64,000 nt of DNA. Source: Gemmatimonadota bacterium (GTDB lineage Bacteria; Gemmatimonadota; Gemmatimonadetes; Longimicrobiales; Gaopeijiaceae). Positions within the stretch are counted from its first letter, which is position 1; the number at the start of each line of letters is the position of its first letter. The DNA lies in the NCBI GenBank assembly GCA_013002885.1, contig JABDLS010000086.1, positions 1 to 64,000 of the forward strand, read 5' to 3'. The position numbers and the translations under genes were made by a program. A model generated the notes under the pieces. That model did not search any database and was not told the DNA's origin. It saw only the letters and a list, made by a program, of their open reading frames with translations. Below, piece after piece: positions 1 to 64,000 of this stretch.

Positions 1-1230
1 CGCTTCCTCGGCCGGGATGGAATCCGGAAGTTGGCCGGGTCGCGTCTGGACAAGCTCGACCGAGCCGCCGAGGACCACGGCTTCCGCGGCCTCTTCACCC
101 TCCGTCTGATCCCGGTGGTACCCTTCAACGCTCTCAACTTCGGTGCCGGCCTCACGTCGATCTCGTGGGGTAACTACGCACTGGCGACGGCGATTGGCAT
201 CTTCCCCGGCACCGTCGTGTATACCATGTTCGCCGACGCGCTTCTCGCCGGGTCTCAGGAAGCTTCCCGAGAGGCTCTGATCCGTGTCCTCGTTTCCGGA
301 GCTCTCCTCATCTTCCTCAGCTTTCTTCCCACCATCGCCCGCCGACTGGGGATCGACATACCAGGCTCGGAAGAGGCGGGGTCGACCTCCTCTATCTCCG
401 ACCCGTCGGCATCGGGCGGCACCGAGGGCGGTGGATCGACCGGGGCGACGGTGGCCCTGTTGTTGATGGCCCTCTCTCCAGGCGCCCTCATGGCCCAGAC
501 GCTGCCTTCACACGAGGCCTTCTCCCAGGTGCTTGCGGAGGTGGTGGAGCAGCCCCTCGTCGACTACTCGGAGCTCGTCGAACGCAGAGCCGAGCTCGAG
601 GCCTATATCCGTTCCCTCGGCGCCGTCGATCCGGCGGCACTGGAAGCAGCCGATCGGGAGACACGATTGGCGTTCTGGATCAACGCCTACAACGCCTGCA
701 TGCTCAGCCTGGTCGCCGAGCACTACCCCATCCAGGAGAGTGGCGGCTTCTTCTCGAGCATCAAGAACGCCATTGCCGGACGCCCGGACAATTCGGTTTG
801 GCAGATCGAGGACGTCTTCTCTCGGGAGCATTGCACCATCGCCGGCGACCAGCGGTCGCAGGACGAAATCGAGCACGACATCATCCGGCCCACCTTCGGG
901 GAGCCCCGGATCCACTTCGCCGTCAACTGTGCGGCGCGCTCCTGCCCCGTGCTCTGGCCCGAGGCGTACTCCGCCGAGGGTCTCGACGAGCAACTCGACC
1001 GAGCCGTCATGGTACTGGTGGACAACCCCGAGCACTTCCGGATCGAGGGCTCTACGGTCCGGTTGAACAAAGTACTGGACTGGTACAAAGACGACTTCGG
1101 CGGTCTGGACGGGCTTCGCGATTTCTTCGCCCCTTACCTCTCCCCGGAGCGCGCCGCGGTCTTTGCCGACCCCGCAACGGAGATAGGCTTCTTCGAATAC
1201 GACTGGACACTCAACGACACGGGGTCTTGA
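1..1230 (+). CDS. TVP38/TMEM64-family domain fused to DUF547 (5' partial)
   Basis: The reading frame is open to the left window edge (residues RFLGRDGIRKLAG precede the TTG used by the ORF track), so the true start is outside the window. The first ~75 residues look like the C-terminal half of a TVP38/SNARE-associated membrane domain, with a VPFNALNFGAGLT-like segment and membrane helices. A Gly/Ser-rich linker follows. Then comes a second hydrophobic stretch ending in LSPGALMAQ that resembles a signal peptide or membrane anchor. After it lies a full DUF547 domain (FWINAYNACM, NCAARSCPVL). The DUF547 part is therefore probably outside the cytoplasm. The stop overlaps the next gene as TTGA. The enzymatic activity of DUF547 is unknown. 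A frameshift joining two genes is possible, but the frame is clean. Confidence 0.8.
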   Translation, partial: RFLGRDGIRKLAGSRLDKLDRAAEDHGFRGLFTLRLIPVVPFNALNFGAGLTSISWGNYALATAIGIFPGTVVYTMFADALLAGSQEASREALIRVLVSGALLIFLSFLPTIARRLGIDIPGSEEAGSTSSISDPSASGGTEGGGSTGATVALLLMALSPGALMAQTLPSHEAFSQVLAEVVEQPLVDYSELVERRAELEAYIRSLGAVDPAALEAADRETRLAFWINAYNACMLSLVAEHYPIQESGGFFSSIKNAIAGRPDNSVWQIEDVFSREHCTIAGDQRSQDEIEHDIIRPTFGEPRIHFAVNCAARSCPVLWPEAYSAEGLDEQLDRAVMVLVDNPEHFRIEGSTVRLNKVLDWYKDDFGGLDGLRDFFAPYLSPERAAVFADPATEIGFFEYDWTLNDTGS

Positions 1231-2573
1231 GCGACGGTCCGGTCCTGTCCGTCATCGTCCCGACTCTGGACGAGGCGGAGCATCTGCCTGGACTCCTCGC
1301 GGATGTCCAGGCGGTGGACGGTGAGATCATCGTCGTCGACGGGGGCTCTTCGGACGAAACGGTTGCGCTGGCGCGCAGGGCGGGAGCGAGAACCCTCCAC
1401 GCAGAGGCCGGCCGAGGGAGCCAGCTCCGAGCCGGCGCCGACGAGGCCAGCGGGCGTTGGCTCTTGTTCCTCCACGCCGACTGCCGGATGGACGACTCCG
1501 CAGTCGGGGCACTGAACGACTTCCTCGCCACCGCCGACGAGAGCGAGTACGCCCACTTCGACTTCGCCTTGAATGGCGACGCCTTCTTCCACCGGTTCAT
1601 CGAGTTCGGACAGGATCTTCGCGAACGGGGGCTCGGCCTCGTTTACGGTGACCAGGGTCTGGTCGTCTCCCGGAGCCTGTACGACGCAGTCGAAGGGTAC
1701 CCGGACTGGCCCCTCATGGAGGACGTGGGGATCCTCCGACGCCTCGAAGTTCGTGGACGACGGGTGGCCCTGCCGGCCACCCTGGTCACGAGCGATCGCC
1801 GGTACGCCGAGGAAGGTGGCACGTGGCGATGGCTGCGCAACGTTCTCCTCATGACCCTCTTCCACTTGGGTGTCTCGCCTTCCCGCCTGGGCCGGTGGTA
1901 CCGCCCCCGACGACACCGGAGGGCAGCCCCCTCGGACCGCCTCGAGGCCGACACGACCCGGGTGGTGGGGGTCTTCGCCAAAGCCCCTGTGCCGGGTCGG
2001 GTGAAGACGCGCCTCGCCGCCGACGTAGGCGATCTGGCCGCGGTGGAGATCTATCGGACCCTGGGACGAATGACCGTGGATGCCCTCCGTGGGGGCGATT
2101 ATCGACTCGTTGTCTTCGGGACCCCTGCCGATTCGGCTTCGCTCACGTCCATCGCCCACTGGCTGGGACCCGAGGACATCGAGGTGCACCCCCAGCCCGA
2201 TGGAGATCTGGGCCACCGCATGGCACGGGCAGTGGAGCACGCCCTCGACGACGCTCAGGCGGTTGTCATCGTCGGGACGGACATCCCGGGCATCGACGAG
2301 GAGACGGTTGACGAGGCCTTCAGGCTCCTTCGCGACCACGACGTCGTCGTCGGCCCCGCCACCGACGGTGGATACTACCTCGTGGGACTCACGCGGCCGC
2401 GCCCCGAGCTGTTCGCGGGCATCGAATGGAGCACGCCCAGGGTGCTGCCCCAGACCCTGGAGCGAATCGCCGCCAGGAGACTGACCGTGGCCCTCCTCAC
2501 CGCCAAGTCGGACGTGGACACCGCGGACGACCTCACAGAGTCCCTCCGAACCGGTATGCCGGGAGGGGCATAA
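1227..2573 (+). CDS. Fused TIGR04283-like glycosyltransferase and TIGR04282/DUF2064 protein
   Basis: The protein has about 448 residues. The N-terminal half is a GT2-type glycosyltransferase (LSVIVPTLDEAEHLPG, VDGGSSDET, LFLHADCRM) of the TIGR04283 type. The C-terminal half starts near VVGVFAKAPVPGRVKTRLA and continues through GTDIPGID and ATDGGYYLVGL, which are TIGR04282/DUF2064 nucleotidyltransferase-like hallmarks. Both families are annotated as arsenosugar-biosynthesis associated, though the biochemistry is largely inferred. The ORF track starts far upstream at 798, inside the DUF547 gene. I chose the TTG at 1227 because it overlaps the upstream TGA as TTGA and directly precedes the first conserved strand. 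No arsM or arsS is in the window, so an arsenic link is only suggested. Confidence 0.85.
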   Translation: MSDGPVLSVIVPTLDEAEHLPGLLADVQAVDGEIIVVDGGSSDETVALARRAGARTLHAEAGRGSQLRAGADEASGRWLLFLHADCRMDDSAVGALNDFLATADESEYAHFDFALNGDAFFHRFIEFGQDLRERGLGLVYGDQGLVVSRSLYDAVEGYPDWPLMEDVGILRRLEVRGRRVALPATLVTSDRRYAEEGGTWRWLRNVLLMTLFHLGVSPSRLGRWYRPRRHRRAAPSDRLEADTTRVVGVFAKAPVPGRVKTRLAADVGDLAAVEIYRTLGRMTVDALRGGDYRLVVFGTPADSASLTSIAHWLGPEDIEVHPQPDGDLGHRMARAVEHALDDAQAVVIVGTDIPGIDEETVDEAFRLLRDHDVVVGPATDGGYYLVGLTRPRPELFAGIEWSTPRVLPQTLERIAARRLTVALLTAKSDVDTADDLTESLRTGMPGGA

Positions 2574-2648
2574 AAATTGCAAATCTCGTTCCGGTCGCCG
2601 AGCGTCCGCCGCGCGCGCGCCGAAACGCCTACATACTTGCCATCCGAC

Positions 2649-3131
2649 ATGCAGACCTCACAGCTTGAGAATGTACCCTCAGGCCAAACTCGGGATCGAA
2701 TGGACACTGCCAGCGCCGTCCGCACGCGCCTGCGGTTCGACAGCTTGGAACATGTTACGACCCCTGACGGTTCGGGTCGGGTTTCCGTGCGTCTCGAGTG
2801 GAGCGGTGAGTTCTTCGAGGGCACAGTGTCCTGTCTCGAAACCCAGCAGGGCGTTCTCAAGGCGGCGTCGCAAGCGACGCTGGCCGCCACCCTGTCGAGC
2901 ATGGCCGTCCTCGCGTCGGATCAGGTCCACCTCGAGGTGGTCGGCGTGAAGGCCGTTCGAGCTTTTGATGGCTGGGTCGTGGTCACGCGCATCAATGGGT
3001 CGGCCGCCTCGGACCAGTACCGACTTCTTGGCTGCGCCCCGTGCGAACGGGAAGAAGACCTGCCTGGCGCGGCGGTGAAGGCCGTGCTCAACGCCAGTAA
3101 CCGGGTCATGCAGCAGCGCGTCGCTCGCTGA
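2649..3131 (+). CDS. Hypothetical protein, small alpha/beta domain
   Basis: The protein has about 160 residues and no signal peptide or membrane segment. I do not recognise a named family. The conserved-looking core alternates strands and helices: RVSVRLEWSGEFFEGTV, then a helix ATLAATLSSMAVLA, then WVVVTRI, ending in AVKAVLNASNRVMQQR. This suggests a compact ligand-binding or regulatory fold. The start is uncertain: ATG 2649 and ATG 2700 are both possible, and neither has a strong ribosome-binding site. A TACATA-like -10 near 2630 would place transcription just upstream of 2649. The gene follows the glycosyltransferase gene and converges on the exported protein gene at 3138. Confidence 0.6.
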   Translation: MQTSQLENVPSGQTRDRMDTASAVRTRLRFDSLEHVTTPDGSGRVSVRLEWSGEFFEGTVSCLETQQGVLKAASQATLAATLSSMAVLASDQVHLEVVGVKAVRAFDGWVVVTRINGSAASDQYRLLGCAPCEREEDLPGAAVKAVLNASNRVMQQRVAR

Positions 3132-3137
3132 CGCCCG

Positions 3138-4550
3138 TCACCCGAGTCCGCGCTCGTATCTCCTCCAGATCCCCGGCCGCACTGGAATGAACAGCATGCT
3201 CAGCGGCCGGACGGCGGACACCGTCGCGAACACCGGCACGCCCTCGTAGACGCCGACCCGGACGATCTGGCGGCAGTCCACGGGAAACGTGTCTTCCGCC
3301 TGCCCGTATTCCCTGCCCTCGAATACGATGGCTGTGCCGTCGCGATACCAGAAGGCGTCCCCCGCGTAGCTGCCCGCGAACGCCATCACCGGTCGTAGGT
3401 CTTCCAGGGAGATACCAGCCTCGCCGACAAGGGTATCGCCTGCCGCGGTCATTCGGATGGGAACGTCCTGCCCGGTAGACAAACAGAGGGTCGAGGCTTC
3501 TCCATCGGCGCTGACGGGCTCATCGAGCCGGCCCACAACCACAGTGTCGGGGGGCGGGGGCGGAATATAGATCGTGTCCGGCTCCACCCGCCGCATGGCT
3601 CGAGGACGGCAGCGAAAGCCAGGCTCCCGGGGACAGATGGCCGCTGATACCAAGAAGCCGAACTTGGGCTTCTGGTATTCCGAGAAGTGCCCCGACGCCG
3701 GCCACGCGTGGTTGGTGGCCAGGTAGTGGGCGCCGATACGGATGCCGTCCCAGTCCATCTGCGCACCGAGGTTCACGTCGAAGCCGTTGTGCTCCACCAT
3801 CAACGTCAGCCGGGAGACAGGACCCAGCCCCAGGTGGAGGGCGCTCCCGGCGAACCATCCGTTCGTGTGATCGGGGGCATAGAAGTCCAGGTCGCCGCCC
3901 GACCGAAACATCCCGCCCCCGTACCCGAGGGTGAAGGAAAGGTCGTTCTCGGGGAGGGGGCCACCGTCGAAGCCTCGGAGGTATGCGGAAGCCACCGCGT
4001 ACAAACTGAGCTCGGATCCCAGGCCTCGCGCGCTGCCGCTGTAGTCGTCCCTCAGACGCTCGTCGGGGAAACCGAGCCGGCCCGGCGCGTACGATTCGCC
4101 GTCGCCGAACGAGGGGCTCGTGAGCCATCGGCCTCCCAGGGCCAGACCGAGACCCTCGTCCACAGGCTCCCAGAGCCGGATCCGCCCGAATAGACCCCAC
4201 ACGTCCCCTCCCGAGGCTTCATCGCCGAGGGACTGGATCGATACGCCGGTCTCGAAGCGGTCGAGGAGACCCATGGCGAACGCCGCGTCGGTGAACCACT
4301 CGCTTCGGGCCCGCCCGAACCCCGTCACCGCCCCGGACTCCCCGACGTCCACGCGCTGGCCGATGGACGAATAGAAACCCGAGAGCGTGCCCGTCACATG
4401 GAGGTGAGGCAGGACACTGGATACCGGGATATCCATGAGCCCCGAGCCATACCGTAGCGTACTCGGCATCGTTGGGGTCTGAGCCCGAGCGTCCGATAGA
4501 CCGGCCCCCATCAGGACCGAGGCCGCAACGAGCAGCGGGATCGCTCTCAC
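3138..4550 (-). CDS. Exported beta-strand-rich, probable outer-membrane protein
   Basis: A Sec-type signal peptide (VRAIPLLVAASVLMGAGLSDARAQ) is followed by Gly/aromatic-rich alternating strands typical of an outer-membrane barrel (for example LSFTLGYGGGMFRSGG and GIRIGAHYLATNHAW) over about residues 40-290. A Pro-rich linker (YIPPPPPDTVVV) then leads into a C-terminal soluble region of about 140 residues that I do not recognise. I chose the GTG at 4550 rather than the longer ORF start because GGGGGAG lies 6 bases upstream and the signal peptide then begins correctly. It is the last gene downstream of the ccm operon and may be co-transcribed with it. Its role is unknown. Confidence 0.7.
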   Translation of the reverse strand: MRAIPLLVAASVLMGAGLSDARAQTPTMPSTLRYGSGLMDIPVSSVLPHLHVTGTLSGFYSSIGQRVDVGESGAVTGFGRARSEWFTDAAFAMGLLDRFETGVSIQSLGDEASGGDVWGLFGRIRLWEPVDEGLGLALGGRWLTSPSFGDGESYAPGRLGFPDERLRDDYSGSARGLGSELSLYAVASAYLRGFDGGPLPENDLSFTLGYGGGMFRSGGDLDFYAPDHTNGWFAGSALHLGLGPVSRLTLMVEHNGFDVNLGAQMDWDGIRIGAHYLATNHAWPASGHFSEYQKPKFGFLVSAAICPREPGFRCRPRAMRRVEPDTIYIPPPPPDTVVVGRLDEPVSADGEASTLCLSTGQDVPIRMTAAGDTLVGEAGISLEDLRPVMAFAGSYAGDAFWYRDGTAIVFEGREYGQAEDTFPVDCRQIVRVGVYEGVPVFATVSAVRPLSMLFIPVRPGIWRRYERGLG

Positions 4551-4626
4551 GGAGACTCCCCCGCGACAGCAGGGCGAGGGCATGCCCTCGAGCCTCCGTT
4601 CAGACGAGCGACGAGGGTCGGCGCCG

Positions 4627-4923
4627 TCATTCGCCCTGCTGTGTAAGGCGGTCCTCGACGTCCCGGAGGCGTCGGGCGATGGAAAACGCCCACCCCCCTA
4701 TGAGTGCGATCGCGATGGCATATGCGGCGAACACGTGCCAGTACGGCCGTAGGCTCGGCGTTGCCGGCACCTGGGGCAGATTCCCCATCTCCTGGGCGCC
4801 TGCGCCGGCGAGTGCTGCCGAGGCGCACACGAAGAGGGCCGAGAGGGCGACTCCACAGCCGACGATCCGCAGAGGGGTGAGGGGACGGAACAGGAGAGAG
4901 CGGACGAAATGGAGGAAAACCAT
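4627..4923 (-). CDS. ccmD: CcmD-family small membrane protein
   Basis: This 98-residue protein has two hydrophobic segments. The second (PYWHVFAAYAIAIALIGGWAFSIARRLRDVEDRL) matches the CcmD pattern of one transmembrane helix followed by a basic, charged cytoplasmic tail. In System I cytochrome c maturation, CcmD helps release holo-CcmE from the CcmABC heme-loading complex. The first hydrophobic segment (about residues 17-42) may be a signal peptide or an extra helix; classical CcmD has only one. It lies 12 bases downstream of ccmC. CcmD proteins are short and poorly conserved, so the operon position carries much of the assignment. Confidence 0.75.
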   Translation of the reverse strand: MVFLHFVRSLLFRPLTPLRIVGCGVALSALFVCASAALAGAGAQEMGNLPQVPATPSLRPYWHVFAAYAIAIALIGGWAFSIARRLRDVEDRLTQQGE

Positions 4924-4935
4924 GGCGTACGAGGG

Positions 4936-5643
4936 TCAGGCGGTCGACTGGCGGGCGCGGAGATCGGCCTCCGCACGAAGCCCTTCGAGCGCATAGCGAA
5001 AAAGAAAGAGTCCGAAGAAGATCACAGTGAAGACCGCGAGCCCCGTCATGAGGGTCGTGAGCATGTCACCGGGCAACGTCGGGCCCTCGGGCTTTACTAC
5101 TACCGGCTGGGGGTGGAGGGAGCGGAACCACAACACGCTCAGGTGGATGAAGGGGATGTCCAGAGCGCCGACGATGGCGACGACGGCTGCGAAGCGCTTC
5201 CCCTTCTCCGGGTCCTCGGTAGAGTGGCGGACCATGAAGTAGCCGAGGTAGATGAACCAGAGGAGGAGCGTCAGAGTGAGGCGCGGCTCCCACGTCCAGT
5301 ATGTCCCCCATGCGATCTTCCCCCAGAGAGGACCGGTGGTGAGCATAATGGTCGCGAATACGAGCCCACCCTCTGCGGCGCACGCGGCAGCACGGTCCAG
5401 ACGATCGTCACGTAGCCACAGGTAGACCGCGCTGCAGAGTGCCGAGATACCGAAAGCCAGAAACGCCGTCCAAGCGGCGGGTACGTGCACGTAGAAGATC
5501 CGCTGGACGATGCCCTGGCGGATTTCCGTGGACACCCAGAAAAAAGACAGCCAGAAGAGCAGCAAGAGCCCTGCGAGCCCGATCAAGGTCAGCACCATGC
5601 CGCCTCTTCGGAGTCCGGCGACGGAAACGTTGTCCGTCTTCAT
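4936..5643 (-). CDS. ccmC: Heme exporter/cytochrome c biogenesis protein CcmC
   Basis: This is a six-helix membrane protein of 235 residues in the heme-handling family. The tryptophan-rich periplasmic motif is present as WGTYWTWEPRLT (about residues 112-123); canonical CcmC usually has WDxRLT, so the Asp-to-Glu change is a small deviation. Candidate flanking heme-ligand histidines are in YVHVPAAW and FIHLSVLWFRSLH. CcmC transfers heme to CcmE in the periplasm. The start ATG directly abuts the ccmB stop (TGAATG), indicating coupled translation. Confidence 0.93.
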   Translation of the reverse strand: MKTDNVSVAGLRRGGMVLTLIGLAGLLLLFWLSFFWVSTEIRQGIVQRIFYVHVPAAWTAFLAFGISALCSAVYLWLRDDRLDRAAACAAEGGLVFATIMLTTGPLWGKIAWGTYWTWEPRLTLTLLLWFIYLGYFMVRHSTEDPEKGKRFAAVVAIVGALDIPFIHLSVLWFRSLHPQPVVVKPEGPTLPGDMLTTLMTGLAVFTVIFFGLFLFRYALEGLRAEADLRARQSTA

Positions 5644-6324
5644 TCAATCCTCCACGACGAATCGGAAAAGGACCGCACCGGCGGCAACAGCCGCCAAGGC
5701 GAAAGCCCCCAGCATTCGGATGTTTCCTTCGACTTCGGCAAGCGGCCGCCCGGCAATGAGGCGATCCGTGGTACCGACACCGTATACGACCATGGGCACG
5801 AGTAGGGGAAAGACCAAGACCGGAAGAAGGGTCTCCCCCATGCTCGTTCCCGACGCGATGGCCGCAAACAGCGTCCCGAGGGCCACGAAACCCAACGATC
5901 CCAGTCCGAGGACGAGGATGATCCAGCCCAGGTTGGCGCCCACGCTCACTCCGAAGAAGAGGGCGAAGACAGCGAGGACAAGCAGCGAGACAGCGAAGAG
6001 CAGGACGAAGTTGGCCCCGGTCTTGGCCAGGAAGACGGCGTCCTTGGGCGCGGGAGACGTGAGCACCCCTTGAAAAGCCCCGTCTTCCGCCTCGAGATAG
6101 AAGGTGCGCCCAACACCCAGCAGCCCCCCGAAGACCAACGTCATCCAGACGAGACCGGCAGCGACGTCCTGGGTCCGGACCGACGCGGTATCGATGGAGA
6201 AGCTGAACAGGACGCCGGCGAGGACGGCGAAGGCACCCATGGAGGTGAGCCGTTCCCGGGATCGTAGTTCCAGAACGAGGTCCTTCCACATGATGGCCCC
6301 CACCTGAGCCATGTAGCGGCTCAT
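5644..6324 (-). CDS. ccmB: Heme exporter membrane subunit CcmB
   Basis: The protein has 226 residues with six predicted transmembrane segments and the CcmB N-terminus (QVGAIMWKDLVLELRSRERL). CcmB is the membrane partner of the CcmA ATPase in the CcmABCD complex that releases heme-loaded CcmE. Its start overlaps the ccmA stop as ATGA and its stop abuts the ccmC start, so ccmA, ccmB and ccmC form a tight translational unit. Length and membrane profile fit the family. Confidence 0.92.
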   Translation of the reverse strand: MSRYMAQVGAIMWKDLVLELRSRERLTSMGAFAVLAGVLFSFSIDTASVRTQDVAAGLVWMTLVFGGLLGVGRTFYLEAEDGAFQGVLTSPAPKDAVFLAKTGANFVLLFAVSLLVLAVFALFFGVSVGANLGWIILVLGLGSLGFVALGTLFAAIASGTSMGETLLPVLVFPLLVPMVVYGVGTTDRLIAGRPLAEVEGNIRMLGAFALAAVAAGAVLFRFVVED

Positions 6325-7079
6325 TTCGTTGCCACCCCCGCCGGAGCGCGAGCGCCACCCTCGGACTCCACGACTTCGTGGTAGAGGGCCTCGAAGCCCG
6401 ATGCCGCGATGTCATCGCCCGTCCCCTCCCAGGCGAATCGGCCCCGTACCTGGATGGCCACCCGAGTCGCGAGTTCAAGGCCCTGCGACAGGTTGTGGGT
6501 CACCATCACCACGGTTCTGCGCCACTCCCGCAACTCCTGGAGCACGCCGCGTAGCACGGTGGCAGCGGACGGATCCAGACCGGTGTAGGGTTCGTCGAGA
6601 AGAACGACGTCGGGATCGTGCAGCAAGGCGCGGGCCAAGGCCAGCCGTTGTCGCATGCCGTGGGAGAGCTGACGAACCTGGAAACGCGCCCGATTCTCGA
6701 GACCTACCCGCGCCAACCGTGCCGGGACCCGCCGGTCCAGATCGGAGAGCCCGAAGAGGCGTCCGTAGAAGCGGAGGTTCTCCTCGGCGGTGAGGCGTCC
6801 GTAGAGGAATCCCCGATGGGACAAGATGCCCACCCGGTGTCGCCACTCCACATCGCCATAAGAAAGGGCCTGACCCTGTATGAGGACCTGACCTCGGCTC
6901 GGCCGCATGGCACCGCCCAGCATCCCGAGAAGCGACGTCTTTCCCGCCCCGTTGGGCCCGAAGATCGTGAGGAAGTCGCTCTCCTCGAGGGCGAGATCGA
7001 CTGCTCGGACCGCAACCACCGGCCCGTACTCCCTGGCCAAGCCTCGGGCTTCGAGGACCGGCCCGCCGGGCGACGTCAC
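6321..7079 (-). CDS. ccmA: Heme exporter ATP-binding subunit CcmA
   Basis: This ABC ATPase of about 252 residues has a Walker A (FGPNGAGKTSLL), a signature LSHGMRQRLALARAL, a Walker B (DVVLLDEPYTGLD) and an H-loop (VMVTHNL). The signature reads SHGMRQR rather than SGGQ, a known CcmA variation. It powers the CcmABCD complex. The ORF track extends to 7163, but I chose GTG 7079 because it overlaps the upstream stop as GTGA and the protein then begins at the normal place before the first strand (VLEARGLAREYG). Confidence 0.92.
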   Translation of the reverse strand: MTSPGGPVLEARGLAREYGPVVAVRAVDLALEESDFLTIFGPNGAGKTSLLGMLGGAMRPSRGQVLIQGQALSYGDVEWRHRVGILSHRGFLYGRLTAEENLRFYGRLFGLSDLDRRVPARLARVGLENRARFQVRQLSHGMRQRLALARALLHDPDVVLLDEPYTGLDPSAATVLRGVLQELREWRRTVVMVTHNLSQGLELATRVAIQVRGRFAWEGTGDDIAASGFEALYHEVVESEGGARAPAGVATK

Positions 7080-7606
7080 GCGGTGACCGTGTCGGCCAGC
7101 GCGTGTCCGCACGCCGAACAGAAGCGGCTGCCTTCCTCGTTGGAGTAGGCGCACGACGGACACACCCCACTACCCCGCAAGGCTCCACGCATCCGGGCGA
7201 TCTCGGCCTCCAGGGCTTCCTCGGCGCCTGCCCCGCCGGGAGGGGTATCGCTCGCGGCGCCGGCAACTCCGTCGTCGTCCGCCCCTCCCGTAGTGGCCAC
7301 CATCTGTCGCGCACCCGCCGGAACCCGCCGCCCGGCCTTCGCAGCTTCGTCGGCCTCGAGCGCGGCCAGTGCCTCGGCGGTGAGCTCGGCCTTGAGAGAG
7401 CGATAGTCGTCCTCGTCGAGTTTTCCCGACAAGAAGTCGTACTCCACGTCGCGAAGAGCGAGCAGCGCCACTCGCTTCCTGGCCTCGGTCTCGGTCAACT
7501 CGTCGTCCTCGCGCTCCAAGGAAGCGTGGAGGCCCCTGACCACCGGCTGGAGGATGAAGAGGACCACCGCGGCCGCGACCAGGGCGACGCCGAGGTAGAG
7601 GGTCAT
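7076..7606 (-). CDS. Membrane-anchored zinc-ribbon protein within the ccm operon (CcmI-like position)
   Basis: The protein is about 176 residues. A single N-terminal helix (MTLYLGVALVAAAVVLFILQPVVRGL) is followed by a charged helical segment whose DVEYDFLSGKLDEDDYRSLK resembles the region after the membrane helix in CcmI/CcmH-type proteins. A Gly/Ala-rich linker then leads to a C-terminal zinc ribbon with two Cys pairs (CPSC and CSAC). The start is ATG 7606, not the track start, because upstream codons read as shadow of ccmF. The stop overlaps ccmA as GTGA. I infer a Ccm assembly or scaffold role from position; the zinc ribbon has no known Ccm function. Confidence 0.8.
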   Translation of the reverse strand: MTLYLGVALVAAAVVLFILQPVVRGLHASLEREDDELTETEARKRVALLALRDVEYDFLSGKLDEDDYRSLKAELTAEALAALEADEAAKAGRRVPAGARQMVATTGGADDDGVAGAASDTPPGGAGAEEALEAEIARMRGALRGSGVCPSCAYSNEEGSRFCSACGHALADTVTA

Positions 7607-7619
7607 GGCCGACGAACCG

Positions 7620-9674
7620 TCAGCCGGCCCCGGCCGTAGCGGGCTCCGACTTCGGCGCCTCGGTCGCGACGCGGGTTCGGTCGACGCTGGGCCACAGGGC
7701 GATGATGGTCCCGATTGCCAACATGAGGCACCCCAGCCAGATCCAGCCCACGAGGGGTTTGATGAGGACCTGGAGGTCGATCCCCTGAGCGTCGGGATCC
7801 GCCCGGACGGCACCAGCGGGATCGTTCAGCGCCGAGAGGATGAGGTAGAGATCCTCCTGGACGATGGATCGAATCCCCACCTCGGTCATCGGTTGGGTGT
7901 TCCGGTTCGTGTACTGGCGCTTCTCGGTGGTGAGAATGCCCTTTGGATCGCCATCCTGGGCAACGGACACGGTGGCGATGGCCTGCCAGAGGAGGTTGCG
8001 CTGACCTCGATTGAGGGTCATAGAGAGGCCCTCATAGGTGAGCTGATAGGTGTGACCGAAAGGCGACGCGACCTCCACCACGTCACCCGGCTGCACGTTG
8101 AAGCGGCTGTCCGTGTTGTACGCGGCCCCGGCGAAGGCGATGCACATCATCACGAAGCCGATGTGGACCATGTAACCACCCCACCGTCTCCGGTTTCTCG
8201 TGATGAGGTGGAAGAAGGCCAGGACGTGCCCTTCACCCTCGATACGCGCCCTGGCCTTGGTCCCCTTCCAGAACTCGGTGAAGATCACCGTGAGCACGAA
8301 CGCCGAAATGCTCCACGTGACCAGGGCGAGCTCGTGGCGAGCGCCGAGGATCCAGAGGGCCACGCCGGTGAAAAGGCCCACTGCCACCGGAGTCGCGAAG
8401 TTCTTCTGGAGGTTCCGCTTCGTCGCCCGCCGCCAGGCGATGACCGGACCGATGCCCACCAGAGCCAGAAGGACCAATCCGATGGGGAAGTTCACCTTCT
8501 CGAAGAAAGGTGGGCCCACACTGATCTGCTGGCCGGTGATTCCTTCGGAGATGAGGGGGAACATCGTGCCCCACATCACCGAGAAGGCAGCGCCGAGGAG
8601 CAGAAGGTTGTTGAAGAGGAACGCCGACTCCCGCGACAGGAACGACTCGATCTGGTTTTCGGTCCTGAGCTGAGGCAGTCGGTAGAGAATCAGAACGACA
8701 CACGCGGCCAGCGTCGCACCCATGAACGACAGGAAGATGTAGGCGATCTTCAGTTCCTGGGCGAACGAGTGTACCGACTCGATGAGCCCGGATCGGGTCA
8801 GGAAAGTGGCGAAGATCGTCAAAAGGAACGTCATCAGAACCAGCGACATGTTCCACACCTTCAGCATGCCACGGTTTTCCTGGATCTGGATGGAGTGGAG
8901 GAACGCCGTCGCCGTCAGCCAAGGCAGCAGCGAGGCGTTTTCCACAGGATCCCAGAACCAGTAACCGCCCCACCCCAACTCCTCGTAGGCCCAACGCATG
9001 CCGAAGACGATGCCCACGGACAGGAAGAGCCAACTGGTGAGGATCCACCGACGGGTGAGCTGAATCCATCGGGCGTCCAGACGGCCGTTGAGCAGCGCCG
9101 CCACGGCGAAAGCGAAGGGAATGGTGAACGACGTGAAGCCCAGATAAAGCGTGGGCGGATGGATGGTCATCCAGTAGTTCTGGAGCTGGGGGTTCAGCCC
9201 CTGCCCGTCCGCTGGCACGAAGTCGAGGCGCTCGAACGGATTCACGTCGGCGAAGAGGAGCACCACGATGAAGAAGAGCAGAATCGTCTGGAGCACGCCG
9301 GCCACGTACGGCATGAACTCCCGATTCTTGTTCCGGTTGGTAAATACGCAGATGCTCGAGAAGAGACCGAGGAGCAGCGCCCAGAAGAGGAGTGAGCCCC
9401 GCTGTCCTGCCCAGAGTCCGGTGACCTTGTAGAAGAGCTCCAGGTTCCGGTTGGAGTAGCTGGCGATGTACCAGTACTCGAACTTGTCTCCCAGGAAAGC
9501 CGCCCCGACGCCCAGGGAAGCGAGAATGAGCAGGCCGAAGACGGCGTAGATGCTCCGCTCGGCGCTGAGGACGAGATCGCCCCGCTGTGTACGCCCCCCG
9601 GCGTAGCCCAGAATCACACCCCAGGCGGCTACCGGGAGGGAGATCCAGAGAGCGAACTCCCCGAGCAGGGTCAC
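7620..9674 (-). CDS. ccmF: Cytochrome c heme lyase CcmF
   Basis: This 684-residue polytopic membrane protein carries the WWD motif (WGGYWFWDPVENASLLPWL) and the surrounding helices of the CcmF/CcsA heme-handling superfamily. CcmF takes heme from CcmE and attaches it to CXXCH apocytochromes at the outer face of the cytoplasmic membrane. A large periplasmic domain sits before the final helix (GWIWLGCLMLAIGTIIALWPS). The start is GTG 9674. It lies 40 bases downstream of ccmE and 13 bases upstream of the zinc-ribbon gene, within one operon. Confidence 0.95.
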   Translation of the reverse strand: MTLLGEFALWISLPVAAWGVILGYAGGRTQRGDLVLSAERSIYAVFGLLILASLGVGAAFLGDKFEYWYIASYSNRNLELFYKVTGLWAGQRGSLLFWALLLGLFSSICVFTNRNKNREFMPYVAGVLQTILLFFIVVLLFADVNPFERLDFVPADGQGLNPQLQNYWMTIHPPTLYLGFTSFTIPFAFAVAALLNGRLDARWIQLTRRWILTSWLFLSVGIVFGMRWAYEELGWGGYWFWDPVENASLLPWLTATAFLHSIQIQENRGMLKVWNMSLVLMTFLLTIFATFLTRSGLIESVHSFAQELKIAYIFLSFMGATLAACVVLILYRLPQLRTENQIESFLSRESAFLFNNLLLLGAAFSVMWGTMFPLISEGITGQQISVGPPFFEKVNFPIGLVLLALVGIGPVIAWRRATKRNLQKNFATPVAVGLFTGVALWILGARHELALVTWSISAFVLTVIFTEFWKGTKARARIEGEGHVLAFFHLITRNRRRWGGYMVHIGFVMMCIAFAGAAYNTDSRFNVQPGDVVEVASPFGHTYQLTYEGLSMTLNRGQRNLLWQAIATVSVAQDGDPKGILTTEKRQYTNRNTQPMTEVGIRSIVQEDLYLILSALNDPAGAVRADPDAQGIDLQVLIKPLVGWIWLGCLMLAIGTIIALWPSVDRTRVATEAPKSEPATAGAG

Positions 9675-9714
9675 GCCGCGCTACCCCGTGAAGGAGGCCC
9701 GCAGACCTGGCCGA

Positions 9715-10140
9715 TCACCCTGTCTTCAGATCTTCGGGAGCAGCTTCGTACCGGCTGCCGCACTTCGTTAGAAGGGTCGTCGCTTCGAATACGCCGTCCG
9801 CTCGGAGCTTCCCTTCCAACACGACCTCGACTTCGTCGGTGAACGTATCGGGGAGGGCGTCACGGTACTCTACGACAAAGGTCGTAGACTCGTCCGCGAG
9901 ATCATGAACCGTGAAGACGTGGAGAAGCTCGCCCTCGACACGCTTGTAGCTACCTGGAACCACCTGCCCACCCACCTTCACGCCGACCTCGTGGAACGTC
10001 GGGTCCGCTTCGACCCTCTCCATGAGCTCGACGGGCGTCATGTAGTAGACCATCGTCTCACTGACGCCGGTCCAGATGAGATACGTGACGACGGCGGCGA
10101 CTCCCACGAGTCCCACCATGAATCGACCGTTCTTCTTCAC
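9715..10140 (-). CDS. ccmE: Heme chaperone CcmE, CXXXY variant
   Basis: The protein has 141 residues with an N-terminal membrane anchor (FMVGLVGVAAVVTYLIW) and an OB-fold periplasmic domain. Classical CcmE binds heme covalently through a histidine in an HxxxY motif. Here the site is Cys127-Gly-Ser-Arg-Tyr131 (TLLTKCGSRYE), the CXXXY form known from Desulfovibrio and archaea. It is the first gene of the ccm operon. The GTG start has GGAG six bases upstream. The cysteine change suggests a different heme linkage and a System I* pathway. Confidence 0.93.
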   Translation of the reverse strand: MKKNGRFMVGLVGVAAVVTYLIWTGVSETMVYYMTPVELMERVEADPTFHEVGVKVGGQVVPGSYKRVEGELLHVFTVHDLADESTTFVVEYRDALPDTFTDEVEVVLEGKLRADGVFEATTLLTKCGSRYEAAPEDLKTG

Positions 10141-10233
10141 AACGCACTCCGGGCGCGGTTTCTACATGTTCGGCACGAAGAATCTAGCCGGACGCAGGCG
10201 GGGCCGAAAAGTCCGGTAAATCCCCTACCCCCA

Positions 10234-10260
10234 CGTGCGAAGGGTTTCTGTGCTCGCACG
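10234..10260. promoter_or_regulatory. Inverted repeat upstream of ccmE
   Basis: CGTGCGA and TCGCACG form a 7-base inverted repeat separated by 13 bases, about 95 bases upstream of the ccmE start in the 167-base gap below ccmE. The spacing suits a dimeric repressor or activator site better than an RNA hairpin. No clear promoter elements were found next to it. It is a candidate operator only. Confidence 0.3.
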
Positions 10261-10307
10261 AAGTCTAGTATCGGTTGGGGTCCCGCCCGGGGAGGAGGGC
10301 ATCATTG

Positions 10308-10787
10308 TTACACTCGAGCCGCGGCGATGGCCCATTCCGCAGCCGACTCGGCATCAGGCGGCGCGGGGAGGTCGAGTCCCGCTGCAGGGGGCCGGCCCAG
10401 CGTCGCCACCGGACGGCCCATCTTCCGGGCGAGGGCGATCTCGGAGAGAGTACCCCACCCCCCGCCTACGGAAACCACCGCTTGTCCCCCCCGAACCACG
10501 AGGGCGTTCCTTGCCTCTCCCATCCCTGTGGCAAGGGGAATCGTCACCCATTCGTTGGCACCGGCCTCCTCCCGGCCGGGCAGGATGCCCACCACGATCC
10601 CCCCGGCGTCGTGGGCCCCTCGGCTCACCGCCTCCATGACACCTCCGCGGCCGCCACACACGACTATGGCTCCCCGCTCGGCGAGGGCGCTGCCGAGTGC
10701 CAGAGCGACGGAATACTCGTCGTCGTCGGCGTCGGCTGCTCCGATGACGGCCACCCGCGCCGGGCGTTCGGCCTCCGCCGACGTCAC
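10308..10787 (-). CDS. TIGR00725-family Rossmann protein (LOG/lysine decarboxylase-like fold)
   Basis: The protein is about 159 residues. It begins with a Rossmann strand RVAVIGAAD and contains CGGRGGVMEAVSRGA and SVGGGWGTLSEIALA, the two glycine-rich segments of the TIGR00725/putative lysine decarboxylase fold related to cytokinin-activating LOG proteins. A nucleotide or phosphoribosyl ligand is likely, but no substrate is established for this subfamily. I chose GTG 10787 because it overlaps the glpK stop as GTGA; the track start at 10829 lies inside glpK. It is probably co-translated with glpK. Confidence 0.8.
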   Translation of the reverse strand: MTSAEAERPARVAVIGAADADDDEYSVALALGSALAERGAIVVCGGRGGVMEAVSRGAHDAGGIVVGILPGREEAGANEWVTIPLATGMGEARNALVVRGGQAVVSVGGGWGTLSEIALARKMGRPVATLGRPPAAGLDLPAPPDAESAAEWAIAAARV

Positions 10788-12307
10788 GTGCCCTCGGCCC
10801 CCGCCCGGAAAGCCGGATCTCGGGCCCAACCCACAGCAGCCCGCACGGCTCGATGCCAGCCGGCCAGGAGCGCTGTCCGCTCCTCTTCCGACGCTGAAGG
10901 CTCGAAGCGGCTCGCCTCACCCTGCTGCGCCAGGAAGTCCTCGGCGGAAGCCCAGACGCCTGAACGGATGCCGGCCAGACCCGCCGCTCCTAGCGCGGTC
11001 GTCTCCACATTGGCCGGTCGCCGCACGGGCACGCCCACAACGTCCGCCTGGAATCCCATGAGCCAGTCGTTGAGGGCCGCGCCACCGTCCACGCGGAGCT
11101 CCTGGGTCGCCACCCCCGAATCCGCCTCCATGGCGTCCAGCACCTCAGAGGTTCCGTACGCCATGGCCTCCAACGCAGCCCGTACGACGTGTGCCCGCCG
11201 GGTACCCCGGGTGAGGCCGAAAAGCGTGCCGCGAGCTTCAGGCTCCCAGTGGGGCGCCCCCAGGCCGACGAAGGCCGGCACGAAGTAGACGCCTCCGTTG
11301 TCGGGTAGCTCCTGTGCCATCTTCTCCGAATCGCCTGCCGAACCCACGATCTGGAGGCCGTCACGAAGCCATTGGACGGCCGCTCCGGCGACGAACACCG
11401 ACCCCTCGAGGGCGTAGGCCAGTCCACCCTCGGCGTCACAGGCGGCGGTGGTGAGGAGCCGGTGCTCGGATGCCACCGGCGTGTCGCCGGTATTGAGGAG
11501 GAGAAAGGCCCCGGTCCCGTACGTGTTCTTCGCCAGCCCCGCCTGCCAGCACCCCTGACCGAAGAGGGCCGCCTGTTGATCTCCCGCGACGCCCGCAATG
11601 GGCAGCGCGATGCCGAGGTGCTCCTCCCGGCATACGCCGAAGTCGCCCGCGCTGGGCTCGATACGAGGGAGCAGGGCAGCCGGAATCTCGAGGAGATCGA
11701 GCAGCCAGGGGTCCCACGCGGCGTCCCGGAGATTGAAGAGAAGCGTCCGTGAGGCGTTCGTGGGATCCGTGACGTGTGAGGCCCCGTCAGTCAGTCGAGC
11801 GATGAGCCAACTGTCGATGGTTCCTACCGCCAGCTCTCCACCCTCCGCTCTCCGCCTCAAGTCCGGGTTCTTCTCGAGGATCCAGTGGATCTTCGTGCCC
11901 GAGAAGTAGGGATCGAGGAGGAGCCCGGTCCGGGAACGGACCTCGGCCTCATGGCCGGCGCCACGCAGTTGGCGGCAGTAGGGGGCTGTTCGTCGGTCTT
12001 GCCAGACAATGGCCCGGTGCACGGGCTTCAGGGTCTCCCGCTCCCAGAGGACGACGGTCTCCCTCTGGTTCGTGATGCCCAGGGCACGGACGTCGGCAAC
12101 CTCGCCCGCTTCGGCCAGGGCCTCGCGGCCGACTCGACGCGTGACCTCCCAAATCTCCTCGGCATCGTGCTCCACCCAGCCGGGCTCGGGGAAGTGCTGC
12201 GTGAACTCCGAGTACGCATGCCCGAGGACCCGCCCGTCGGAGGCGAGGACCAGGGCCGTCGAGCCCGTGGTTCCCTGGTCCAGGGCGAGAACGGCAGACG
12301 TGCTCAT
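10784..12307 (-). CDS. glpK: Glycerol kinase
   Basis: This FGGY-family kinase has 507 residues, close to the usual length. Motifs include the N-terminal ALDQGTTGSTALV phosphate-binding loop, ITNQRETVVLWER, WQDRRTAPYC, and GTGAFLLLNTGD with VDGGAALNDWLMGFQADV in the C-terminal half. It phosphorylates glycerol to glycerol 3-phosphate in the cytoplasm. No glpF or glpD neighbours are present in the window. Its stop overlaps the TIGR00725 gene start. Confidence 0.95.
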   Translation of the reverse strand: MSTSAVLALDQGTTGSTALVLASDGRVLGHAYSEFTQHFPEPGWVEHDAEEIWEVTRRVGREALAEAGEVADVRALGITNQRETVVLWERETLKPVHRAIVWQDRRTAPYCRQLRGAGHEAEVRSRTGLLLDPYFSGTKIHWILEKNPDLRRRAEGGELAVGTIDSWLIARLTDGASHVTDPTNASRTLLFNLRDAAWDPWLLDLLEIPAALLPRIEPSAGDFGVCREEHLGIALPIAGVAGDQQAALFGQGCWQAGLAKNTYGTGAFLLLNTGDTPVASEHRLLTTAACDAEGGLAYALEGSVFVAGAAVQWLRDGLQIVGSAGDSEKMAQELPDNGGVYFVPAFVGLGAPHWEPEARGTLFGLTRGTRRAHVVRAALEAMAYGTSEVLDAMEADSGVATQELRVDGGAALNDWLMGFQADVVGVPVRRPANVETTALGAAGLAGIRSGVWASAEDFLAQQGEASRFEPSASEEERTALLAGWHRAVRAAVGWARDPAFRAGAEGT

Positions 12308-12353
12308 CAGCGAGCCCGGCGAAAGGCGGTGCCCGTGGACATGGAGGTCCTCC

Positions 12354-12953
12354 TCAGCGTACCGGGGTAAACGATCCGAAGGCGTACTGCCAGCCTACCC
12401 GGCCCAGAAGGTCCAGGAACAGCCCGACGGGGAAGCCGACCACGGAATAGTAGTCACCCTCGATTTCGGCGACCAATGCAGCTCCCAGGCCCTGGATCCC
12501 GTAGCCTCCCGCCTTGTCCATGGGTTCGCCCGTAGCGACGTACGCCCCGGCGGTCATCTCCCCGAAGGAGCGCATGCGAACCACGGTACGTGCGACTCCG
12601 CTCTCCACTCCTCCGTGGTAGCTCACGGCCAGAGCGCTCAACACCTCGTGGGTGCCGCCCGACAACGACATCAGCATGGACACTGCCGCGTCCCGGTCGG
12701 CGGGCTTGCCGAGCACTTCATCACCATCCAGCACCACGGTATCCCCACCCACGACCAGCGCTCCCCTTTCAGCCACCACCGCCTCGGCCTTCGTCCGGGC
12801 GAGACGCTCCACGTACTTCTCGGGTGACTCCCCTTCCAGGTACGACTCATCTACCCCAACAGGAGCCAGCACGGGCTCCACTCCGAGCTGTCGAAGGACG
12901 TCCAGCCTTCGAGGAGAGGCAGACGCCAGGACGATCTGCGGCCCTCCCCTCAC
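12354..12953 (-). CDS. maf: Maf-family nucleotide pyrophosphatase
   Basis: The protein has 199 residues with the Maf hallmarks IVLASASPRRLDVLR at the N-terminus, GGDTVVLDGDEVLGKP in the middle, and DKAGGYGIQGLGA near the end. Maf proteins hydrolyse non-canonical or pyrimidine nucleoside triphosphates to monophosphates and are linked to septum inhibition in some bacteria. The GTG start overlaps the dtd stop as GTGA, so maf follows dtd in one transcript. The pattern looks like the dTTP/UTP subgroup, but specificity is not certain. Confidence 0.92.
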   Translation of the reverse strand: MRGGPQIVLASASPRRLDVLRQLGVEPVLAPVGVDESYLEGESPEKYVERLARTKAEAVVAERGALVVGGDTVVLDGDEVLGKPADRDAAVSMLMSLSGGTHEVLSALAVSYHGGVESGVARTVVRMRSFGEMTAGAYVATGEPMDKAGGYGIQGLGAALVAEIEGDYYSVVGFPVGLFLDLLGRVGWQYAFGSFTPVR

Positions 12954-13399
12954 TCCGCCTCCCTCTCGAGGATGAGTGTCACCGGTCCATCGTTGATCAG
13001 GTCCACCTCCATCATGGCACCGAACTCACCGGTCTCGACCCTTTCCACGCCCCGTGACCTCAGGGCCCTCACGAACGATTCGTACAGCGGGACGGCCTGG
13101 TCCGGGTGGGCGGCCTTCACGAATGACGGGCGACGGCCCTTTCGGGTATCACCGTAGAGCGTGAACTGGCTGACGACCAGCAGCTCACCACCGACATCGA
13201 GGAGCGAGAGGTTCATCTTCCCCTCATCGTCGGCGAAGGCGCGGAGGCCGACGACCTTGTCCGCCATCCACTCGACCTCCTCCAGGCGGTCGGATCCGGT
13301 GAAGCCCACCAGGAGCACGTGGCCGTGCCCGATGCGACCGACGACCTGCCCGTCGATGCGCACTTCGCCTCTGGACGCCCGCTGGAGGACGACCCTCAC
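12950..13399 (-). CDS. dtd: D-aminoacyl-tRNA deacylase
   Basis: The 149-residue protein has the DTD signatures MRVVLQRASRGEVRIDGQ, SQFTLYGDTRKGRRPSF and the Gly-cisPro-type motif in LINDGPVTLILE. It removes D-amino acids mischarged onto tRNA and also edits glycine. The start is a GTG two bases after the glmS stop. The order glmS-dtd-maf with minimal spacing implies one transcript. Confidence 0.94.
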   Translation of the reverse strand: MRVVLQRASRGEVRIDGQVVGRIGHGHVLLVGFTGSDRLEEVEWMADKVVGLRAFADDEGKMNLSLLDVGGELLVVSQFTLYGDTRKGRRPSFVKAAHPDQAVPLYESFVRALRSRGVERVETGEFGAMMEVDLINDGPVTLILEREAE

Positions 13400-13400
13400 T

Positions 13401-15236
13401 TCACTCTACGGTGACGGACTTGGCCAGGTTCCTCGGCTGATCGACATCGCAGCCGCGCATGACAGCGATGTGGTACGCGAGGAGCTGAAGCGGAACGGTC
13501 GTGAGGACCGGAAGCAGATGGGGCAGAGTCTGCGGCACCTTGATCATGTGATCGACCTTGCCCTGGAGCTCGGGGGCGTCGTCGCTGACGATGGCCAGGA
13601 TCCGACCCTGCCGCGCTTTAACCTCCTCGATGTTCGACACGACCTTCGAGAAGATCGGGTCACGAGGAGCCAAAGCCACCACCGGCATGTTTTCGTCGAT
13701 GAGGGCGATGGGTCCGTGCTTCATCTCGGCCGCCGGGTACCCCTCGGCGTGGATGTAGCTCACTTCCTTCAACTTGAGCGCACCCTCGAGAGCCACCGGG
13801 AATTGGTAGCCACGCCCGAGGTAGAGGAAGTTGTGGGCGTCCTTGTATTGGGCCGCCAGATCCCGGATCTCGTCGTTGAGCTTCAGGACCTCCTCCACCT
13901 GTCCCGGCAAGACCTCGAGATGCTGCACGATCTCGTGGCCCTCTACCGCAGACATTTCCCGACGGCGCCCCATGAAGAGGGTGAACAGGGCGAGGGCCAC
14001 CAGTTGGCTCGTGAACGCCTTCGTAGAGGCTACACCGATCTCGGGACCCGCGTGCAGGTAGATGCCGAAGTCGGTCTGACGCGCGATGGTCGAGCCCACG
14101 GCATTCACGATCCCCATGGTCTTCAACCCTCGCCGCTGGGACTCCTTGAGCGCAGCCAGGGTATCGGCTGTCTCACCGGACTGACTGATGGCCAGCGTGA
14201 GTGTGTCGTCTTCAAGTACCGGGTTCCGATAGCGGAATTCGGAGGCGTACTCGACACTCACGGGGACCTGGGCGAGCTCCTCGAGCATGTACTCGCCGAC
14301 AAGGCCGGCATGCCAACTCGTGCCGCATGCGGTGATCACGATGCGTTGGATGCGGCCCAGGTCGAACTGGTGGGCGAGGATCCCTCCCAGGCGGGCATCT
14401 CCCTCTTCGCCAAGGAGCCGCCCTCGCATGACGTCGGCGAGGCTGGACGGTTGCTCGAAGATCTCCTTGAGCATGAAGTGCTCGTAGCCACCCTTCTCGA
14501 TGGCATCGAGATCCCACGTCACCTCGTGAACGCCTCGCTGCACCTCTTCACCGTGGAGGTGGTAGGTCCGGTAGCCGTCGGGCGTGAGGACGGCGTAGTC
14601 GCCGTCGTCGAGGTAGACGACGTCGCGGGTGGACTCGATGACCGCTGCAGCGTCCGAGCCAGCGAGCATCTCCCCGTCCTGCCCGACCCCGATGAGGAGC
14701 GGGCTACCGTTGCGAGCGACGACGATCTTGTTCGGGTCCCGCGACGACACGACCGCGATGCCGTACGCGCCTTCCACCTGTCGAAGTGCTGCAGCCACGG
14801 CGTCCTCCATGGGCTCCCCGTCTTCCCAGAGGAAGTCGATGAGGTGCACCACGACCTCCGTGTCGGTCTCCGACGTGAAGGGAAACCCCTCCTTGCGCAG
14901 CTGCTCCCTGATGACCGCCGCGTTCTCGATGATCCCGTTGTGAACGAGGGCGATATCGCCGTCCTTCGACGTGTGTGGGTGGGCGTTGGGCTGATTGGGA
15001 GCCCCATGGGTGGCCCACCGAGTGTGCGCGATCCCACAGGTTGCCGCCGAGGGCGCCTGATCGAGGGCTTCCTTCAGAACGTGGATCTTGCCGGGACGCT
15101 TCGTGACGTGCACCCCAGCTCCGTTCAGGAGGGCGACGCCAGCGGAATCGTATCCGCGGTACTCCAGGCGCTTCAGCCCTGCCAAGAGGATGGGCGTGGC
15201 GTTTCTTGGACCTACGTATCCGACGATGCCACACAT
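13401..15236 (-). CDS. glmS: Glutamine-fructose-6-phosphate aminotransferase (isomerizing)
   Basis: The 611-residue protein begins MCGIVGYVG, giving the N-terminal nucleophile Cys of the glutaminase domain. Two SIS sugar-isomerase domains follow (TACGTSWHAG, ISQSGETADTLAALKE) and it ends in the conserved PRNLAKSVTVE. It makes glucosamine 6-phosphate for peptidoglycan and LPS. glmM lies directly upstream on the same strand, so the first two steps of UDP-GlcNAc synthesis are together. I see no glmS ribozyme in the 67-base leader. Confidence 0.97.
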   Translation of the reverse strand: MCGIVGYVGPRNATPILLAGLKRLEYRGYDSAGVALLNGAGVHVTKRPGKIHVLKEALDQAPSAATCGIAHTRWATHGAPNQPNAHPHTSKDGDIALVHNGIIENAAVIREQLRKEGFPFTSETDTEVVVHLIDFLWEDGEPMEDAVAAALRQVEGAYGIAVVSSRDPNKIVVARNGSPLLIGVGQDGEMLAGSDAAAVIESTRDVVYLDDGDYAVLTPDGYRTYHLHGEEVQRGVHEVTWDLDAIEKGGYEHFMLKEIFEQPSSLADVMRGRLLGEEGDARLGGILAHQFDLGRIQRIVITACGTSWHAGLVGEYMLEELAQVPVSVEYASEFRYRNPVLEDDTLTLAISQSGETADTLAALKESQRRGLKTMGIVNAVGSTIARQTDFGIYLHAGPEIGVASTKAFTSQLVALALFTLFMGRRREMSAVEGHEIVQHLEVLPGQVEEVLKLNDEIRDLAAQYKDAHNFLYLGRGYQFPVALEGALKLKEVSYIHAEGYPAAEMKHGPIALIDENMPVVALAPRDPIFSKVVSNIEEVKARQGRILAIVSDDAPELQGKVDHMIKVPQTLPHLLPVLTTVPLQLLAYHIAVMRGCDVDQPRNLAKSVTVE

Positions 15237-15303
15237 CAGACCATATCCTCCGTTCGGGAAACGTCGTTCACGTCCGGGGCACGGCGAAGCGAGGGTTCAC
15301 CCA

Positions 15304-16662
15304 TCAAGCCACTCCCTGAAGCAGGGCTCCGGCGCGGTCCACGAGCTGTTTCGCCGCGGCCCCGTCCGAAGCTTCGGCGATCAGGCGGACGACGGGCTCG
15401 GTGCCCGAGGGCCGCACATGGAGCCACGCTTTCTGGCTGGGCCAGGCGAGGCGGAGGCCATCGGAGTCGTCCGACACCTCGGCGCCCAGGTCAGAAGCAA
15501 GCGCCGCATACCCGTCGGCCAGCGACTCCCGCGGGAAGGAGACCTTTTCCTTCACGATCTCGTAGCTCGGCCAGCGGCCGGCAGCTTCGGAGGGCGTGAG
15601 AGCTTCGACGGCCAGGTGCTGGAGAATCAGAGCACAGGCCAGCGGAGCATCCCTCGTGTGGTGGAGGGCGGGCAGGATCACGCCCCCATTGCCCTCACCA
15701 CCTACCACCGCACCCTCGTGCTGCATACGGCGAGCGACGTTCACCTCTCCCACGGGCGCCCTGTGCAGGGGGACCGCAAAGGCCCGGGCGACGTCGTCGA
15801 GAACCTGACTGGTGGAGAGGTTCGTCACCACCGGGCCGGGTGTGCCTCCCAGAACGGCCGCAGCAGCCAGGGCCAACGTCAGGTCCTCACCCATGGGGCG
15901 TCCATTCTCGTCGACGAGAGAAAGCCGGTCGGCGTCGGGGTCGATGGCCAGGCCCACATGGGCACCCGCCCCGAGGACGAGCTCACCCAGATCAGCGAGG
16001 TTCGCCGCCGTAGGCTCCGGATCCCGAGGGAACAGGCCGTCAGGCTCCATTCCGATCCCTACGACCGTGCACCCCAACCGCTCGAGCAGCTCGGTGATCA
16101 CCGGGCCGCCGGCACCGTGGACACAGTCCACGGCTACCCGGAGTCCGGCCGAGGCGATGGTCTCGGCCTCGATCTGGGGCAGCGCAAGGATCGCCTCCAT
16201 GTGACGACCCCAGGCCCCGTCGTCCGTGGACACCCGACCGAGGGCATTCCAGGCGGCCCTGGGTGGATCTTCCTCGGCAAGGTAGCGACGGAACGCCGCC
16301 GAGCGGTCGGCGTCCAGGAAGATGCCTTCGCTCGAAACCAGCTTCAATGCGTTCCACTCCGCCGGATTATGGCTGGCGGTGACGCCGATGCCGCCGATGG
16401 CGCCGTGATGACGGACGGCCATGAGGAGCGTGGGCGTCGGCACGACGCCGAGGTCGACGACGTCGCAGCCGACGGATTGGAGACCAGCGGTGACGGCCCG
16501 CGAGAACATGGGCCCTGAGACGCGTGAATCCCGGCCCAGGCAGACGACCCGCCCGTCTTCGACGGTCCGTAGGTGGGCGCCGAGAGCGGCGGCCACGCCG
16601 GCCATGAGCTCCGGTGTGAGGGGCTCACCCACGAGTCCACGAACGCCGGACACGCTCACCAT
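15304..16662 (-). CDS. glmM: Phosphoglucosamine mutase
   Basis: This alpha-D-phosphohexomutase has the phosphoserine loop TASHNPAEWNALK, the metal loop DPDADRLSL, the sugar loop GEGNGG and the phosphate-binding RPSGTEPVVRLI. It converts glucosamine 6-phosphate to glucosamine 1-phosphate, the substrate for GlmU. Starting at ATG 16662 gives about 452 residues, close to the family length. In-frame TTG codons at 16689 and 16752 are alternatives, because homologs usually have a few residues before SVSGVRG. None has a strong ribosome-binding site. glmS follows 67 bases downstream. Confidence 0.9.
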   Translation of the reverse strand: MVSVSGVRGLVGEPLTPELMAGVAAALGAHLRTVEDGRVVCLGRDSRVSGPMFSRAVTAGLQSVGCDVVDLGVVPTPTLLMAVRHHGAIGGIGVTASHNPAEWNALKLVSSEGIFLDADRSAAFRRYLAEEDPPRAAWNALGRVSTDDGAWGRHMEAILALPQIEAETIASAGLRVAVDCVHGAGGPVITELLERLGCTVVGIGMEPDGLFPRDPEPTAANLADLGELVLGAGAHVGLAIDPDADRLSLVDENGRPMGEDLTLALAAAAVLGGTPGPVVTNLSTSQVLDDVARAFAVPLHRAPVGEVNVARRMQHEGAVVGGEGNGGVILPALHHTRDAPLACALILQHLAVEALTPSEAAGRWPSYEIVKEKVSFPRESLADGYAALASDLGAEVSDDSDGLRLAWPSQKAWLHVRPSGTEPVVRLIAEASDGAAAKQLVDRAGALLQGVA

Positions 16663-16923
16663 CAGGTTCTCTGGAAGCTCGATCGGCAACGGGCACTCGG
16701 AGTGGTGAAAGTCGATGGATAGAGAGGTCCAGCGAAATGCACTTCGCCTCAAGTCTCGCGGGGGCTTGGGCCGGGAGTCAATGAAGTCGTCGACTCAGCC
16801 ATCCCGGCGTCGTGTGTCGTCCGCGGACTCCCTATAGCGGAGCAGTCGCGTTGCTCTACATTCCGGCCGCAGTCGGCGTCGCCAGCCCACCCTCCGAAAC
16901 CCGACAGAACCAGGGACGCACGC

Positions 16924-18087
16924 ATGGATCACGAGGCTACGAAGGGCCTCTCGTTCGGCACCATCGCCATCCACGCCGGGGTCGAGCCCGAGCCGGTGAC
17001 CGGGGCCATCATGACGCCGATCTTCCAGACCTCGACGTACGTCCAGCCCGCAGTAGGAGAGCCTCGCGCGGGCAGCTACGACTACGGTCGGACGGCGAAC
17101 CCCACCCGCGAGGCGTTGGAGGCCAACATCGCCGCCCTCGAGGGAGGCACCCATGGCATCGCCTTCGCGTCGGGGCTGGCCGGCATCGAGGCCGTTGTGA
17201 AGCGGCTCTCGGCCGGTGACCACGTGGTAAGCGAGGAGAACACCTACGGCGGGACCACCCGCATGTTCAACCACGTGCTGAGTCGCCTGGGAATCGAGTT
17301 CTCGTACGTCGACTCCCGCGACACCCAGGCGGTCGCCGACGCAATGCGGCCCGAGACGAAGCTCGTGCACGTGGAGACGCCGACGAATCCGATGATGCGC
17401 CTCTGCGACATCGAAGCCATCGCCGCCCTCGCTCACGACGCCGGCGCCCTCCTCAGCGTCGACAACACCTTTGCCTCGCCGTACAACCAACGCCCGCTCC
17501 TGCTGGGAGCCGACTTCACGCTCCACTCGTCGACCAAGTACGTGAATGGGCACTCCGACCTCATCGGTGGGCTCGTGGCCGTCGCCGACGAGGGGCTGGC
17601 CGAGGACCTCTACTTCATCCGCAAGTCGACTGGGGCCGTGCCGGGGCCGATGGACTGCTGGCTGACGCTACGCGGCGCCAAGACGCTCCACGTTCGCATG
17701 GAGCGGCACAATGAAAACGGCCTGGCGATCGCCCGGTGGCTCGAAGACCACCCCAGGGTAGACCGGGTGTTCTACCCTGGATTGGAGAGCCATGAGCAGC
17801 ACGAGCTGGCGAAGCGGCAGATGTCGGGATTCACGGGTATGGTCTCCGTGGACGTAGGGACATTGGAGCGGGCCAAGGCCTTCACCGAGCACATGCAGCT
17901 CTTCGCCCTCGCAGAGAGCCTCGGCGGCATCGAATCGCTGGTCAATGTCCCGGCCCTCATGACCCACGCCTCCGTGCCAGAGGATCGACGTGAGGCCATG
18001 GGCATCACGCCGGGCCTGGTACGCCTTTCCGTGGGGATCGAAGACATCGACGACCTCATCGCCGACTTGGATCGGGTGCTCGGCTGA
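16924..18087 (+). CDS. Cys/Met-metabolism PLP enzyme (cystathionine gamma-synthase/lyase type)
   Basis: The 387-residue fold-type I PLP enzyme has the PLP lysine in HSSTKYVNGHSD, the YDYGRTANPTREALE substrate loop, ASGLAGIEAV for phosphate binding and SVDNTFASP. Sequence alone does not separate cystathionine gamma-synthase, gamma-lyase and related sulfhydrylases. The EENTYGGT segment and ESLGGIESLVNVPALMTHAS ending fit cystathionine gamma-lyase or synthase. It is divergent from glmM across 261 bases. A paralog lies at 37854-39011. Confidence 0.88.
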   Translation: MDHEATKGLSFGTIAIHAGVEPEPVTGAIMTPIFQTSTYVQPAVGEPRAGSYDYGRTANPTREALEANIAALEGGTHGIAFASGLAGIEAVVKRLSAGDHVVSEENTYGGTTRMFNHVLSRLGIEFSYVDSRDTQAVADAMRPETKLVHVETPTNPMMRLCDIEAIAALAHDAGALLSVDNTFASPYNQRPLLLGADFTLHSSTKYVNGHSDLIGGLVAVADEGLAEDLYFIRKSTGAVPGPMDCWLTLRGAKTLHVRMERHNENGLAIARWLEDHPRVDRVFYPGLESHEQHELAKRQMSGFTGMVSVDVGTLERAKAFTEHMQLFALAESLGGIESLVNVPALMTHASVPEDRREAMGITPGLVRLSVGIEDIDDLIADLDRVLG

Positions 18088-18148
18088 ACGCCGAGGCGCC
18101 ACGCCCTCACGAGAGGTATCTTCGAACGAGGACGTGGAAGGGGAGTAC

Positions 18149-18176
18149 TGAAACCGTGGATCGGGGTCGTGCGTAG
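18149..18176 (+). promoter_or_regulatory. Candidate ECF-sigma promoter of the M48 protease gene
   Basis: TGAAAC and CGTAG are separated by exactly 17 bases. The same arrangement occurs upstream of the ECF sigma gene (29916) and the anti-sigma gene (30707). The inferred start of transcription is about 8 bases beyond CGTA, leaving a leader of roughly 54 bases before the ATG at 18237. The pattern resembles Bacillus SigW-type promoters (TGAAAC, then CGTA). Identical spacing at three intergenic sites supports the call. Confidence 0.55.
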
Positions 18177-18236
18177 GGCCCCGAAGCGTCGCAGCCCTCC
18201 CCCGCGTGGGGAATTTCATCGCACGAGGACATAGAC

Positions 18237-19298
18237 ATGGCGGACGAGCAGGACATGAACCGGGACGAGCACGGCGATGGCATGGCCGGCGACGGGGACG
18301 ACGGCTTGAACGGTGGCGGCGGCAACGGCAACGGTCAGGCCCGATCGAAGCGCATCCTCACCGAGATCGCGCCCCACTCCTGGGAGCACCCAGCCGACAA
18401 GGCTGCGCTTCAGGCTCTCCGGCGGATCCCCGTCTTCGATGAGGTCCTCAAGAAGGTATTCGGCTTCTTCGGCGAGAAGCCCATCCGCCTGGCCTTCCAA
18501 GCGAATGCGGTGCGGGTGAGCGAGAACCAATTCGGCAACGTGTACCGGATCTATCAGGAGTGCCTCAAAACGCTCGACGTGGAGGAAGAGTATCCCCTCT
18601 TCATGTCCCAGACGCCCATCGTGAATGCCGGCGCATACGGGATGGAGCAGCCCTTCATCATTTTGAACTCCGGTACCGTTCGACTCCTGGAAGACGACGA
18701 GCTCGCCTACGTCATCTCCCACGAGCTCGGCCACATCATGAGCGACCACGTCCTCTACAAGACGATGACGGTCCTGCTCATCAACCTGGCCAACATGGGC
18801 TTCCCCATCGTGGGCCTCGCCGCCCGCGCGGTCCTGGTCGCCCTTCTCGAATGGTCCCGTAAGTCAGAGCTCTCGTGCGACCGCGCGGGGCTCCTCGGGG
18901 TCCAGGATCCCGAAGTGGTCATGCGCACCATGCTGAAGATGGCCGGCGGCGGGGAAACCGACGAGACGAGCCTCCAGGAGTTCATCGTCCAGGCCGAAGA
19001 GTACCGTCAGGGTGGCGACGTCGCCGACCAGGTCTTCAAGGTGCTCAACCTGCTGGGTCAGACGCATCCCTTCTACGTACTCAGGGTGTCCGAGCTCAGG
19101 GACTGGATCGAAGGCGGCGACTACGACCGCATCATCCGTGGCGAGTACTCACGCCGAGGCGAGCCCGACCCCGCGTATCAGGAAGATCTGCAGCAAGCCG
19201 CCTCGGCGTACGCCCAGGGCGCCAAGGACTTCCTGGACACGCTGTCGGAGGCGGCGCGCCGGGCGGGGTCGGACTTCATGAGTGGCCTCAAGCGATAG
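18237..19298 (+). CDS. M48-family zinc metalloprotease
   Basis: The 353-residue protein starts with an acidic, Gly/Asn-rich low-complexity segment (about residues 1-36). The gluzincin motif is AYVISHELGHIMSDH, with the third zinc ligand probably Glu in RKSELSCDRAG, as in HtpX/Ste24-like M48 enzymes. A hydrophobic stretch (LLINLANMGFPIVGLAARAVLVALL) between the two may associate with the membrane. M48 proteases of this kind degrade damaged membrane or envelope proteins. GAGGA lies 7 bases upstream of the ATG. A candidate ECF promoter precedes it, which fits a stress-protease role. Confidence 0.9.
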   Translation: MADEQDMNRDEHGDGMAGDGDDGLNGGGGNGNGQARSKRILTEIAPHSWEHPADKAALQALRRIPVFDEVLKKVFGFFGEKPIRLAFQANAVRVSENQFGNVYRIYQECLKTLDVEEEYPLFMSQTPIVNAGAYGMEQPFIILNSGTVRLLEDDELAYVISHELGHIMSDHVLYKTMTVLLINLANMGFPIVGLAARAVLVALLEWSRKSELSCDRAGLLGVQDPEVVMRTMLKMAGGGETDETSLQEFIVQAEEYRQGGDVADQVFKVLNLLGQTHPFYVLRVSELRDWIEGGDYDRIIRGEYSRRGEPDPAYQEDLQQAASAYAQGAKDFLDTLSEAARRAGSDFMSGLKR

Positions 19299-19385
19299 CC
19301 ATCAACCGACTACTCCACAACACGTTAGATCAAGCATTCCCGGGGGCGTGCGACGGCTCACCCCACCCCAGGACGGCATCCGACA

Positions 19386-20333
19386 TCAGGTCAACAGCAG
19401 CCTGATGCCCCCTGGCACGACCCTCACCTCGATGGGGAGCTGGCCTGCGGGCTCCCCGTCGATCTGCACGGGCACCTTCCCTGGGGACGACAGCTCGACG
19501 TGCGAGGCCGGAGCCCAGCGCGCAGCCCGGGCGCTCTGCAATCCGGATCCGAGCATGGACAGCCCCAGCAGGGGGAGCCGTGCCTTCACACCGCTCGATA
19601 CGGCGACGACGTCCAACCGCCCGTCGAAGGCATCGGCCGCACCGGCGATGGTCCCTCCGAAGGCGATATCCGCCACGTTCGCAACGATGACGCCTCCTAG
19701 CTCGGTCCAGACGTCGCTGTCGACGACCGCGCGCACCGGGGACTCCTGATACCGCGCGATGGACGCCGCCACTCCCGGGGCCCTGCGAACGAGTCCGAGA
19801 ATCCCCATCTGCCCCGTCCGGGCGCTGTTGAGGGCATCGATGACGACGGCATCGTAACCGGCGCCACACCAGAGAAGAAAGGGCCGATCGCCTCCAGCAG
19901 ACCGGACCAATCCGACGTCCACCGGTCGGGACGTGGCCCCGGGGGAACCATCCGATTTCAGATCGGATGCCTCCAGGGAGCGCGCCACCTCCACCGGTTC
20001 CGTGCGAAGGTTGAAAGCCGGAGCAGCGGCGTTGGCGGTACCTGAAGGGAGGAACCCGAGCTCGGGCAACTCGTGTGCGGTCCGACCGAGGCTCCACAGA
20101 CCGGTCAGCACCTCGTTCAGGGTGCCGTCCCCACCGACGGCAATCACCCGGTCGTAATCCGGCCCCCGCTCTGACGCGATCTCCGTGGCCTCACCCCGCT
20201 CTCGCGTCTCGGCTACATCAACGTTCGAAGGGTCGGACAGGGCGTCGGCGAGGGCAGCCGCACGGGATCGTCCCCCGCCTCGCCCGGAGACGGGATTGAC
20301 GACGAGCAGATAGGAGCGGGGGGCCCCGTTCAA
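19386..20333 (-). CDS. Diacylglycerol kinase-family lipid kinase
   Basis: The 315-residue protein has LLVVNPVSGRGGG at the N-terminus and VIAVGGDGTLNEVLTGL, the nucleotide-binding GGDGT motif of the DAGK/YegS/BmrU family. LGFLPSGTANA and a C-terminal beta domain follow. It likely phosphorylates diacylglycerol or a related lipid at the membrane. The start is a TTG overlapping the receiver-gene stop as TTGA, so the two are coupled. Lipid specificity cannot be read from the sequence. Confidence 0.88.
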   Translation of the reverse strand: MNGAPRSYLLVVNPVSGRGGGRSRAAALADALSDPSNVDVAETRERGEATEIASERGPDYDRVIAVGGDGTLNEVLTGLWSLGRTAHELPELGFLPSGTANAAAPAFNLRTEPVEVARSLEASDLKSDGSPGATSRPVDVGLVRSAGGDRPFLLWCGAGYDAVVIDALNSARTGQMGILGLVRRAPGVAASIARYQESPVRAVVDSDVWTELGGVIVANVADIAFGGTIAGAADAFDGRLDVVAVSSGVKARLPLLGLSMLGSGLQSARAARWAPASHVELSSPGKVPVQIDGEPAGQLPIEVRVVPGGIRLLLT

Positions 20334-20704
20334 CGGCGAAGGATGACGGCCCGCTGTACCGCCCCGAGAAGCTGACGGAAGTCGAAGGGCTTGGTGATGA
20401 CCTCGACTGCACCCAGCCTCATCGCCTCGAGGAGCAGCTCGTCCTTGTCACGCCCGCCCCCGCCCGAGACGGCGATGATGGGGACCTCGGCGTGGAGGAC
20501 CTTCAATGCCTCGATGACCGCGTGGCCATCCAGCCCCGGCATGTGGATGTCCGTGAGGACGACGTCGGGACGCTTCCTACCGAAGCGACGTAGCCCGTCG
20601 TTGCCGTCCACGGCTACCTCCACCATATGGCCATCGCGCTCGAGGATCTCACGGGCAAGCGTACGATGATCTTCATCGTCGTCGATGACCAGTACGTGGG
20701 CCAT
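20330..20704 (-). CDS. Stand-alone receiver-domain response regulator
   Basis: The 124-residue protein is a bare CheY-like receiver: acidic triad DDDEDH, phosphoacceptor Asp52 in VVLTDIHMPGLDG, conserved Ser in IIAVSGGGG and Lys in VITKPFD. There is no output domain. It overlaps the lipid kinase gene and no histidine kinase is nearby. It presumably acts by protein-protein contact, perhaps with a remote kinase. A link to the lipid kinase is inferred only from the TTGA overlap. Confidence 0.9.
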   Translation of the reverse strand: MAHVLVIDDDEDHRTLAREILERDGHMVEVAVDGNDGLRRFGRKRPDVVLTDIHMPGLDGHAVIEALKVLHAEVPIIAVSGGGGRDKDELLLEAMRLGAVEVITKPFDFRQLLGAVQRAVILRR

Positions 20705-20890
20705 GGGGCTTCACGGGAGGGTGGTGAACGCGAGGTTACTGGACTCTACCGCAGCCCGGGGGGCAGGATCAAGGGATGCGTCGTGCGTTCGACTCGACGC
20801 CCCCCGCCCCGGCTGTAGATTGGGCCGCGCGCCCCTCCGAGCCCGTCCAGTCCGCCATCCGCCCTACCCGTTCTTATGTGGAGTCCTGAC

Positions 20891-22756
20891 ATGCGGCACC
20901 CTCCCGCCTACCACCTCGTTACCGGGCTGACCGCCCTGGCCGTCGCCGCGTGCTCCCCAGCCGAAGACCCGGGCGGGGGCGCCCTCCACGCGGACATCGT
21001 CTACCGCAATGGCAACATCGTGACACTCGACGGGGAGAACACGGTTTCAAGTGACATCGCCATCCGCGGTGAGCGGATCGTCGCCGTCGGGGACTGGACC
21101 CTCGCGGTGGCCGATGCCTTCATCGGGCCCGACACGGAGGTTCGGGATCTGGAGGGGCGAACGGTCATCCCGGGACTGCAGGACTCCCACCTGCACTTCA
21201 TCGGCCTCGGCGCCGACGACTACTACGTGGCGCGGTTCGACGACGCTACGAGCATCGGTGACATCCAGACGCTCCTGCGCGCCCTGCTGCAACGCCTGGA
21301 GGCCGACGGTCGGCTGGATGTCTGGACCTATCCGACAAGCGGTGAGACCGGACCTTGGCTCTTCGGGGCCGGATGGAATCAGGCCAAGCTCGAGGAAGGG
21401 CGTATGGCGGACCGCCACGAGTTGGACCAGGTCTCCCGGGACGTCCCCATCACCCTCGACCGTGTCTATCGAGGGGTTGCAGTGAACACCCGGGTCTTCG
21501 AGCTCCATGGCTACGACTTCGACCGTCCCGAAACGTGGCCCGCTTGGTTCACCGAGGACCCGGACAGCTTCGGCCCCGGAGACATCATCGTCCGGGATCC
21601 GGAGACGGGTCTCCCCAACGGGGTCTTCTACGGGTTCGCACCGGCGCTCATCGGAGAAGCCCCCGTGCGGACGTTCGAACAGCGCGTGGAAAGCGTGGGC
21701 ATGGGGAGCCGAACCGTCCTCTCGAAGGGGATCGTCTCCGTTGTCGATCCCGGCATCCAGGAAGACAACCGGGTGTACCAGGAAGCCTACAATCGAGGAC
21801 TCCTCCCCATCCGTGTCACGACGTACGACGGCATCTGGAACAACGAGCCGCCAGAGGTGATGGCCCGTCGCTTTCGCACCTACGGTATCAACAACCTCGG
21901 GGATGATCATTTTCGGATCCGGGGAGTGAAGGTGTATGCCGATGGAGGCGCGGGCTCACGAAGCGCGGCCGTCTCTGAAGCATTCGAGCCGCTGGATACG
22001 GATCCGCTGGGAAACGCCAACTTCGGGTCGTTGGTCGAGCCCGACTTCGACAGGCGTCTAGAGCAGTTCCGGACGGCAGCCGTCGACTTCGGTTGGGAGC
22101 TCCACACCCACAGCATCGGCGACGTCGCCATGCGACAGACCACTGACGCGTACATGCAGGTCATCGACGAGCTTCGCGCCGCCGATCCAGACGTCGACCT
22201 CCGTTTCAGCATCATCCACGCCTACATGGCCGACGAGCCGGAGACGAGTGTCATTGCGGACATGGCTGAATACGGGATCATCGCCTCCATCAACCCCGGC
22301 GACGTCGTGGTGGAAGGCGACTCGTTCCTCCAGAACCTGGGCGAGGCGCGGATGAATCGCCTCCTGCCGTTCCGAAGCTATCTCCAGGGCGGCGTCGTGA
22401 TGGCGTCGGGTTCGGACTACTGGGTCGCTCCGTGGGATCCCTGGATCGGCATCTACGCCATGCGGACCCGCCGGCTACAGATCTCCGGGGTGGTATCGGG
22501 CGCCGATGAGACGATTCCCCTCGAGGACGCCCTCCGGACATACACCATCAACGGCGCCTACCTCACCTACGATGACGAGGTTCGCGGCTCTCTCGAAGCG
22601 GGCAAGCTGGCGGACCTGGTGGTCATCGACGCGGACCTCATGTCCGTGCCCGACCAGGAGCTCCTGGGCATGGGTGATCGGGTGATGCTCACCATGGTGG
22701 GCGGCAACGTGGAGTTCCGGCGCGACGACTTCCAGCTCCCGGCATTGAGTCGCTGA
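20891..22756 (+). CDS. Exported lipoprotein amidohydrolase (YtcJ-like, amidohydrolase 3)
   Basis: A lipoprotein signal (LVTGLTALAVAAC, lipobox LAVAAC) precedes an amidohydrolase-3 domain with GRTVIPGLQDSHLHFIG as the HxH metal motif, HTHSIGDVA and ASGSDYWVAPWDPW near the end. It is probably attached to a membrane in the periplasm and hydrolyses an unidentified amide or imide substrate. I chose ATG 20891 over 20876 because GGAG lies seven bases upstream and the signal peptide is then well formed. It is divergent from the receiver/lipid-kinase pair. Confidence 0.88.
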   Translation: MRHPPAYHLVTGLTALAVAACSPAEDPGGGALHADIVYRNGNIVTLDGENTVSSDIAIRGERIVAVGDWTLAVADAFIGPDTEVRDLEGRTVIPGLQDSHLHFIGLGADDYYVARFDDATSIGDIQTLLRALLQRLEADGRLDVWTYPTSGETGPWLFGAGWNQAKLEEGRMADRHELDQVSRDVPITLDRVYRGVAVNTRVFELHGYDFDRPETWPAWFTEDPDSFGPGDIIVRDPETGLPNGVFYGFAPALIGEAPVRTFEQRVESVGMGSRTVLSKGIVSVVDPGIQEDNRVYQEAYNRGLLPIRVTTYDGIWNNEPPEVMARRFRTYGINNLGDDHFRIRGVKVYADGGAGSRSAAVSEAFEPLDTDPLGNANFGSLVEPDFDRRLEQFRTAAVDFGWELHTHSIGDVAMRQTTDAYMQVIDELRAADPDVDLRFSIIHAYMADEPETSVIADMAEYGIIASINPGDVVVEGDSFLQNLGEARMNRLLPFRSYLQGGVVMASGSDYWVAPWDPWIGIYAMRTRRLQISGVVSGADETIPLEDALRTYTINGAYLTYDDEVRGSLEAGKLADLVVIDADLMSVPDQELLGMGDRVMLTMVGGNVEFRRDDFQLPALSR

Positions 22757-22794
22757 CACGCCATCCGACGCGTCTGGCGGAACCGGCCCTCGCC

Positions 22795-23382
22795 TCAGAG
22801 GGTGTCGACGAACTGAGCGACCCCCGACATGAGCATCTGAACCGCCACCGCGACGAGGACCATTCCCATGAGCCGCTCCACGGCGATGATCCCCCGCTGT
22901 CCCAGAACGTCCTTGAGGCGGCTGGCTCCCAGGATGATGGCGCTGGACAGCAGCCACGCCAGGACGAGGGCAGTCAGCCACTCGAGGCGGCGCTCGGGTT
23001 CCTGACTGCTGATCATGATGAGCGCAGCCATGGCCGAGGGCCCGGCTACCAGGGGGATGGCGAGGGGCACGATGAACGGCTCCCCCTCCATGGTCTCGGT
23101 AGGCGTCTTGGGGCTCGGGAAGACCATCCGGAGGGCGATGAGGAAGAGGATGATGCCCCCGGCCACGGTCAGCGAAGGTTGAGAGATATGGATCGCCCGG
23201 AGGGTGACCGGGCCGGCGAAGAGGAACGCCACGAGCACCGCCAGGGCCACCAGAAGCTCCCGAGCCACCACTCTCATGTGACGGCTCGGGTCCACGTCTT
23301 TGAGCGCGGTCAGGAAGAAGGGGACGTTGCCCACCGGGTCGATGACGAGAAAGAGGAGGATGGTCGCGGAGAGAATGGACAT
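22795..23382 (-). CDS. MarC/YhgN-family integral membrane protein
   Basis: The 195-residue protein has six hydrophobic helices and the family motif LFLVIDPVGNVPFFL at the N-terminus, followed by GGIILFLIALRM and VPLAIPLVAGPSAM. MarC family proteins are widespread but of unknown function, and the original link to antibiotic resistance was not upheld. It is convergent with the amidohydrolase gene and divergent from purD. Confidence 0.9.
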   Translation of the reverse strand: MSILSATILLFLVIDPVGNVPFFLTALKDVDPSRHMRVVARELLVALAVLVAFLFAGPVTLRAIHISQPSLTVAGGIILFLIALRMVFPSPKTPTETMEGEPFIVPLAIPLVAGPSAMAALIMISSQEPERRLEWLTALVLAWLLSSAIILGASRLKDVLGQRGIIAVERLMGMVLVAVAVQMLMSGVAQFVDTL

Positions 23383-23524
23383 GGTCGGGTGGCTCAGGGT
23401 ACCGAGGGCGCCCGCCGATCAGCGGGCGGAGAAGTCTCGCGGAAGACCGCGGTTCGCGGGAGGCCACCCGTCGCCTGCGTTCCACCCCCCTTTTCTTTCG
23501 CTCCCGGCCTTCTAGACTCCGCCC

Positions 23525-24808
23525 ATGCGGATCCTCATTGTCGGAAACGGAGGGCGCGAGCACGCCCTGCTCTGGAAGCTGCGTCAGGACGCACCCGACG
23601 CCGACTTCTTCGCGACCATGCCAAACGGAGGGATGGCCCCACTCTGTGAGGCGGTGGCCATCGCGCCCAGCGATGTGGAGGCCCTGGCCGGCTGGGCGGC
23701 CGCTCACCGAATCGACCTGACCGTCGTTGGCCCCGAGGCGCCCCTGGCTGCAGGAATCGTCGACCGATTCGACGCGAAGGGGCTCGCCGTTTTCGGCCCC
23801 AGCAAGGCCGCGGCGAGAATCGAGTCCAGCAAGGCGTACGCGAAGGACCTGCTCCGCAACGCCAACATACCCACCGCCGCCCACAAGACGTTCACGAACC
23901 AGGCGGGTGCCATCGAATGGGTCCGGTCCGAGGGCGCCCCCATCGTCGTAAAGGCCTCGGGCCTCGCCGCCGGGAAGGGGGCCGTGGTCTGCATGACGGA
24001 AGAGGAGGCAGTCGCGGCCATCGAGGAAATGATGGGTGACCTCCGGTTCGGCGAGGCGGGTCGAGAGGTGGTTATCGAGGAGTTCATGGAGGGAGAAGAG
24101 CTGTCGGTCTTCGCCATTTGCGACGGGGTCGACTTCGTGCTTCTCCAGGCATCCCAGGACCACAAGCGCGTGGGGGAGGGTGAGGCCGGACCCAACACGG
24201 GGGGGATGGGAGCATACGCGCCTGTTTCCATCGCCGACGAGGCCCTCCTGGCTGAGGCAGTCAGCGAGGTCATCGCCCCGACTGTGGCCGCCATGGCCAA
24301 CGACGGCGCACCGTTCAAAGGGCTCCTCTACGCCGGCCTGATGAACACGATGGACGGACTGAAGGTCGTGGAGTACAACTGCCGCTTCGGTGACCCGGAA
24401 ACGCAGGTCGTACTACCCCTGATGGAATCGTCCTTGCTGGACCTCATGGTGGCGGTGGCCGAGGGGGACTCTCTCGCTGGTCGTCGGGTCACGAATCGGC
24501 GAGGCTCCGCTGTGACCACGGTACTGGCTTCCGGGGGCTACCCCGGCCCGTACGTCAAGGGCAAGGAGATCTACGTCCCCGAAGACCTGGAGTCGGAAGA
24601 CGTACTGGTCTTTCACGCCGGGACGGAACGTCGGGACGGCAAACTCGTAACCTCGGGGGGCCGCGTCCTGGCCGTGACCGCGGTGGCCTCCACCTTCGCT
24701 TCCGCCGCCTCGGCGAGCAGAAGCGGGGCGGCAGCAATCGACTTCGAAGGAGCCTTCTTTCGCGCCGACATCGGGTGGCGGGAGCGGGCCCGACTGGAGG
24801 GATCATGA
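23525..24808 (+). CDS. purD: Phosphoribosylamine-glycine ligase
   Basis: The 427-residue ATP-grasp enzyme begins [19 protein letters not shown] and includes [41 protein letters not shown] and [15 protein letters not shown]. It catalyses the second step of purine biosynthesis. No ribosome-binding site is visible; TAGACT lies just upstream of the ATG and could be a -10 giving a nearly leaderless mRNA. The stop overlaps the YbjQ gene as ATGA. Confidence 0.96.
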
Positions 24809-25125
24809 TCATCACGACCACGAACAGCGTCGAAGGGCGCCCGGTACGCGAGTACAAGGGCATCGTCATGGGCGAGGCCATCATCGGCGCCAACATTTTC
24901 AAAGACCTCTTCGCAGCCGTGCGCGACGTCGTGGGCGGACGGGCGGGCGCCTACGAGGACGCCCTTCGCTCGGCCCGGCAGGAGGCGCTCCGGGAGATGG
25001 CGAACAAGGCTCAAGAGCTCGGTGCCGATGCCGTAATCGGGGTGGACATCGACTACGAGGTCCTGGGCAAGGCCGGCAGCATGCTCATGGTGACATCGGC
25101 GGGCACCGCGGTGGAGCTCTCCTAG
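24805..25125 (+). CDS. YbjQ/heavy-metal-binding-domain family protein
   Basis: The 106-residue protein matches the UPF0145/YbjQ family: [26 protein letters not shown], then a long helix with [14 protein letters not shown]-like spacing, then [16 protein letters not shown]. These proteins form pentameric rings; function is unknown despite the heavy-metal label. I chose the ATG at 24805 because it overlaps purD as ATGA; the track start is upstream inside purD. Confidence 0.88.
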
Positions 25126-25152
25126 CCGGAGAGCTGAGCAGAAGCACCTGCC

Positions 25153-25986
25153 ATGCCCGAGCTCCCCGAGGCCGAAACGATCGTCCGCGGCCTTCGCGCC
25201 GCCGTGGTCGGCGAGACCATCGTCCGGGCGGAAGTCCTGAAACCCGACATCCTTCGAGAGCCCAAGCGCACCTTCAGTCCGAAGGTGCGAGGCCGCCTCA
25301 TCGAAAGGGTCGACCGCCGAGCGAAGAACGTGCTCATCCGGCTGAGCCGCGACGGGGTCATCGCCGTGAATCTCGGGATGACGGGCCGGCTGCTCCCATT
25401 CCCTCTTCCGCCCCGGGGGCCGGCTCGTCCTACGCACCCTGCTGTCCGCTTCCGACTGGCATCGGGCGGTATCCTGGTCTTTGACGACGTCCGGCGGTTC
25501 GGTACTGTCGAGTGCCTCACGGAGGAGGAGTGGAGTGAGCGCTCCAGCCGAATGGGCCCCGAGCCCCTGGACCAGGCCTTCACCCCCGCCCTCCTGTTGA
25601 AGGGGCTCTCGGCCTCCCGCTCACCCATACGCTCCTGGCTCCTCGACCAGCGACGGATCGCCGGAGTCGGGAACATATACGCGGCAGAAGCACTCTTTCT
25701 CGCAGGCGTGCACCCGCGCCGCCCGGCGGACTCGGTCTCGCGAGAGGAGGCCGAGCGGCTTCATGAAGCCATCGCGGGAGTACTTCGCAAGGCGATCGAG
25801 GCAGGAGGCACAACCATCCGGGACTACCGAACGGCCACGGGGGAGGAGGGCAACTTCGCGCCTTCGCTCTACGTGTACGGCCGGGACGCCGAGGCGTGCC
25901 GGGTCTGCGACGACGAGGTCGAGCGCGTCGTGTTCGCGAACCGGTCTGCGTTCTTCTGCCCGTCCTGCCAGCCGGAGGAAGCGTGA
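25153..25986 (+). CDS. mutM: Formamidopyrimidine-DNA glycosylase
   Basis: The 277-residue protein begins MPELPEAETIVRGL, with the Pro2 nucleophile and Glu3, then RRAKNVLIRL with the catalytic lysine. The helix-two-turn-helix is QRRIAGVGNIYAAEALF. A C-terminal zinc finger with two Cys pairs (CRVCDDE and FFCPSCQ) includes the DNA-binding Arg region. It excises 8-oxoguanine and formamidopyrimidines. The stop overlaps the M16 gene start as GTGA. Confidence 0.95.
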   Translation: MPELPEAETIVRGLRAAVVGETIVRAEVLKPDILREPKRTFSPKVRGRLIERVDRRAKNVLIRLSRDGVIAVNLGMTGRLLPFPLPPRGPARPTHPAVRFRLASGGILVFDDVRRFGTVECLTEEEWSERSSRMGPEPLDQAFTPALLLKGLSASRSPIRSWLLDQRRIAGVGNIYAAEALFLAGVHPRRPADSVSREEAERLHEAIAGVLRKAIEAGGTTIRDYRTATGEEGNFAPSLYVYGRDAEACRVCDDEVERVVFANRSAFFCPSCQPEEA

Positions 25987-27581
25987 CTCGTCTGTCTGTG
26001 TCGCCAAGAAACCTGTTGAAGGGGCTTCTTGGTACGGCGCCGCTCCTGCTCCTGGGGATCGGGCCCCTCGCGGGCCAGGAAACCGCCCGAGGTGGCGACG
26101 GAGCCACCCCATCCCTCGGTGAGCGCCTACCGGTCAGGGAGATCACCCTTGGCAACGGGATGCGGGTCCTCCTGCTCCGGCGGGAGGGGGCGCCCACTGT
26201 CTCCTTCGTCATGCGCGTCGGCGTCGGCGGAGTGCACGAGCACCTGGGCACGACGGGCGTCGCCCACCTGCTGGAGCACCTGCTCTTCAAGGGAACGGAG
26301 AGTATCGGAACCACGGATGTGGGGGCGGAGCGACGCCTCTTCGCCCGCGCCGACTCGGTGCACGAACGCCTCCTCGAGGTCCGTGCCCGCGAAGCTACCC
26401 ACCCGGATGTCATAGCCGGCGACTCGTTGGCCCGAGCGGAAATCGAGGCAGGTCGCCTGGCCCTACAGGCGGAACTCGACGCCATCGAGGACTCGGCCCG
26501 GACCTACGTGGAGAGCAACGCGTTCGACCGTGTCCTGTCCCGCGCAGGTGCCCGGGGGCTCAACGCAACCACCACCAGCGAGGCCACCAGCTATTTCGTC
26601 GAGCTTCCCGCAAACCGGGCAGAGCTCTTCTTCGCTCTCGAGGCCGACCGGATGGCCAATCCGGTCTTCCGCGAGTTCTACACGGAGCGGGACGTCGTCC
26701 AGGAAGAACGCCGCATGCGGGTGGAGACGAACCCGGGCGGTGCGCTGTACGAGGCGCACATGGACGCGGCCTACTCGGTGCATCCCTATGGCCAGCCGGT
26801 CGTGGGCTATCGCTCGGACCTCGAGACGCTCCGTCGCTCGGAGGTCGCCGCCTACTATCGCGACTATTACGGTCCGAACAACGCGGTGCTGGCGGTGGTG
26901 GGTGACATCGACCCAGACGAAGTGGAAGGCTGGGTCCGGAAGTACCTCGAGCCCATCCCAGCGGGCCGGGAGCCCCCTGTGGTCTATGCTCGAGAGCCAT
27001 CCCAGCGGGGCGAGCGACGGGTGGAGATCCACTGGGACGCCGAGCCGGCCCTCCGCATCGGTTGGCATGTCCCAGCGGTGTCCCATCCCGACGCTGCCGC
27101 CCTCGCCGTCTTCTCGACTCTTCTCACCGGAGGGCGGACGGCCCGACTCCACCGCCGCCTCGTCACCGACGAGCGCCTGGCCTCCGCTGTCTACAGCTCC
27201 ATGGGTCCCGGCGATCGGTACCCGCGCCTCTTCCAGATCGACGCGACTCCGCTGCATCCGGCCTCCACCGTCGATCTCGAATCCGTCATATACGAAGAGG
27301 TCGCACGACTGGCCGCCGAGGGCCCCGCTGCCGACGAGGTGGAGCGCGTACGAAACCAGATCGAGGCAGCCGCGGTGCGCCGACTCCAGTCCAACTTCGG
27401 CTTGGCCCTTCAGCTCGCCGATTCCGAATCCCTCTTCGGCGACTGGAGGGCGACGTTCCGCTCCACTCGGCGACTTCGCAGCGTCACCGCCGAAGACGTC
27501 CAGCGCGTGGCCGGCCTCTACTTCGACGAGGCCAACCGCACTGTTGCGACGCTCGTGACGACCCGTGGAGACGGTTCGTGA
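25983..27581 (+). CDS. M16-family zinc peptidase, catalytic subunit
   Basis: The protein is about 532 residues with a signal peptide (LLGTAPLLLLGIGPLAGQ). It has the inverted zinc motif HLLEHLLFKGT (HxxEH), with a third ligand probably Glu in RAELFFALEADRM. An insertion of roughly 90 mostly helical residues lies between the two, longer than in simple M16B enzymes. It is exported, probably periplasmic. The GTG start overlaps mutM as GTGA. The stop overlaps the second M16 gene, and the two products probably form a heterodimer. Confidence 0.9.
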   Translation: MTRLSVSPRNLLKGLLGTAPLLLLGIGPLAGQETARGGDGATPSLGERLPVREITLGNGMRVLLLRREGAPTVSFVMRVGVGGVHEHLGTTGVAHLLEHLLFKGTESIGTTDVGAERRLFARADSVHERLLEVRAREATHPDVIAGDSLARAEIEAGRLALQAELDAIEDSARTYVESNAFDRVLSRAGARGLNATTTSEATSYFVELPANRAELFFALEADRMANPVFREFYTERDVVQEERRMRVETNPGGALYEAHMDAAYSVHPYGQPVVGYRSDLETLRRSEVAAYYRDYYGPNNAVLAVVGDIDPDEVEGWVRKYLEPIPAGREPPVVYAREPSQRGERRVEIHWDAEPALRIGWHVPAVSHPDAAALAVFSTLLTGGRTARLHRRLVTDERLASAVYSSMGPGDRYPRLFQIDATPLHPASTVDLESVIYEEVARLAAEGPAADEVERVRNQIEAAAVRRLQSNFGLALQLADSESLFGDWRATFRSTRRLRSVTAEDVQRVAGLYFDEANRTVATLVTTRGDGS

Positions 27582-29074
27582 CGTCGACGCGAAGTCCGGA
27601 GCGCCTGCGATGCCCGTCCTCGGTGCCGCCGCATCGGTGGCAGACGCTCCTGGTCGCCGCGTCCGTCTTCCTCGTCCTGGGCGCCACCATGCCGGCGGTC
27701 GCCCAGGTCACCGGTCGATCAGTCTTGGAGTCCCTTGAGTTCGAGCCCCTGGACTTCCAACAGCCGGTGGTCGAAGAACGAAACGTCCTCGGCGTGGACG
27801 TCCTCCTTCTTGAAGACGACGCCCTCCCACTGGTGACGCTTCACGCGTACTTCCGGGGCGGCTACGCCCGCTTTCCCCGCTCGTCGTACGCCGCCGCAAC
27901 GGGCCTGCCTGCGCTCCTTCGCTACGGTGGGACCGTAGACCGGACGCCGCAGGAAGTCGACGAGCGCATCGCTCACCTGGCGCTCCAGACGTCCTTCGGA
28001 ACCGGCGGCGGAAGCATCACGAGTTCCATGAACACGCTCACAGAACATCTGGTCGTCGCCACGGAGCTATGGGGCGACATGCTGGTGGCGCCTGGCTTCG
28101 ACGAAGGCGAAGTGGAGGCATGGCGCGCCCGTCAGGTGGAGTCGGTACGCCGGCGAGCGGACGACCCCGGCCGACTCGCCGTGGCGGAGATGAACCGCCT
28201 CCTCTACGGCGATCACCCCGTGGGATGGGAGATGACCACCGACGACCTGCAACCGGCACGGGTCACACCCGGGTCCTTTCGTCGGGTCCACCGGGGCATC
28301 GTATGCAGGGAGAATCTCGTCCTGGGCTTCACCGGCGACGTGGACTGGGCGCGGGCAAAGCCACTGGCGGAAAGCCTCGTCGGACGGATCCCGGCCTGCG
28401 GGGAGGAGTTGGCCGAAGAACCCACGCCGGAGATCCGCAGGGCTCCCGGCGTCTTCGTGGTGGAGAAGCCGCTGGAACAGGCGGTCGTGGTGATGGCACA
28501 CCCCACCAACGTCCGACTGGCCGACGACAATCAGTATTTCGCCGCCCTCATCGGCAACTCCATCCTCGGTGGAGGGGGCTTCTCGAGCCGCATCCTTCAA
28601 CGGGTTCGCACGGATGAAGGCTACGCCTATTCCGCGACGTCCCTCTGGACGACGCCCCGCCGCCACGAGGGGCTCATCGGTGCCATGACACGCACACGGC
28701 CGGAGAACGTGGCCCCTGCCATCGACGTGATCCTCGCCACCATGCGCGGGCTTCTCGACGGTCCACCACGCGCCGACGAGGTAGACACGACGGTGGACCA
28801 GATCATCAACGGCTTCGTCTTCAACTTCGAATCGGCCTCTCAGGTCGTATCCCGAACGATGTACTACCGCGCAATCGATCTTCCCGACGATTGGTTGGAG
28901 CGGTACTGGGACGGCGTCCAGCAGGTGGGTCCCGCCGACGTATTCTCTGTCTTCCGGGACCACCTCCGCCCCGACGAGATGACGATCCTCATTGTCGGCG
29001 ACCCTGAGCGGATTGGCTTGGAGGCCCTTGAGCGTTTGGGGCCAGTCGAGATGCTGGTGCCTGGCCAGCGGTAG
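27578..29074 (+). CDS. M16-family peptidase, non-catalytic partner
   Basis: The protein is about 498 residues with an export signal (LLVAASVFLVLGATMPAVAQ). It has the M16 fold, but where HxxEH should be the sequence reads AATGLPALLRYGGT, so it cannot bind zinc in the usual way. The C-terminal half keeps the substrate-binding Arg/Tyr pair in GFSSRILQRVRTDEGYAYS. Two-subunit M16B proteases are known in which one chain supplies zinc and the other the Arg/Tyr pair. The GTG start lies inside a GTGA overlap with the catalytic gene. The track start at 27062 is shadow sequence. Confidence 0.88.
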   Translation: MTSTRSPERLRCPSSVPPHRWQTLLVAASVFLVLGATMPAVAQVTGRSVLESLEFEPLDFQQPVVEERNVLGVDVLLLEDDALPLVTLHAYFRGGYARFPRSSYAAATGLPALLRYGGTVDRTPQEVDERIAHLALQTSFGTGGGSITSSMNTLTEHLVVATELWGDMLVAPGFDEGEVEAWRARQVESVRRRADDPGRLAVAEMNRLLYGDHPVGWEMTTDDLQPARVTPGSFRRVHRGIVCRENLVLGFTGDVDWARAKPLAESLVGRIPACGEELAEEPTPEIRRAPGVFVVEKPLEQAVVVMAHPTNVRLADDNQYFAALIGNSILGGGGFSSRILQRVRTDEGYAYSATSLWTTPRRHEGLIGAMTRTRPENVAPAIDVILATMRGLLDGPPRADEVDTTVDQIINGFVFNFESASQVVSRTMYYRAIDLPDDWLERYWDGVQQVGPADVFSVFRDHLRPDEMTILIVGDPERIGLEALERLGPVEMLVPGQR

Positions 29075-29081
29075 AAGCCGG

Positions 29082-29810
29082 CTACGCCGCACCCCAGTGG
29101 ATGGCGGCGATCCCGCCGGAAACGAGCTTCCACCCGACATCGTGGAACCCCACCTCCTTGAAAAGCGCCCCGAGGGCGTCCGGACCAGGAAACTCCTTGA
29201 CCGACTCGGGGAGGTAGGTATACGCCCACGGGTGCCCGGACACGATCCGACCTACCAGAGGTAGAATGTTGTGGAAGTAAAACAGGTAACCGGCTCGCAT
29301 GATGCGATTTGGCGGCACCGTGAACTCCAACACGACGAGCTTTCGTCCCGGCTTGACAACCCGGCGCAGCTCGGCGAGTCCCGTGCGGAGGTCAGATAGA
29401 TTACGCACTCCGAAGCCGACCGTGGCGCCGTCGAATACGTCGTCGTGGAATGGGAGGCGGAGAGAGTCACCACACACCGATTCGACGGCCGCTCCACCGA
29501 TCTTCGGGCCACCCTCCACGAGCATGGGGTGGGCAAAATCCGACGCGACGACTCTGCCTCCGAAACCGCTACGACAGGCGAGCTCGAGTGCCAGATCGTA
29601 GGTACCGGCGCAGGCGTCGAGATAGATCCCCTTCGGCCGGTCCGTCCAGCTCAGACGGTCCACCGCCTTCCGGCGCCAGGACCGATCGATGTTGAGGCTG
29701 AGGACGTGGTTCAGGAGGTCGTAGCGAGGGGCGATCTCCGAGAAGATCTGCTGGACCTGCTTCTCGCGCTCGACTCCCGATTTGGGGGCAGCGTCGGTAG
29801 TTGGTTGCAT
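29082..29810 (-). CDS. menG: Demethylmenaquinone/ubiquinone methyltransferase
   Basis: The 242-residue class I SAM methyltransferase of the UbiE/MenG family has IFSEIAPRYDLLNHVLSLNIDRSWR, LDACAGTYDLALELA (SAM motif I), VASDFAHPML, and the family motif FGVRNLSDLRTGLAELRRVVKPGRKLVVLEF. It performs the C-methylation of menaquinone or ubiquinone. Menaquinone is more likely given the inferred lineage. It is divergent from the sigma factor gene. Confidence 0.93.
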   Translation of the reverse strand: MQPTTDAAPKSGVEREKQVQQIFSEIAPRYDLLNHVLSLNIDRSWRRKAVDRLSWTDRPKGIYLDACAGTYDLALELACRSGFGGRVVASDFAHPMLVEGGPKIGGAAVESVCGDSLRLPFHDDVFDGATVGFGVRNLSDLRTGLAELRRVVKPGRKLVVLEFTVPPNRIMRAGYLFYFHNILPLVGRIVSGHPWAYTYLPESVKEFPGPDALGALFKEVGFHDVGWKLVSGGIAAIHWGAA

Positions 29811-29915
29811 GACAGGGGTGGCTCGCCCGCGTAGCTTTCGAGGACCCGACTGGGCGATGACGGCGGTGCGAGCCCAAAACTAACGGGAAGCGAAGGAGCC
29901 GCTCAACGGCGCCAT

Positions 29916-29943
29916 CGAAACAGAGACGGCGCGGTCTGCGTAG
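29916..29943 (+). promoter_or_regulatory. Candidate autoregulated ECF-sigma promoter of the sigma gene
   Basis: CGAAAC and CGTAGG are separated by 17 bases, matching the site upstream of the anti-sigma gene (30707) and the M48 protease (18149). CGTA ends at 29942, only 10 bases before ATG 29953, so the transcript would start at or a few bases before the start codon. The mRNA would be leaderless or nearly so. Confidence 0.5.
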
Positions 29944-29952
29944 GGCGTGGCG

Positions 29953-30624
29953 ATGAGTACCGACACCGCAGCCCTGCCCCGCGCAGCCGCCTGGCACGCC
30001 AACCCGAGGCAGGACGAGAGTACCCTGGCCGCTCCGGATTACAAGACCCTGGACGACCGCGAGCTGGCCACCTGTGCTGCTCGGGGCGAGGAGCGCGCTT
30101 TCCGTGAACTCCTGGTCCGCTACGAGCGGCCCGTCTTCTCGTTGATCTATCGGATGGTACGCGATCGCACGCTGGCCGAGGATCTGGCCCAGGAAGCGTT
30201 CATCAGGGCCTTCAACGCCATCGACAGCTATAAGACCAGCTACAAGTTCAGCAACTGGATCTTCAAGATCGCCAACAACCACACCATCGACTACCTGCGC
30301 AAGCGGAAGCTCGACACCGTGTCGATCGACGGTTCGCCCCACGCGACGACCCAGGACGAAATAAGCCAGAGTCGGGTGGTGTTGGAGTCGGGCGGGGAGA
30401 ATCCCCACGAGTATGTGGAGCACAAGGAGCTGGGGAGCCAGATCGAGCAGGCCATCGGTGGCCTCCGGGAGGAGTACCGCGCCGTCATCATCCTGCGGCA
30501 CGTCGAAGGCCACGCCTACGACGAAATAGCCGACATCCTCGAGCTCCCTCTCGGCACCGTGAAGACGTACCTGCACCGGGCCCGTGGGGAATTGAGAAAA
30601 TCTCTGGCTCACCTGGCTACGTGA
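29953..30624 (+). CDS. ECF-type RNA polymerase sigma factor (sigma-70 family)
   Basis: The protein has about 223 residues. A 30-residue unstructured N-terminus precedes region 2 (FRELLVRYERPVFSLIYRMV, DLAQEAFIRAFNAI, FSNWIFKIANNHTIDYLRK). A linker follows, then region 4 (YRAVIILRHVEGHAYDEIADILELPLGTVKTYLHRARGELRK), a helix-turn-helix for the -35 element. This is the SigE/SigW class. I chose ATG 29953 over the track's GTG 29947, which sits only four bases past the proposed -10. The next gene encodes a zinc-domain anti-sigma factor. Autoregulation is suggested by the matching promoter motifs. Confidence 0.93.
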   Translation: MSTDTAALPRAAAWHANPRQDESTLAAPDYKTLDDRELATCAARGEERAFRELLVRYERPVFSLIYRMVRDRTLAEDLAQEAFIRAFNAIDSYKTSYKFSNWIFKIANNHTIDYLRKRKLDTVSIDGSPHATTQDEISQSRVVLESGGENPHEYVEHKELGSQIEQAIGGLREEYRAVIILRHVEGHAYDEIADILELPLGTVKTYLHRARGELRKSLAHLAT

Positions 30625-30706
30625 CCGATGGTACGATCACCCTCCGCCTTGGAGCCATGCGACTTCCTGCGGCCCGCACACACGTGCCGGCAGGGGTACG
30701 GTTTCT

Positions 30707-30734
30707 TGAAACTCCGGCCCTCGCGCCCGCGTAG
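30707..30734 (+). promoter_or_regulatory. Candidate ECF-sigma promoter of the anti-sigma/envelope operon
   Basis: TGAAAC and CGTAG are separated by 17 bases within the 143-base gap after the sigma gene. A transcript starting about 8 bases past CGTA would give a leader of ~27 bases that includes AGGAG seven bases before the GTG at 30768. The -35 also forms half of a GTTTC-TT-GAAAC inverted repeat. The pattern matches two other sites in this window. Confidence 0.55.
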
Positions 30735-30767
30735 TGCCAGCAGAGTGAATCCCGTAGGAGCAACACC

Positions 30768-32003
30768 GTGAACGACGCCATCCACAACCACCTGAGCGCC
30801 GTGCAGATGCAGGCGCTCCTCGACGGCGAGCTGCCCCGCCAGGCACGTTCGAAGGCCGAGGAGCACCTGGCGGCCTGCCCTCGGTGCGCCGGTGAGTTGG
30901 ATTCGTGGCGCGCGGTCTTCTCCGACCTCGCGGAGCTTCCCGCCCACCGCCCCCACGAGGGCTTCGTCCAGCGGGTCATGTCCGACGTGAAGGTGCCGGA
31001 GGCGCGGCCTCTGGGTGCCCGGCTGCGCGACGGAATCGCTGCCGCCTTCTCGGCTCACGGCAACAGCCACGTTCCCGGTGAGGTCCTTCAGGACTTCCTC
31101 GAGGGCTCGCTGGCGGCACGGCGTGCCGAGCGCATCGAGGCCCACTTGGGCCGCTGCTCCGCCTGCACGACCGAGGCTGACGCGTGGCTTGGCGTCATGA
31201 GGCGCCTGGACGCCCTCGAGGCCTTCGAGCCCGGCGAGGGTTTCGCCGAACGGGTCCTCACCGCGTTGGAGGTTCCGGACCGGTTGCCTCTGGCCGCGCG
31301 GATCCGGCAGACGCTGGACGCTCTGCTAGGCTCGCCGGCCCCGGACCACGTCCCGGCCGGGGTGCTCCAGGACTTCATCGATGGTGCCCTGCCCCTGGCC
31401 GCCTCGGCCCGGGTGGAGGCCCACGTCGGCGGCTGCGGTCGCTGCGCGTCCGAGCTTCACTCCTGGGAAGGGGTCGCGGTACGGCTCGAGGCGCTTCATC
31501 GCTTCGAGCCCTCGCCGGACTTCGGCGAGCGGGTCATGGTCGGGCTGAGGACCACCGAGGTGGCGGCACGGGAACCGGCTTGGAGCCGACTGGCCCACGC
31601 GGCTCGGGGCCGCGTGCGCCGCTTCGTTCCCGAGACGCGGCAAGCGGTGGCGGCTCTCTCCGGTGCGGCCGTCACACCCATGGTGGTCATTGGCCTCGCC
31701 GCGTGGGCGGTCCTCTCCCACCCCGCCGTGACGGTGGGGTCACTGGCGTCTTTCGCGTGGTGGCAGCTCACCGACCTTGCCACAGCGGCGCTTTCCGGGG
31801 CTGTGACCCTGGCGACGCAGAGCGCCGATGTGTTCGGCTTGCTCTCCGTTTTGGAGTCTCTGGCATCCGCGCCGGCGTTGGTGGCCGGGGGGGCTGTCGC
31901 CTATACGATGATCTGCGCGCTCGCCTTGCGGGTGCTGTACAAAAACCTCCTCGCACAACGATCCCAAGGGGGTCGCCATCCACATGTATCGACTGCTTCT
32001 TAG
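30768..32003 (+). CDS. Membrane anti-sigma factor with three tandem zf-HC2 zinc modules
   Basis: The 411-residue protein contains three zinc-binding anti-sigma modules, each with HxxxCxxC: His33/Cys37/Cys40, His126/Cys130/Cys133 and His219/Cys223/Cys226. The spacing is exactly 93 residues. Each repeat also has LQDFxxG-type and FxxRVm-type segments. A C-terminal region has hydrophobic helices (VVIGLAAWAVLSH, ALVAGGAVAYTMICALALRVLY) that anchor it in the membrane. It probably sequesters the upstream ECF sigma factor. Single modules are the norm. The GTG start has AGGAG seven bases upstream. The stop lies 20 bases inside the next gene. Confidence 0.88.
   Translation: MNDAIHNHLSAVQMQALLDGELPRQARSKAEEHLAACPRCAGELDSWRAVFSDLAELPAHRPHEGFVQRVMSDVKVPEARPLGARLRDGIAAAFSAHGNSHVPGEVLQDFLEGSLAARRAERIEAHLGRCSACTTEADAWLGVMRRLDALEAFEPGEGFAERVLTALEVPDRLPLAARIRQTLDALLGSPAPDHVPAGVLQDFIDGALPLAASARVEAHVGGCGRCASELHSWEGVAVRLEALHRFEPSPDFGERVMVGLRTTEVAAREPAWSRLAHAARGRVRRFVPETRQAVAALSGAAVTPMVVIGLAAWAVLSHPAVTVGSLASFAWWQLTDLATAALSGAVTLATQSADVFGLLSVLESLASAPALVAGGAVAYTMICALALRVLYKNLLAQRSQGGRHPHVSTAS
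30792..31628 (+). repeat. Threefold internal repeat, 279-bp period, in the anti-sigma gene
   Basis: The coding sequence for residues ~9-287 is built from three units of 93 codons, as shown by the zinc motifs at residues 33, 126 and 219. Units 2 and 3 are still recognisable at the DNA level around the CTNCAGGACTTC segments. The exact period with no indels indicates in-frame tandem duplication followed by divergence. Confidence 0.75.
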
Positions 32004-33582
32004 CGCCTTCGTCGCGCTGGGTCTCGCTGCCCTCGCCCTTCCAGATGGGCTCGACGCCCAGCTCCGTGAGATCGTCACCAAGAGCGTCTCCGCAAGCTCG
32101 TCGGGAGCATCGCTTGGGCTGACCTTCGCCGATCGGGGGGAGCTCGAACTGAGCTTCGATGGCGGTACCGTGTATCTCGATGGCGAGGCCATCGGGACGT
32201 ACGAGCGAGGCTCGGAGCTGGACACGGCGTGGCGGAGCCTTCTCGGAGAGGCCATGGCATTGGAGAACGGTGCGCTGGCCGAGCGTCTCGTGGCGTGGAG
32301 TAGCCCCGAACTGGGGGGTACCGCTGCCGAGGTGGGCCAGTCCGTGGACCAGGCCCTGGAGGACGCCCTCGAGGTCGCCGACGCCCAGGACGCCAACGAC
32401 GAACCGGGCTTGTCGGTTTCCGACGAGCGCACCCTCGCGAGAATTCTCCTGAACTCCGTGGGTCGCCTTGGCGTCCTGGAAGAAGCGTTGGAGGGTCTGT
32501 CGTCCGATCTCCGTATCCACGTCGATGAAGACGTGGTGATTCCTCAGGGCTCCGTGGTGGACGGGACCGTTGTCGTCATCGAAGGCACGCTCCGTGTGGA
32601 GGGTGAGATCCGTGGCGACGTGGTCGTCGTCGACGGAGCCATCGAGGTCGTCGAGACAGGGGTCGTCCAGGGTGAGGTGCGCATCGCAGACGCCCGTGTG
32701 CTCAGTAACGTCGGAACGATTCGCGGCGGGCTGGTGGACGTGCTCGAAGAAGAGCGAGAGGTAGAGGAAGAGGTCAGGGAGCAACTCCGCGAGGAAATCC
32801 GGGCGGAAATTCGACGGGATCTCAGAAACGAGATCCGCCAGGTGACACGAATGGAGCACGACGACGGCTTCTCCATCATGGCCCCCTTCCACGCCGTGGT
32901 GCGTGGTGTGGGCGGCGTACTCGAGAAGATGGTCATGATCTTCATCCTCGGGCTCGTCGGCGCCGGCTTCCTGGCCTTCGCGGGTGAGAACATGGAGACC
33001 ATCGCGGAGACGGCTCGACGGTCGCCCGGTCGCTCGGCCATGGTGGGGCTGGCCGGCAGCTTCCTCCTGATCCCGGTGTGGATCCTGGGGCTCATCGCCC
33101 TTCTGGTCTCCATCGTGGGAATTCCAGTGGCCATCGCATGGGCTCCCCTCTTCCCGGTGGCGGCGGGTCTGGCCGCCCTTCTTGGCTACCTCGCCGTGGC
33201 CCAGAACACCGGCGAGTGGCTCGCGGACAGCAACTTCCCCTGGACGGGGTGGATCCGGAAGACGAATCCGATCTTCACCTTGGTGGCTGGACTTCTCGGA
33301 CTCGTCCTCGCGTTCATGGCCGGTCACCTGGTCTCCATCCTGCCCTTCCTGGGCTTCATCGGAAATCTGCTCTTCGCGGCGGGCGTCATCATCACCATTG
33401 CGGCCATCCAGATCGGCTTCGGCGCGGTACTGCTGACCCGGGGTGGACGCAGGAAGGAGTACTACGCGGCGTACGATCCAGATGCAGCCTGGGAGGCCGC
33501 CATGAATGTGGATGTAGACGAGGGCCCCGGTACGGGTACCGGTGCTTCGTCAACGGGAGAGGGTTCGACGAATGATGCGTAG
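31984..33582 (+). CDS. Exported bactofilin-like (polymer-forming) membrane protein
   Basis: The 532-residue protein has a signal peptide (LLLSAFVALGLAALALPDGLDAQ). The region at about residues 177-250 has the repetitive short-strand pattern of bactofilin/right-handed beta-helix domains (GSVVDGTVVVIEGTLRVEGE, RGDVVVVDGAIEV). A strongly charged coiled-coil-like segment (255-295) follows. Four to five transmembrane helices fill most of 315-500, and a Gly/Thr-rich tail ends it. Placing a bactofilin-type domain behind a signal peptide and in front of membrane helices is unusual, because classical bactofilins are cytoplasmic. It overlaps the anti-sigma gene by 20 bases. Confidence 0.8.
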   Translation: MYRLLLSAFVALGLAALALPDGLDAQLREIVTKSVSASSSGASLGLTFADRGELELSFDGGTVYLDGEAIGTYERGSELDTAWRSLLGEAMALENGALAERLVAWSSPELGGTAAEVGQSVDQALEDALEVADAQDANDEPGLSVSDERTLARILLNSVGRLGVLEEALEGLSSDLRIHVDEDVVIPQGSVVDGTVVVIEGTLRVEGEIRGDVVVVDGAIEVVETGVVQGEVRIADARVLSNVGTIRGGLVDVLEEEREVEEEVREQLREEIRAEIRRDLRNEIRQVTRMEHDDGFSIMAPFHAVVRGVGGVLEKMVMIFILGLVGAGFLAFAGENMETIAETARRSPGRSAMVGLAGSFLLIPVWILGLIALLVSIVGIPVAIAWAPLFPVAAGLAALLGYLAVAQNTGEWLADSNFPWTGWIRKTNPIFTLVAGLLGLVLAFMAGHLVSILPFLGFIGNLLFAAGVIITIAAIQIGFGAVLLTRGGRRKEYYAAYDPDAAWEAAMNVDVDEGPGTGTGASSTGEGSTNDA

Positions 33583-34408
33583 GTCACTTGTGGCTGCCAC
33601 GGCAGCGCTCTTGATGGTTCCTCTGGCCGTCGAGGGCCAGAATTGGAAGACCGTGACCATGTCCCAGCGACTCGGGGGCGAAGACGATCTGAGGGTGTCC
33701 GTGCGCTACGGAGCGGGGCTCTTCTCGATTCGGTCCGCGGAGGGAGGCCTATTGTACCGGATGCACCTCGAGTACGACGAGGATCGGTTCGAGCCAGTAG
33801 CGGAGTACACGGGCAACCGATTGGAGTTGGGTGTGGAGACCCGGCGGCGCGGGCTCGACATCGACACCGACGAAGCCGGGGAGCTTCGACTCGAGCTTGC
33901 CAGAGGCATTCCGATGGACCTCGACCTCGAGTTCGGCGCCGTGAAAGCCGAATTGGACCTCGGTGGTCTCGCCCTCACCGACCTGGACCTGAGCACCGGC
34001 GCATCGGAGTCCGATGTCGACGTGTCGGAGCCCAATCCGAGTCGCATGGAAACCGCCCGGTTCGAGGTGGGTGCCGCCGAGTTCACCGCCCGGAATCTGG
34101 GCAACCTCAATGCCGACCGCATCGAAGTCGACGCGGGGGTCGGCTCCATCTCCCTCGGGCTCGAAGGTCGATGGCAGAGAGACGCCGAACTGGACATCGG
34201 CATGGGACTGGGGTCGCTGGAGCTACGCATCCCGGAAGGGTTGGGTATTCGGCTACGCAAGAAGAGCTTTCTGACGTCTCTCGATTCCCAGGGGCTCGTC
34301 AAGCGCGGCGACGTGTACGAGTCGTTGGATTGGGATCGCGCGGACCGCCGCGTGAGCATCGAGCTCGACGCCGCGTTCGGCAGCGTATCGGTGGTCTGGA
34401 TCAACTAG
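33572..34408 (+). CDS. Exported toast-rack/DUF4097-like beta protein
   Basis: The protein is about 278 residues. A signal peptide (RRSLVAATAALLMVPLAVEGQ) precedes a long series of short beta strands (for example LELGVETRRRGLDIDTD, MDLDLEFGAVKAELDLGG, VGSISLGLEG, AFGSVSVVWI). This looks like the toast-rack/DUF4097 solenoid seen in LiaF-like and adhesin-like envelope proteins. GAGAGGG lies 8 bases before ATG 33572, which overlaps the upstream gene. It is probably periplasmic and part of the envelope-stress operon. The family assignment rests on strand pattern rather than one motif. Confidence 0.7.
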   Translation: MMRRSLVAATAALLMVPLAVEGQNWKTVTMSQRLGGEDDLRVSVRYGAGLFSIRSAEGGLLYRMHLEYDEDRFEPVAEYTGNRLELGVETRRRGLDIDTDEAGELRLELARGIPMDLDLEFGAVKAELDLGGLALTDLDLSTGASESDVDVSEPNPSRMETARFEVGAAEFTARNLGNLNADRIEVDAGVGSISLGLEGRWQRDAELDIGMGLGSLELRIPEGLGIRLRKKSFLTSLDSQGLVKRGDVYESLDWDRADRRVSIELDAAFGSVSVVWIN

Positions 34409-34456
34409 CCGGGCAAGCAACCACCAGACGAGCGGACCACCGCTCTGGAGATCGAC

Positions 34457-34693
34457 ATGATTGGTTCACTTCTCACCTTCTTCGCAGTCGGCCTCGTCAC
34501 GATTCTGGTCGCGGGCGTGGTGCTGAGCGTGATCGGTGTGGTCTTTTCGCTCACGCTTGGCTTGGCGTCCTTCCTGCTCTTGAAGGTGGCGCCCGTCCTT
34601 CTGGTGGGATGGATCGTGGTGAAGATTCTGGAAAAGAGGCGGAGTGGTGACTCGCTGTCGGCGGCCGACCGCCGCTGGCTCGACGGCGACTAG
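34457..34693 (+). CDS. Small membrane protein closing the sigma/anti-sigma operon
   Basis: The 78-residue protein has two hydrophobic helices (LLTFFAVGLVTILVAGVVLSVIGVVF and LASFLLLKVAPVLLVGWIVVKIL) and a charged C-terminus (EKRRSGDSLSAADRRWLDGD). GGAG is six bases upstream of the ATG. It resembles the small phage-shock or LiaI-like membrane proteins that accompany toast-rack proteins, but I do not assign a family. It is collinear with and 48 bases downstream of the DUF4097-like gene. Confidence 0.75.
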   Translation: MIGSLLTFFAVGLVTILVAGVVLSVIGVVFSLTLGLASFLLLKVAPVLLVGWIVVKILEKRRSGDSLSAADRRWLDGD

Positions 34694-34709
34694 CGCCCCC
34701 TCGGCCTTC

Positions 34710-34735
34710 CGGGGCCCTCCGCAGATCCGGCCCCG
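34710..34735. terminator. Possible bidirectional terminator hairpin
   Basis: CGGGGCC and GGCCCCG form a 7-base stem with a 12-base loop in the 83-base gap between two convergent genes. There is no uridine tract on either side, so it would be a non-canonical terminator or simply a GC-rich inverted repeat. Confidence 0.3.
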
Positions 34736-34776
34736 CCCACGGGCGCGGACACCCGCTGCGTCAGGGCCGCCTCGCG

Positions 34777-35889
34777 TCAGACAACCGGTGCCGCGAGCCC
34801 ACTCTCCACCGCGTTGGCCACCTTCCGCAGGGCGACGCCTGCCGCCGAGTCCGGGGCGGACATCACGGTGGGGGCCCCGGCGTCTCCCGCGCGCACAACC
34901 GCAGGGTCCAGCGGCACCCGGCCCAGGAAGGGCAGGTTCATCTCTTCAGCCAACGCCTCACCTCCGCCCTTTCCGAAAACGTCGACGATCTCGGCGCAAT
35001 TGGGGCAAGCCATACCGCTCATGTTCTCGACGATGCCGATGATCCGGGTGTTCACACGCTCGAACATCCTGATGCCGCGCCGGACGTCGCCGGTGGCGAC
35101 CTGCTGCGGCGTGGTGACCATCACCGCCCCGTCCAGGTCGATGGTCTGAACCAGCGAGAGCTGGGCGTCACCCGTTCCCGGCGGCATGTCGACGACCATG
35201 ACATCGAGGGCGCCCCAGTCCACCTGCTCCAGGAACTGCTTGAGGATCCCGGAGATCAGGGGACCTCGCATGATGGCTGGCTGGTCCTCCTCGAGGAGGA
35301 AGCCGAGACTCATGAGTCGGACACCGTGAGCCTCGAGGGGTTCGATCATCTCCTTGCCCTTGTCGCCGGTGACGTTGGGACGCCTGTCGACGCCGAACAT
35401 GAGAGGGATGTTCGGACCGTAGATGTCAGCATCCACCAGTCCGACCCGAAGTCCCTGCGCGGCGAAAGCCGCCGCCAGGTTGGCCGCGACCATGGACTTG
35501 CCCACACCACCCTTCCCCGAACTGACAGCGATGACGTGCTCCACCTGAGCGAGAAGCCCCGGCTTGGGCGTCGGGGCCGGAACCGAGCCCGGCTTCAGGC
35601 CGCCTCCCCCCGTTCCGCCTCCACTGCCACCCGAGGGAGCCATTTGGGGAAGCTGGACGTTGATCTTCACTTCACCGATGCCTTCGACGGCCTCGACCGC
35701 CTCTCGGGCCTGTTTGACGAGGTCGCCGGGATCGTCGGGCCGGACCTGGAACTGGAACCGGGCATTGCCGTCCTCGTCCACCTCCAGGCTCTGAACGTGT
35801 CCGCCGGCAACGAGATCGCGTCCGGAAGCAGGGTGCTTGATGCGGGCGAGGGTAGCCATGACGATACGGCGGAGGTCTTCGGAGCTCAT
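34777..35889 (-). CDS. mrp: Mrp/NBP35-family iron-sulfur carrier ATPase
   Basis: The 370-residue protein has an N-terminal DUF59/MIP18-like domain (SEDLRRIVMATLARIKHPAS to about residue 85) and a Gly-rich linker. The P-loop ATPase has the deviant Walker A SSGKGGVGKSMVAANLA, DADIYGPNIPLM and VVDMPPGTGDAQL. The CPNC pair (MACPNCAEIV) can bridge an Fe-S cluster in a dimer. It delivers Fe-S clusters to target proteins. I chose ATG 35889; the track's extension to 36135 runs into the divergent promoter region. A perfect 16-base palindrome lies 7 bases upstream. Confidence 0.92.
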   Translation of the reverse strand: MSSEDLRRIVMATLARIKHPASGRDLVAGGHVQSLEVDEDGNARFQFQVRPDDPGDLVKQAREAVEAVEGIGEVKINVQLPQMAPSGGSGGGTGGGGLKPGSVPAPTPKPGLLAQVEHVIAVSSGKGGVGKSMVAANLAAAFAAQGLRVGLVDADIYGPNIPLMFGVDRRPNVTGDKGKEMIEPLEAHGVRLMSLGFLLEEDQPAIMRGPLISGILKQFLEQVDWGALDVMVVDMPPGTGDAQLSLVQTIDLDGAVMVTTPQQVATGDVRRGIRMFERVNTRIIGIVENMSGMACPNCAEIVDVFGKGGGEALAEEMNLPFLGRVPLDPAVVRAGDAGAPTVMSAPDSAAGVALRKVANAVESGLAAPVV

Positions 35890-35896
35890 GTGAAGT

Positions 35897-35912
35897 CGGG
35901 GGTCGACCCCCG
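35897..35912. promoter_or_regulatory. Perfect 16-bp palindrome at the mrp start
   Basis: CGGGGGTCGACCCCCG is a perfect palindrome ending seven bases upstream of the mrp start codon. It could be a repressor operator, or an mRNA hairpin occluding initiation, since no Shine-Dalgarno is visible there. A second inverted repeat (GGCGCT/AGCGCC) lies ~50 bases further up in the same divergent region between mrp and pruA. Confidence 0.4.
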
Positions 35913-36155
35913 GGAAAGGCGCTCGGATCTTGGCGAAACGGCGCTCGGTACGTCGGGCAAAGGGCGCTGAAGTTACCCGAGCGCCGGGGACGGAGTCAAC
36001 GCGAGTTGCGCCCGGTTCCCCGTGTTTCGAGATTCTGCTGGCCATCGGGGCGCGGCCGTGGATCGGCGACCGCCGAAGGGCTTTCTCTCGGCCTGTACCA
36101 TGCGCTCCGAATCGGCCATCCCGCCTGCACGCCATCCCGCCACCCCGCCCAGCAC

Positions 36156-37784
36156 ATGACCGGCATCTACTCGACGCCTAATCCCGTAAACGAACGCGTC
36201 CTTTCGTACGCTCCCGGAACGCCGGAGCGCGCCGCGCTGAAGGCCGAGCTCGAATCACAGGCCGAGACCGTCGTCGACATCCCCCTCATGATCGGAGGGG
36301 AGGAAGTCCGCACGGGTGATACCGTTCCTGTCGTCATGCCGCACGATCACGGCCATGTCCTCGGTCACTTTCATCAGGCAGGCGCGGAGGAGGTCCAGCG
36401 GGCCATCGATGCCGCCAATGAGGCCCACAGGGAATGGTCGCGCATGCCCTGGCAGGCCCGAGCAGCGGTTTTCCTCCGGGCCGCCGATCTCATCGCTGGT
36501 CCGTGGCGCGCCAAGCTCAACGCCGCGACGATGCTGGGCCAGAGTAAGACGGCCTACCAGGCCGAGATCGACGCAGCGTGTGAGACCATCGACTTCTTCC
36601 GCTTCGGCGCTCATTTCGCCGAGCAGATCTACTCGATGCAGCCGATCTCGGATCCCGGCATCTGGAACCGTGCCCAGTACCGAGCCCTGGAAGGCTTCGT
36701 CTACGCCGTGAGCCCCTTCAACTTCACGGCCATCGGCGCCAATCTGCCTGGCTCACCGGCCCTCATGGGCAACACCTCAGTCTGGAAGCCATCGCCTTCG
36801 GCGATGCTCTCAAACCACTACCTCATGAAGATCTTCGAGGAGGCCGGGCTTCCTCCGGGGGTCATCAACTTCGTGGCCGGTGATCCGGTGGCCATCACGG
36901 AGAAGGTCTTCTCGCAGCCGACCTTCGCCGGCGTCCACTTCACAGGGTCGACGACGGTGTTCCGCGGATTCTGGAAGCAGATCGGCGCCAACATCGAGAC
37001 GTATCGGTCCTATCCGAGAATCGTGGGCGAAACCGGCGGCAAGGACTTCGTCATAGCCCATCCCACTGCGGACGTTGCTGCGTTGAAAACTGCTCTGGTG
37101 AGGGGCGCCTTCGAGTACCAGGGTCAGAAGTGCAGCGCCGCTTCGCGAGCCTACGTCCCGAAGAGCCTCTGGGCTCAGCTCGAGCAGCCCCTCGTCGACG
37201 AGACCGAGTCCCTCACAATGGGCGACCCTCGCGACTTCTCGAACTTCGTCTCGGCGGTGATCCACGAACGGGCGTTCGAGAAGATCCGAAGCTACATCGA
37301 GGGGGCCGAGGCATCGGACGACGCCGAGGTCATTGCCGGCGGGCGGTGCGACGATTCGAAGGGGTGGTTCGTACGCCCCACCCTCATCCGTGCTCACGAC
37401 CCGCGATACGTCTCCATGTGTGAGGAGATCTTCGGACCTGTTCTCACCATCCACGTCTACGACGACGAGAAGTGGGAGGAGGCGCTCGAGCTCGTAGACA
37501 CGACATCTGACTACGGGCTGACCGGAGCGGTTTGGGCCCGGGACCGCGACGCCATCGCACACGCGACCGAGGTTCTGGAGCACGCCGCCGGGAATTTCTA
37601 CGTCAACGACAAGCCCACGGGCGCGGTGGTGGCTCAACAGCCCTTCGGTGGCTCCCGGGCGTCGGGGACCAACGACAAGGCCGGTTCGATGTTCAACCTC
37701 CTCCGTTGGGTAAGCGCCCGCTCCATGAAGGAGAACTTCGTGCCGCCCACGGACTACCGGTACCCCTTCATGGAGGAGGCATAG
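36156..37784 (+). CDS. pruA: L-glutamate gamma-semialdehyde (1-pyrroline-5-carboxylate) dehydrogenase
   Basis: The 542-residue aldehyde dehydrogenase has the catalytic Cys in EYQGQKCSAASRAYVP and the general-base Glu in RIVGETGGKDF. VYAVSPFNFTAIGANLP and QQPFGGSRASGTNDKAG are typical of P5C dehydrogenase. It oxidises glutamate semialdehyde to glutamate in proline catabolism. No proline dehydrogenase gene is adjacent. I chose ATG 36156, which places the family N-terminus correctly; the longer track start covers the divergent promoter. Confidence 0.93.
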   Translation: MTGIYSTPNPVNERVLSYAPGTPERAALKAELESQAETVVDIPLMIGGEEVRTGDTVPVVMPHDHGHVLGHFHQAGAEEVQRAIDAANEAHREWSRMPWQARAAVFLRAADLIAGPWRAKLNAATMLGQSKTAYQAEIDAACETIDFFRFGAHFAEQIYSMQPISDPGIWNRAQYRALEGFVYAVSPFNFTAIGANLPGSPALMGNTSVWKPSPSAMLSNHYLMKIFEEAGLPPGVINFVAGDPVAITEKVFSQPTFAGVHFTGSTTVFRGFWKQIGANIETYRSYPRIVGETGGKDFVIAHPTADVAALKTALVRGAFEYQGQKCSAASRAYVPKSLWAQLEQPLVDETESLTMGDPRDFSNFVSAVIHERAFEKIRSYIEGAEASDDAEVIAGGRCDDSKGWFVRPTLIRAHDPRYVSMCEEIFGPVLTIHVYDDEKWEEALELVDTTSDYGLTGAVWARDRDAIAHATEVLEHAAGNFYVNDKPTGAVVAQQPFGGSRASGTNDKAGSMFNLLRWVSARSMKENFVPPTDYRYPFMEEA

Positions 37785-37827
37785 CCAGGAGCGAGTCGCC
37801 CCCGCCACGATCTGGGCCGGGTCTCAG

Positions 37828-37849
37828 GAAGCCCCGGGGTGCGGGCTTC
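37828..37849. terminator. Candidate bidirectional terminator between pruA and the PLP gene
   Basis: GAAGCCC and GGGCTTC form a 7-base stem with an 8-base loop in the 69-base gap between convergent genes. No T-run follows. Position and symmetry suit a terminator for both strands. Confidence 0.45.
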
Positions 37850-37853
37850 ACCG

Positions 37854-39011
37854 CTACTGCTGGGCCAGCGCCTGCTCGAAATCGGCAATGAGATCCTGGC
37901 GGTCTTCGACACCGATGCTCAGTCGGACGAAGCCGTCGGGAATGCCCTGGGCGTTCCGCTCCTCGGGGGTGAGCCCGACATGGGACGTGTAGCGCGGCTG
38001 TGATGCCAGCGTCTCCACGCCGCCGAGACTCGGCGCCGCAATCGCCAGGCCGAGCCGGGACATGAAGCGGTCGGCCGCGTCTCCTCCCCCCTCCAGGACG
38101 ACACTGACCATACCGCCGAAACCCGACATGAGCTCGCTGGCCAGGGTGTGGTCGGGATGGGATTCGAGACCGGGGTAGACCACTCGCCCGACTTCCGGTC
38201 GCCCTTCGAACCACCGGGCCACAGCCATGGCGTTCTCGTTGTGCCGCGCCATCCGAACATCGAGCGTGCGCATTCCCCGATCCAACAGCCACGCCGAATG
38301 AGGATCGAGCGCAGGCCCGTAGAGCCGGGATAGTCGGGTGACCTCGCGCACGAAATCGGCCGGTCCTGCGACGACACCGGCGATGACGTCGGAGTGTCCG
38401 CCAAGGTACTTCGTCGCGCTCTGGACGACGACGTCGATGCCTGTGGACGCGGCCCGGAAGTTCACCGGTGACGCGAAGGTCGCGTCACACGCCACGATCA
38501 TCCCGCGATCGTGGGCCATGGCACAGAGGGGACGCGGGTCGAGGATCCGAAGAGTGGGATTCGTGGGGATCTCGATGAAGACCAGGCTCGTGTCGTCGCG
38601 CATGGCGTCTTCCCAGTGACCTTCCTCAGGATCGACGAACGTCGTCTCGATCCCTCGACGGGGAAGCTCGTCACGCAGGAGCACCTGAGTCGCGCCGTAC
38701 AACCGGGAGGACGCCACCACGTGCCCCTCGCCTCCCACGGCGGCGAGGACGGTCATGGCCGTCGCACCCATGCCGCTCCCGAGGGCCACTGCGGCCTCCG
38801 TTCCCTCCAGGGCCGCTGCCTTCTCTGCCACCTGCCGCTGGTTCGGGTTGTTTCCGTACCGGCTGTACAGGAGCTCGCCATCGGCGGGACTGCTCCAGTG
38901 AAAAGTCGCGCTCTGTGTGATAGGAGGCACCACGGGAGCGCCCGGCGTCCGGTCGTGAGCACCACCGTGGACGCCGATGGTGGCGGGATGGGAGTCGTGG
39001 GAATCGGCCAT
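37854..39011 (-). CDS. Cys/Met-metabolism PLP enzyme (second paralog)
   Basis: The 385-residue fold-type I PLP enzyme has YSRYGNNPNQRQVAEK, ALGSGMGATAM, the PLP lysine in QSATKYLGGHSDVIAG and a C-terminal SLGGVETLASQPRYTSH. It belongs with cystathionine gamma-synthase, methionine gamma-lyase and homocysteine desulfhydrase; the reaction cannot be fixed by eye. It differs from the paralog at 16924 in the substrate loop (YGNNPN versus YGRTANPT), so a different substrate is likely. It lies 52 bases downstream of the STAS-like gene and may share its transcript. Confidence 0.87.
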   Translation of the reverse strand: MADSHDSHPATIGVHGGAHDRTPGAPVVPPITQSATFHWSSPADGELLYSRYGNNPNQRQVAEKAAALEGTEAAVALGSGMGATAMTVLAAVGGEGHVVASSRLYGATQVLLRDELPRRGIETTFVDPEEGHWEDAMRDDTSLVFIEIPTNPTLRILDPRPLCAMAHDRGMIVACDATFASPVNFRAASTGIDVVVQSATKYLGGHSDVIAGVVAGPADFVREVTRLSRLYGPALDPHSAWLLDRGMRTLDVRMARHNENAMAVARWFEGRPEVGRVVYPGLESHPDHTLASELMSGFGGMVSVVLEGGGDAADRFMSRLGLAIAAPSLGGVETLASQPRYTSHVGLTPEERNAQGIPDGFVRLSIGVEDRQDLIADFEQALAQQ

Positions 39012-39063
39012 CGGATGGTTCTCGGCTAGTAGGCTGTTGCTCTGAGGTCGTGCCCGGGGCGTG

Positions 39064-39642
39064 TCACAGGAGGTGGGCCACCAGTTGGCTCAAGGCGTGG
39101 ATCCGGCCCGACTGGGGGCTGCGGAAGGCAAGGCCGCGCCCCACCAGGGAGTCGAGCGCGGCGCGTTGGTCGCCCGTGAACAAGCCCTCGACTTCCTCGG
39201 GTTCCACGGTGCCCCTCTCCTCCAGCGTTCGCCAGGCCGAGCCCTCGTCCCCGGAATGGACGCCCACGAGCTCGAAGCGGTCCGGCTCGGTCTCGAGGAC
39301 GGCGGCGAGGCCCTGTCGAGCGAGCACCACCTCGATCTGGTCGCGATGGGGCTCGTGCACACCCCGGAAGACGAAAAAGGCGTCCCGGGCCTCGTCGGCG
39401 AGGAACTGTTGGAGAAGCTTGGCCACGACTTCGTCGGCGCATGAGAAGTCGATAATGACGACTTCGGAAAAGTCGATGAGCGACAGCGAAAGGGTGCCGG
39501 CCCCGTGCAGTTGGGTCTCGATAGCCATCCGCACCGCTCGGCCCGTGGGCCTCGTCACGAGACTCGAGTACAGCGACGTGACGCTCTTCTGAAGGACCTC
39601 ACCGATGTCGATGGCGATGGGGTCGATAGGTCTCTCACTCAT
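39064..39642 (-). CDS. STAS-like (DUF4325-type) protein
   Basis: The 192-residue protein has SLSLIDFSEVVIIDFSCADEVVAKLL, which matches the strand-helix pattern of STAS-like DUF4325 domains (a hydrophobic DFS strand followed by SxxDE). The C-terminal ~45 residues (EEVEGLFTGDQRAALDSLVGRGLAF) look like a small helical module. Its start overlaps the upstream STAS-ATPase gene as ATGA. STAS and ATPase pairs usually act in partner switching, so this is a probable antagonist or target. No sigma factor or PP2C phosphatase lies beside it. Confidence 0.75.
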   Translation of the reverse strand: MSERPIDPIAIDIGEVLQKSVTSLYSSLVTRPTGRAVRMAIETQLHGAGTLSLSLIDFSEVVIIDFSCADEVVAKLLQQFLADEARDAFFVFRGVHEPHRDQIEVVLARQGLAAVLETEPDRFELVGVHSGDEGSAWRTLEERGTVEPEEVEGLFTGDQRAALDSLVGRGLAFRSPQSGRIHALSQLVAHLL

Positions 39643-40526
39643 TCGGCCAGCCTCGCCGGGAGGATGATGCTGATCTGGGATCCCGGCAGAGGGGACATGC
39701 CGTCGACGAGGGGTGGCGTGTCATCCCACTCGGGTACCTGACCGATGCGAGCCGTCCCGCTGCGGATGGTGATGGCGCCGTCCCATCGGCGGACCTGCCT
39801 GCGGATCTGCTGGATCCCCTGTCCTCGCCCGGAGTCCGGAAAGCGGGTGAGACCGTGGAGGAAAGCCGCCTCCAGAGCAGTGGCATCCGCCCACCGGTCA
39901 CCGTAGCGGGCCGAGTGTTCGTCGGTGAGGGAGCCACGGAAGCCGCGCCCGACGTCCATGACGGAAATCACCACGACGTAACGCCCCAGCCGTTTCGTCC
40001 AGTTGTATGCCTGGGCAGCCACCCAACCGGGGGCCTCGGCGTGCTCGATGATGTTCTGACAGACCTCGGAGAGGATCACCGAGAACTGGACCACGGCCGT
40101 CGCCGGGTAGCCGAGCTTGGATGAGAGAATGGCTCCGGCACCGCTCTGGACGCGATCGATGACTTCATGAACGTCCGAGTTGGCAGCGACCGACATGATC
40201 TCCAGAAGAACGTCCGACGGCCCCCCGCCTCCTCGACGGGGCGTGGCCTCGAAGTCGAAGACCTCCCGGGCAGCCGCTTGAAAGCCCATCCGGGCCAGAT
40301 ATCCCCCGACGTCGGCGTTTTCGGGAAGCTGGAGCTTCGGGCGGCCTTCCTGAGCCCGAGCCGCCACCGTCCCTGCCACGAGAAGGGCCAGCATCCCATT
40401 GGGATCGATCCACCTCAGATGCCGAGCGTCGAAGAGCGCACGCTCGCCGACGACCTCGACGACTCCGTCGAGGAATTCGTCGATGGTGCGGTGGTCCAGC
40501 GATCCGGGTACGGGAATGACGTTCAG
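39639..40526 (-). CDS. STAS-HATPase fusion, probable CTG start
   Basis: The ORF track starts this gene at ATG 40394, but the frame is open upstream to the stop at 40551 and encodes VIPVPGSLDHRTIDEFLDGV and FDARHLRWIDPNGM, a STAS-type strand-helix pattern. No ATG, GTG or TTG exists there. The CTG at 40526 overlaps the PfkB stop as CTGA and lies just behind AGGAGG. This gives 295 residues. The C-terminal part is a GHKL ATPase like anti-sigma kinases: SEVCQNIIEHA (N box, Asn158), VMDVGRGF (G1) and GRGQGIQQIRR (G2). It is probably a serine kinase or nucleotide switch paired with the next gene. Confidence 0.8.
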   Translation of the reverse strand: MNVIPVPGSLDHRTIDEFLDGVVEVVGERALFDARHLRWIDPNGMLALLVAGTVAARAQEGRPKLQLPENADVGGYLARMGFQAAAREVFDFEATPRRGGGGPSDVLLEIMSVAANSDVHEVIDRVQSGAGAILSSKLGYPATAVVQFSVILSEVCQNIIEHAEAPGWVAAQAYNWTKRLGRYVVVISVMDVGRGFRGSLTDEHSARYGDRWADATALEAAFLHGLTRFPDSGRGQGIQQIRRQVRRWDGAITIRSGTARIGQVPEWDDTPPLVDGMSPLPGSQISIILPARLAE

Positions 40527-41470
40527 GAGTCCTCCTCTCGTGTCTGTGCTTCACCAACGGCCGCCGTCACCTCCCGAAGATGTCGGATCAGACCCGACAC
40601 TCCGCTGCGCTCCGCCGCCGCCGCGGAAACCCGGCTCGCTTTTCGGGCGGCATCGGGTTCACCGTCGCCAGCCAGCAGCCTGCAGCACATGACACCTGCC
40701 CAGACGTCTCCACACCCTGTCGGGTCCGGCTCGTCCACCGGGTAACTCGGAATCTCGTGCTTGACGACGCTCCCGTCATCTCGACGTGACCAGCAAACGG
40801 CTCCGTCGACCCCCTGGGTACACGCGAGGAGCGACGGCCCGGCGGCGAGCACCCGACGCGCCATTGCTTCGACCGGCGTCTCTCCTCGGAGAAGGTCCAT
40901 CTCGTCCGCGTTCAGCTGGACGGTGTCGAAGCACGTCATCCAGCGGGGCCACGAGGGCAGTCGCCGCGGCTCGCGGACCCCGTCCTGGCCGTTCCCGAGA
41001 AAGAGGGAGTGGAGGTCGGCGTAGACCGGACCTCCAAAGGCGCTCCGCACCATGGAGGCGGCGTCCACGGTGAGTTCGTGACCCGAGATAAAGTTCACGA
41101 GGAGTGCGTCGCACTCGGCGGCCGAGGCAGCCAGGTCACCGCCGTCCCATCCCCCGACGCCACCTGTCAGGCGCTCCGTTCGCCGGGCGTCGTCATGGTA
41201 GCGGAGCTCCACTCGATTGTTCGGCGCCGGCACCTCCACGATGCCTCCCGTGTCGAAGCCCGCTGCGATGAGCCAATCCTCGACGACGTCCAGGGCGTCC
41301 TCGCCCACCCGGGCGAGTGGGAGGAGGTGCCACTCCGGCGGCAGTACCGCCGCGGCCCCGGCCAGGGTGTAAGCCAAGCCTCCCAATTCATCCGCCGACT
41401 CCGACCGGCCGCGTAGCCCGACGATGCGGTCCACGACGAAGGTCCCGACGACGCCGAGGACGCGTTCCAC
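40523..41470 (-). CDS. PfkB-family carbohydrate kinase
   Basis: The 315-residue ribokinase-like protein has the C-terminal signature DEPDPTGCGDVWAGVMCCRLL (anion hole and catalytic Asp in TGCGD). At the N-terminus the double-Gly region is degenerate (ELGGLAYTLAGAAAVL). It phosphorylates a sugar or nucleoside that cannot be named from sequence. The start is GTG 41470, 9 bases after the ROK stop. The stop is shared with the CTG start of the STAS-ATPase gene. Confidence 0.87.
   Translation of the reverse strand: MERVLGVVGTFVVDRIVGLRGRSESADELGGLAYTLAGAAAVLPPEWHLLPLARVGEDALDVVEDWLIAAGFDTGGIVEVPAPNNRVELRYHDDARRTERLTGGVGGWDGGDLAASAAECDALLVNFISGHELTVDAASMVRSAFGGPVYADLHSLFLGNGQDGVREPRRLPSWPRWMTCFDTVQLNADEMDLLRGETPVEAMARRVLAAGPSLLACTQGVDGAVCWSRRDDGSVVKHEIPSYPVDEPDPTGCGDVWAGVMCCRLLAGDGEPDAARKASRVSAAAAERSGVSGLIRHLREVTAAVGEAQTREEDS
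40524..40536 (-). promoter_or_regulatory. Strong ribosome-binding site and CTG start in a CTGA overlap
   Basis: Reading the minus strand, AGAGGAGG is followed by ACTC and then CTGA. The AGGAGG core is a perfect match to the anti-Shine-Dalgarno. CTG doubles as the start while TGA ends the PfkB gene. The 4-base spacing is short. An ATT nine bases further on is the only other plausible start with this RBS. Confidence 0.65.
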
Positions 41471-41479
41471 AACCCGTCG

Positions 41480-42457
41480 TCAGTGGGACGAGTCGGCGAG
41501 GAAGATCCCTGCCGCGCCGATCACGCCTGCGGTCTGCGGAAGGGCGCCAGCCACGATCTCGCACGCGTTCACGGCGCTGGCGAACGCCCGCTTCCGGACC
41601 TCGCTGCGGAGGGGATCGAAGAGGTGTCGATCGGCCCGGGTCACCCCCCCGACGACCACCACCATCTCCGGGTTGAAGAGGTTCACCAAATTGGCGATAC
41701 CCACCCCGAGGTACCGTGCCGTCTCTCGGATCACCTCGCCGGCGTAGCGATCTCCGCGGGTGAGGGCCTCGTGGACCGTCGCCGCCGTGATTCTGTCGAG
41801 ATCTCCAGCAACGAGTTCGGACAAGATCGACTCCGCTCCGGCGTCGAGTCCTTCTCGGGCCCGGAGAGCGATGTTCGGTCCAGAAGCGTAGGCCTCCAGG
41901 CAGCCGAGGTTACCGCATCCGCATTGCCGCCCATCCACCTGGATCGTCATGTGACCGATCTCTCCAGCCGACCCGCTGGCGCCCCTGACAAGGTGCCCCT
42001 CGGTGATGAGTCCACCTCCGATGCCGGTCCCGAGGGTCACCCCCACCACGGAGGTCAGGCCTCGGGCCGCCCCCTGCCACCACTCGCCGTACGTGGCACA
42101 GTTGGCGTCGTTGTCGAGCGACGCAGGTAGACCTACCGCTTCGCCCACCCGACCACGGATGGGATAGCCGTCCCACCCGAGGTTGGGCGTGGACAGGATG
42201 ATGCCCTGGTCCAGGTCGAGGGGTCCAGGACAACCGATGCCCACGCCTACGAAGTCGTCCAAACCACCCTCCGGTGAAGCCTCGGCGATCACCTCTTCGG
42301 CCATGGACTCGATATCGTTCACCGACGCTTCGGCTCCCCGCTCAGGCTGCGTCGGCTGCGTGCGAAGGGCCCCGATCTCCCCACCCGCGTAGGGCACAGC
42401 GGCGACGACCAGATTCGTGCCGCCGATATCGACGCCGAGGACCCACCGGTCGCTCAC
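41480..42457 (-). CDS. ROK-family sugar kinase (glucokinase-like)
   Basis: The 325-residue protein has the phosphate loop [39 protein letters not shown] and the ROK zinc motif [25 protein letters not shown]. It is probably a cytoplasmic glucokinase, though N-acetylmannosamine and other sugars are possible in this family. ROK repressors have an N-terminal helix-turn-helix, which is absent here. GTG overlaps the lepA stop as GTGA. Confidence 0.9.
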
Positions 42458-44256
42458 TCGTCGCTCAGGTCGAGGACGGCGAGGAACGCCTCCTGCGGGA
42501 TCTCCACGGTCCCCACCTGCTTCATTCGCCGTTTTCCTTCCCGTTGCTTCTCGAGCAGCTTGCGCTTGCGGCTGATGTCACCGCCGTAGCACTTGGCGGT
42601 CACGTTCTTTCTCAGTGCCTTCACGTTGGTTCTGGCGACGACGTTGTTGCCGATGGCCGCCTGGAGGGCGACGGCGAATTGCTGCCTCGGAATGAGGTCC
42701 TTGAGCTTGCGTACCAGGTCCCTCCCATACTCGTAGGCCTTGCTCTCGTGGATGATGACACTGAAGGCGTCCACCGGGTCCCCATTCACCATGATGTCGA
42801 GCTTCACCAGATCATCGGCACGATAGCTGTCGAACTCGTAGTCGAGCGCCGCATAGCCGCGAGTTCCGCTCTTGAGCCGATCGTAGAAGTCAAGGACGAT
42901 CTCCGAGAGGGGGAGCTCGAAATCCAGCTCCACTCGCTGGGTGTCCAGGTATTTCATTCCGTGGAAGACGCCACGCCGGTCGTAGCAGAGCTTCTGGACA
43001 TTCCCGATGTACTCGGCCGGGCATAGGATGCGGGCGCGTACGATGGGCTCCGAGATGGTCTCGATACGGCCTCGCTCAGGTAGGGCCGTGGGGCTCTCAA
43101 CCTCCAGGGAGGTGCCGTCGGTGAGTTCCACGTGGTATTCCACGTTCGGCACCGTAGTGATCAGCTCGACATCGAACTCCCGCTCCAGCCGCTCCTGGAT
43201 GATCTCCATGTGCAGGAGGCCGAGGAACCCACAGCGGAACCCGAAGCCCAGCGCAGCAGACGTCTCCGGCTCGTACTGAAGAGCGGCGTCGTTCAGACTC
43301 AGTCGCTCCAGCGCGTCCCGAAGGTCCTCATAGTCGTCGGCGTCGGTGGGGTACAGGCCGGCGAAGACCATGGGCCGAGCCTCCTGGTATCCCGGCAGAA
43401 GCTCCGTCGCTCGGTTGTCCGCGTCGAGGATCGTATCGCCGACCTTGGTATCCGCAACCTCCTTGATGGCCGCCACGAGGTAGCCCACCTCGCCTGGGCC
43501 CAACTCCTTCTGCGGGATGCGGCCCAAGCGCATGCACCCTACCTCCGTCACCTCGTACTTCACGTTGGCGTTGCCGAACGTGATCTCCATACCCTCCCGG
43601 AGGACGCCGTCGACGACGCGGACGGAGGGCACGGCACCCAGGTACTTGTCGTAATACGAATCGAAAATGAGGGCGCGGAGGGGCGCTTCGCGGTCGCCTC
43701 CGGGGGCAGGCACCCGTTCGACCACAGCCTCCAGGATCGCCGGAATTCCCAACCCCTCCTTGGCGCTCGCCAGAAGAATGGAGTCGGGTTCGACGCCGAG
43801 GAGATCCGCCACCTCATCGCGCCGCCGCTCGGGCTCTGCTCCCGGCAGATCGATCTTGTTGATGACCGGGAGGATCTCGAGATCGGCCTCGAGGGCGAGG
43901 AACAGGTTGGACAAGGTCTGTGCCTGAACGCCCTGGGTCGCGTCCACCACGAGTATGGCTCCTTCACACGCCGCCAAAGACCGCGAGACCTCGTAGGTGA
44001 AGTCGACATGGCCCGGAGTGTCGATGAGGTTCAACTCATACTCGACACCGTCTCCCGCCTCATAAGACATCCGAACGGCGTGGAGCTTGATGGTGATGCC
44101 CCGCTCGCGCTCGAGCTCGTTGTCGTCCAGCACCTGGGCACGCATCTGCCGTTGATCGAGGGTCTTGGTACCCTCGAGCAGTCGATCGGCGAGCGTCGAC
44201 TTCCCATGGTCGATATGCGCAACGATGCAGAAGTTGCGGATGCGGTCGGTCTGCAC
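42454..44256 (-). CDS. lepA: Elongation factor 4 (LepA)
   Basis: The 600-residue translational GTPase has G1 [25 protein letters not shown] and [10 protein letters not shown]. The LepA-specific C-terminus includes [28 protein letters not shown]. It remodels stalled or mistranslocated ribosomes. The start is GTG 44256. It is the first gene of a five-gene minus-strand unit with a ROK kinase, a PfkB kinase, a STAS-ATPase and a STAS-like protein, joined mostly by NTGA overlaps. Confidence 0.97.
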
Positions 44257-44365
44257 GGCAGGCTCGGTCCAGTGAACACACGAGGCTGCGGGGGCAGCCT
44301 ACAAGATGGCGGGAGCCAAAGTTAACCGAGCCTCCGGGCACCTCGTAGGGGGGCTGCCTCGAGGA

Positions 44366-45802
44366 TCAACCTCCCGGACGGCGTTTCGGTCTCGCCGATG
44401 TCGGCTGGCGGGAACCACGCGACCCTGACCGAGCTGCCGGCGGGGGACGGCGCGCCGGCGCCGGCCGAGCGCCGGAGCGGGGAGGGCGGACGGGAGCATT
44501 CCTTGCGCCAGACCGAGGCGGACGGGTCGGCGAGACGCGACCGCTGCTGCCATGAGGACGGGCTGGCCGCGCATTCCCGCCCGACCTCGGAGTACGAGTC
44601 GGAGTCGCACGAGGCACACCCCGGGGCGGACGCGTCGGCGTTGCTCGCCCGGAAGTGGAAGGGGTGCGGCCGGGTCGCGTCCGACCCATGGCACCGGAAG
44701 GACGGCGCTGGAGCGTCGGTCGTGCCCGCGACGTGGACCCGGACGCAGGCGTGCCGCGAACCGTGGGAGGAATACCTCGACGTGCCGACGGCAACGGCGG
44801 CTGCCTGAGGGAGGATCCCGTTCCCCTGCGGACGGATCCCGCCCTACTCCCGGCGGCGGACGGACGGGAGGCCGCGGTGGGCGAAGTCCTTCGGGGCACG
44901 ACCGACCTCGCCCCGCGAGGGGCCTCCTTGTAGACGGCGGTTCGGCGCGGCGGTGCGGGTCGGCTCCGGACAATGGGTCGGGGCCCCGACCCCACGAGGC
45001 GAGCGGTGACGCTGTAGCGAGGCCGGGGTCCTATGGGCCGGGCGAACACCACCCGCGTCCCGAGATAGCGGAAGCCCGGATAGAAGTACGGATCATCCCA
45101 GATGACGACCTGAAAGGAGCTGCATGCTCTGGCATACGGGTCCCAGTTGGAGTATGGCCGGTAGTCGTGGCAGTCGTAGCAGAGGAAACGGGGATAGTCG
45201 TGCGCCTCATCGACGTTGTACTCCAGGAAGTCGAGAGCGTATCCCGCCGTTTCCCAATCGGGAAGGACCGCAGCGACATAGTCGTCGATAGCGACGTACG
45301 GGTCCTGATACACTCGGTCGCCCACTCCGCGGAGGTCCCAGCCCCCGTCTTCGTTCCAGCCGAAGAGAGAGAAGTCGAGAGGCTGGTAGGACGCCAGCAT
45401 GAAGAAGTACCCCACCCCGGGATCTTCCCGGACCCGCCACCGAGCGCCCTCGGAGAAGACAAGCCGATAGTCGCGCCCTCCGACGACGAAGGGGTCGGCG
45501 TCGGGGTGCTGGGGATAGACCAGGGAGATGCGGCCATCGGTGTCGATGCGGAAGATGGCGCCGTACGCATCGTGTGAGGTGCGATAGTAGACACGCACTT
45601 CGTCACCCCTCTCCACCACGGCATCCGAACCCCGATCAAGCCATACGCGGGCTTCGAGCGAGTCCTCCACCACGAGCCGACCCTGATCGGACGCGTCGGC
45701 GCCGTAAGGATCATCGACGTAGGAATCCTGTGTCGCGCCTGGGTTCGGGGAGAACCCCAGGGCCGCGAGGATGAGCAAGGCTCTTCGGTTCGTGGTGCTC
45801 AT
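44366..45802 (-). CDS. Exported DUF4384-like protein with long basic Arg/Pro/Ser tail
   Basis: The 478-residue protein has a signal peptide (RRALLILAALGFSPNPGATQ) and a DUF4384-like domain (about residues 40-120: VWLDRGSDAVVERGDEVRVYYRTSHDAYGAIFRIDTDGRI and LVYPQHPDADPFV). A Tyr/Asp-rich domain with a Cys pair (CYDCHDY) spans to about 250. The last ~210 residues are low complexity, rich in Arg, Pro, Ser, Gly and Thr with imperfect PTRPPRSGA-type repeats and almost no acidic residues. The tail may bind cell-wall or nucleic-acid polyanions. The role is unknown. Confidence 0.75.
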   Translation of the reverse strand: MSTTNRRALLILAALGFSPNPGATQDSYVDDPYGADASDQGRLVVEDSLEARVWLDRGSDAVVERGDEVRVYYRTSHDAYGAIFRIDTDGRISLVYPQHPDADPFVVGGRDYRLVFSEGARWRVREDPGVGYFFMLASYQPLDFSLFGWNEDGGWDLRGVGDRVYQDPYVAIDDYVAAVLPDWETAGYALDFLEYNVDEAHDYPRFLCYDCHDYRPYSNWDPYARACSSFQVVIWDDPYFYPGFRYLGTRVVFARPIGPRPRYSVTARLVGSGPRPIVRSRPAPPRRTAVYKEAPRGARSVVPRRTSPTAASRPSAAGSRAGSVRRGTGSSLRQPPLPSARRGIPPTVRGTPASGSTSRARPTLQRRPSGAMGRTRPGRTPSTSGRATPTRPPRGVPRATPTRTPRSGGNARPARPHGSSGRVSPTRPPRSGARNAPVRPPRSGARPAPARRPPPAARSGSRGSRQPTSARPKRRPGG

Positions 45803-45966
45803 TGATGGCCTTCATTGCGGTGGTCACCATCGATCTAGAGAGGCAACTGCCATGCCAGCGAGGAAAAGCCCGAACCACGGGCCTTCGCTTCGAGAGCGTC
45901 ATCGTGTGAGGACACGCTGGTGCCCGCCAACCAGTACACCTTGCCCGCTTGCGTGGGAGGGCTACG

Positions 45967-45983
45967 GCCCCCGTTGAGGGGGC
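45967..45983 (+). promoter_or_regulatory. Hairpin in the leader of the DUF58 operon
   Basis: GCCCCC-gttga-GGGGGC is a tight 6-bp GC stem with a five-base loop, 47 bases before ATG 46031 in the 228-base divergent gap. It lacks a T-run. It could be an attenuator, an RNA-stabilising stem or an operator. Confidence 0.35.
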
Positions 45984-46030
45984 GTCCGACCTCCGGTAGC
46001 TTCTTCATCTGCCCCGAACCAGCCACACCG

Positions 46031-46960
46031 ATGAGCGACTCCCGAACAGTTAGCCGAGGAGGTCGGCGCGCCGACCTCCTCGACCCAGCCGCGCTGTCTC
46101 AGCTCGGGGGAATGGAGTTCGTCGCTCGCGAGGTGGTGGAGGGCTTTCTCATGGGCCTACATCGGTCTCCCCATCGAGGCTTCTCCGCCGAGTACGCCGA
46201 GTTGCGCGCGTATCAGGCCGGCGACGACCTGCGCTACATCGACTGGCGGATGTTCGGCCGGTCCGATCGCTACTACGTGAAACAGTTCGAGGAAGAGACC
46301 AACCTCCGCGCCTACCTCTGTATCGACGTGAGTGAGTCCATGGGGTGGAGTTCCGACCCGGGTACCCAGCCCTCCAAGCTCTGGTACGCCAAGCATCTGG
46401 CCGCCTCACTCGGGCTCATCCTCATACGCCAGGGGGACTCGGTGGGCATGGCAGCGTTCCACGAACGCACCATCGACCGAGTGAGAGCCCGGGGCGGTCG
46501 CCGCCAGTGGCACGAGCTGGCTCGAAGACTCGAGTCATTGGAATCCGCCGGCGGGACGTCTGCGGAGGGAGCATTGAAGGACCTCGCAATCCGGCTACGT
46601 CGGCGAGGCCTCGTCGTCCTCGTCTCGGACCTACTCGTCGATCGCGACGAGACGCTGACCGCACTGAAATTCCTCCGCCACCACGGGCACGAGGTACTGG
46701 TTTTCCATGTCATCGACCCGGGCGAACGGGAGCTGCCTGCGGCGTCGGAGGCTCGCTTCTACGATCCCGAGACGGAAGACGAGTTGCTGGTGAGCGTCGC
46801 CGACATCCGGGCGGAATACAGAGAAGCGGTGGAGGACGCCCTCGAGGAGTGGCGGCGTGACCTCAAGCCGCATGGCATCGACTATCAGGTCGTCGACACG
46901 GACAGCCCTATGACCCTCGCCCTTCGGGCCTACCTGCGTAAGCGGGAACGGCTGGGCTGA
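46031..46960 (+). CDS. DUF58/vWA-domain protein
   Basis: The 309-residue protein has the DUF58 signature YQAGDDLRYIDWRMFGRSDRYYVKQFEEET and a von Willebrand A metal site in LCIDVSESMGWS (DxSxS). DUF58 proteins usually sit with a MoxR ATPase and Bat proteins in envelope-stress or metal-insertion systems. Here the next gene is a BatA-like protein, but no MoxR is in the window. I chose ATG 46031; the track's upstream start lies in the hairpin-bearing leader. Confidence 0.88.
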   Translation: MSDSRTVSRGGRRADLLDPAALSQLGGMEFVAREVVEGFLMGLHRSPHRGFSAEYAELRAYQAGDDLRYIDWRMFGRSDRYYVKQFEEETNLRAYLCIDVSESMGWSSDPGTQPSKLWYAKHLAASLGLILIRQGDSVGMAAFHERTIDRVRARGGRRQWHELARRLESLESAGGTSAEGALKDLAIRLRRRGLVVLVSDLLVDRDETLTALKFLRHHGHEVLVFHVIDPGERELPAASEARFYDPETEDELLVSVADIRAEYREAVEDALEEWRRDLKPHGIDYQVVDTDSPMTLALRAYLRKRERLG

Positions 46961-46978
46961 GGAGGCCGAGGACCGAAC

Positions 46979-48970
46979 ATGGGTGCACTCAGTCCCCTCT
47001 TCCTCCTGGCGGGCGCCGCTGTGGCGGTACCCCTCTACCTTCACCTCTTCCACCGTCACAAGACCCGCCGCCTGAGCTTTCCGGCGCTCCGGTACCTGGA
47101 GAGGACCGAGCGGGAGCACGCCCGCCAGATCCGCATGCGCCAGATCCTCCTCCTTCTGATGCGGATGACCGTCCTTCTCCTGGTGGTTGGCGCAGGCGCT
47201 CGGCTGTTCTTCGCCGGACGCGGAGCGTCCCATCCACCCACCGCCACGGTCATCATCATCGACAATTCGCTGAGCAGTGGCCTGGTGGACGGGGAGCGGA
47301 GGGTCCTGGACGGCCTCAAGGAGCTGGCTCACGCGACCCTCGACGAAGCCACCGACGACGATCGATTCTGGGTAATCCGCGCAGGGGAGCCTTGGCTGCC
47401 CGCCCTCCCCGGAAACGCCGTGGACGGAAGGACCGCCGTGGACGAGACCGACGTCTCCGAGGCTGCGGGTGACCTCACGGCCGCCCTCCAGCGCGGTCGC
47501 CGCCTCCTCGAGGTCGCGGAGCTTCCGGTTCGCGAAATCCACCTGCTCTCGGATCTTCAGGCATCAGCGTTCGCGCAGTCCGGCGAGGCGCCCGCCGGGG
47601 ACATTCCCGTCGTCGTTTGGAGTGGCACCAGAAGAGCCGCCGGGAACCGAGCCCTGGTCGGTGTGACCGTGGGAGGCGGACTACCACCTCTCGAGGGTCA
47701 GCGGACCCAGGTCACCGTCGAGTCGATGGAGGCCTTGGGGACCGGCGACAGTGCCCACGTTCCGGTGCGATTGGTGGTCAACGAACGTATCCGGGGTGCG
47801 ACGACCCTTCCCCCTGGAGCCCAGGCAACCATCTCGGTGCCCCCAGCGGGAAGCGGATGGATCCTGGGCTACGCTGACGCGGACCCCGACGACCTGAGGT
47901 CCGACGACCGCCGCTTCTTCGCTTTCCGGTCGCGACCCCCGCCTCGGGTCTCGGTCCAGGGTACGGCGGGCCTCTTCGTGGACGAGGCGGTGTCGGTTCT
48001 GTCCGAGGCCGGCCGGGTCCGCATGACCGCACCGGACGCCGCGGACCTGCTGGTGTCGGGGAACGGCGCGGGCCTGGATCAGCGTCCGCCCCAGGGCGCC
48101 GTCGTCATCCTCCCTCCGGCCGACGAGACACTCCTCCCGGCTCTGAATCGGCGACTGGCCGACGCCGGCATCCCATGGGCCTTCCAGCCGGCCCCTCGCG
48201 TGGGTCAATCGTCCCTGGTGGGCGACGCCCTGCCTCCGGTGCTCGAAGGTGTGACCGTCAGGCACGCTTTCGACATGGTGCCTGTCGGTGATCCCGCCGC
48301 CCCTCCTCGCACCCTCGCCGAGGCCGACGGACGGCCCTGGGCCGTGGAAAGCCGTGGACCATCGGGTCGTCGGTACCTTCTTCTGGCCTCGCCTCTTGAT
48401 CGCGATGCCACGTCACTGCCCGTCTCGACTTCCATGCTCCGCTTCGTGGACTGGCTCGCGAGCGAATGGTCCGGGACTGGCCTGGCACTGGCCGAACGTG
48501 TGGTGGGCGATCACCTGCCGGCTCCCGACGGGGCGACAACAGTGCGGTTTCCTTCGGGGTCCCAGATCGAAATCGACGGCACGCGCACCGTCCGCGGAAC
48601 CGGCGAGGCGGGTTTCTACCGCTTCCTGGTCGGTGACTCCACGCTCTCGGTGGTGGCGCTGAATCCCCCCCGTTCCGAGTCCCGACTCGAACCTCTCTCA
48701 GAAGATCGGATCTCTTCGGCCATCGGTCCGGAGGTCTCCGTCGTGGAGAGAGAAGCAGAATGGCGGGGTGAGGTCTTTCGGGAGCGCCAGGGGCCGGAGC
48801 TATGGAATCGCCTGCTTCTTTCCGCGTTGCTGCTTCTTCTGATCGAGGCGTTCGCGGCGACGTCTGGAACAGGATCACCGCTGGGCATCCGCCGCGACTC
48901 GGAGTCGGCGCCCGGTGCTCGCCCGGCTCCCTCGGAGCTCGTCGGTAGCGCAACATCCGGTTCGAGTTGA
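46979..48970 (+). CDS. BatA-like membrane vWA protein
   Basis: The 663-residue protein has an N-terminal BatA-type region (ALSPLFLLAGAAVAVPLYLHLFHRHKTRRLSFPALRYL with two membrane helices). A vWA-like domain with VIIIDNSLSSG follows, then a long periplasmic region of mixed beta structure, and a C-terminal helix (LLLSALLLLLIEAFAAT). It matches the aerotolerance regulator N-terminal/glutamine-amidotransferase-like proteins found beside DUF58. Its stop overlaps the mfd start as TGATG. Confidence 0.85.
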   Translation: MGALSPLFLLAGAAVAVPLYLHLFHRHKTRRLSFPALRYLERTEREHARQIRMRQILLLLMRMTVLLLVVGAGARLFFAGRGASHPPTATVIIIDNSLSSGLVDGERRVLDGLKELAHATLDEATDDDRFWVIRAGEPWLPALPGNAVDGRTAVDETDVSEAAGDLTAALQRGRRLLEVAELPVREIHLLSDLQASAFAQSGEAPAGDIPVVVWSGTRRAAGNRALVGVTVGGGLPPLEGQRTQVTVESMEALGTGDSAHVPVRLVVNERIRGATTLPPGAQATISVPPAGSGWILGYADADPDDLRSDDRRFFAFRSRPPPRVSVQGTAGLFVDEAVSVLSEAGRVRMTAPDAADLLVSGNGAGLDQRPPQGAVVILPPADETLLPALNRRLADAGIPWAFQPAPRVGQSSLVGDALPPVLEGVTVRHAFDMVPVGDPAAPPRTLAEADGRPWAVESRGPSGRRYLLLASPLDRDATSLPVSTSMLRFVDWLASEWSGTGLALAERVVGDHLPAPDGATTVRFPSGSQIEIDGTRTVRGTGEAGFYRFLVGDSTLSVVALNPPRSESRLEPLSEDRISSAIGPEVSVVEREAEWRGEVFRERQGPELWNRLLLSALLLLLIEAFAATSGTGSPLGIRRDSESAPGARPAPSELVGSATSGSS

Positions 48971-51900
48971 TGACGGGTCACGTCGTCCTTCGGGCCGTCG
49001 CGTCGTCGCCTGCCGTCCAGGCACTCTCCGACATGCTCCCGGTCGCCGGCGAGGGGGCGAGTCTCGGCGGCGCGGTGGGGTCACTCGGTGCCGCGGCTGT
49101 GGCGGCACTACACCGGGCGAACCCCGAGCGGGTCTTCGTCGTCGTGGCCGAGTCGCCTCAGGAAGCCATCGCAGTCGAGGCCGACCTGGAGACGGTGCTG
49201 GAGAGTGACGAGGAGTCGCATCTCTATCCTCAGAAGGAGGCACTGCCGTACGAGGAGTCCGAGCCTCATCTGGAAATCGGCGGGCTCCGTGTCGAGGCCG
49301 TCGAATCGCTCTTCGCCGGGGGGACCAAGATCCTGGTAACGACGCCCAGAGCTCTCCAGGAGCGCGTCCCCATCCCCGTCCGACTCGCGGACCTGCGCAC
49401 CACGTTCCGTGTGGGAGACGAAACCCCTTTCGCCGACCTGCCCCGGCTCCTCGAGGACAAGGGATTCGAACGCGTCTCCCTGGTGGAGGAGGTCGGTCAG
49501 TTTGCCGTCCGTGGCGGAATCATCGACCTCTTCTCGGTTTCCGCCGGCGACCCGGTGCGCCTCGAGTTCTGGGGAGACGGCATCGTCTCTATCCGGACCT
49601 TCGACATCCTGGATCAACGATCCACTGGGCAGCTTCGGGAGACCCACGTCCTGCCCGTCGACTTCCGGCGGAGCGACGAGGGCGGCGACACCCAGGTCTC
49701 GCGCTCGCTACTGGAGCTGCTGCCCTCCGACGCCGTCCTGGTGCGGCTGGGCGCCTGGAGCCTTCTCGAGCATGGAGAACGCACGTGGAGGCGAGTCTCG
49801 ACCCTCTACGAGAGCCTGCTGGACTCCGGGGCCGCCCCCCGGCCACCGGACACCCTGTTCCTTCCGCCGGGTGATCTGGACGCCAGGATATCGGCCCTGC
49901 CACGTCTCGAGATCGTTGAAGCTGACGAGAAGCCAGCCCTGGAGTCCGCCACCCCGCCGTCCATCGACCGGGACATGGCGAAGCTCGATGCATACCTCCG
50001 TGAGGGTGCGGCTCGCGAAGTCGAAACGGTTCTCCTGTGCGACAACGAAGGCCAGCTCCAACGGCTCGAAGAGATCCTCGGCGGCGTCCACCGGCTTCCT
50101 CCCGGAACGCGCCTGGGCATCGGGTCGCTGGCAGGCGGCTTCGAGCTGGCGGACAGCCATCCCCCGCTCAGGATTCTCAACGACCACGAGATCTTTCGCC
50201 GCCCGCGACGCGTCCGACGGAGCCGCCGATTCCGGGGGTCGGTGGCCCTCGAAAGCCTCGCCCAGCTCACGCCGGGCGAATACGTGGTTCACATGGATCA
50301 CGGCATCGGTCGGTTCCAGGGTCTCGAACACATCGAGATCGGAGGGCAGGAGTTGGAGGTCCTGAAGATCGAGTATGCCGCGGGCGAGATCCTCAGGCTT
50401 CCCGTCTCGCGCCTCGACGTCATCGAGAGATGGGTGGGCGAATCCGACGACTCCAAGCCTCCCAACGTCCACCGTATCGGCGGAAAGCGGTGGAAGAACC
50501 TCCGGAAGAAGACCGAGCGCGTCATCGAGGAGATGACTACCGAGCTCCTCGAGTTGTACGCCCGACGGCAGGCGGCAAAGGGATACGGCTTCTCACCGGA
50601 CACCCGATGGCAGATGGAGATGGAGTCGTCCTTCCTCTACGACGACACCCCGGACCAGCGAAAGGCCACCGAGGACGTGAAGAGGGACATGGAGTCGGAC
50701 CGACCCATGGATCGCCTCGTCTGCGGTGATGTGGGATACGGTAAGACCGAAGTCGCAATTCGTGCCGCCTTCAAGGCTGTACAGGACGGCAAACAGGTGG
50801 CCGTCCTGGCGCCGACGACCATCCTGGCCGAGCAGCATCGGCACACCTTCGAGGAGCGCCTCGCCGACTACCCGGTGAATGTCGGCTCCCTGAGCCGGTT
50901 CCGAACGCCAAAGGAACAGAAGGAACTCCTGGCCGACGTCGCCCACGGCGGTACGGACATCGTCATCGGGACCCACAGACTCCTGTCAACGGACGTCGTT
51001 TTCAAAGACCTGGGTCTGCTCATCGTCGACGAGGAGCAGCGCTTCGGTGTGAAGCACAAGGAGCGTCTCAAGAAGCTGCGCACCACCATCGACGTCCTCA
51101 CGCTGAGCGCAACGCCCATTCCACGGACACTCTACCTATCGCTTTCCGGGGTCCGTGACCTGTCGCTCATCCGCACGCCGCCACGGGACCGGATGCCCAT
51201 CTTCACCAACGTCCTCCCGTGGAGTGATCAACTCCTGAGTGAAGCACTCCATCGTGAGCTCGACCGAGGCGGTCAGGCCTTCTTCCTCCACAACCGGATC
51301 GAGACCATCTACACCGTGGCCGAAGAGATTCATGGGCTGGTGCCGGAAGCCCGGATCGGCGTCGCCCACGGGCAGATGGCCGGCCGCGAGCTGGACGAGG
51401 TGATGACGGCGTTCGTCGACGGTGACGTGGACATCCTCGTGTGCTCGTCCATCATTGAAAACGGCTTGGACGTGCCCAACGCCAACACACTCATCGTCGA
51501 TCGGGCCGATCGTTTCGGCCTCTCGCAGCTCTACCAGATCCGCGGCCGCGTCGGTCGCTCGGACAGGAGGGCGTACTGCTACCTTCTGGTCCCGGACGAC
51601 GTGAACGAGGATGCCGAACGTCGCCTCCGAGTCCTCGAGCACTATACGGAGTTGGGATCGGGATACTCCGTGGCCCTGCGGGACCTGGAACTTCGCGGGG
51701 CCGGGAACCTCCTGGGCGCCGACCAGTCGGGCTTCGCCACCCAGATCGGTCTCGACGCGTATATGCGTCTTCTCAAGAAGACCGTGGAGCGACTGGAGAA
51801 GGGCGAAGAGGCCATCGACTGGCCGGATCCCGACGTGTCGATGCACGGCCCGTCGTATCTACCGGACGACTACGTCGCCGACTCCAGCCAGAAGCTGCAC

Positions 51901-52278
51901 CTCTATCGACGCCTGTCCAAAGCCCGAAGCCGTACGGAGGTGGAGTCGCTGAAAGACGAGTTGGAGGATCGGTTCGGGACGTTGCCCATCGAGGCCGAGC
52001 GACTCCTCGACGCGGCGGCAATCCGCATCCTCGGCCGCAGTCTCGGACTGGAGCGGGCCATCGTTCGAGAGGACTCGGCGCGTCTTACGTTTCGCGAAGG
52101 AGTGGTACCGCAGATGTCGCGGTTGGAGGGTCCCCTCAGGCAACGGCAGGCGGCCATGGACGTACTTCGAGTGCATCCCCTCTCGGTGAAGCTGGTGGCC
52201 GAGGGGCTCGAGCCGGTTCTAGAGACCACGCTCGTCGCGCTCACCGCGCTCGTCTCGGCCAGGGGAGCGGCAGCGTGA
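48970..52278 (+). CDS. mfd: Transcription-repair coupling factor
   Basis: The 1102-residue protein has the UvrB-like N-terminal module ([28 protein letters not shown]), the RNA-polymerase-interacting domain ([19 protein letters not shown]), Walker [17 protein letters not shown], the DEEQ box [16 protein letters not shown], motif [19 protein letters not shown] and the TRCF C-terminal domain. It removes stalled RNA polymerase and recruits UvrA. ATG 48970 shares one base with the upstream stop; the track's TTG 48967 is a less likely start. Confidence 0.97.
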
Positions 52279-52367
52279 AGTCGTCGAACTGTGGCGGCGG
52301 TCGCGAGTACACAGAAGCGGTGCGCCGTAGCGGTGGCCACCGACCACGAACCCCGCAGGAGAGTGTT

Positions 52368-53792
52368 GTGAAGATCAGCCGCTGGAAACCCGCCCTCGTG
52401 AGCGCCGGATTCGTGACGCTCGTTGCCGCATGCGGTGACCCCGCATCGGACGAGGGCACCGTCGCCAGAGTCGACGGCTATCGGCTCACCGTGGACGACG
52501 CGGTGGAGCTCCTGGTCGACGAAGAACGGCTGGCCGCCGACGTGGGTGTCGTGGAATCTCTGGCCGAGCTGTGGATCGACTACACGCTGCTCGCCGAGGC
52601 CGTCGCCGAGGACACGACCCTCGCAGAGATCGACGTCGAGCCCATGGTCATGCGTCAGCTCGGCCAGATGATGGTCTTCCAGCTCCGAGATTCGGTCATC
52701 CAGATCGACACCTTCGTCACCGACGACGAGCTGAGCACCATGTATGAGGCCGAGTCGCCCGAGGTGCAGCTACGGGCCAGCCACATCATGCTCGAGGTAC
52801 CCGTCGGCGCAGACCAGGCGGCCCGCGACAGCATCGTCGGAACACTTCGTGCTCTTCGCCAGCGCGTCATGGACGGCGCCGACTTCTCGGCACTGGCGCA
52901 GCAGTTCAGTCAGGATCCGGGGACGGCACGTATGGGCGGTGACCTGGGGTATTTCACCCGCGGAGACATGGTAGCCCCCTTCGAGGAGGCCGCCCTGGCT
53001 CTCCAGCCCGGCGAGGTGAGCGACGTGGTCCAGACCCCTATGGGGCTTCATATCATCCGCCTCGACGAGCGTCGGGTCCGGGGATTCGAGGAGGTGGCGC
53101 CAGGGTACCGCCGTGAGGTCCAAACGCGGATGGTGCAGGAGGCCGAATCCCTGTTCGTCGGTGGTCTCGTCGAGCGCGCCGACCCCCAGGTCACGGAGGG
53201 GGCTGCCGACATCGTGCGGGAGATGGCCGCGGCACCCGGCGCCGGCCTCACCGGTCGCGCGGCGAGACGCCCCTTGGTGGAGTGGCAAGGTGGGTCCATC
53301 TCCGTGGGCGAGTTCCAAGAGCTCCTGCGTCTGGAGAACGCCGTCCTACGCAATCAACTCGAGCAGGCAGAAGACGAAGTCATCGACGACTTCCTCCTGG
53401 GTCTGGTGCGTCGGGACCTGCTCATCGAAGAAGCTGAGTCGGCCGGGCTGCGGCCTGTCAGGGACAGCATCGACGCCCTCGTCGTCGACGCGCGCGTTCA
53501 GCTTCGGGCCGCCGCCAGGAACCTGGGGATCCTGGATCTGGACCAGGCGCCCGGCGAGGATATGGAGATCGCCATACAGCGAGCCGTGATGGAAGCGTTG
53601 GCGGGCAACCTCTCCGGGGCCACTCGAATCGTCCCCCTCGGCCTCGTCTCTTTTCAGCTCAGGGAGGGTCGATCGGCGGCTGTCCTGGAAGAAGGAGTCG
53701 GCGGAGTCATCGTCGAGGTCGCCCAGATTCGCGCCGCCCGCGCGCTCTCCCCGGCTGAGCAAGGTCTTTCTCCGGCGGACACCATCGGATGA
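52368..53792 (+). CDS. PpiC-type peptidyl-prolyl isomerase lipoprotein
   Basis: The protein is about 474 residues. A lipobox (FVTLVAACGD) marks it as a lipoprotein. A SurA_N-like helical part is followed by a parvulin domain (LRASHIMLEVPV, QFSQDPGTARMGGDLGYFTRGDMV, TPMGLHIIRLDERR) at about residues 125-235 and a C-terminal chaperone-like helical part. I chose GTG 52368 because AGGAG lies 6 bases upstream and the lipoprotein signal starts there; the track start overlaps mfd as GTGA and is a weaker alternative. It probably folds outer-membrane proteins together with the downstream SurA. Confidence 0.87.
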   Translation: MKISRWKPALVSAGFVTLVAACGDPASDEGTVARVDGYRLTVDDAVELLVDEERLAADVGVVESLAELWIDYTLLAEAVAEDTTLAEIDVEPMVMRQLGQMMVFQLRDSVIQIDTFVTDDELSTMYEAESPEVQLRASHIMLEVPVGADQAARDSIVGTLRALRQRVMDGADFSALAQQFSQDPGTARMGGDLGYFTRGDMVAPFEEAALALQPGEVSDVVQTPMGLHIIRLDERRVRGFEEVAPGYRREVQTRMVQEAESLFVGGLVERADPQVTEGAADIVREMAAAPGAGLTGRAARRPLVEWQGGSISVGEFQELLRLENAVLRNQLEQAEDEVIDDFLLGLVRRDLLIEEAESAGLRPVRDSIDALVVDARVQLRAAARNLGILDLDQAPGEDMEIAIQRAVMEALAGNLSGATRIVPLGLVSFQLREGRSAAVLEEGVGGVIVEVAQIRAARALSPAEQGLSPADTIG

Positions 53793-53832
53793 GCTCCGGA
53801 ACCACCCCCTCGACACGGGTTTACGAAACTGA

Positions 53833-55149
53833 ATGAAGACCTTTCGCACCACTCTGCTCTTGGCGCTTGCCTCGGTGTCCTTGCACGCGCCCGTCTCTGG
53901 CCAGTTCATTGAAGGCAGCGACGTCGTGGACCGCCTCGTCGCAGTCGTGGGTGACTCGGTGGTCGTCCAGACTCAGGTCGAAGAAGAGATCCAGCGGATG
54001 GCCCTGCAGGGTCGTCCGATTCCCGAGCCCACGGATCCGGAGTACGAGCAGCTCTTCCGGACGGTCCTCGACCAGTTCGTCGACCGCCTTCTGATTCTCC
54101 AGGCCGCCGCCAGAGATTCGCTCATCACCGTCGACGAAACCGTCGTCGAGGAGCGAGTCAACGAGCGGATCAACCAGTTGAACGAGCAATTCGGTGGTCA
54201 AGTAGCACTACAGCAAGCCCTTTCCGCCGAAGGCATGACCCTGGCCGAATACAGGGACATACTCCGGAGCGAAGCCCGCATCGAGCGCGTGCAGCAATTG
54301 TTCATGCAGCAGCAGCTTCGGACGACGGATCCGGTGGTCGTGTCCGAAGAAGAACTCCTCGCGCGCTTCCAGGAGGCCCGCGGCACCCTTCAGCAGCGGC
54401 CGAAGACGGTCCGTTTCCGCCAGGTGGTTGTCGCGCCCGAGCCCAGTGAGAACGCCGTCGATGCAGCCCAAGCGAAAGCTGAGGCTCTGCTGGACAGCAT
54501 CAACGGCGGCGTAGACTTCGCCGAGCTGGCCACGCGACACTCCGACGACCCTGGTACCCGTGAGCTGGGCGGAGACCTGGGCTGGTTCCGACGGGGCCGG
54601 ATGGTTCGCGAGTTCGAGGACGCCGCCTTCGCCCTCTTCGACGGGGAAGTGAGCGATCTGGTCCGTACCGACTTCGGCTATCACATCATCAAGGTCGAGC
54701 GGTACCGGGCCGGCGAAAGAAACGCCCGCCACATCCTCATCGTGCCACAGAAGATGGAGGACGACACCCAGGCGGCCCGTGAGCAGGCCGAAGACCTCGC
54801 GACCCAGATCAGGGCTGGAGCATCCGTGGCGGAGCTGGCCGCCGAGCACGGGGACGCCGCTGCACCCGATTCGGTGACCATCGCCTTCGAACAGCTTTCC
54901 GAGCTGCCTCCTTCCTACGGGCCTCTACGTACGGCCTCCGTGGGAGACGTCGTTGGTCCCATCCAGTATGAGATTGGCCCGAACGACGTTCGCTTCGCCG
55001 TGGTGAAGGTCGAGGACATCCGGGAAGCGGGGGCCTACACCTTCGAAGACCTACGCGCTCAGATCGCGGCCCAGCTTCAGCAGGAGAAGCGCATCGAGCG
55101 ACTGCTCGAGGACATACGCGCCCGCACGTACATCGACATCCGCATGTAG
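53833..55149 (+). CDS. surA: SurA-like periplasmic peptidyl-prolyl isomerase/chaperone
   Basis: The 438-residue protein has a signal peptide ([21 protein letters not shown]), a SurA_N domain ([22 protein letters not shown]) and two parvulin-type regions. The first is complete ([48 protein letters not shown]). The second ([10 protein letters not shown] to [11 protein letters not shown]) is shorter and more divergent, as in many SurA proteins. It escorts unfolded outer-membrane proteins through the periplasm. pdxA follows directly. Confidence 0.9.
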
Positions 55150-56097
55150 GTGGCTCTCCGCCTCGCTGTCACTCCGGGGGACCCGAGGGGCGTAGGCCCC
55201 GAGGTAGCCCTTCACGCCATCCGCCGCTTTCAGGAAAGCGATCCGACCGTAGATCTGTCCGTCGTCGGTCCGGACGGTCTTCTCCAGCTCGATGATCTGT
55301 CGAAGCTGGCCGAGGCGCACAGGAAGCGGAACGATGCCGTCGCCGCAGGCACAGTCGCGGCGCGATCCATCGAGCGAGCGGTCGACATGGCTCGGTCAGG
55401 AGATGTGCATGCGATCGTCACAGCGCCGCTACACAAGCCATCGCTCCACGCAGCAGGTTGGCCGGTACCGGGGCACACGGAGATGCTGGCTCGCCTCGCC
55501 GACGTGGAGCATGTGGGCATGCTCATGGCGGCCGAACGTACGAAGCTGGGCAGCGCCCTGCGGGTCCTCCTCGTGACCACGCACATGGCACTGCGCGACG
55601 TGCCCCGAGCTCTTACCTCGGAGCGGATTTCGGAACAGGTCGCCCTGCTCCATCGCTCCCTCGAGTCCGACTGGGGTCTTCCCGCGCCGCGGATCGGACT
55701 GTGCGCCCTGAACCCCCACGCGTCCGACGGAGGGCTCTTCGGCGACGAGGAGGCAAGGGTCTACGCACCGGCTCTCACCAGTCTCAGGGCCTCGGGGATC
55801 CCCGCCTCCGGTCCGCTTCCCGCCGACACCGTCTTTTCCCGGGCATTGAGTGGGGATTTCGATGCTGTGGCCGCCCCGTACCACGACGTGGGTATGGCCG
55901 CCTTCAAGACGGTCTCTTTCGGTTCGGGAGTGAACGTGACCTTGGGCCTCCCTTTTGTCCGCACCTCTCCGGACCACGGCACGGCCTTCGACATCGCCGG
56001 GCGGGGCAAGGCGGACCCATCGTCAATGATCGAAGCCCTGGTCCTCGCCCACCGACTCGCGAAGAATCGTTTTGACACCCCTCATGCCGATGTCTAA
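55150..56097 (+). CDS. pdxA: 4-hydroxythreonine-4-phosphate dehydrogenase
   Basis: The 315-residue protein has LAVTPGDPRGVGPEVAL at the N-terminus, VTAPLHKPSLHAAGWPVPGHTEML with a metal-binding His, and the C-terminal PYHDVGMAAFK and VRTSPDHGTAFDIAGRGKA. It makes the 3-amino-1-hydroxyacetone-phosphate precursor of pyridoxal phosphate. The GTG start is immediately after the surA stop. The surA-pdxA linkage is widespread in diderm bacteria. Confidence 0.95.
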   Translation: MALRLAVTPGDPRGVGPEVALHAIRRFQESDPTVDLSVVGPDGLLQLDDLSKLAEAHRKRNDAVAAGTVAARSIERAVDMARSGDVHAIVTAPLHKPSLHAAGWPVPGHTEMLARLADVEHVGMLMAAERTKLGSALRVLLVTTHMALRDVPRALTSERISEQVALLHRSLESDWGLPAPRIGLCALNPHASDGGLFGDEEARVYAPALTSLRASGIPASGPLPADTVFSRALSGDFDAVAAPYHDVGMAAFKTVSFGSGVNVTLGLPFVRTSPDHGTAFDIAGRGKADPSSMIEALVLAHRLAKNRFDTPHADV

Positions 56098-56142
56098 CCT
56101 TCCTTCCCGGAACAAGGTCTCGTCCCACGGACGCCCCATCCG

Positions 56143-56907
56143 GTGATCAAACTCTCGAATGTCTCCAAGCAGTACCCCAAGCGCGGCTTCGCGCTCAAGG
56201 ACGTCACCTTTCAGCTCGGCAAGGGTGAGTTCGCTTTCCTCACGGGTCATTCCGGATCCGGTAAGAGCACGACCATGCGGCTCATCCATATGGTCGACCG
56301 CCCGACAGCGGGCGAGGTCCGGGTGTCGGGATACTCTTCGGACAAGGTCACGGAGCGTGATCTGTGGAAGGTGCGCCGACGCGTTGGATACGTCTTCCAG
56401 GACTTCCGCCTCCTTCCGGGCCGGACGGCGTACGAGAACGTGGCCTTCGCGCTGGAAGTCACCGGCACGCCACCCAAAGCCATCAAGCCCAAAGCGCAGC
56501 GTCTCCTCAGCCAGGTGGGCCTCTCGACGAAGGCGGGGGCCTTCGTGAATGAGCTCTCCGGGGGAGAACAGCAACGGGTGGCCATTGCCCGGGCTCTGGT
56601 CAACGACCCCTTCGTGCTCCTGGCGGACGAGCCGACGGGCAATCTCGACGAGCGGGCCACCCGTGGGATCATGGAGCTCTTCTGGGATATACAGGCCAAG
56701 GGGATGGCTGTCCTCATGGCCACCCATGACCTCGAGCTTATACGCCAATATCCCCGAACCCGGGTCCTCGAGCTGGACCACGGGAAGCTGGTCTATGATT
56801 CGAGATCACCGGATGACGGGGTCAGCAGGCCCGACCCGCCGGGGCCACCTCCGCCGGAGTCGACAGGCCAAGAGGGCGGCTCCTCGGCGACCCAGGGAGG
56901 TCTGTGA
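56143..56907 (+). CDS. ftsE: Cell division ATP-binding protein FtsE
   Basis: The 254-residue ABC ATPase has Walker A GHSGSGKSTTMRLI, signature LSGGEQQRVAIARAL and Walker B FVLLADEPTGNLD. The stretch VFQDFRLLPGRTAYENVAFAL is typical of FtsE. The C-terminus carries a Pro/Gly-rich extension of about 30 residues beyond the usual FtsE length. FtsE and FtsX relay ATP hydrolysis across the membrane to a periplasmic murein hydrolase activator. GTG start; the stop overlaps ftsX as TGATG. Confidence 0.93.
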   Translation: MIKLSNVSKQYPKRGFALKDVTFQLGKGEFAFLTGHSGSGKSTTMRLIHMVDRPTAGEVRVSGYSSDKVTERDLWKVRRRVGYVFQDFRLLPGRTAYENVAFALEVTGTPPKAIKPKAQRLLSQVGLSTKAGAFVNELSGGEQQRVAIARALVNDPFVLLADEPTGNLDERATRGIMELFWDIQAKGMAVLMATHDLELIRQYPRTRVLELDHGKLVYDSRSPDDGVSRPDPPGPPPPESTGQEGGSSATQGGL

Positions 56908-57761
56908 TGTACGCCTTTCGCGAGGCCGTCGCCGCCTTCAAGCGCGCCCCGGTCCTCACCGGGCTTTCGTCGACGATGGTGGGCCTCGCGCTATTCGTGG
57001 TCGGCCTCTTCTCGCTGGCTACCTACAACCTCCAGCTCGCGCTCTCGGCCATCGAGGAGCGGGTGGAGGTCGTCGTCTATCTCCGCGACGATGTACGCCA
57101 GAGCGAGATCGACCTCCTCCTCACCGAACTCTCGAACCTCGAGGAAGTTCGGCAGGTCATGTACATCTCGAAGCGCGAAGCGTTGGAGCGGGCCCGGACC
57201 GAGCTGCCCGAGTTCGGCGAGCTCTTCATGAGTTCGGAGGTGAATCCCCTGCCCCAGTCCCTCGAGGTCGAACTCCGACCGGGATCGAGAAACCCGGAGG
57301 CGGTCGAGAAGGTGGCCTTCGCCGCCGAGGGGTACCCCTTCGTTGAAGACGCCCAGTACGGTGAGGAATGGGTGAATCGACTCTTCGCACTGAGGCGCAT
57401 TGGCGCCGCAAGTGCCGGCGTCCTGGGCATCGCGTTCGCCCTCGTCGCGGCACTCATCATCGGTACCGCGCTCCGCATCGCCATATTCGCCCGACGCGAC
57501 GAGATCTACATCATGCGCCTCGTGGGAGCGAAGAACTCGTTCATTCGAAGGCCCTTCCTGCTGGAAGGCGCCATGGCCGGGCTGGCGGGAGGGCTCCTGG
57601 CGTGGGGCCTGACCTACGCTACCTATCGAGGTGTCTACGCCTACCTCTTCGAGGTGGCCTGGGTGCCCGGTCGGTGGGTCGCAGCAGGCCTCCTCGCCGG
57701 AACGGCCTTCGGGGCCTTCGCCAGCGCCCTGGCCATCCGACGGCATCTCCGGGAGATCTGA
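56907..57761 (+). CDS. ftsX: Cell division permease-like protein FtsX
   Basis: The 284-residue protein has four transmembrane helices, with a periplasmic loop of about 110 residues between the first and second (VVVYLRDDVRQSEIDLLLTEL to the RRIGAASAG region). IYIMRLVGAKNSFIRRPFLLEGAMAGLAGG is the family C-terminal signature. ATG 56907 is preceded by AGGGAGG six bases upstream, better spaced than the track's GTG 56904. It probably contacts the coiled-coil protein encoded next. Confidence 0.93.
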   Translation: MYAFREAVAAFKRAPVLTGLSSTMVGLALFVVGLFSLATYNLQLALSAIEERVEVVVYLRDDVRQSEIDLLLTELSNLEEVRQVMYISKREALERARTELPEFGELFMSSEVNPLPQSLEVELRPGSRNPEAVEKVAFAAEGYPFVEDAQYGEEWVNRLFALRRIGAASAGVLGIAFALVAALIIGTALRIAIFARRDEIYIMRLVGAKNSFIRRPFLLEGAMAGLAGGLLAWGLTYATYRGVYAYLFEVAWVPGRWVAAGLLAGTAFGAFASALAIRRHLREI

Positions 57762-57764
57762 CGG

Positions 57765-59006
57765 ATGCGATGTCGCCCTCTCATCGCTGGCAGATCGTTC
57801 GTGGTCGCCCTCGCTGCCTCCGTCACCCTGAGCGCCTATCTGGGAGCACCGCCCTCTCTGGCGGGGCAGGACCCGGACATCGCCCGTGAGATCCGGGAGA
57901 GCCAGCGTCGACTGGAACAGATCCGTGCCGAGCGGGAGCGCCTCGAACGCGAAGCCGGAGACGCGCGCAACCGGATCCGCGACGCCTCCGCGGAGCTCGC
58001 GAACGTCGAGCGTCGCCTTTCGGCCTCCCGGTCGGTGCTGGCCGAGGTGGAGTTCCAGTCGGAGGCGACAGCCGACCAGGTCCGCGTAACCACCCGGGAC
58101 CTGATCACGACGCAGGACCGGATGTCTGAGAGCCAGGCCGTGCTGTACCGGCGCCTTCGGGACATCTACAAGATGGGCCCCATGCGAACGGTCCAGGTGC
58201 TTCTCGGCGCCGACTCCTTCACCGACTTGCTCAACCGTTACCGTTACCTCCAGCGCATCGCGGCCTTCGACCGATCCCTCTTGGAGCGGGTCCAGTCTCT
58301 GGAAGCCGAGTTGGCTCAGCAGAACGCCGCGCTCCGCGAACGGATGGCGCTCCTGGGAAGTCTCCGTCAGGACCGCCTCACCGAGGTGGTCCAGCTTCGC
58401 TCGGTGGAGTCGGAGCGACAGGCCGCCATCCGGCAGTTCCGAGCACGCGAGGAGTCGGCAGCTTCGCGGATTCAGGAGCTCGAGGCCGACGAGGAGCGCA
58501 TGACGGACCTCATGGCCGAGCTCGAGGTGCGCCGGAGAGAACTCGAAGCCCGAAGACGGGCCGGCGCCGCCTCCATTTCGGCCGAGGACGCCGGCTCGCT
58601 GGATTGGCCTCTGGAGGGCGACGTGATCTACGAGTTCGGTCGGGACCAGAGGCCGAACGGGACCGTGATCCGGTGGAATGGCATCGGCATCGCGGCGCCC
58701 ACCGGGACGCCGGTACGAGCCGTGAAGGCCGGGACCGTGGCATACGCCGGTCCCTTCGAGGGGTACGGCCCCACGGTGATGCTCAGCCACGGCGATGGCT
58801 TCTATACGCTCTACCTCTACCTCGAAGAGATCGGGGTGGTGGAGGGCCGTCAGGTCTCGCCGGGGCAGGTCGTGGGCACCGTGGGGGGAGGCGACACACC
58901 GGAGGGTCCCCATCTGGAGTTCCAGATCCGGGCCCCCGAAGTTGCCGACGGCAACCCGCTCGCCCAGGATCCCCTCCAATGGCTGCGTTCGAGGGACCGC
59001 CCGTGA
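57765..59006 (+). CDS. EnvC-like murein hydrolase activator with degenerate LytM domain
   Basis: The 413-residue protein has a signal peptide (SFVVALAASVTLSAYLGAPPSLAGQ), a long coiled coil (about residues 38-265, split by a less regular hinge) and a C-terminal LytM/M23 domain. Zinc and catalytic residues are lost: the HxGxD-type segment reads WNGIGIAA, TLYAHL reads TLYLYL, and HLHF reads HLEF. This is the EnvC arrangement, in which an inactive LytM domain activates amidases. The immediate ftsE-ftsX context supports it. The stop overlaps the next gene as GTGA. Confidence 0.88.
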   Translation: MRCRPLIAGRSFVVALAASVTLSAYLGAPPSLAGQDPDIAREIRESQRRLEQIRAERERLEREAGDARNRIRDASAELANVERRLSASRSVLAEVEFQSEATADQVRVTTRDLITTQDRMSESQAVLYRRLRDIYKMGPMRTVQVLLGADSFTDLLNRYRYLQRIAAFDRSLLERVQSLEAELAQQNAALRERMALLGSLRQDRLTEVVQLRSVESERQAAIRQFRAREESAASRIQELEADEERMTDLMAELEVRRRELEARRRAGAASISAEDAGSLDWPLEGDVIYEFGRDQRPNGTVIRWNGIGIAAPTGTPVRAVKAGTVAYAGPFEGYGPTVMLSHGDGFYTLYLYLEEIGVVEGRQVSPGQVVGTVGGGDTPEGPHLEFQIRAPEVADGNPLAQDPLQWLRSRDRP

Positions 59007-60199
59007 GCCTCCATCCCCTCATCGGTCATGACGGAGTCCGCAAGGCGCTCCGGGTTGCCCACGCCCGCGGCGAGCTACCCGGATCCCTCCTGCTGCACGG
59101 CCCTCGTGGAGTGGGAAAGCAGCGCCTGGCTCTCTGGTTGGCTCAACTGGTGGTTTGCGACGCCCCTGGGCCCGACGGCCCCTGCCAACGGTGCGGTCCG
59201 TGTCGGATGGCTCTGGCGCTCGAGCACCCCGACATCCACTGGTACTTCCCTCTCGAGCGCCCGAAGGGAGCCAGCGGCGAGAAGCTCGCCGACAAACTCG
59301 AGGAAGCCAGACACCGAGAGTTGGCCGAGGTTCGCGCTCAGCCCAAGCGTCCGAGCTTCTCCGACCAGATACGAGCGCTTTACCTCGGATCCGTGGCCAA
59401 CATCCGGTCGAAGGCGGCCAAGCGACCGTCCATGGCCGATGGACCGATCTTCATCGTCGGTCAGGCAGAGCTCCTCGTGCCTCAAGAAGCCAGTCAGGAA
59501 GCCGCAAACGCCCTCCTGAAGCTCCTGGAGGAGCCACCGGGGGATGCCCGCTTCATCCTCACGAGCAGTGAGCCAGGCATGCTCCTTTCCACGATCCGAT
59601 CGCGGACGGTGCCTCTACATGTGCCCCCCCTCCCGGTTCCTCTGGTCGAGACCTTCCTCGAGGAGGGGTTAGGGGTAGCCTCCGACACGGCAGGGTGGGC
59701 GGCTACTCTCTCTCAGGGCTCACCGGGTCGTGCCATGGCCTTCCTCCCCGATGGAGACGACCTCGGCCCTCTGGAGTCCCTGCGCAGACAGGCATTCCAT
59801 ACGGTCGTCGCGGCCCTCGCCGACGACGCCGCGGCCGGTTTCGAGATTGCCGTCGGATTCCCACCGGCCGGAGCGAGAAAACTCATCGACCTGTTCACCT
59901 TCGTAGAGGAGTGGCTGCGCGACCTGGCCGCCGCGGCCGCCGGCGCCGACGTCGTCGTCTTCAACCAGGACGCTCTGGCTCGGCTGAAGAAACACGTAGA
60001 TCGGGCGTCCATCGACCCCGCTCGGGTGCCCATGGCCTTCCTCGCGGTGGAGCGTGCTCGGGAACTGGCACGCGGCAACGTGAACCCGCAGCTCGTCATG
60101 AGCGGGCTCATCCGGGATCTCCGGGCAGCGCTGCGGCCCGCGTCGACAGGAGCGTCCGGCAGCGCTTCCCAGCCGGCCGTGGAGGGAGTACGCGGGTGA
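59003..60199 (+). CDS. holB: DNA polymerase III delta'-like clamp loader subunit
   Basis: The protein is about 398 residues. AAA+ features are LLLHGPRGVGKQRLALWLA (Walker A-like), a zinc-finger Cys cluster (CDAPGPDGPCQRCGPC) and ANALLKLLEEPPGDARFILTSS, with STIRSRTVPL as sensor 1/SRC-like. Between the zinc finger and the Walker B region is a basic helical insert (KLADKLEEARHRELAEVRAQ) I do not recognise from E. coli delta'. I chose GTG 59003, in a GTGA overlap with GAGGG upstream, over the track start. Confidence 0.87.
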   Translation: MSLHPLIGHDGVRKALRVAHARGELPGSLLLHGPRGVGKQRLALWLAQLVVCDAPGPDGPCQRCGPCRMALALEHPDIHWYFPLERPKGASGEKLADKLEEARHRELAEVRAQPKRPSFSDQIRALYLGSVANIRSKAAKRPSMADGPIFIVGQAELLVPQEASQEAANALLKLLEEPPGDARFILTSSEPGMLLSTIRSRTVPLHVPPLPVPLVETFLEEGLGVASDTAGWAATLSQGSPGRAMAFLPDGDDLGPLESLRRQAFHTVVAALADDAAAGFEIAVGFPPAGARKLIDLFTFVEEWLRDLAAAAAGADVVVFNQDALARLKKHVDRASIDPARVPMAFLAVERARELARGNVNPQLVMSGLIRDLRAALRPASTGASGSASQPAVEGVRG

Positions 60200-60684
60200 G
60201 CGATCGCGCGGACGGCCTCACCCACCTGGACGCCGAAGGTCGCGCCCGCATGGTCGATGTCACGGACAAGCCGGTCACGAGGCGACGGGCCGTGGCTGAA
60301 GGGCGCATCGTCATGGAACGTGAGACGCTCACCGCAATCGTCGAGGGGCGTACGAAGAAGGGCGACCCCATACAGGTGGCCGAGCTCGCAGGCGTGCTGG
60401 CGGGCAAGAGGACGGGCGACTTGATCCCTCTGTGCCACGTACTCCCCGGGGCGTCGGTGGTCGTGACGCTGGAAGCCGACACGGAAGTGCCGGGGGTCCG
60501 AGCCCGGGCCGAGGCCACCTACGAAGGCAAGACCGGTGTGGAGATGGAGGCGCTCACCGCCGTTTCCGTAGCCCTGCTCACCGTGTATGACATGGTGAAG
60601 GCCATCGATCGCGGAATGCGGATCGAGAACGTGCGCCTTGTGGAGAAGGCCGGCGGAGCATCGAAGGACTGGTCCGCCGTTTGA
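60196..60684 (+). CDS. moaC: Cyclic pyranopterin monophosphate synthase
   Basis: The 162-residue protein has LTHLDAEGRARMVDVTDKPVTRRRAVAEG, AGKRTGDLIPLCHVLP and the C-terminal GKTGVEMEALTAVSVALLTVYDMVKAIDRGM. It is the second enzyme of molybdenum cofactor synthesis. The track merges it with upstream shadow sequence; I chose GTG 60196, which overlaps the holB stop as GTGA. No other moa gene is in the window. Confidence 0.95.
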   Translation: MSDRADGLTHLDAEGRARMVDVTDKPVTRRRAVAEGRIVMERETLTAIVEGRTKKGDPIQVAELAGVLAGKRTGDLIPLCHVLPGASVVVTLEADTEVPGVRARAEATYEGKTGVEMEALTAVSVALLTVYDMVKAIDRGMRIENVRLVEKAGGASKDWSAV

Positions 60685-60697
60685 CCCCTGGGGACGC

Positions 60698-61906
60698 TCA
60701 GCGGCCCTGGCGAGCCAGTAGCACCGGGACGGTAAGCGTCGCACCCACGCGCAGGAAGCGGGGTCGGACATCGGGGTTTGCGGCCTGCAGATCACGTACA
60801 CTCACGCCGTATCGCACCGCGATGTGGGAGAGGGTCTCGCCATCCTGTACGGAGTGCTCCACCACCGTCATTCGGCGATCGGCTGGTACCTGGGCGTACT
60901 GCTCCCTGAACTGGTCCCCACGTCCGGCCGGCACACGGACCGCAACCTCCTCGCCCGGAGGCGTGAAGGCCCTGAAGAACTCGGGATTCAACTTCCGGAT
61001 CTCATCCTCCGAGGTTCCCGCAGCCTCTGCCAGAACGTCGAAGGTGGTCCCATCCGGAACCGTCACCACGTCGAAGCGGAAGGGAGGCTCGGCCTCGATG
61101 GGGCCGTACCCGTACCGTTGGGGCTGCTGGGCCACCATGATGGCTCCGACGAGCTTGGGCACGAACTCCCGGGTCTCCCGCGGCCAATGATGGCGTAGCG
61201 ACCAGAACAAGCTGTCCGAAGGCTGGGCCAGGGGCGCATTCTGCCGGAGGATCCGACGAGTCCGATTCGGCCCGCCGTTGTAGGCGGCCAGGGCGAGGAA
61301 CCACGAGTCGAACTCCTCATGGAGCTCGGCCAGGAAGTTCACCGCCGCCGCCGTGGAGAGGAAGGGATCGCGACGCTGGTCGATGAAGGCGCCGACCTCC
61401 ATGCCGTGCTCTCTCGCCGTGCCCGCCATGAATTGCCACATGCCCACGGCAGAGGCATGGCTCCTGGCCCCCGGGTTGTACCCGCTCTCGATGAGGGGGA
61501 GGTACCGGAGGGAAGGCGGGAGGCGGCGCGCGGCGAGAGCCGAATCCACCGTCTGTTCGAACGCACCCATCCGACGGACGAAATCGGGAAACCACCGGTT
61601 GGCCGAGTTCTGCCAGTAGTCGATCCAATCGTCCAGCGCCGTGTTGAAGGCCTCATCGCGGAGGAGGGGCGAAGCGAGCAGCTCGTCCACCATGGGCTCG
61701 CCCGAGGGCGGAGCGAGATAGGCCACGTGGACCGGTGCACCCAGATCCGCAGGCTCGACGTCGATGTCTGGCGTCTGCACGACCGCAGGCGAGACATTCA
61801 TCTCCGGGTCACTTCCGGGCAGAAGCGAACACCCGTACAAGCCGAGGGCGAACAGGGCTGCGAGGATGACCACTGCCGGCCTCGAGCCGTGAGCGGCCTT
61901 TTCCAC
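60698..61906 (-). CDS. LysM-containing lytic transglycosylase lipoprotein (MltD-like)
   Basis: The protein is about 402 residues. A lipoprotein signal (VVILAALFALGLYGC) is followed by an SLT domain with catalytic Glu in LRYLPLIESGYNPGARS, then ASAVGMWQFMAGTAREHG and ALAAYNGGPNRTRR. A further peptidoglycan-binding-like segment and a C-terminal LysM (HSVQDGETLSHIAVRYGVSVRDLQAANPD) follow. It cleaves peptidoglycan glycan strands. The start could be GTG 61906 (GGGGAGG four bases upstream) or ATG 61927. The track start overlaps guaB. It is convergent with moaC. Confidence 0.9.
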   Translation of the reverse strand: MEKAAHGSRPAVVILAALFALGLYGCSLLPGSDPEMNVSPAVVQTPDIDVEPADLGAPVHVAYLAPPSGEPMVDELLASPLLRDEAFNTALDDWIDYWQNSANRWFPDFVRRMGAFEQTVDSALAARRLPPSLRYLPLIESGYNPGARSHASAVGMWQFMAGTAREHGMEVGAFIDQRRDPFLSTAAAVNFLAELHEEFDSWFLALAAYNGGPNRTRRILRQNAPLAQPSDSLFWSLRHHWPRETREFVPKLVGAIMVAQQPQRYGYGPIEAEPPFRFDVVTVPDGTTFDVLAEAAGTSEDEIRKLNPEFFRAFTPPGEEVAVRVPAGRGDQFREQYAQVPADRRMTVVEHSVQDGETLSHIAVRYGVSVRDLQAANPDVRPRFLRVGATLTVPVLLARQGR

Positions 61907-61956
61907 GCGGCCTCCCCTGCCCTTCATCGTCGTTGTCAAACCGATGCCCGCCCGGG

Positions 61957-63432
61957 TCAGAGGTGGTAGTTCGGCGCCTCGCGGGTGATGGTGACGTCGT
62001 GGGGGTGGGATTCGCGAAGACCACCCGTGGTCACCCGGTTGAAGCGCGTCCTGGTACGGAGTTCTTCGATGCTTCCGACACCGCAATATCCCATCCCGCT
62101 CCGGAGTCCGCCAATGAGCTGGTAGATGGTGTCGGAGACCGGCCCCTTGTAGGGGACCCGCGCCTCGATTCCCTCGGGCACGAGTTTGCGATTCTCCGCC
62201 TTTCCGTCCTGGAAGTAGCGGTCCGCCGATCCCTCTTCCATGGCCGAGAGCGATCCCATACCGCGGACCGTCTTGAAGCGACGTCCCTCGAGAAGGAAGG
62301 TCTCGCCTGGCGACTCGTCGGTCCCGGCGAACATCGAGCCCATCATTACCGAGTGGGCGCCGCCGGCCAGGGCCTTCACGATGTCCCCCGAATACCGGAT
62401 GCCGCCATCGGCGATGACGGGGACGGCGTCGTCGACGCCTGCCACGGCGTCCATGATGGCCGAAAGCTGGGGCAGGCCCACCCCCGTGACCACTCGGGTC
62501 GTACAGATGGAGCCAGGGCCCACACCGACCTTCACCGCGTCGACGCCGCAGTCGGCCAGTGCGCGAGCTCCTTCCACCGTGCCAACGTTGCCGCCTACGA
62601 GTTGCACGTCCGGGAATCGTTTCCGGATGCGGCGAATGGCCTCGAGGACGCCCTCGGAGTGTCCATGGGCGGTATCCACCACGAGGACATCGACGCCGGC
62701 CTCTACGAGCATCTCGGCGCGGTTCAGGTCGGCACCAGACGCTCCCACGGCGGCTCCGGCCCTGAGGCGACCGTGCTCGTCCTTGCAAGCGTCCGGGTAC
62801 CTGCGCCGCTTGAAGATGTCCTTGACGGTGATGAGCCCCTTCAAGCTGCCGTCGTCGTCGACGACGGGGAGCTTCTCGATTCGGTGCTCGTGTAGGATGG
62901 CCTGGGCCTGCTCGAGGGTCGTCCCCACGGGCACGGTAACGAGGTTCTCCGAGGTCATGACGGCGGAGATGGGTTTCTCGAGATCCGTCTCGAACTGGAG
63001 GTCACGATTCGTGATGATCCCCACCAGTCGACTGCCGTCTTCCACGATGGGCACGCCACTGATGGAAAAGCGGGACATGAGGGCGTGGGCGTCCTTCAGC
63101 CTGCCGTCAGACCTCAGCGTGATGGGATTGAGGATCATCCCGCTCTCGGACCGCTTCACACGATCGACTTCCTCGGCCTGCTTCTCCGGCGGCAGGTTCT
63201 TGTGGATGATGCCCAGACCGCCTTCCCTGGCCATCTGAATGGCCATTCCGGACTCGGTGACCGTGTCCATCGCCGCAGCGAGGAGAGGAATCCGCAGCTC
63301 GATCCCCCTCGTGACCTTCGACGAAACGTCGGTGTCCTTCGGGTGCACCGTGGAGTGCCCCGGGATGAGGAGCACGTCGTCGAAGGTGAGCGCTTCCTTG
63401 ACGATCCGGTCGTGGTTGGGCCCGTCAGTCAT
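61957..63432 (-). CDS. guaB: IMP dehydrogenase
   Basis: The 491-residue protein has [16 protein letters not shown], a tandem CBS pair inserted at about residues 95-205 ([44 protein letters not shown]), the active-site loop [13 protein letters not shown] with the catalytic Cys, and the flap [24 protein letters not shown]. It is the committed step to GMP. A sigma70-like promoter lies 115 bases upstream. The lytic transglycosylase gene follows 50 bases downstream. Confidence 0.97.
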
Positions 63433-63546
63433 CGCGTTTCCGACCTTTCGGCATATGCGAGCGCCCGCTTCCGCCGAGACCTCGAGGTCGCGCGGGAGCG
63501 GGCGTGAAAATGGCTCTCCAAGGAGCGTTCGATCGTACCATAGGAG

Positions 63547-63575
63547 AGGATATTCGGACGGCCGTGGGAGGTCAA
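63547..63575 (-). promoter_or_regulatory. Candidate sigma70 promoter of guaB
   Basis: On the minus strand TTGACC and TATCCT are separated by 17 bases, close to consensus. Transcription would start near 63540, giving a ~108-base leader. No purine riboswitch structure is evident in that leader. Confidence 0.5.
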
Positions 63576-63635
63576 CGGCGGACCGGCTCGAGCCAGGGTA
63601 GAGCGGACCAAAGGTCGGGATGACGTCTAAATGCG

Positions 63636-64000
63636 TCAGCCCGCGGAACGGCCTCCAGCCCCTGGAGTGGTCGTACCACCACCGCTGCCCTTCCCTTGCG
63701 AAGCCTCCTCGCCTTCCGGCCGAGGCTCCCCACGGTCCGGCCGAGGCTCCCCACGGTCCGGCCGAGCCTCCCCACCGTCCGGCCGAGAGTCTCCACCGTG
63801 CGTAGAGGCAGCGCCCGTGGCGGTACCGGGCGACCCGCCGCCGCCGGTCTCCCCAGAAGACGTGGATTGCCCCTCCCGTCGGCCAGCCGATGCCCGGCGT
63901 TTCCTAGGGTCTGCCTCGAACGTCTGGGCCTGCCCTTCCTCCACGGGTGCCGGGGGCGAGCCCTCGTCCACCTCGAGGGCCTGACCCAGGTCGCCCAGGA
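63636..64000 (-). CDS. Partial gene with disordered, heptapeptide-repeat C-terminus
   Basis: The frame is open to the right window edge ([13 protein letters not shown] precedes the track's GTG start), so only the C-terminal ~120 residues are seen. These are low complexity: an acidic segment, an Arg/Lys patch ([15 protein letters not shown]), Gly/Ser-rich stretches, and about four copies of a GEPRPDR heptad coded by a 21-bp DNA repeat. The folded part and its function lie outside the window. Confidence 0.6.
63715..63798. repeat. Four tandem copies of a 21-bp repeat
   Basis: Units begin at 63715, 63736, 63757 and 63778 with TCCGGCCGAGGCTCCCCACGG. The first two are identical and the last two carry a few substitutions. 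The length is a multiple of three and encodes the GEPRPDR heptad on the minus strand, so copy-number change would keep the frame. Confidence 0.85.

Follow-up and report, generated by a model that had tools for sequence, protein, structure and literature searches.

The gene for a STAS-GHKL ATPase on the minus strand of a Gemmatimonadota contig starts at a CTG codon (position 40526), a placement that is close to certain from its reading frame and homologs. Comparison across the genus supports the view that this CTG took the place of a GTG, ATG or TTG start and that selection has preserved it since. Its genus-wide fixation and the apparent selection on it are the main point of the analysis, and were absent from the initial annotation of the window (the whole 64,000-nucleotide stretch of DNA that was analysed). 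The full account, which joins the CTG start and the STAS-GHKL product to a selected codon, a weak IF3-sensitive initiation that sets dosage, and a kinase acting on Ser67 of a neighbouring protein, is considered reasonably probable. The features are collected in Table 1.

Table 1. Coordinates of the STAS-GHKL gene, its start region, its domains and its neighbours.
Feature	Positions	Strand	Details and evidence
STAS-GHKL ATPase gene	39639..40526	-	295 aa; true start CTG (close to certain); homologs in 58/59 relatives, 123 homolog starts, structure
CTG start codon	40524..40526	-	Present in 13/14 genus genomes
ATG (Met45), automated caller's choice	40392..40394	-	Inside helix 2 of the STAS fold
Shine-Dalgarno core GAGG	40534..40537	-	Spaced 7 nt from CTG; no variation in 14/14 genus members
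TGA stop of the pfkB-family gene	40523..40525	-	Overlaps CTG as CTGA; overlap in 10/13 CTG genomes
STAS domain, residues 1-100	40227..40526	-	STAS_2 18/28, DSSP, Foldseek 1vc1, residue table
GHKL ATPase domain, residues 104-290	39657..40217	-	PF02518/PF13581 in 28/28, residue invariance, CheA P4/CckA CA matches
Downstream gene, predicted STAS fold and C-terminal winged helix	39064..39642	-	ATGA overlap; invariant Ser67 at classical STAS phosphosite
Upstream pfkB-family kinase gene, same cluster	40523..41470	-	PF00294, neighbour conservation
ROK-family kinase gene, next upstream	41480..42457	-	PF00480, conserved gene order

The CTG (40526-40524) is directly preceded on the minus strand by ..GAGGAGGACTC, and the product read from it has 295 residues, beginning (M)NVIPVPGSLDHR. 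Upstream of the CTG the reading frame stays open for just 8 codons, and the next in-frame ATG, GTG or TTG is ATG 40394 at codon 45. The initial annotation had stated that no such codon precedes this ATG, which was found to be true for the whole open frame above codon 45. Because the start is a very weak codon, automated gene callers lose the first 44 amino acids. The overlap with the previous stop was also recovered as CTGA, with the TGA of the pfkB-family gene at 40525-40523. As for the 13 other NTGA overlaps that had been counted in the window, the pattern is real, and a recount with the analysis's own gene model gave 16 (ATG, GTG or TTG); one further CTGA occurs in the window and is not necessarily a start. 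The AGGAGG reported before the CTG is present with a 4-nt spacer (40536-40531); it is this species' extension of a GAGG, and it is the GAGG, at an exact spacing of 7 nt before the start codon, that all 14 genus members share.

A full or partial homolog was found in 58 of the 59 related genomes searched, and nearly all full-length homologs align from residue 1-3 of the CTG-started protein. In 123 distinct homologs, drawn from three of the order's families, the start is the same codon or lies one codon upstream. Another 20, which belong to the class but to different families, have ATG, GTG or TTG starts within 3 codons of the same place. A start at the Met45 position was seen in 0 of the 123 order homologs and in none of the 20 others. 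Within the genus, codons 2-44 have a pN/pS of 0.25, with a pS of 0.64. The homolog alignment, the common start site and this pN/pS together indicate that the upstream 44 codons encode conserved protein. The initial annotation would have given up its CTG for homologs beginning at Met45 or for unconserved upstream codons; no homolog examined begins there, and the codons are conserved. It had also looked to relatives for canonical starts in front of the same N-terminus, and outside the genus these are indeed ATG, GTG or TTG, except in one CTG relative. An assembly error behind the CTG was rejected, since 13 separate genomes have it.

Pfam STAS_2 (PF13466) matches residues ~4-60 of the homologs, in 18 of 28 members at E<=0.05, and the HATPase families PF02518/PF13581 match all 28. 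The window protein itself falls below the curated cut-offs, with 19.5 bits for PF13581 (cut-off 27.4), 22.3 for PF02518 (26.4) and 13.4 for the RsbA model (210). A sequence search of the PDB returned no relative, and Rfam gave no match in the region. The AlphaFold model, built with 28 sequences, has a pLDDT of 83.9 and a pTM of 0.87, with block means of 93, 90, 79, 95 and 95 over residues 1-50 and about 90 for the upstream segment. The N-terminal order predicted by DSSP is beta-alpha-beta-alpha, and Foldseek matched CheA P4 domains, CckA ATPase (CA) domains and the RsbV homolog TM1442 (1vc1). The prediction of residues 1-100 that had been suggested earlier gave a STAS fold, mostly at pLDDT >=90 over the first 50 residues; the earlier assignment of the upstream codons to a STAS N-terminus is borne out by this fold, the STAS_2 matches and 1vc1. 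With a start at Met45 the predicted fold would be without beta1, alpha1, the strand that follows them and the alpha2 cap.

The ATPase motifs comprise an N box (E154/N158/H162), a G1 box (D191-x-G-x-G) and a G2 box (G233-R-G-x-G), of which E154, N158, D191, G193, G195, G235 and G237 are invariant in 123/123 homologs. The start of helix 2 is the phosphoserine site in classical STAS proteins (D-S-S-G), and there the ATPase's own STAS domain has D41-P-N-G. Position 42 is Pro in all 123, and position 43 is mostly N, Y or V, with Ser in 6 of the 123; on these aligned residues, the domain is without a phosphorylatable residue at the classical site in nearly all homologs. Of 297 genomes sampled across the phylum, 280 have the gene, usually in single copy, so the fusion is ordinary in Gemmatimonadota, the start codon being its one unusual feature. 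The hidden STAS-GHKL fusion of the initial annotation is therefore real, and callers would truncate it, but the fusion is normal across the class and what is hidden is the start codon, in this genus.

The start codon of the genus is CTG in 13 of 14 genomes and TTG in the remaining one (G008), whose use of TTG means that CTG is not indispensable. In G008 (locus L019) no pfkB homolog was detected immediately before the gene. Outside the genus CTG was found only in G137, all other relatives having ATG, GTG or TTG, and outgroup start codons vary freely among A, G and T at the first base. The tree needs at least three start-codon changes, which would fit two gains and one loss. In G137 (locus L063, sister genus) the same gene carries CTG, and GTG relatives stand between it and the CTG genus on the tree; by this placement, its CTG is an independent gain.

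At each of the 14 other invariant leucine columns the codons are mixed and often CTC-rich. Across the 13 CTG genomes, 1 of 66 four-fold third positions is invariant and none is invariant for C, while the start C is invariant. Here the start is set against neutral sites that share its tree; the genomes are related, and the result is not a formal probability. In three species (L015-L017) the upstream gene terminates at a TAA 17-32 nt away from a CTG that is still present, so the overlap is not what keeps it. The upstream open frame holds no canonical start in L001, L003, L009 and L011-L017; in L002, L004 and L007 there are canonical codons upstream, but these are distant and inside pfkB. No stronger Shine-Dalgarno was found in the CTG genes than in close GTG/ATG relatives, and as the strength is equal there is no compensatory signature.

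A genome-wide habit of CTG starts was sought with a codon model retrained on 304 kb of this genome, with which 241 complete coding ORFs were scored. When its first ATG, GTG or TTG is taken as the start, the STAS-GHKL ORF loses 19.5 bits of coding signal, the next values being 8.4 and 6.6, and it alone among the 241 loses more than 9 bits in a scan that is blind to CTG starts preceded by a spurious canonical codon. No Shine-Dalgarno-linked excess of CTG over background was seen genome-wide, in a weak test in which the ATG/GTG/TTG excess is also small. Direct inspection of CTGA overlaps added one candidate, an inositol-monophosphatase/HisN-like gene (L162; G000 contig C9, 3786-4568, minus strand) that has as its only nearby start a CTG in such an overlap. 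Its relatives have ATG, GTG or TTG starts within a few codons, so that CTG is not conserved there, and L162 is a candidate for a species-specific CTG start.

The initiator-type methionine tRNA has the canonical GGG/CCC anticodon stem and unpaired 1-72. An AUU or AUC start of infC underlies the autoregulation of IF3. In this genus ATC stands at the expected start of infC in 13 of the 13 genomes where the gene was found, including the window's own (L231-L243; own L233), behind a GGAG-type, Shine-Dalgarno-like stretch, and the arrangement appears to be of the classical IF3-autoregulated type. This is as expected if IF3 still screens start codons, and it makes IF3 control of non-canonical starts in the same genomes plausible. 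A second, divergent infC-like gene occurs in two genus genomes (L244, G000:C70:35230-35724, and G005:C174:361-855), in L244 apparently with ATC near its start.

The conserved gene order is ROK, PfkB, STAS-GHKL, STAS-winged-helix and a Cys/Met PLP enzyme. The protein encoded downstream is conserved in the class, belongs to no Pfam family and carries an invariant D-F-S-C-A-D motif at the STAS phosphosite, with its invariant Ser67 at the start of helix 2. Its STAS and winged-helix assignment comes from weak Foldseek matches (best E about 0.01) with high probability. The conserved order, the ATGA overlap and the neighbour's Ser67 as against the ATPase's own D-P-N-G suggest that the ATPase phosphorylates its neighbour; from this anatomy, Ser67 is probably its target. 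The immediate neighbourhood contains no sigma factor gene and gives no support to partner switching that involves one.

Among the NTG start codons, four in all, CUG is the rarest; it accounts for about 0.024% of starts in bacteria and has 0.86% of the efficiency of AUG in E. coli (PMC11497404). Switches to CUG are very rare in reconstructions, with 4 among some 69,000 ancestral start codons (PMC5622118). In Streptomyces, sigR starts with GTC in 32 of 34 species, with a conserved AGGAGGTG, and is repressed by IF3; changing GTC to a canonical codon led to SigR overproduction and a deregulated regulon (PMC5472188). The present gene resembles sigR in being a regulatory gene with a genus-wide non-canonical start (here 13/14), a strong conserved Shine-Dalgarno, an overlapping partner gene downstream and no canonical start. 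Unlike sigR, it uses CTG instead of GTC and encodes a STAS-GHKL ATPase instead of a sigma factor, and the IF3 repression known for sigR is a predicted one here. It shares with infC, apparently ATC-started in the same genus, a conserved non-canonical start behind a strong Shine-Dalgarno, but it is not a translation factor, and CUG differs from AUG at the first base whereas AUU/AUC of infC differ at the third.

Like the GHKL serine kinases RsbW and SpoIIAB, the ATPase has N, G1 and G2 boxes and its gene adjoins that of a STAS protein; unlike them, it is fused to a STAS domain of its own without the phosphoserine, and has no adjacent sigma gene. Start-codon variants of Listeria rsbW alter SigB activity (PMC13068326), so that the start codon is known to tune dosage there, although these variants are rare mutants and not fixed. 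With SpoIIAA, RsbV, RsbS and MlaB the protein shares the STAS fold by Pfam STAS_2 and Foldseek, but its STAS domain has D-P-N-G in place of D-S-S-G, and the downstream partner differs from them in carrying a winged helix. The open-access literature searched yielded no description of a bacterial clade with a fixed CTG start. Regulatory genes with a conserved non-canonical start are already represented by infC and sigR, and the STAS-GHKL gene with its clade-fixed CTG is a new addition to them.

In the mechanism proposed, the strong Shine-Dalgarno at its fixed spacing would load the 30S subunit on the CTG, as would, in most species, ribosomes that reinitiate after terminating at the overlapping pfkB stop. 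The C-U mismatch with the initiator anticodon would make initiation inefficient and most likely sensitive to IF3. Such a weak start would hold the ATPase at a low set level, perhaps together with its translationally coupled STAS-winged-helix neighbour, much as the GTC of Streptomyces sigR sets a sigma/anti-sigma ratio. By this analogy, the CTG may have a dosage role for a scarce kinase of the partner-switching type. That the genus-fixed CUG sets, in an IF3-sensitive way, the dosage of a phylum-core STAS-GHKL kinase and of its coupled STAS-winged-helix partner is put forward tentatively, at somewhat less than even confidence. Held with the same reserve, the dosage-setter reading includes the point that AUG, GUG and UUG each lie one mutation from CUG, yet CUG would have been maintained.

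The CTG might instead be a true start that is selectively neutral, with the Shine-Dalgarno and reinitiation sufficing and the codon persisting by descent. The strong Shine-Dalgarno in all members, the CTGA overlap in 10 of the 13 CTG genomes and the separate origin in G137 would fit this, as would L162, which suggests that CTG may be merely tolerated in the same genome. However, synonymous sites are saturated (pS about 0.64) and a single four-fold site in 66 is invariant, yet so is the start C; the three species without overlap keep CTG, and A, G and T vary freely at outgroup starts. Neutral persistence is rated as rather unlikely. If CTG starts were common in the genus through a relaxed initiation machinery, a second candidate within about 304 kb would be in keeping. 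This seems improbable given the canonical anticodon stem of the initiator-type tRNA, an infC that keeps ATC, which in known cases depends on IF3 screening, and a loss of more than 9 bits in the STAS-GHKL ORF only.

Other readings move the start. Initiation at ATT codon 4 draws on the presence of ATT, ATC or ATA there in 13 of 14 genus members, but codon 4 is CTC in one member and lies about 16 nt from the conserved Shine-Dalgarno. Entry from the upstream pfkB gene by readthrough or frameshift conflicts with in-frame stops 3-19 codons upstream in many members and with the TAA 17-32 nt away in L015-L017. Both were rejected on these grounds and are very improbable. Translation from Met45, with the upstream codons a relic or an accidental open frame, has in its favour that ATG 40394 is the first ATG, GTG or TTG in this species. 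It is hardly credible in view of the homolog starts, the purifying selection on the upstream codons and the loss of beta1, alpha1, the next strand and the alpha2 cap, and was likewise rejected.

With CTG taken as the start, a gene present in most Gemmatimonadota genomes would lose part of a domain to standard gene callers. A CTG kept by a clade while synonymous positions are saturated is evidence from nature that selection can favour a poor start. A CTG gene and an ATC-start infC in the same genomes would allow IF3-controlled dosage to be tested directly in organisms beyond the established models.
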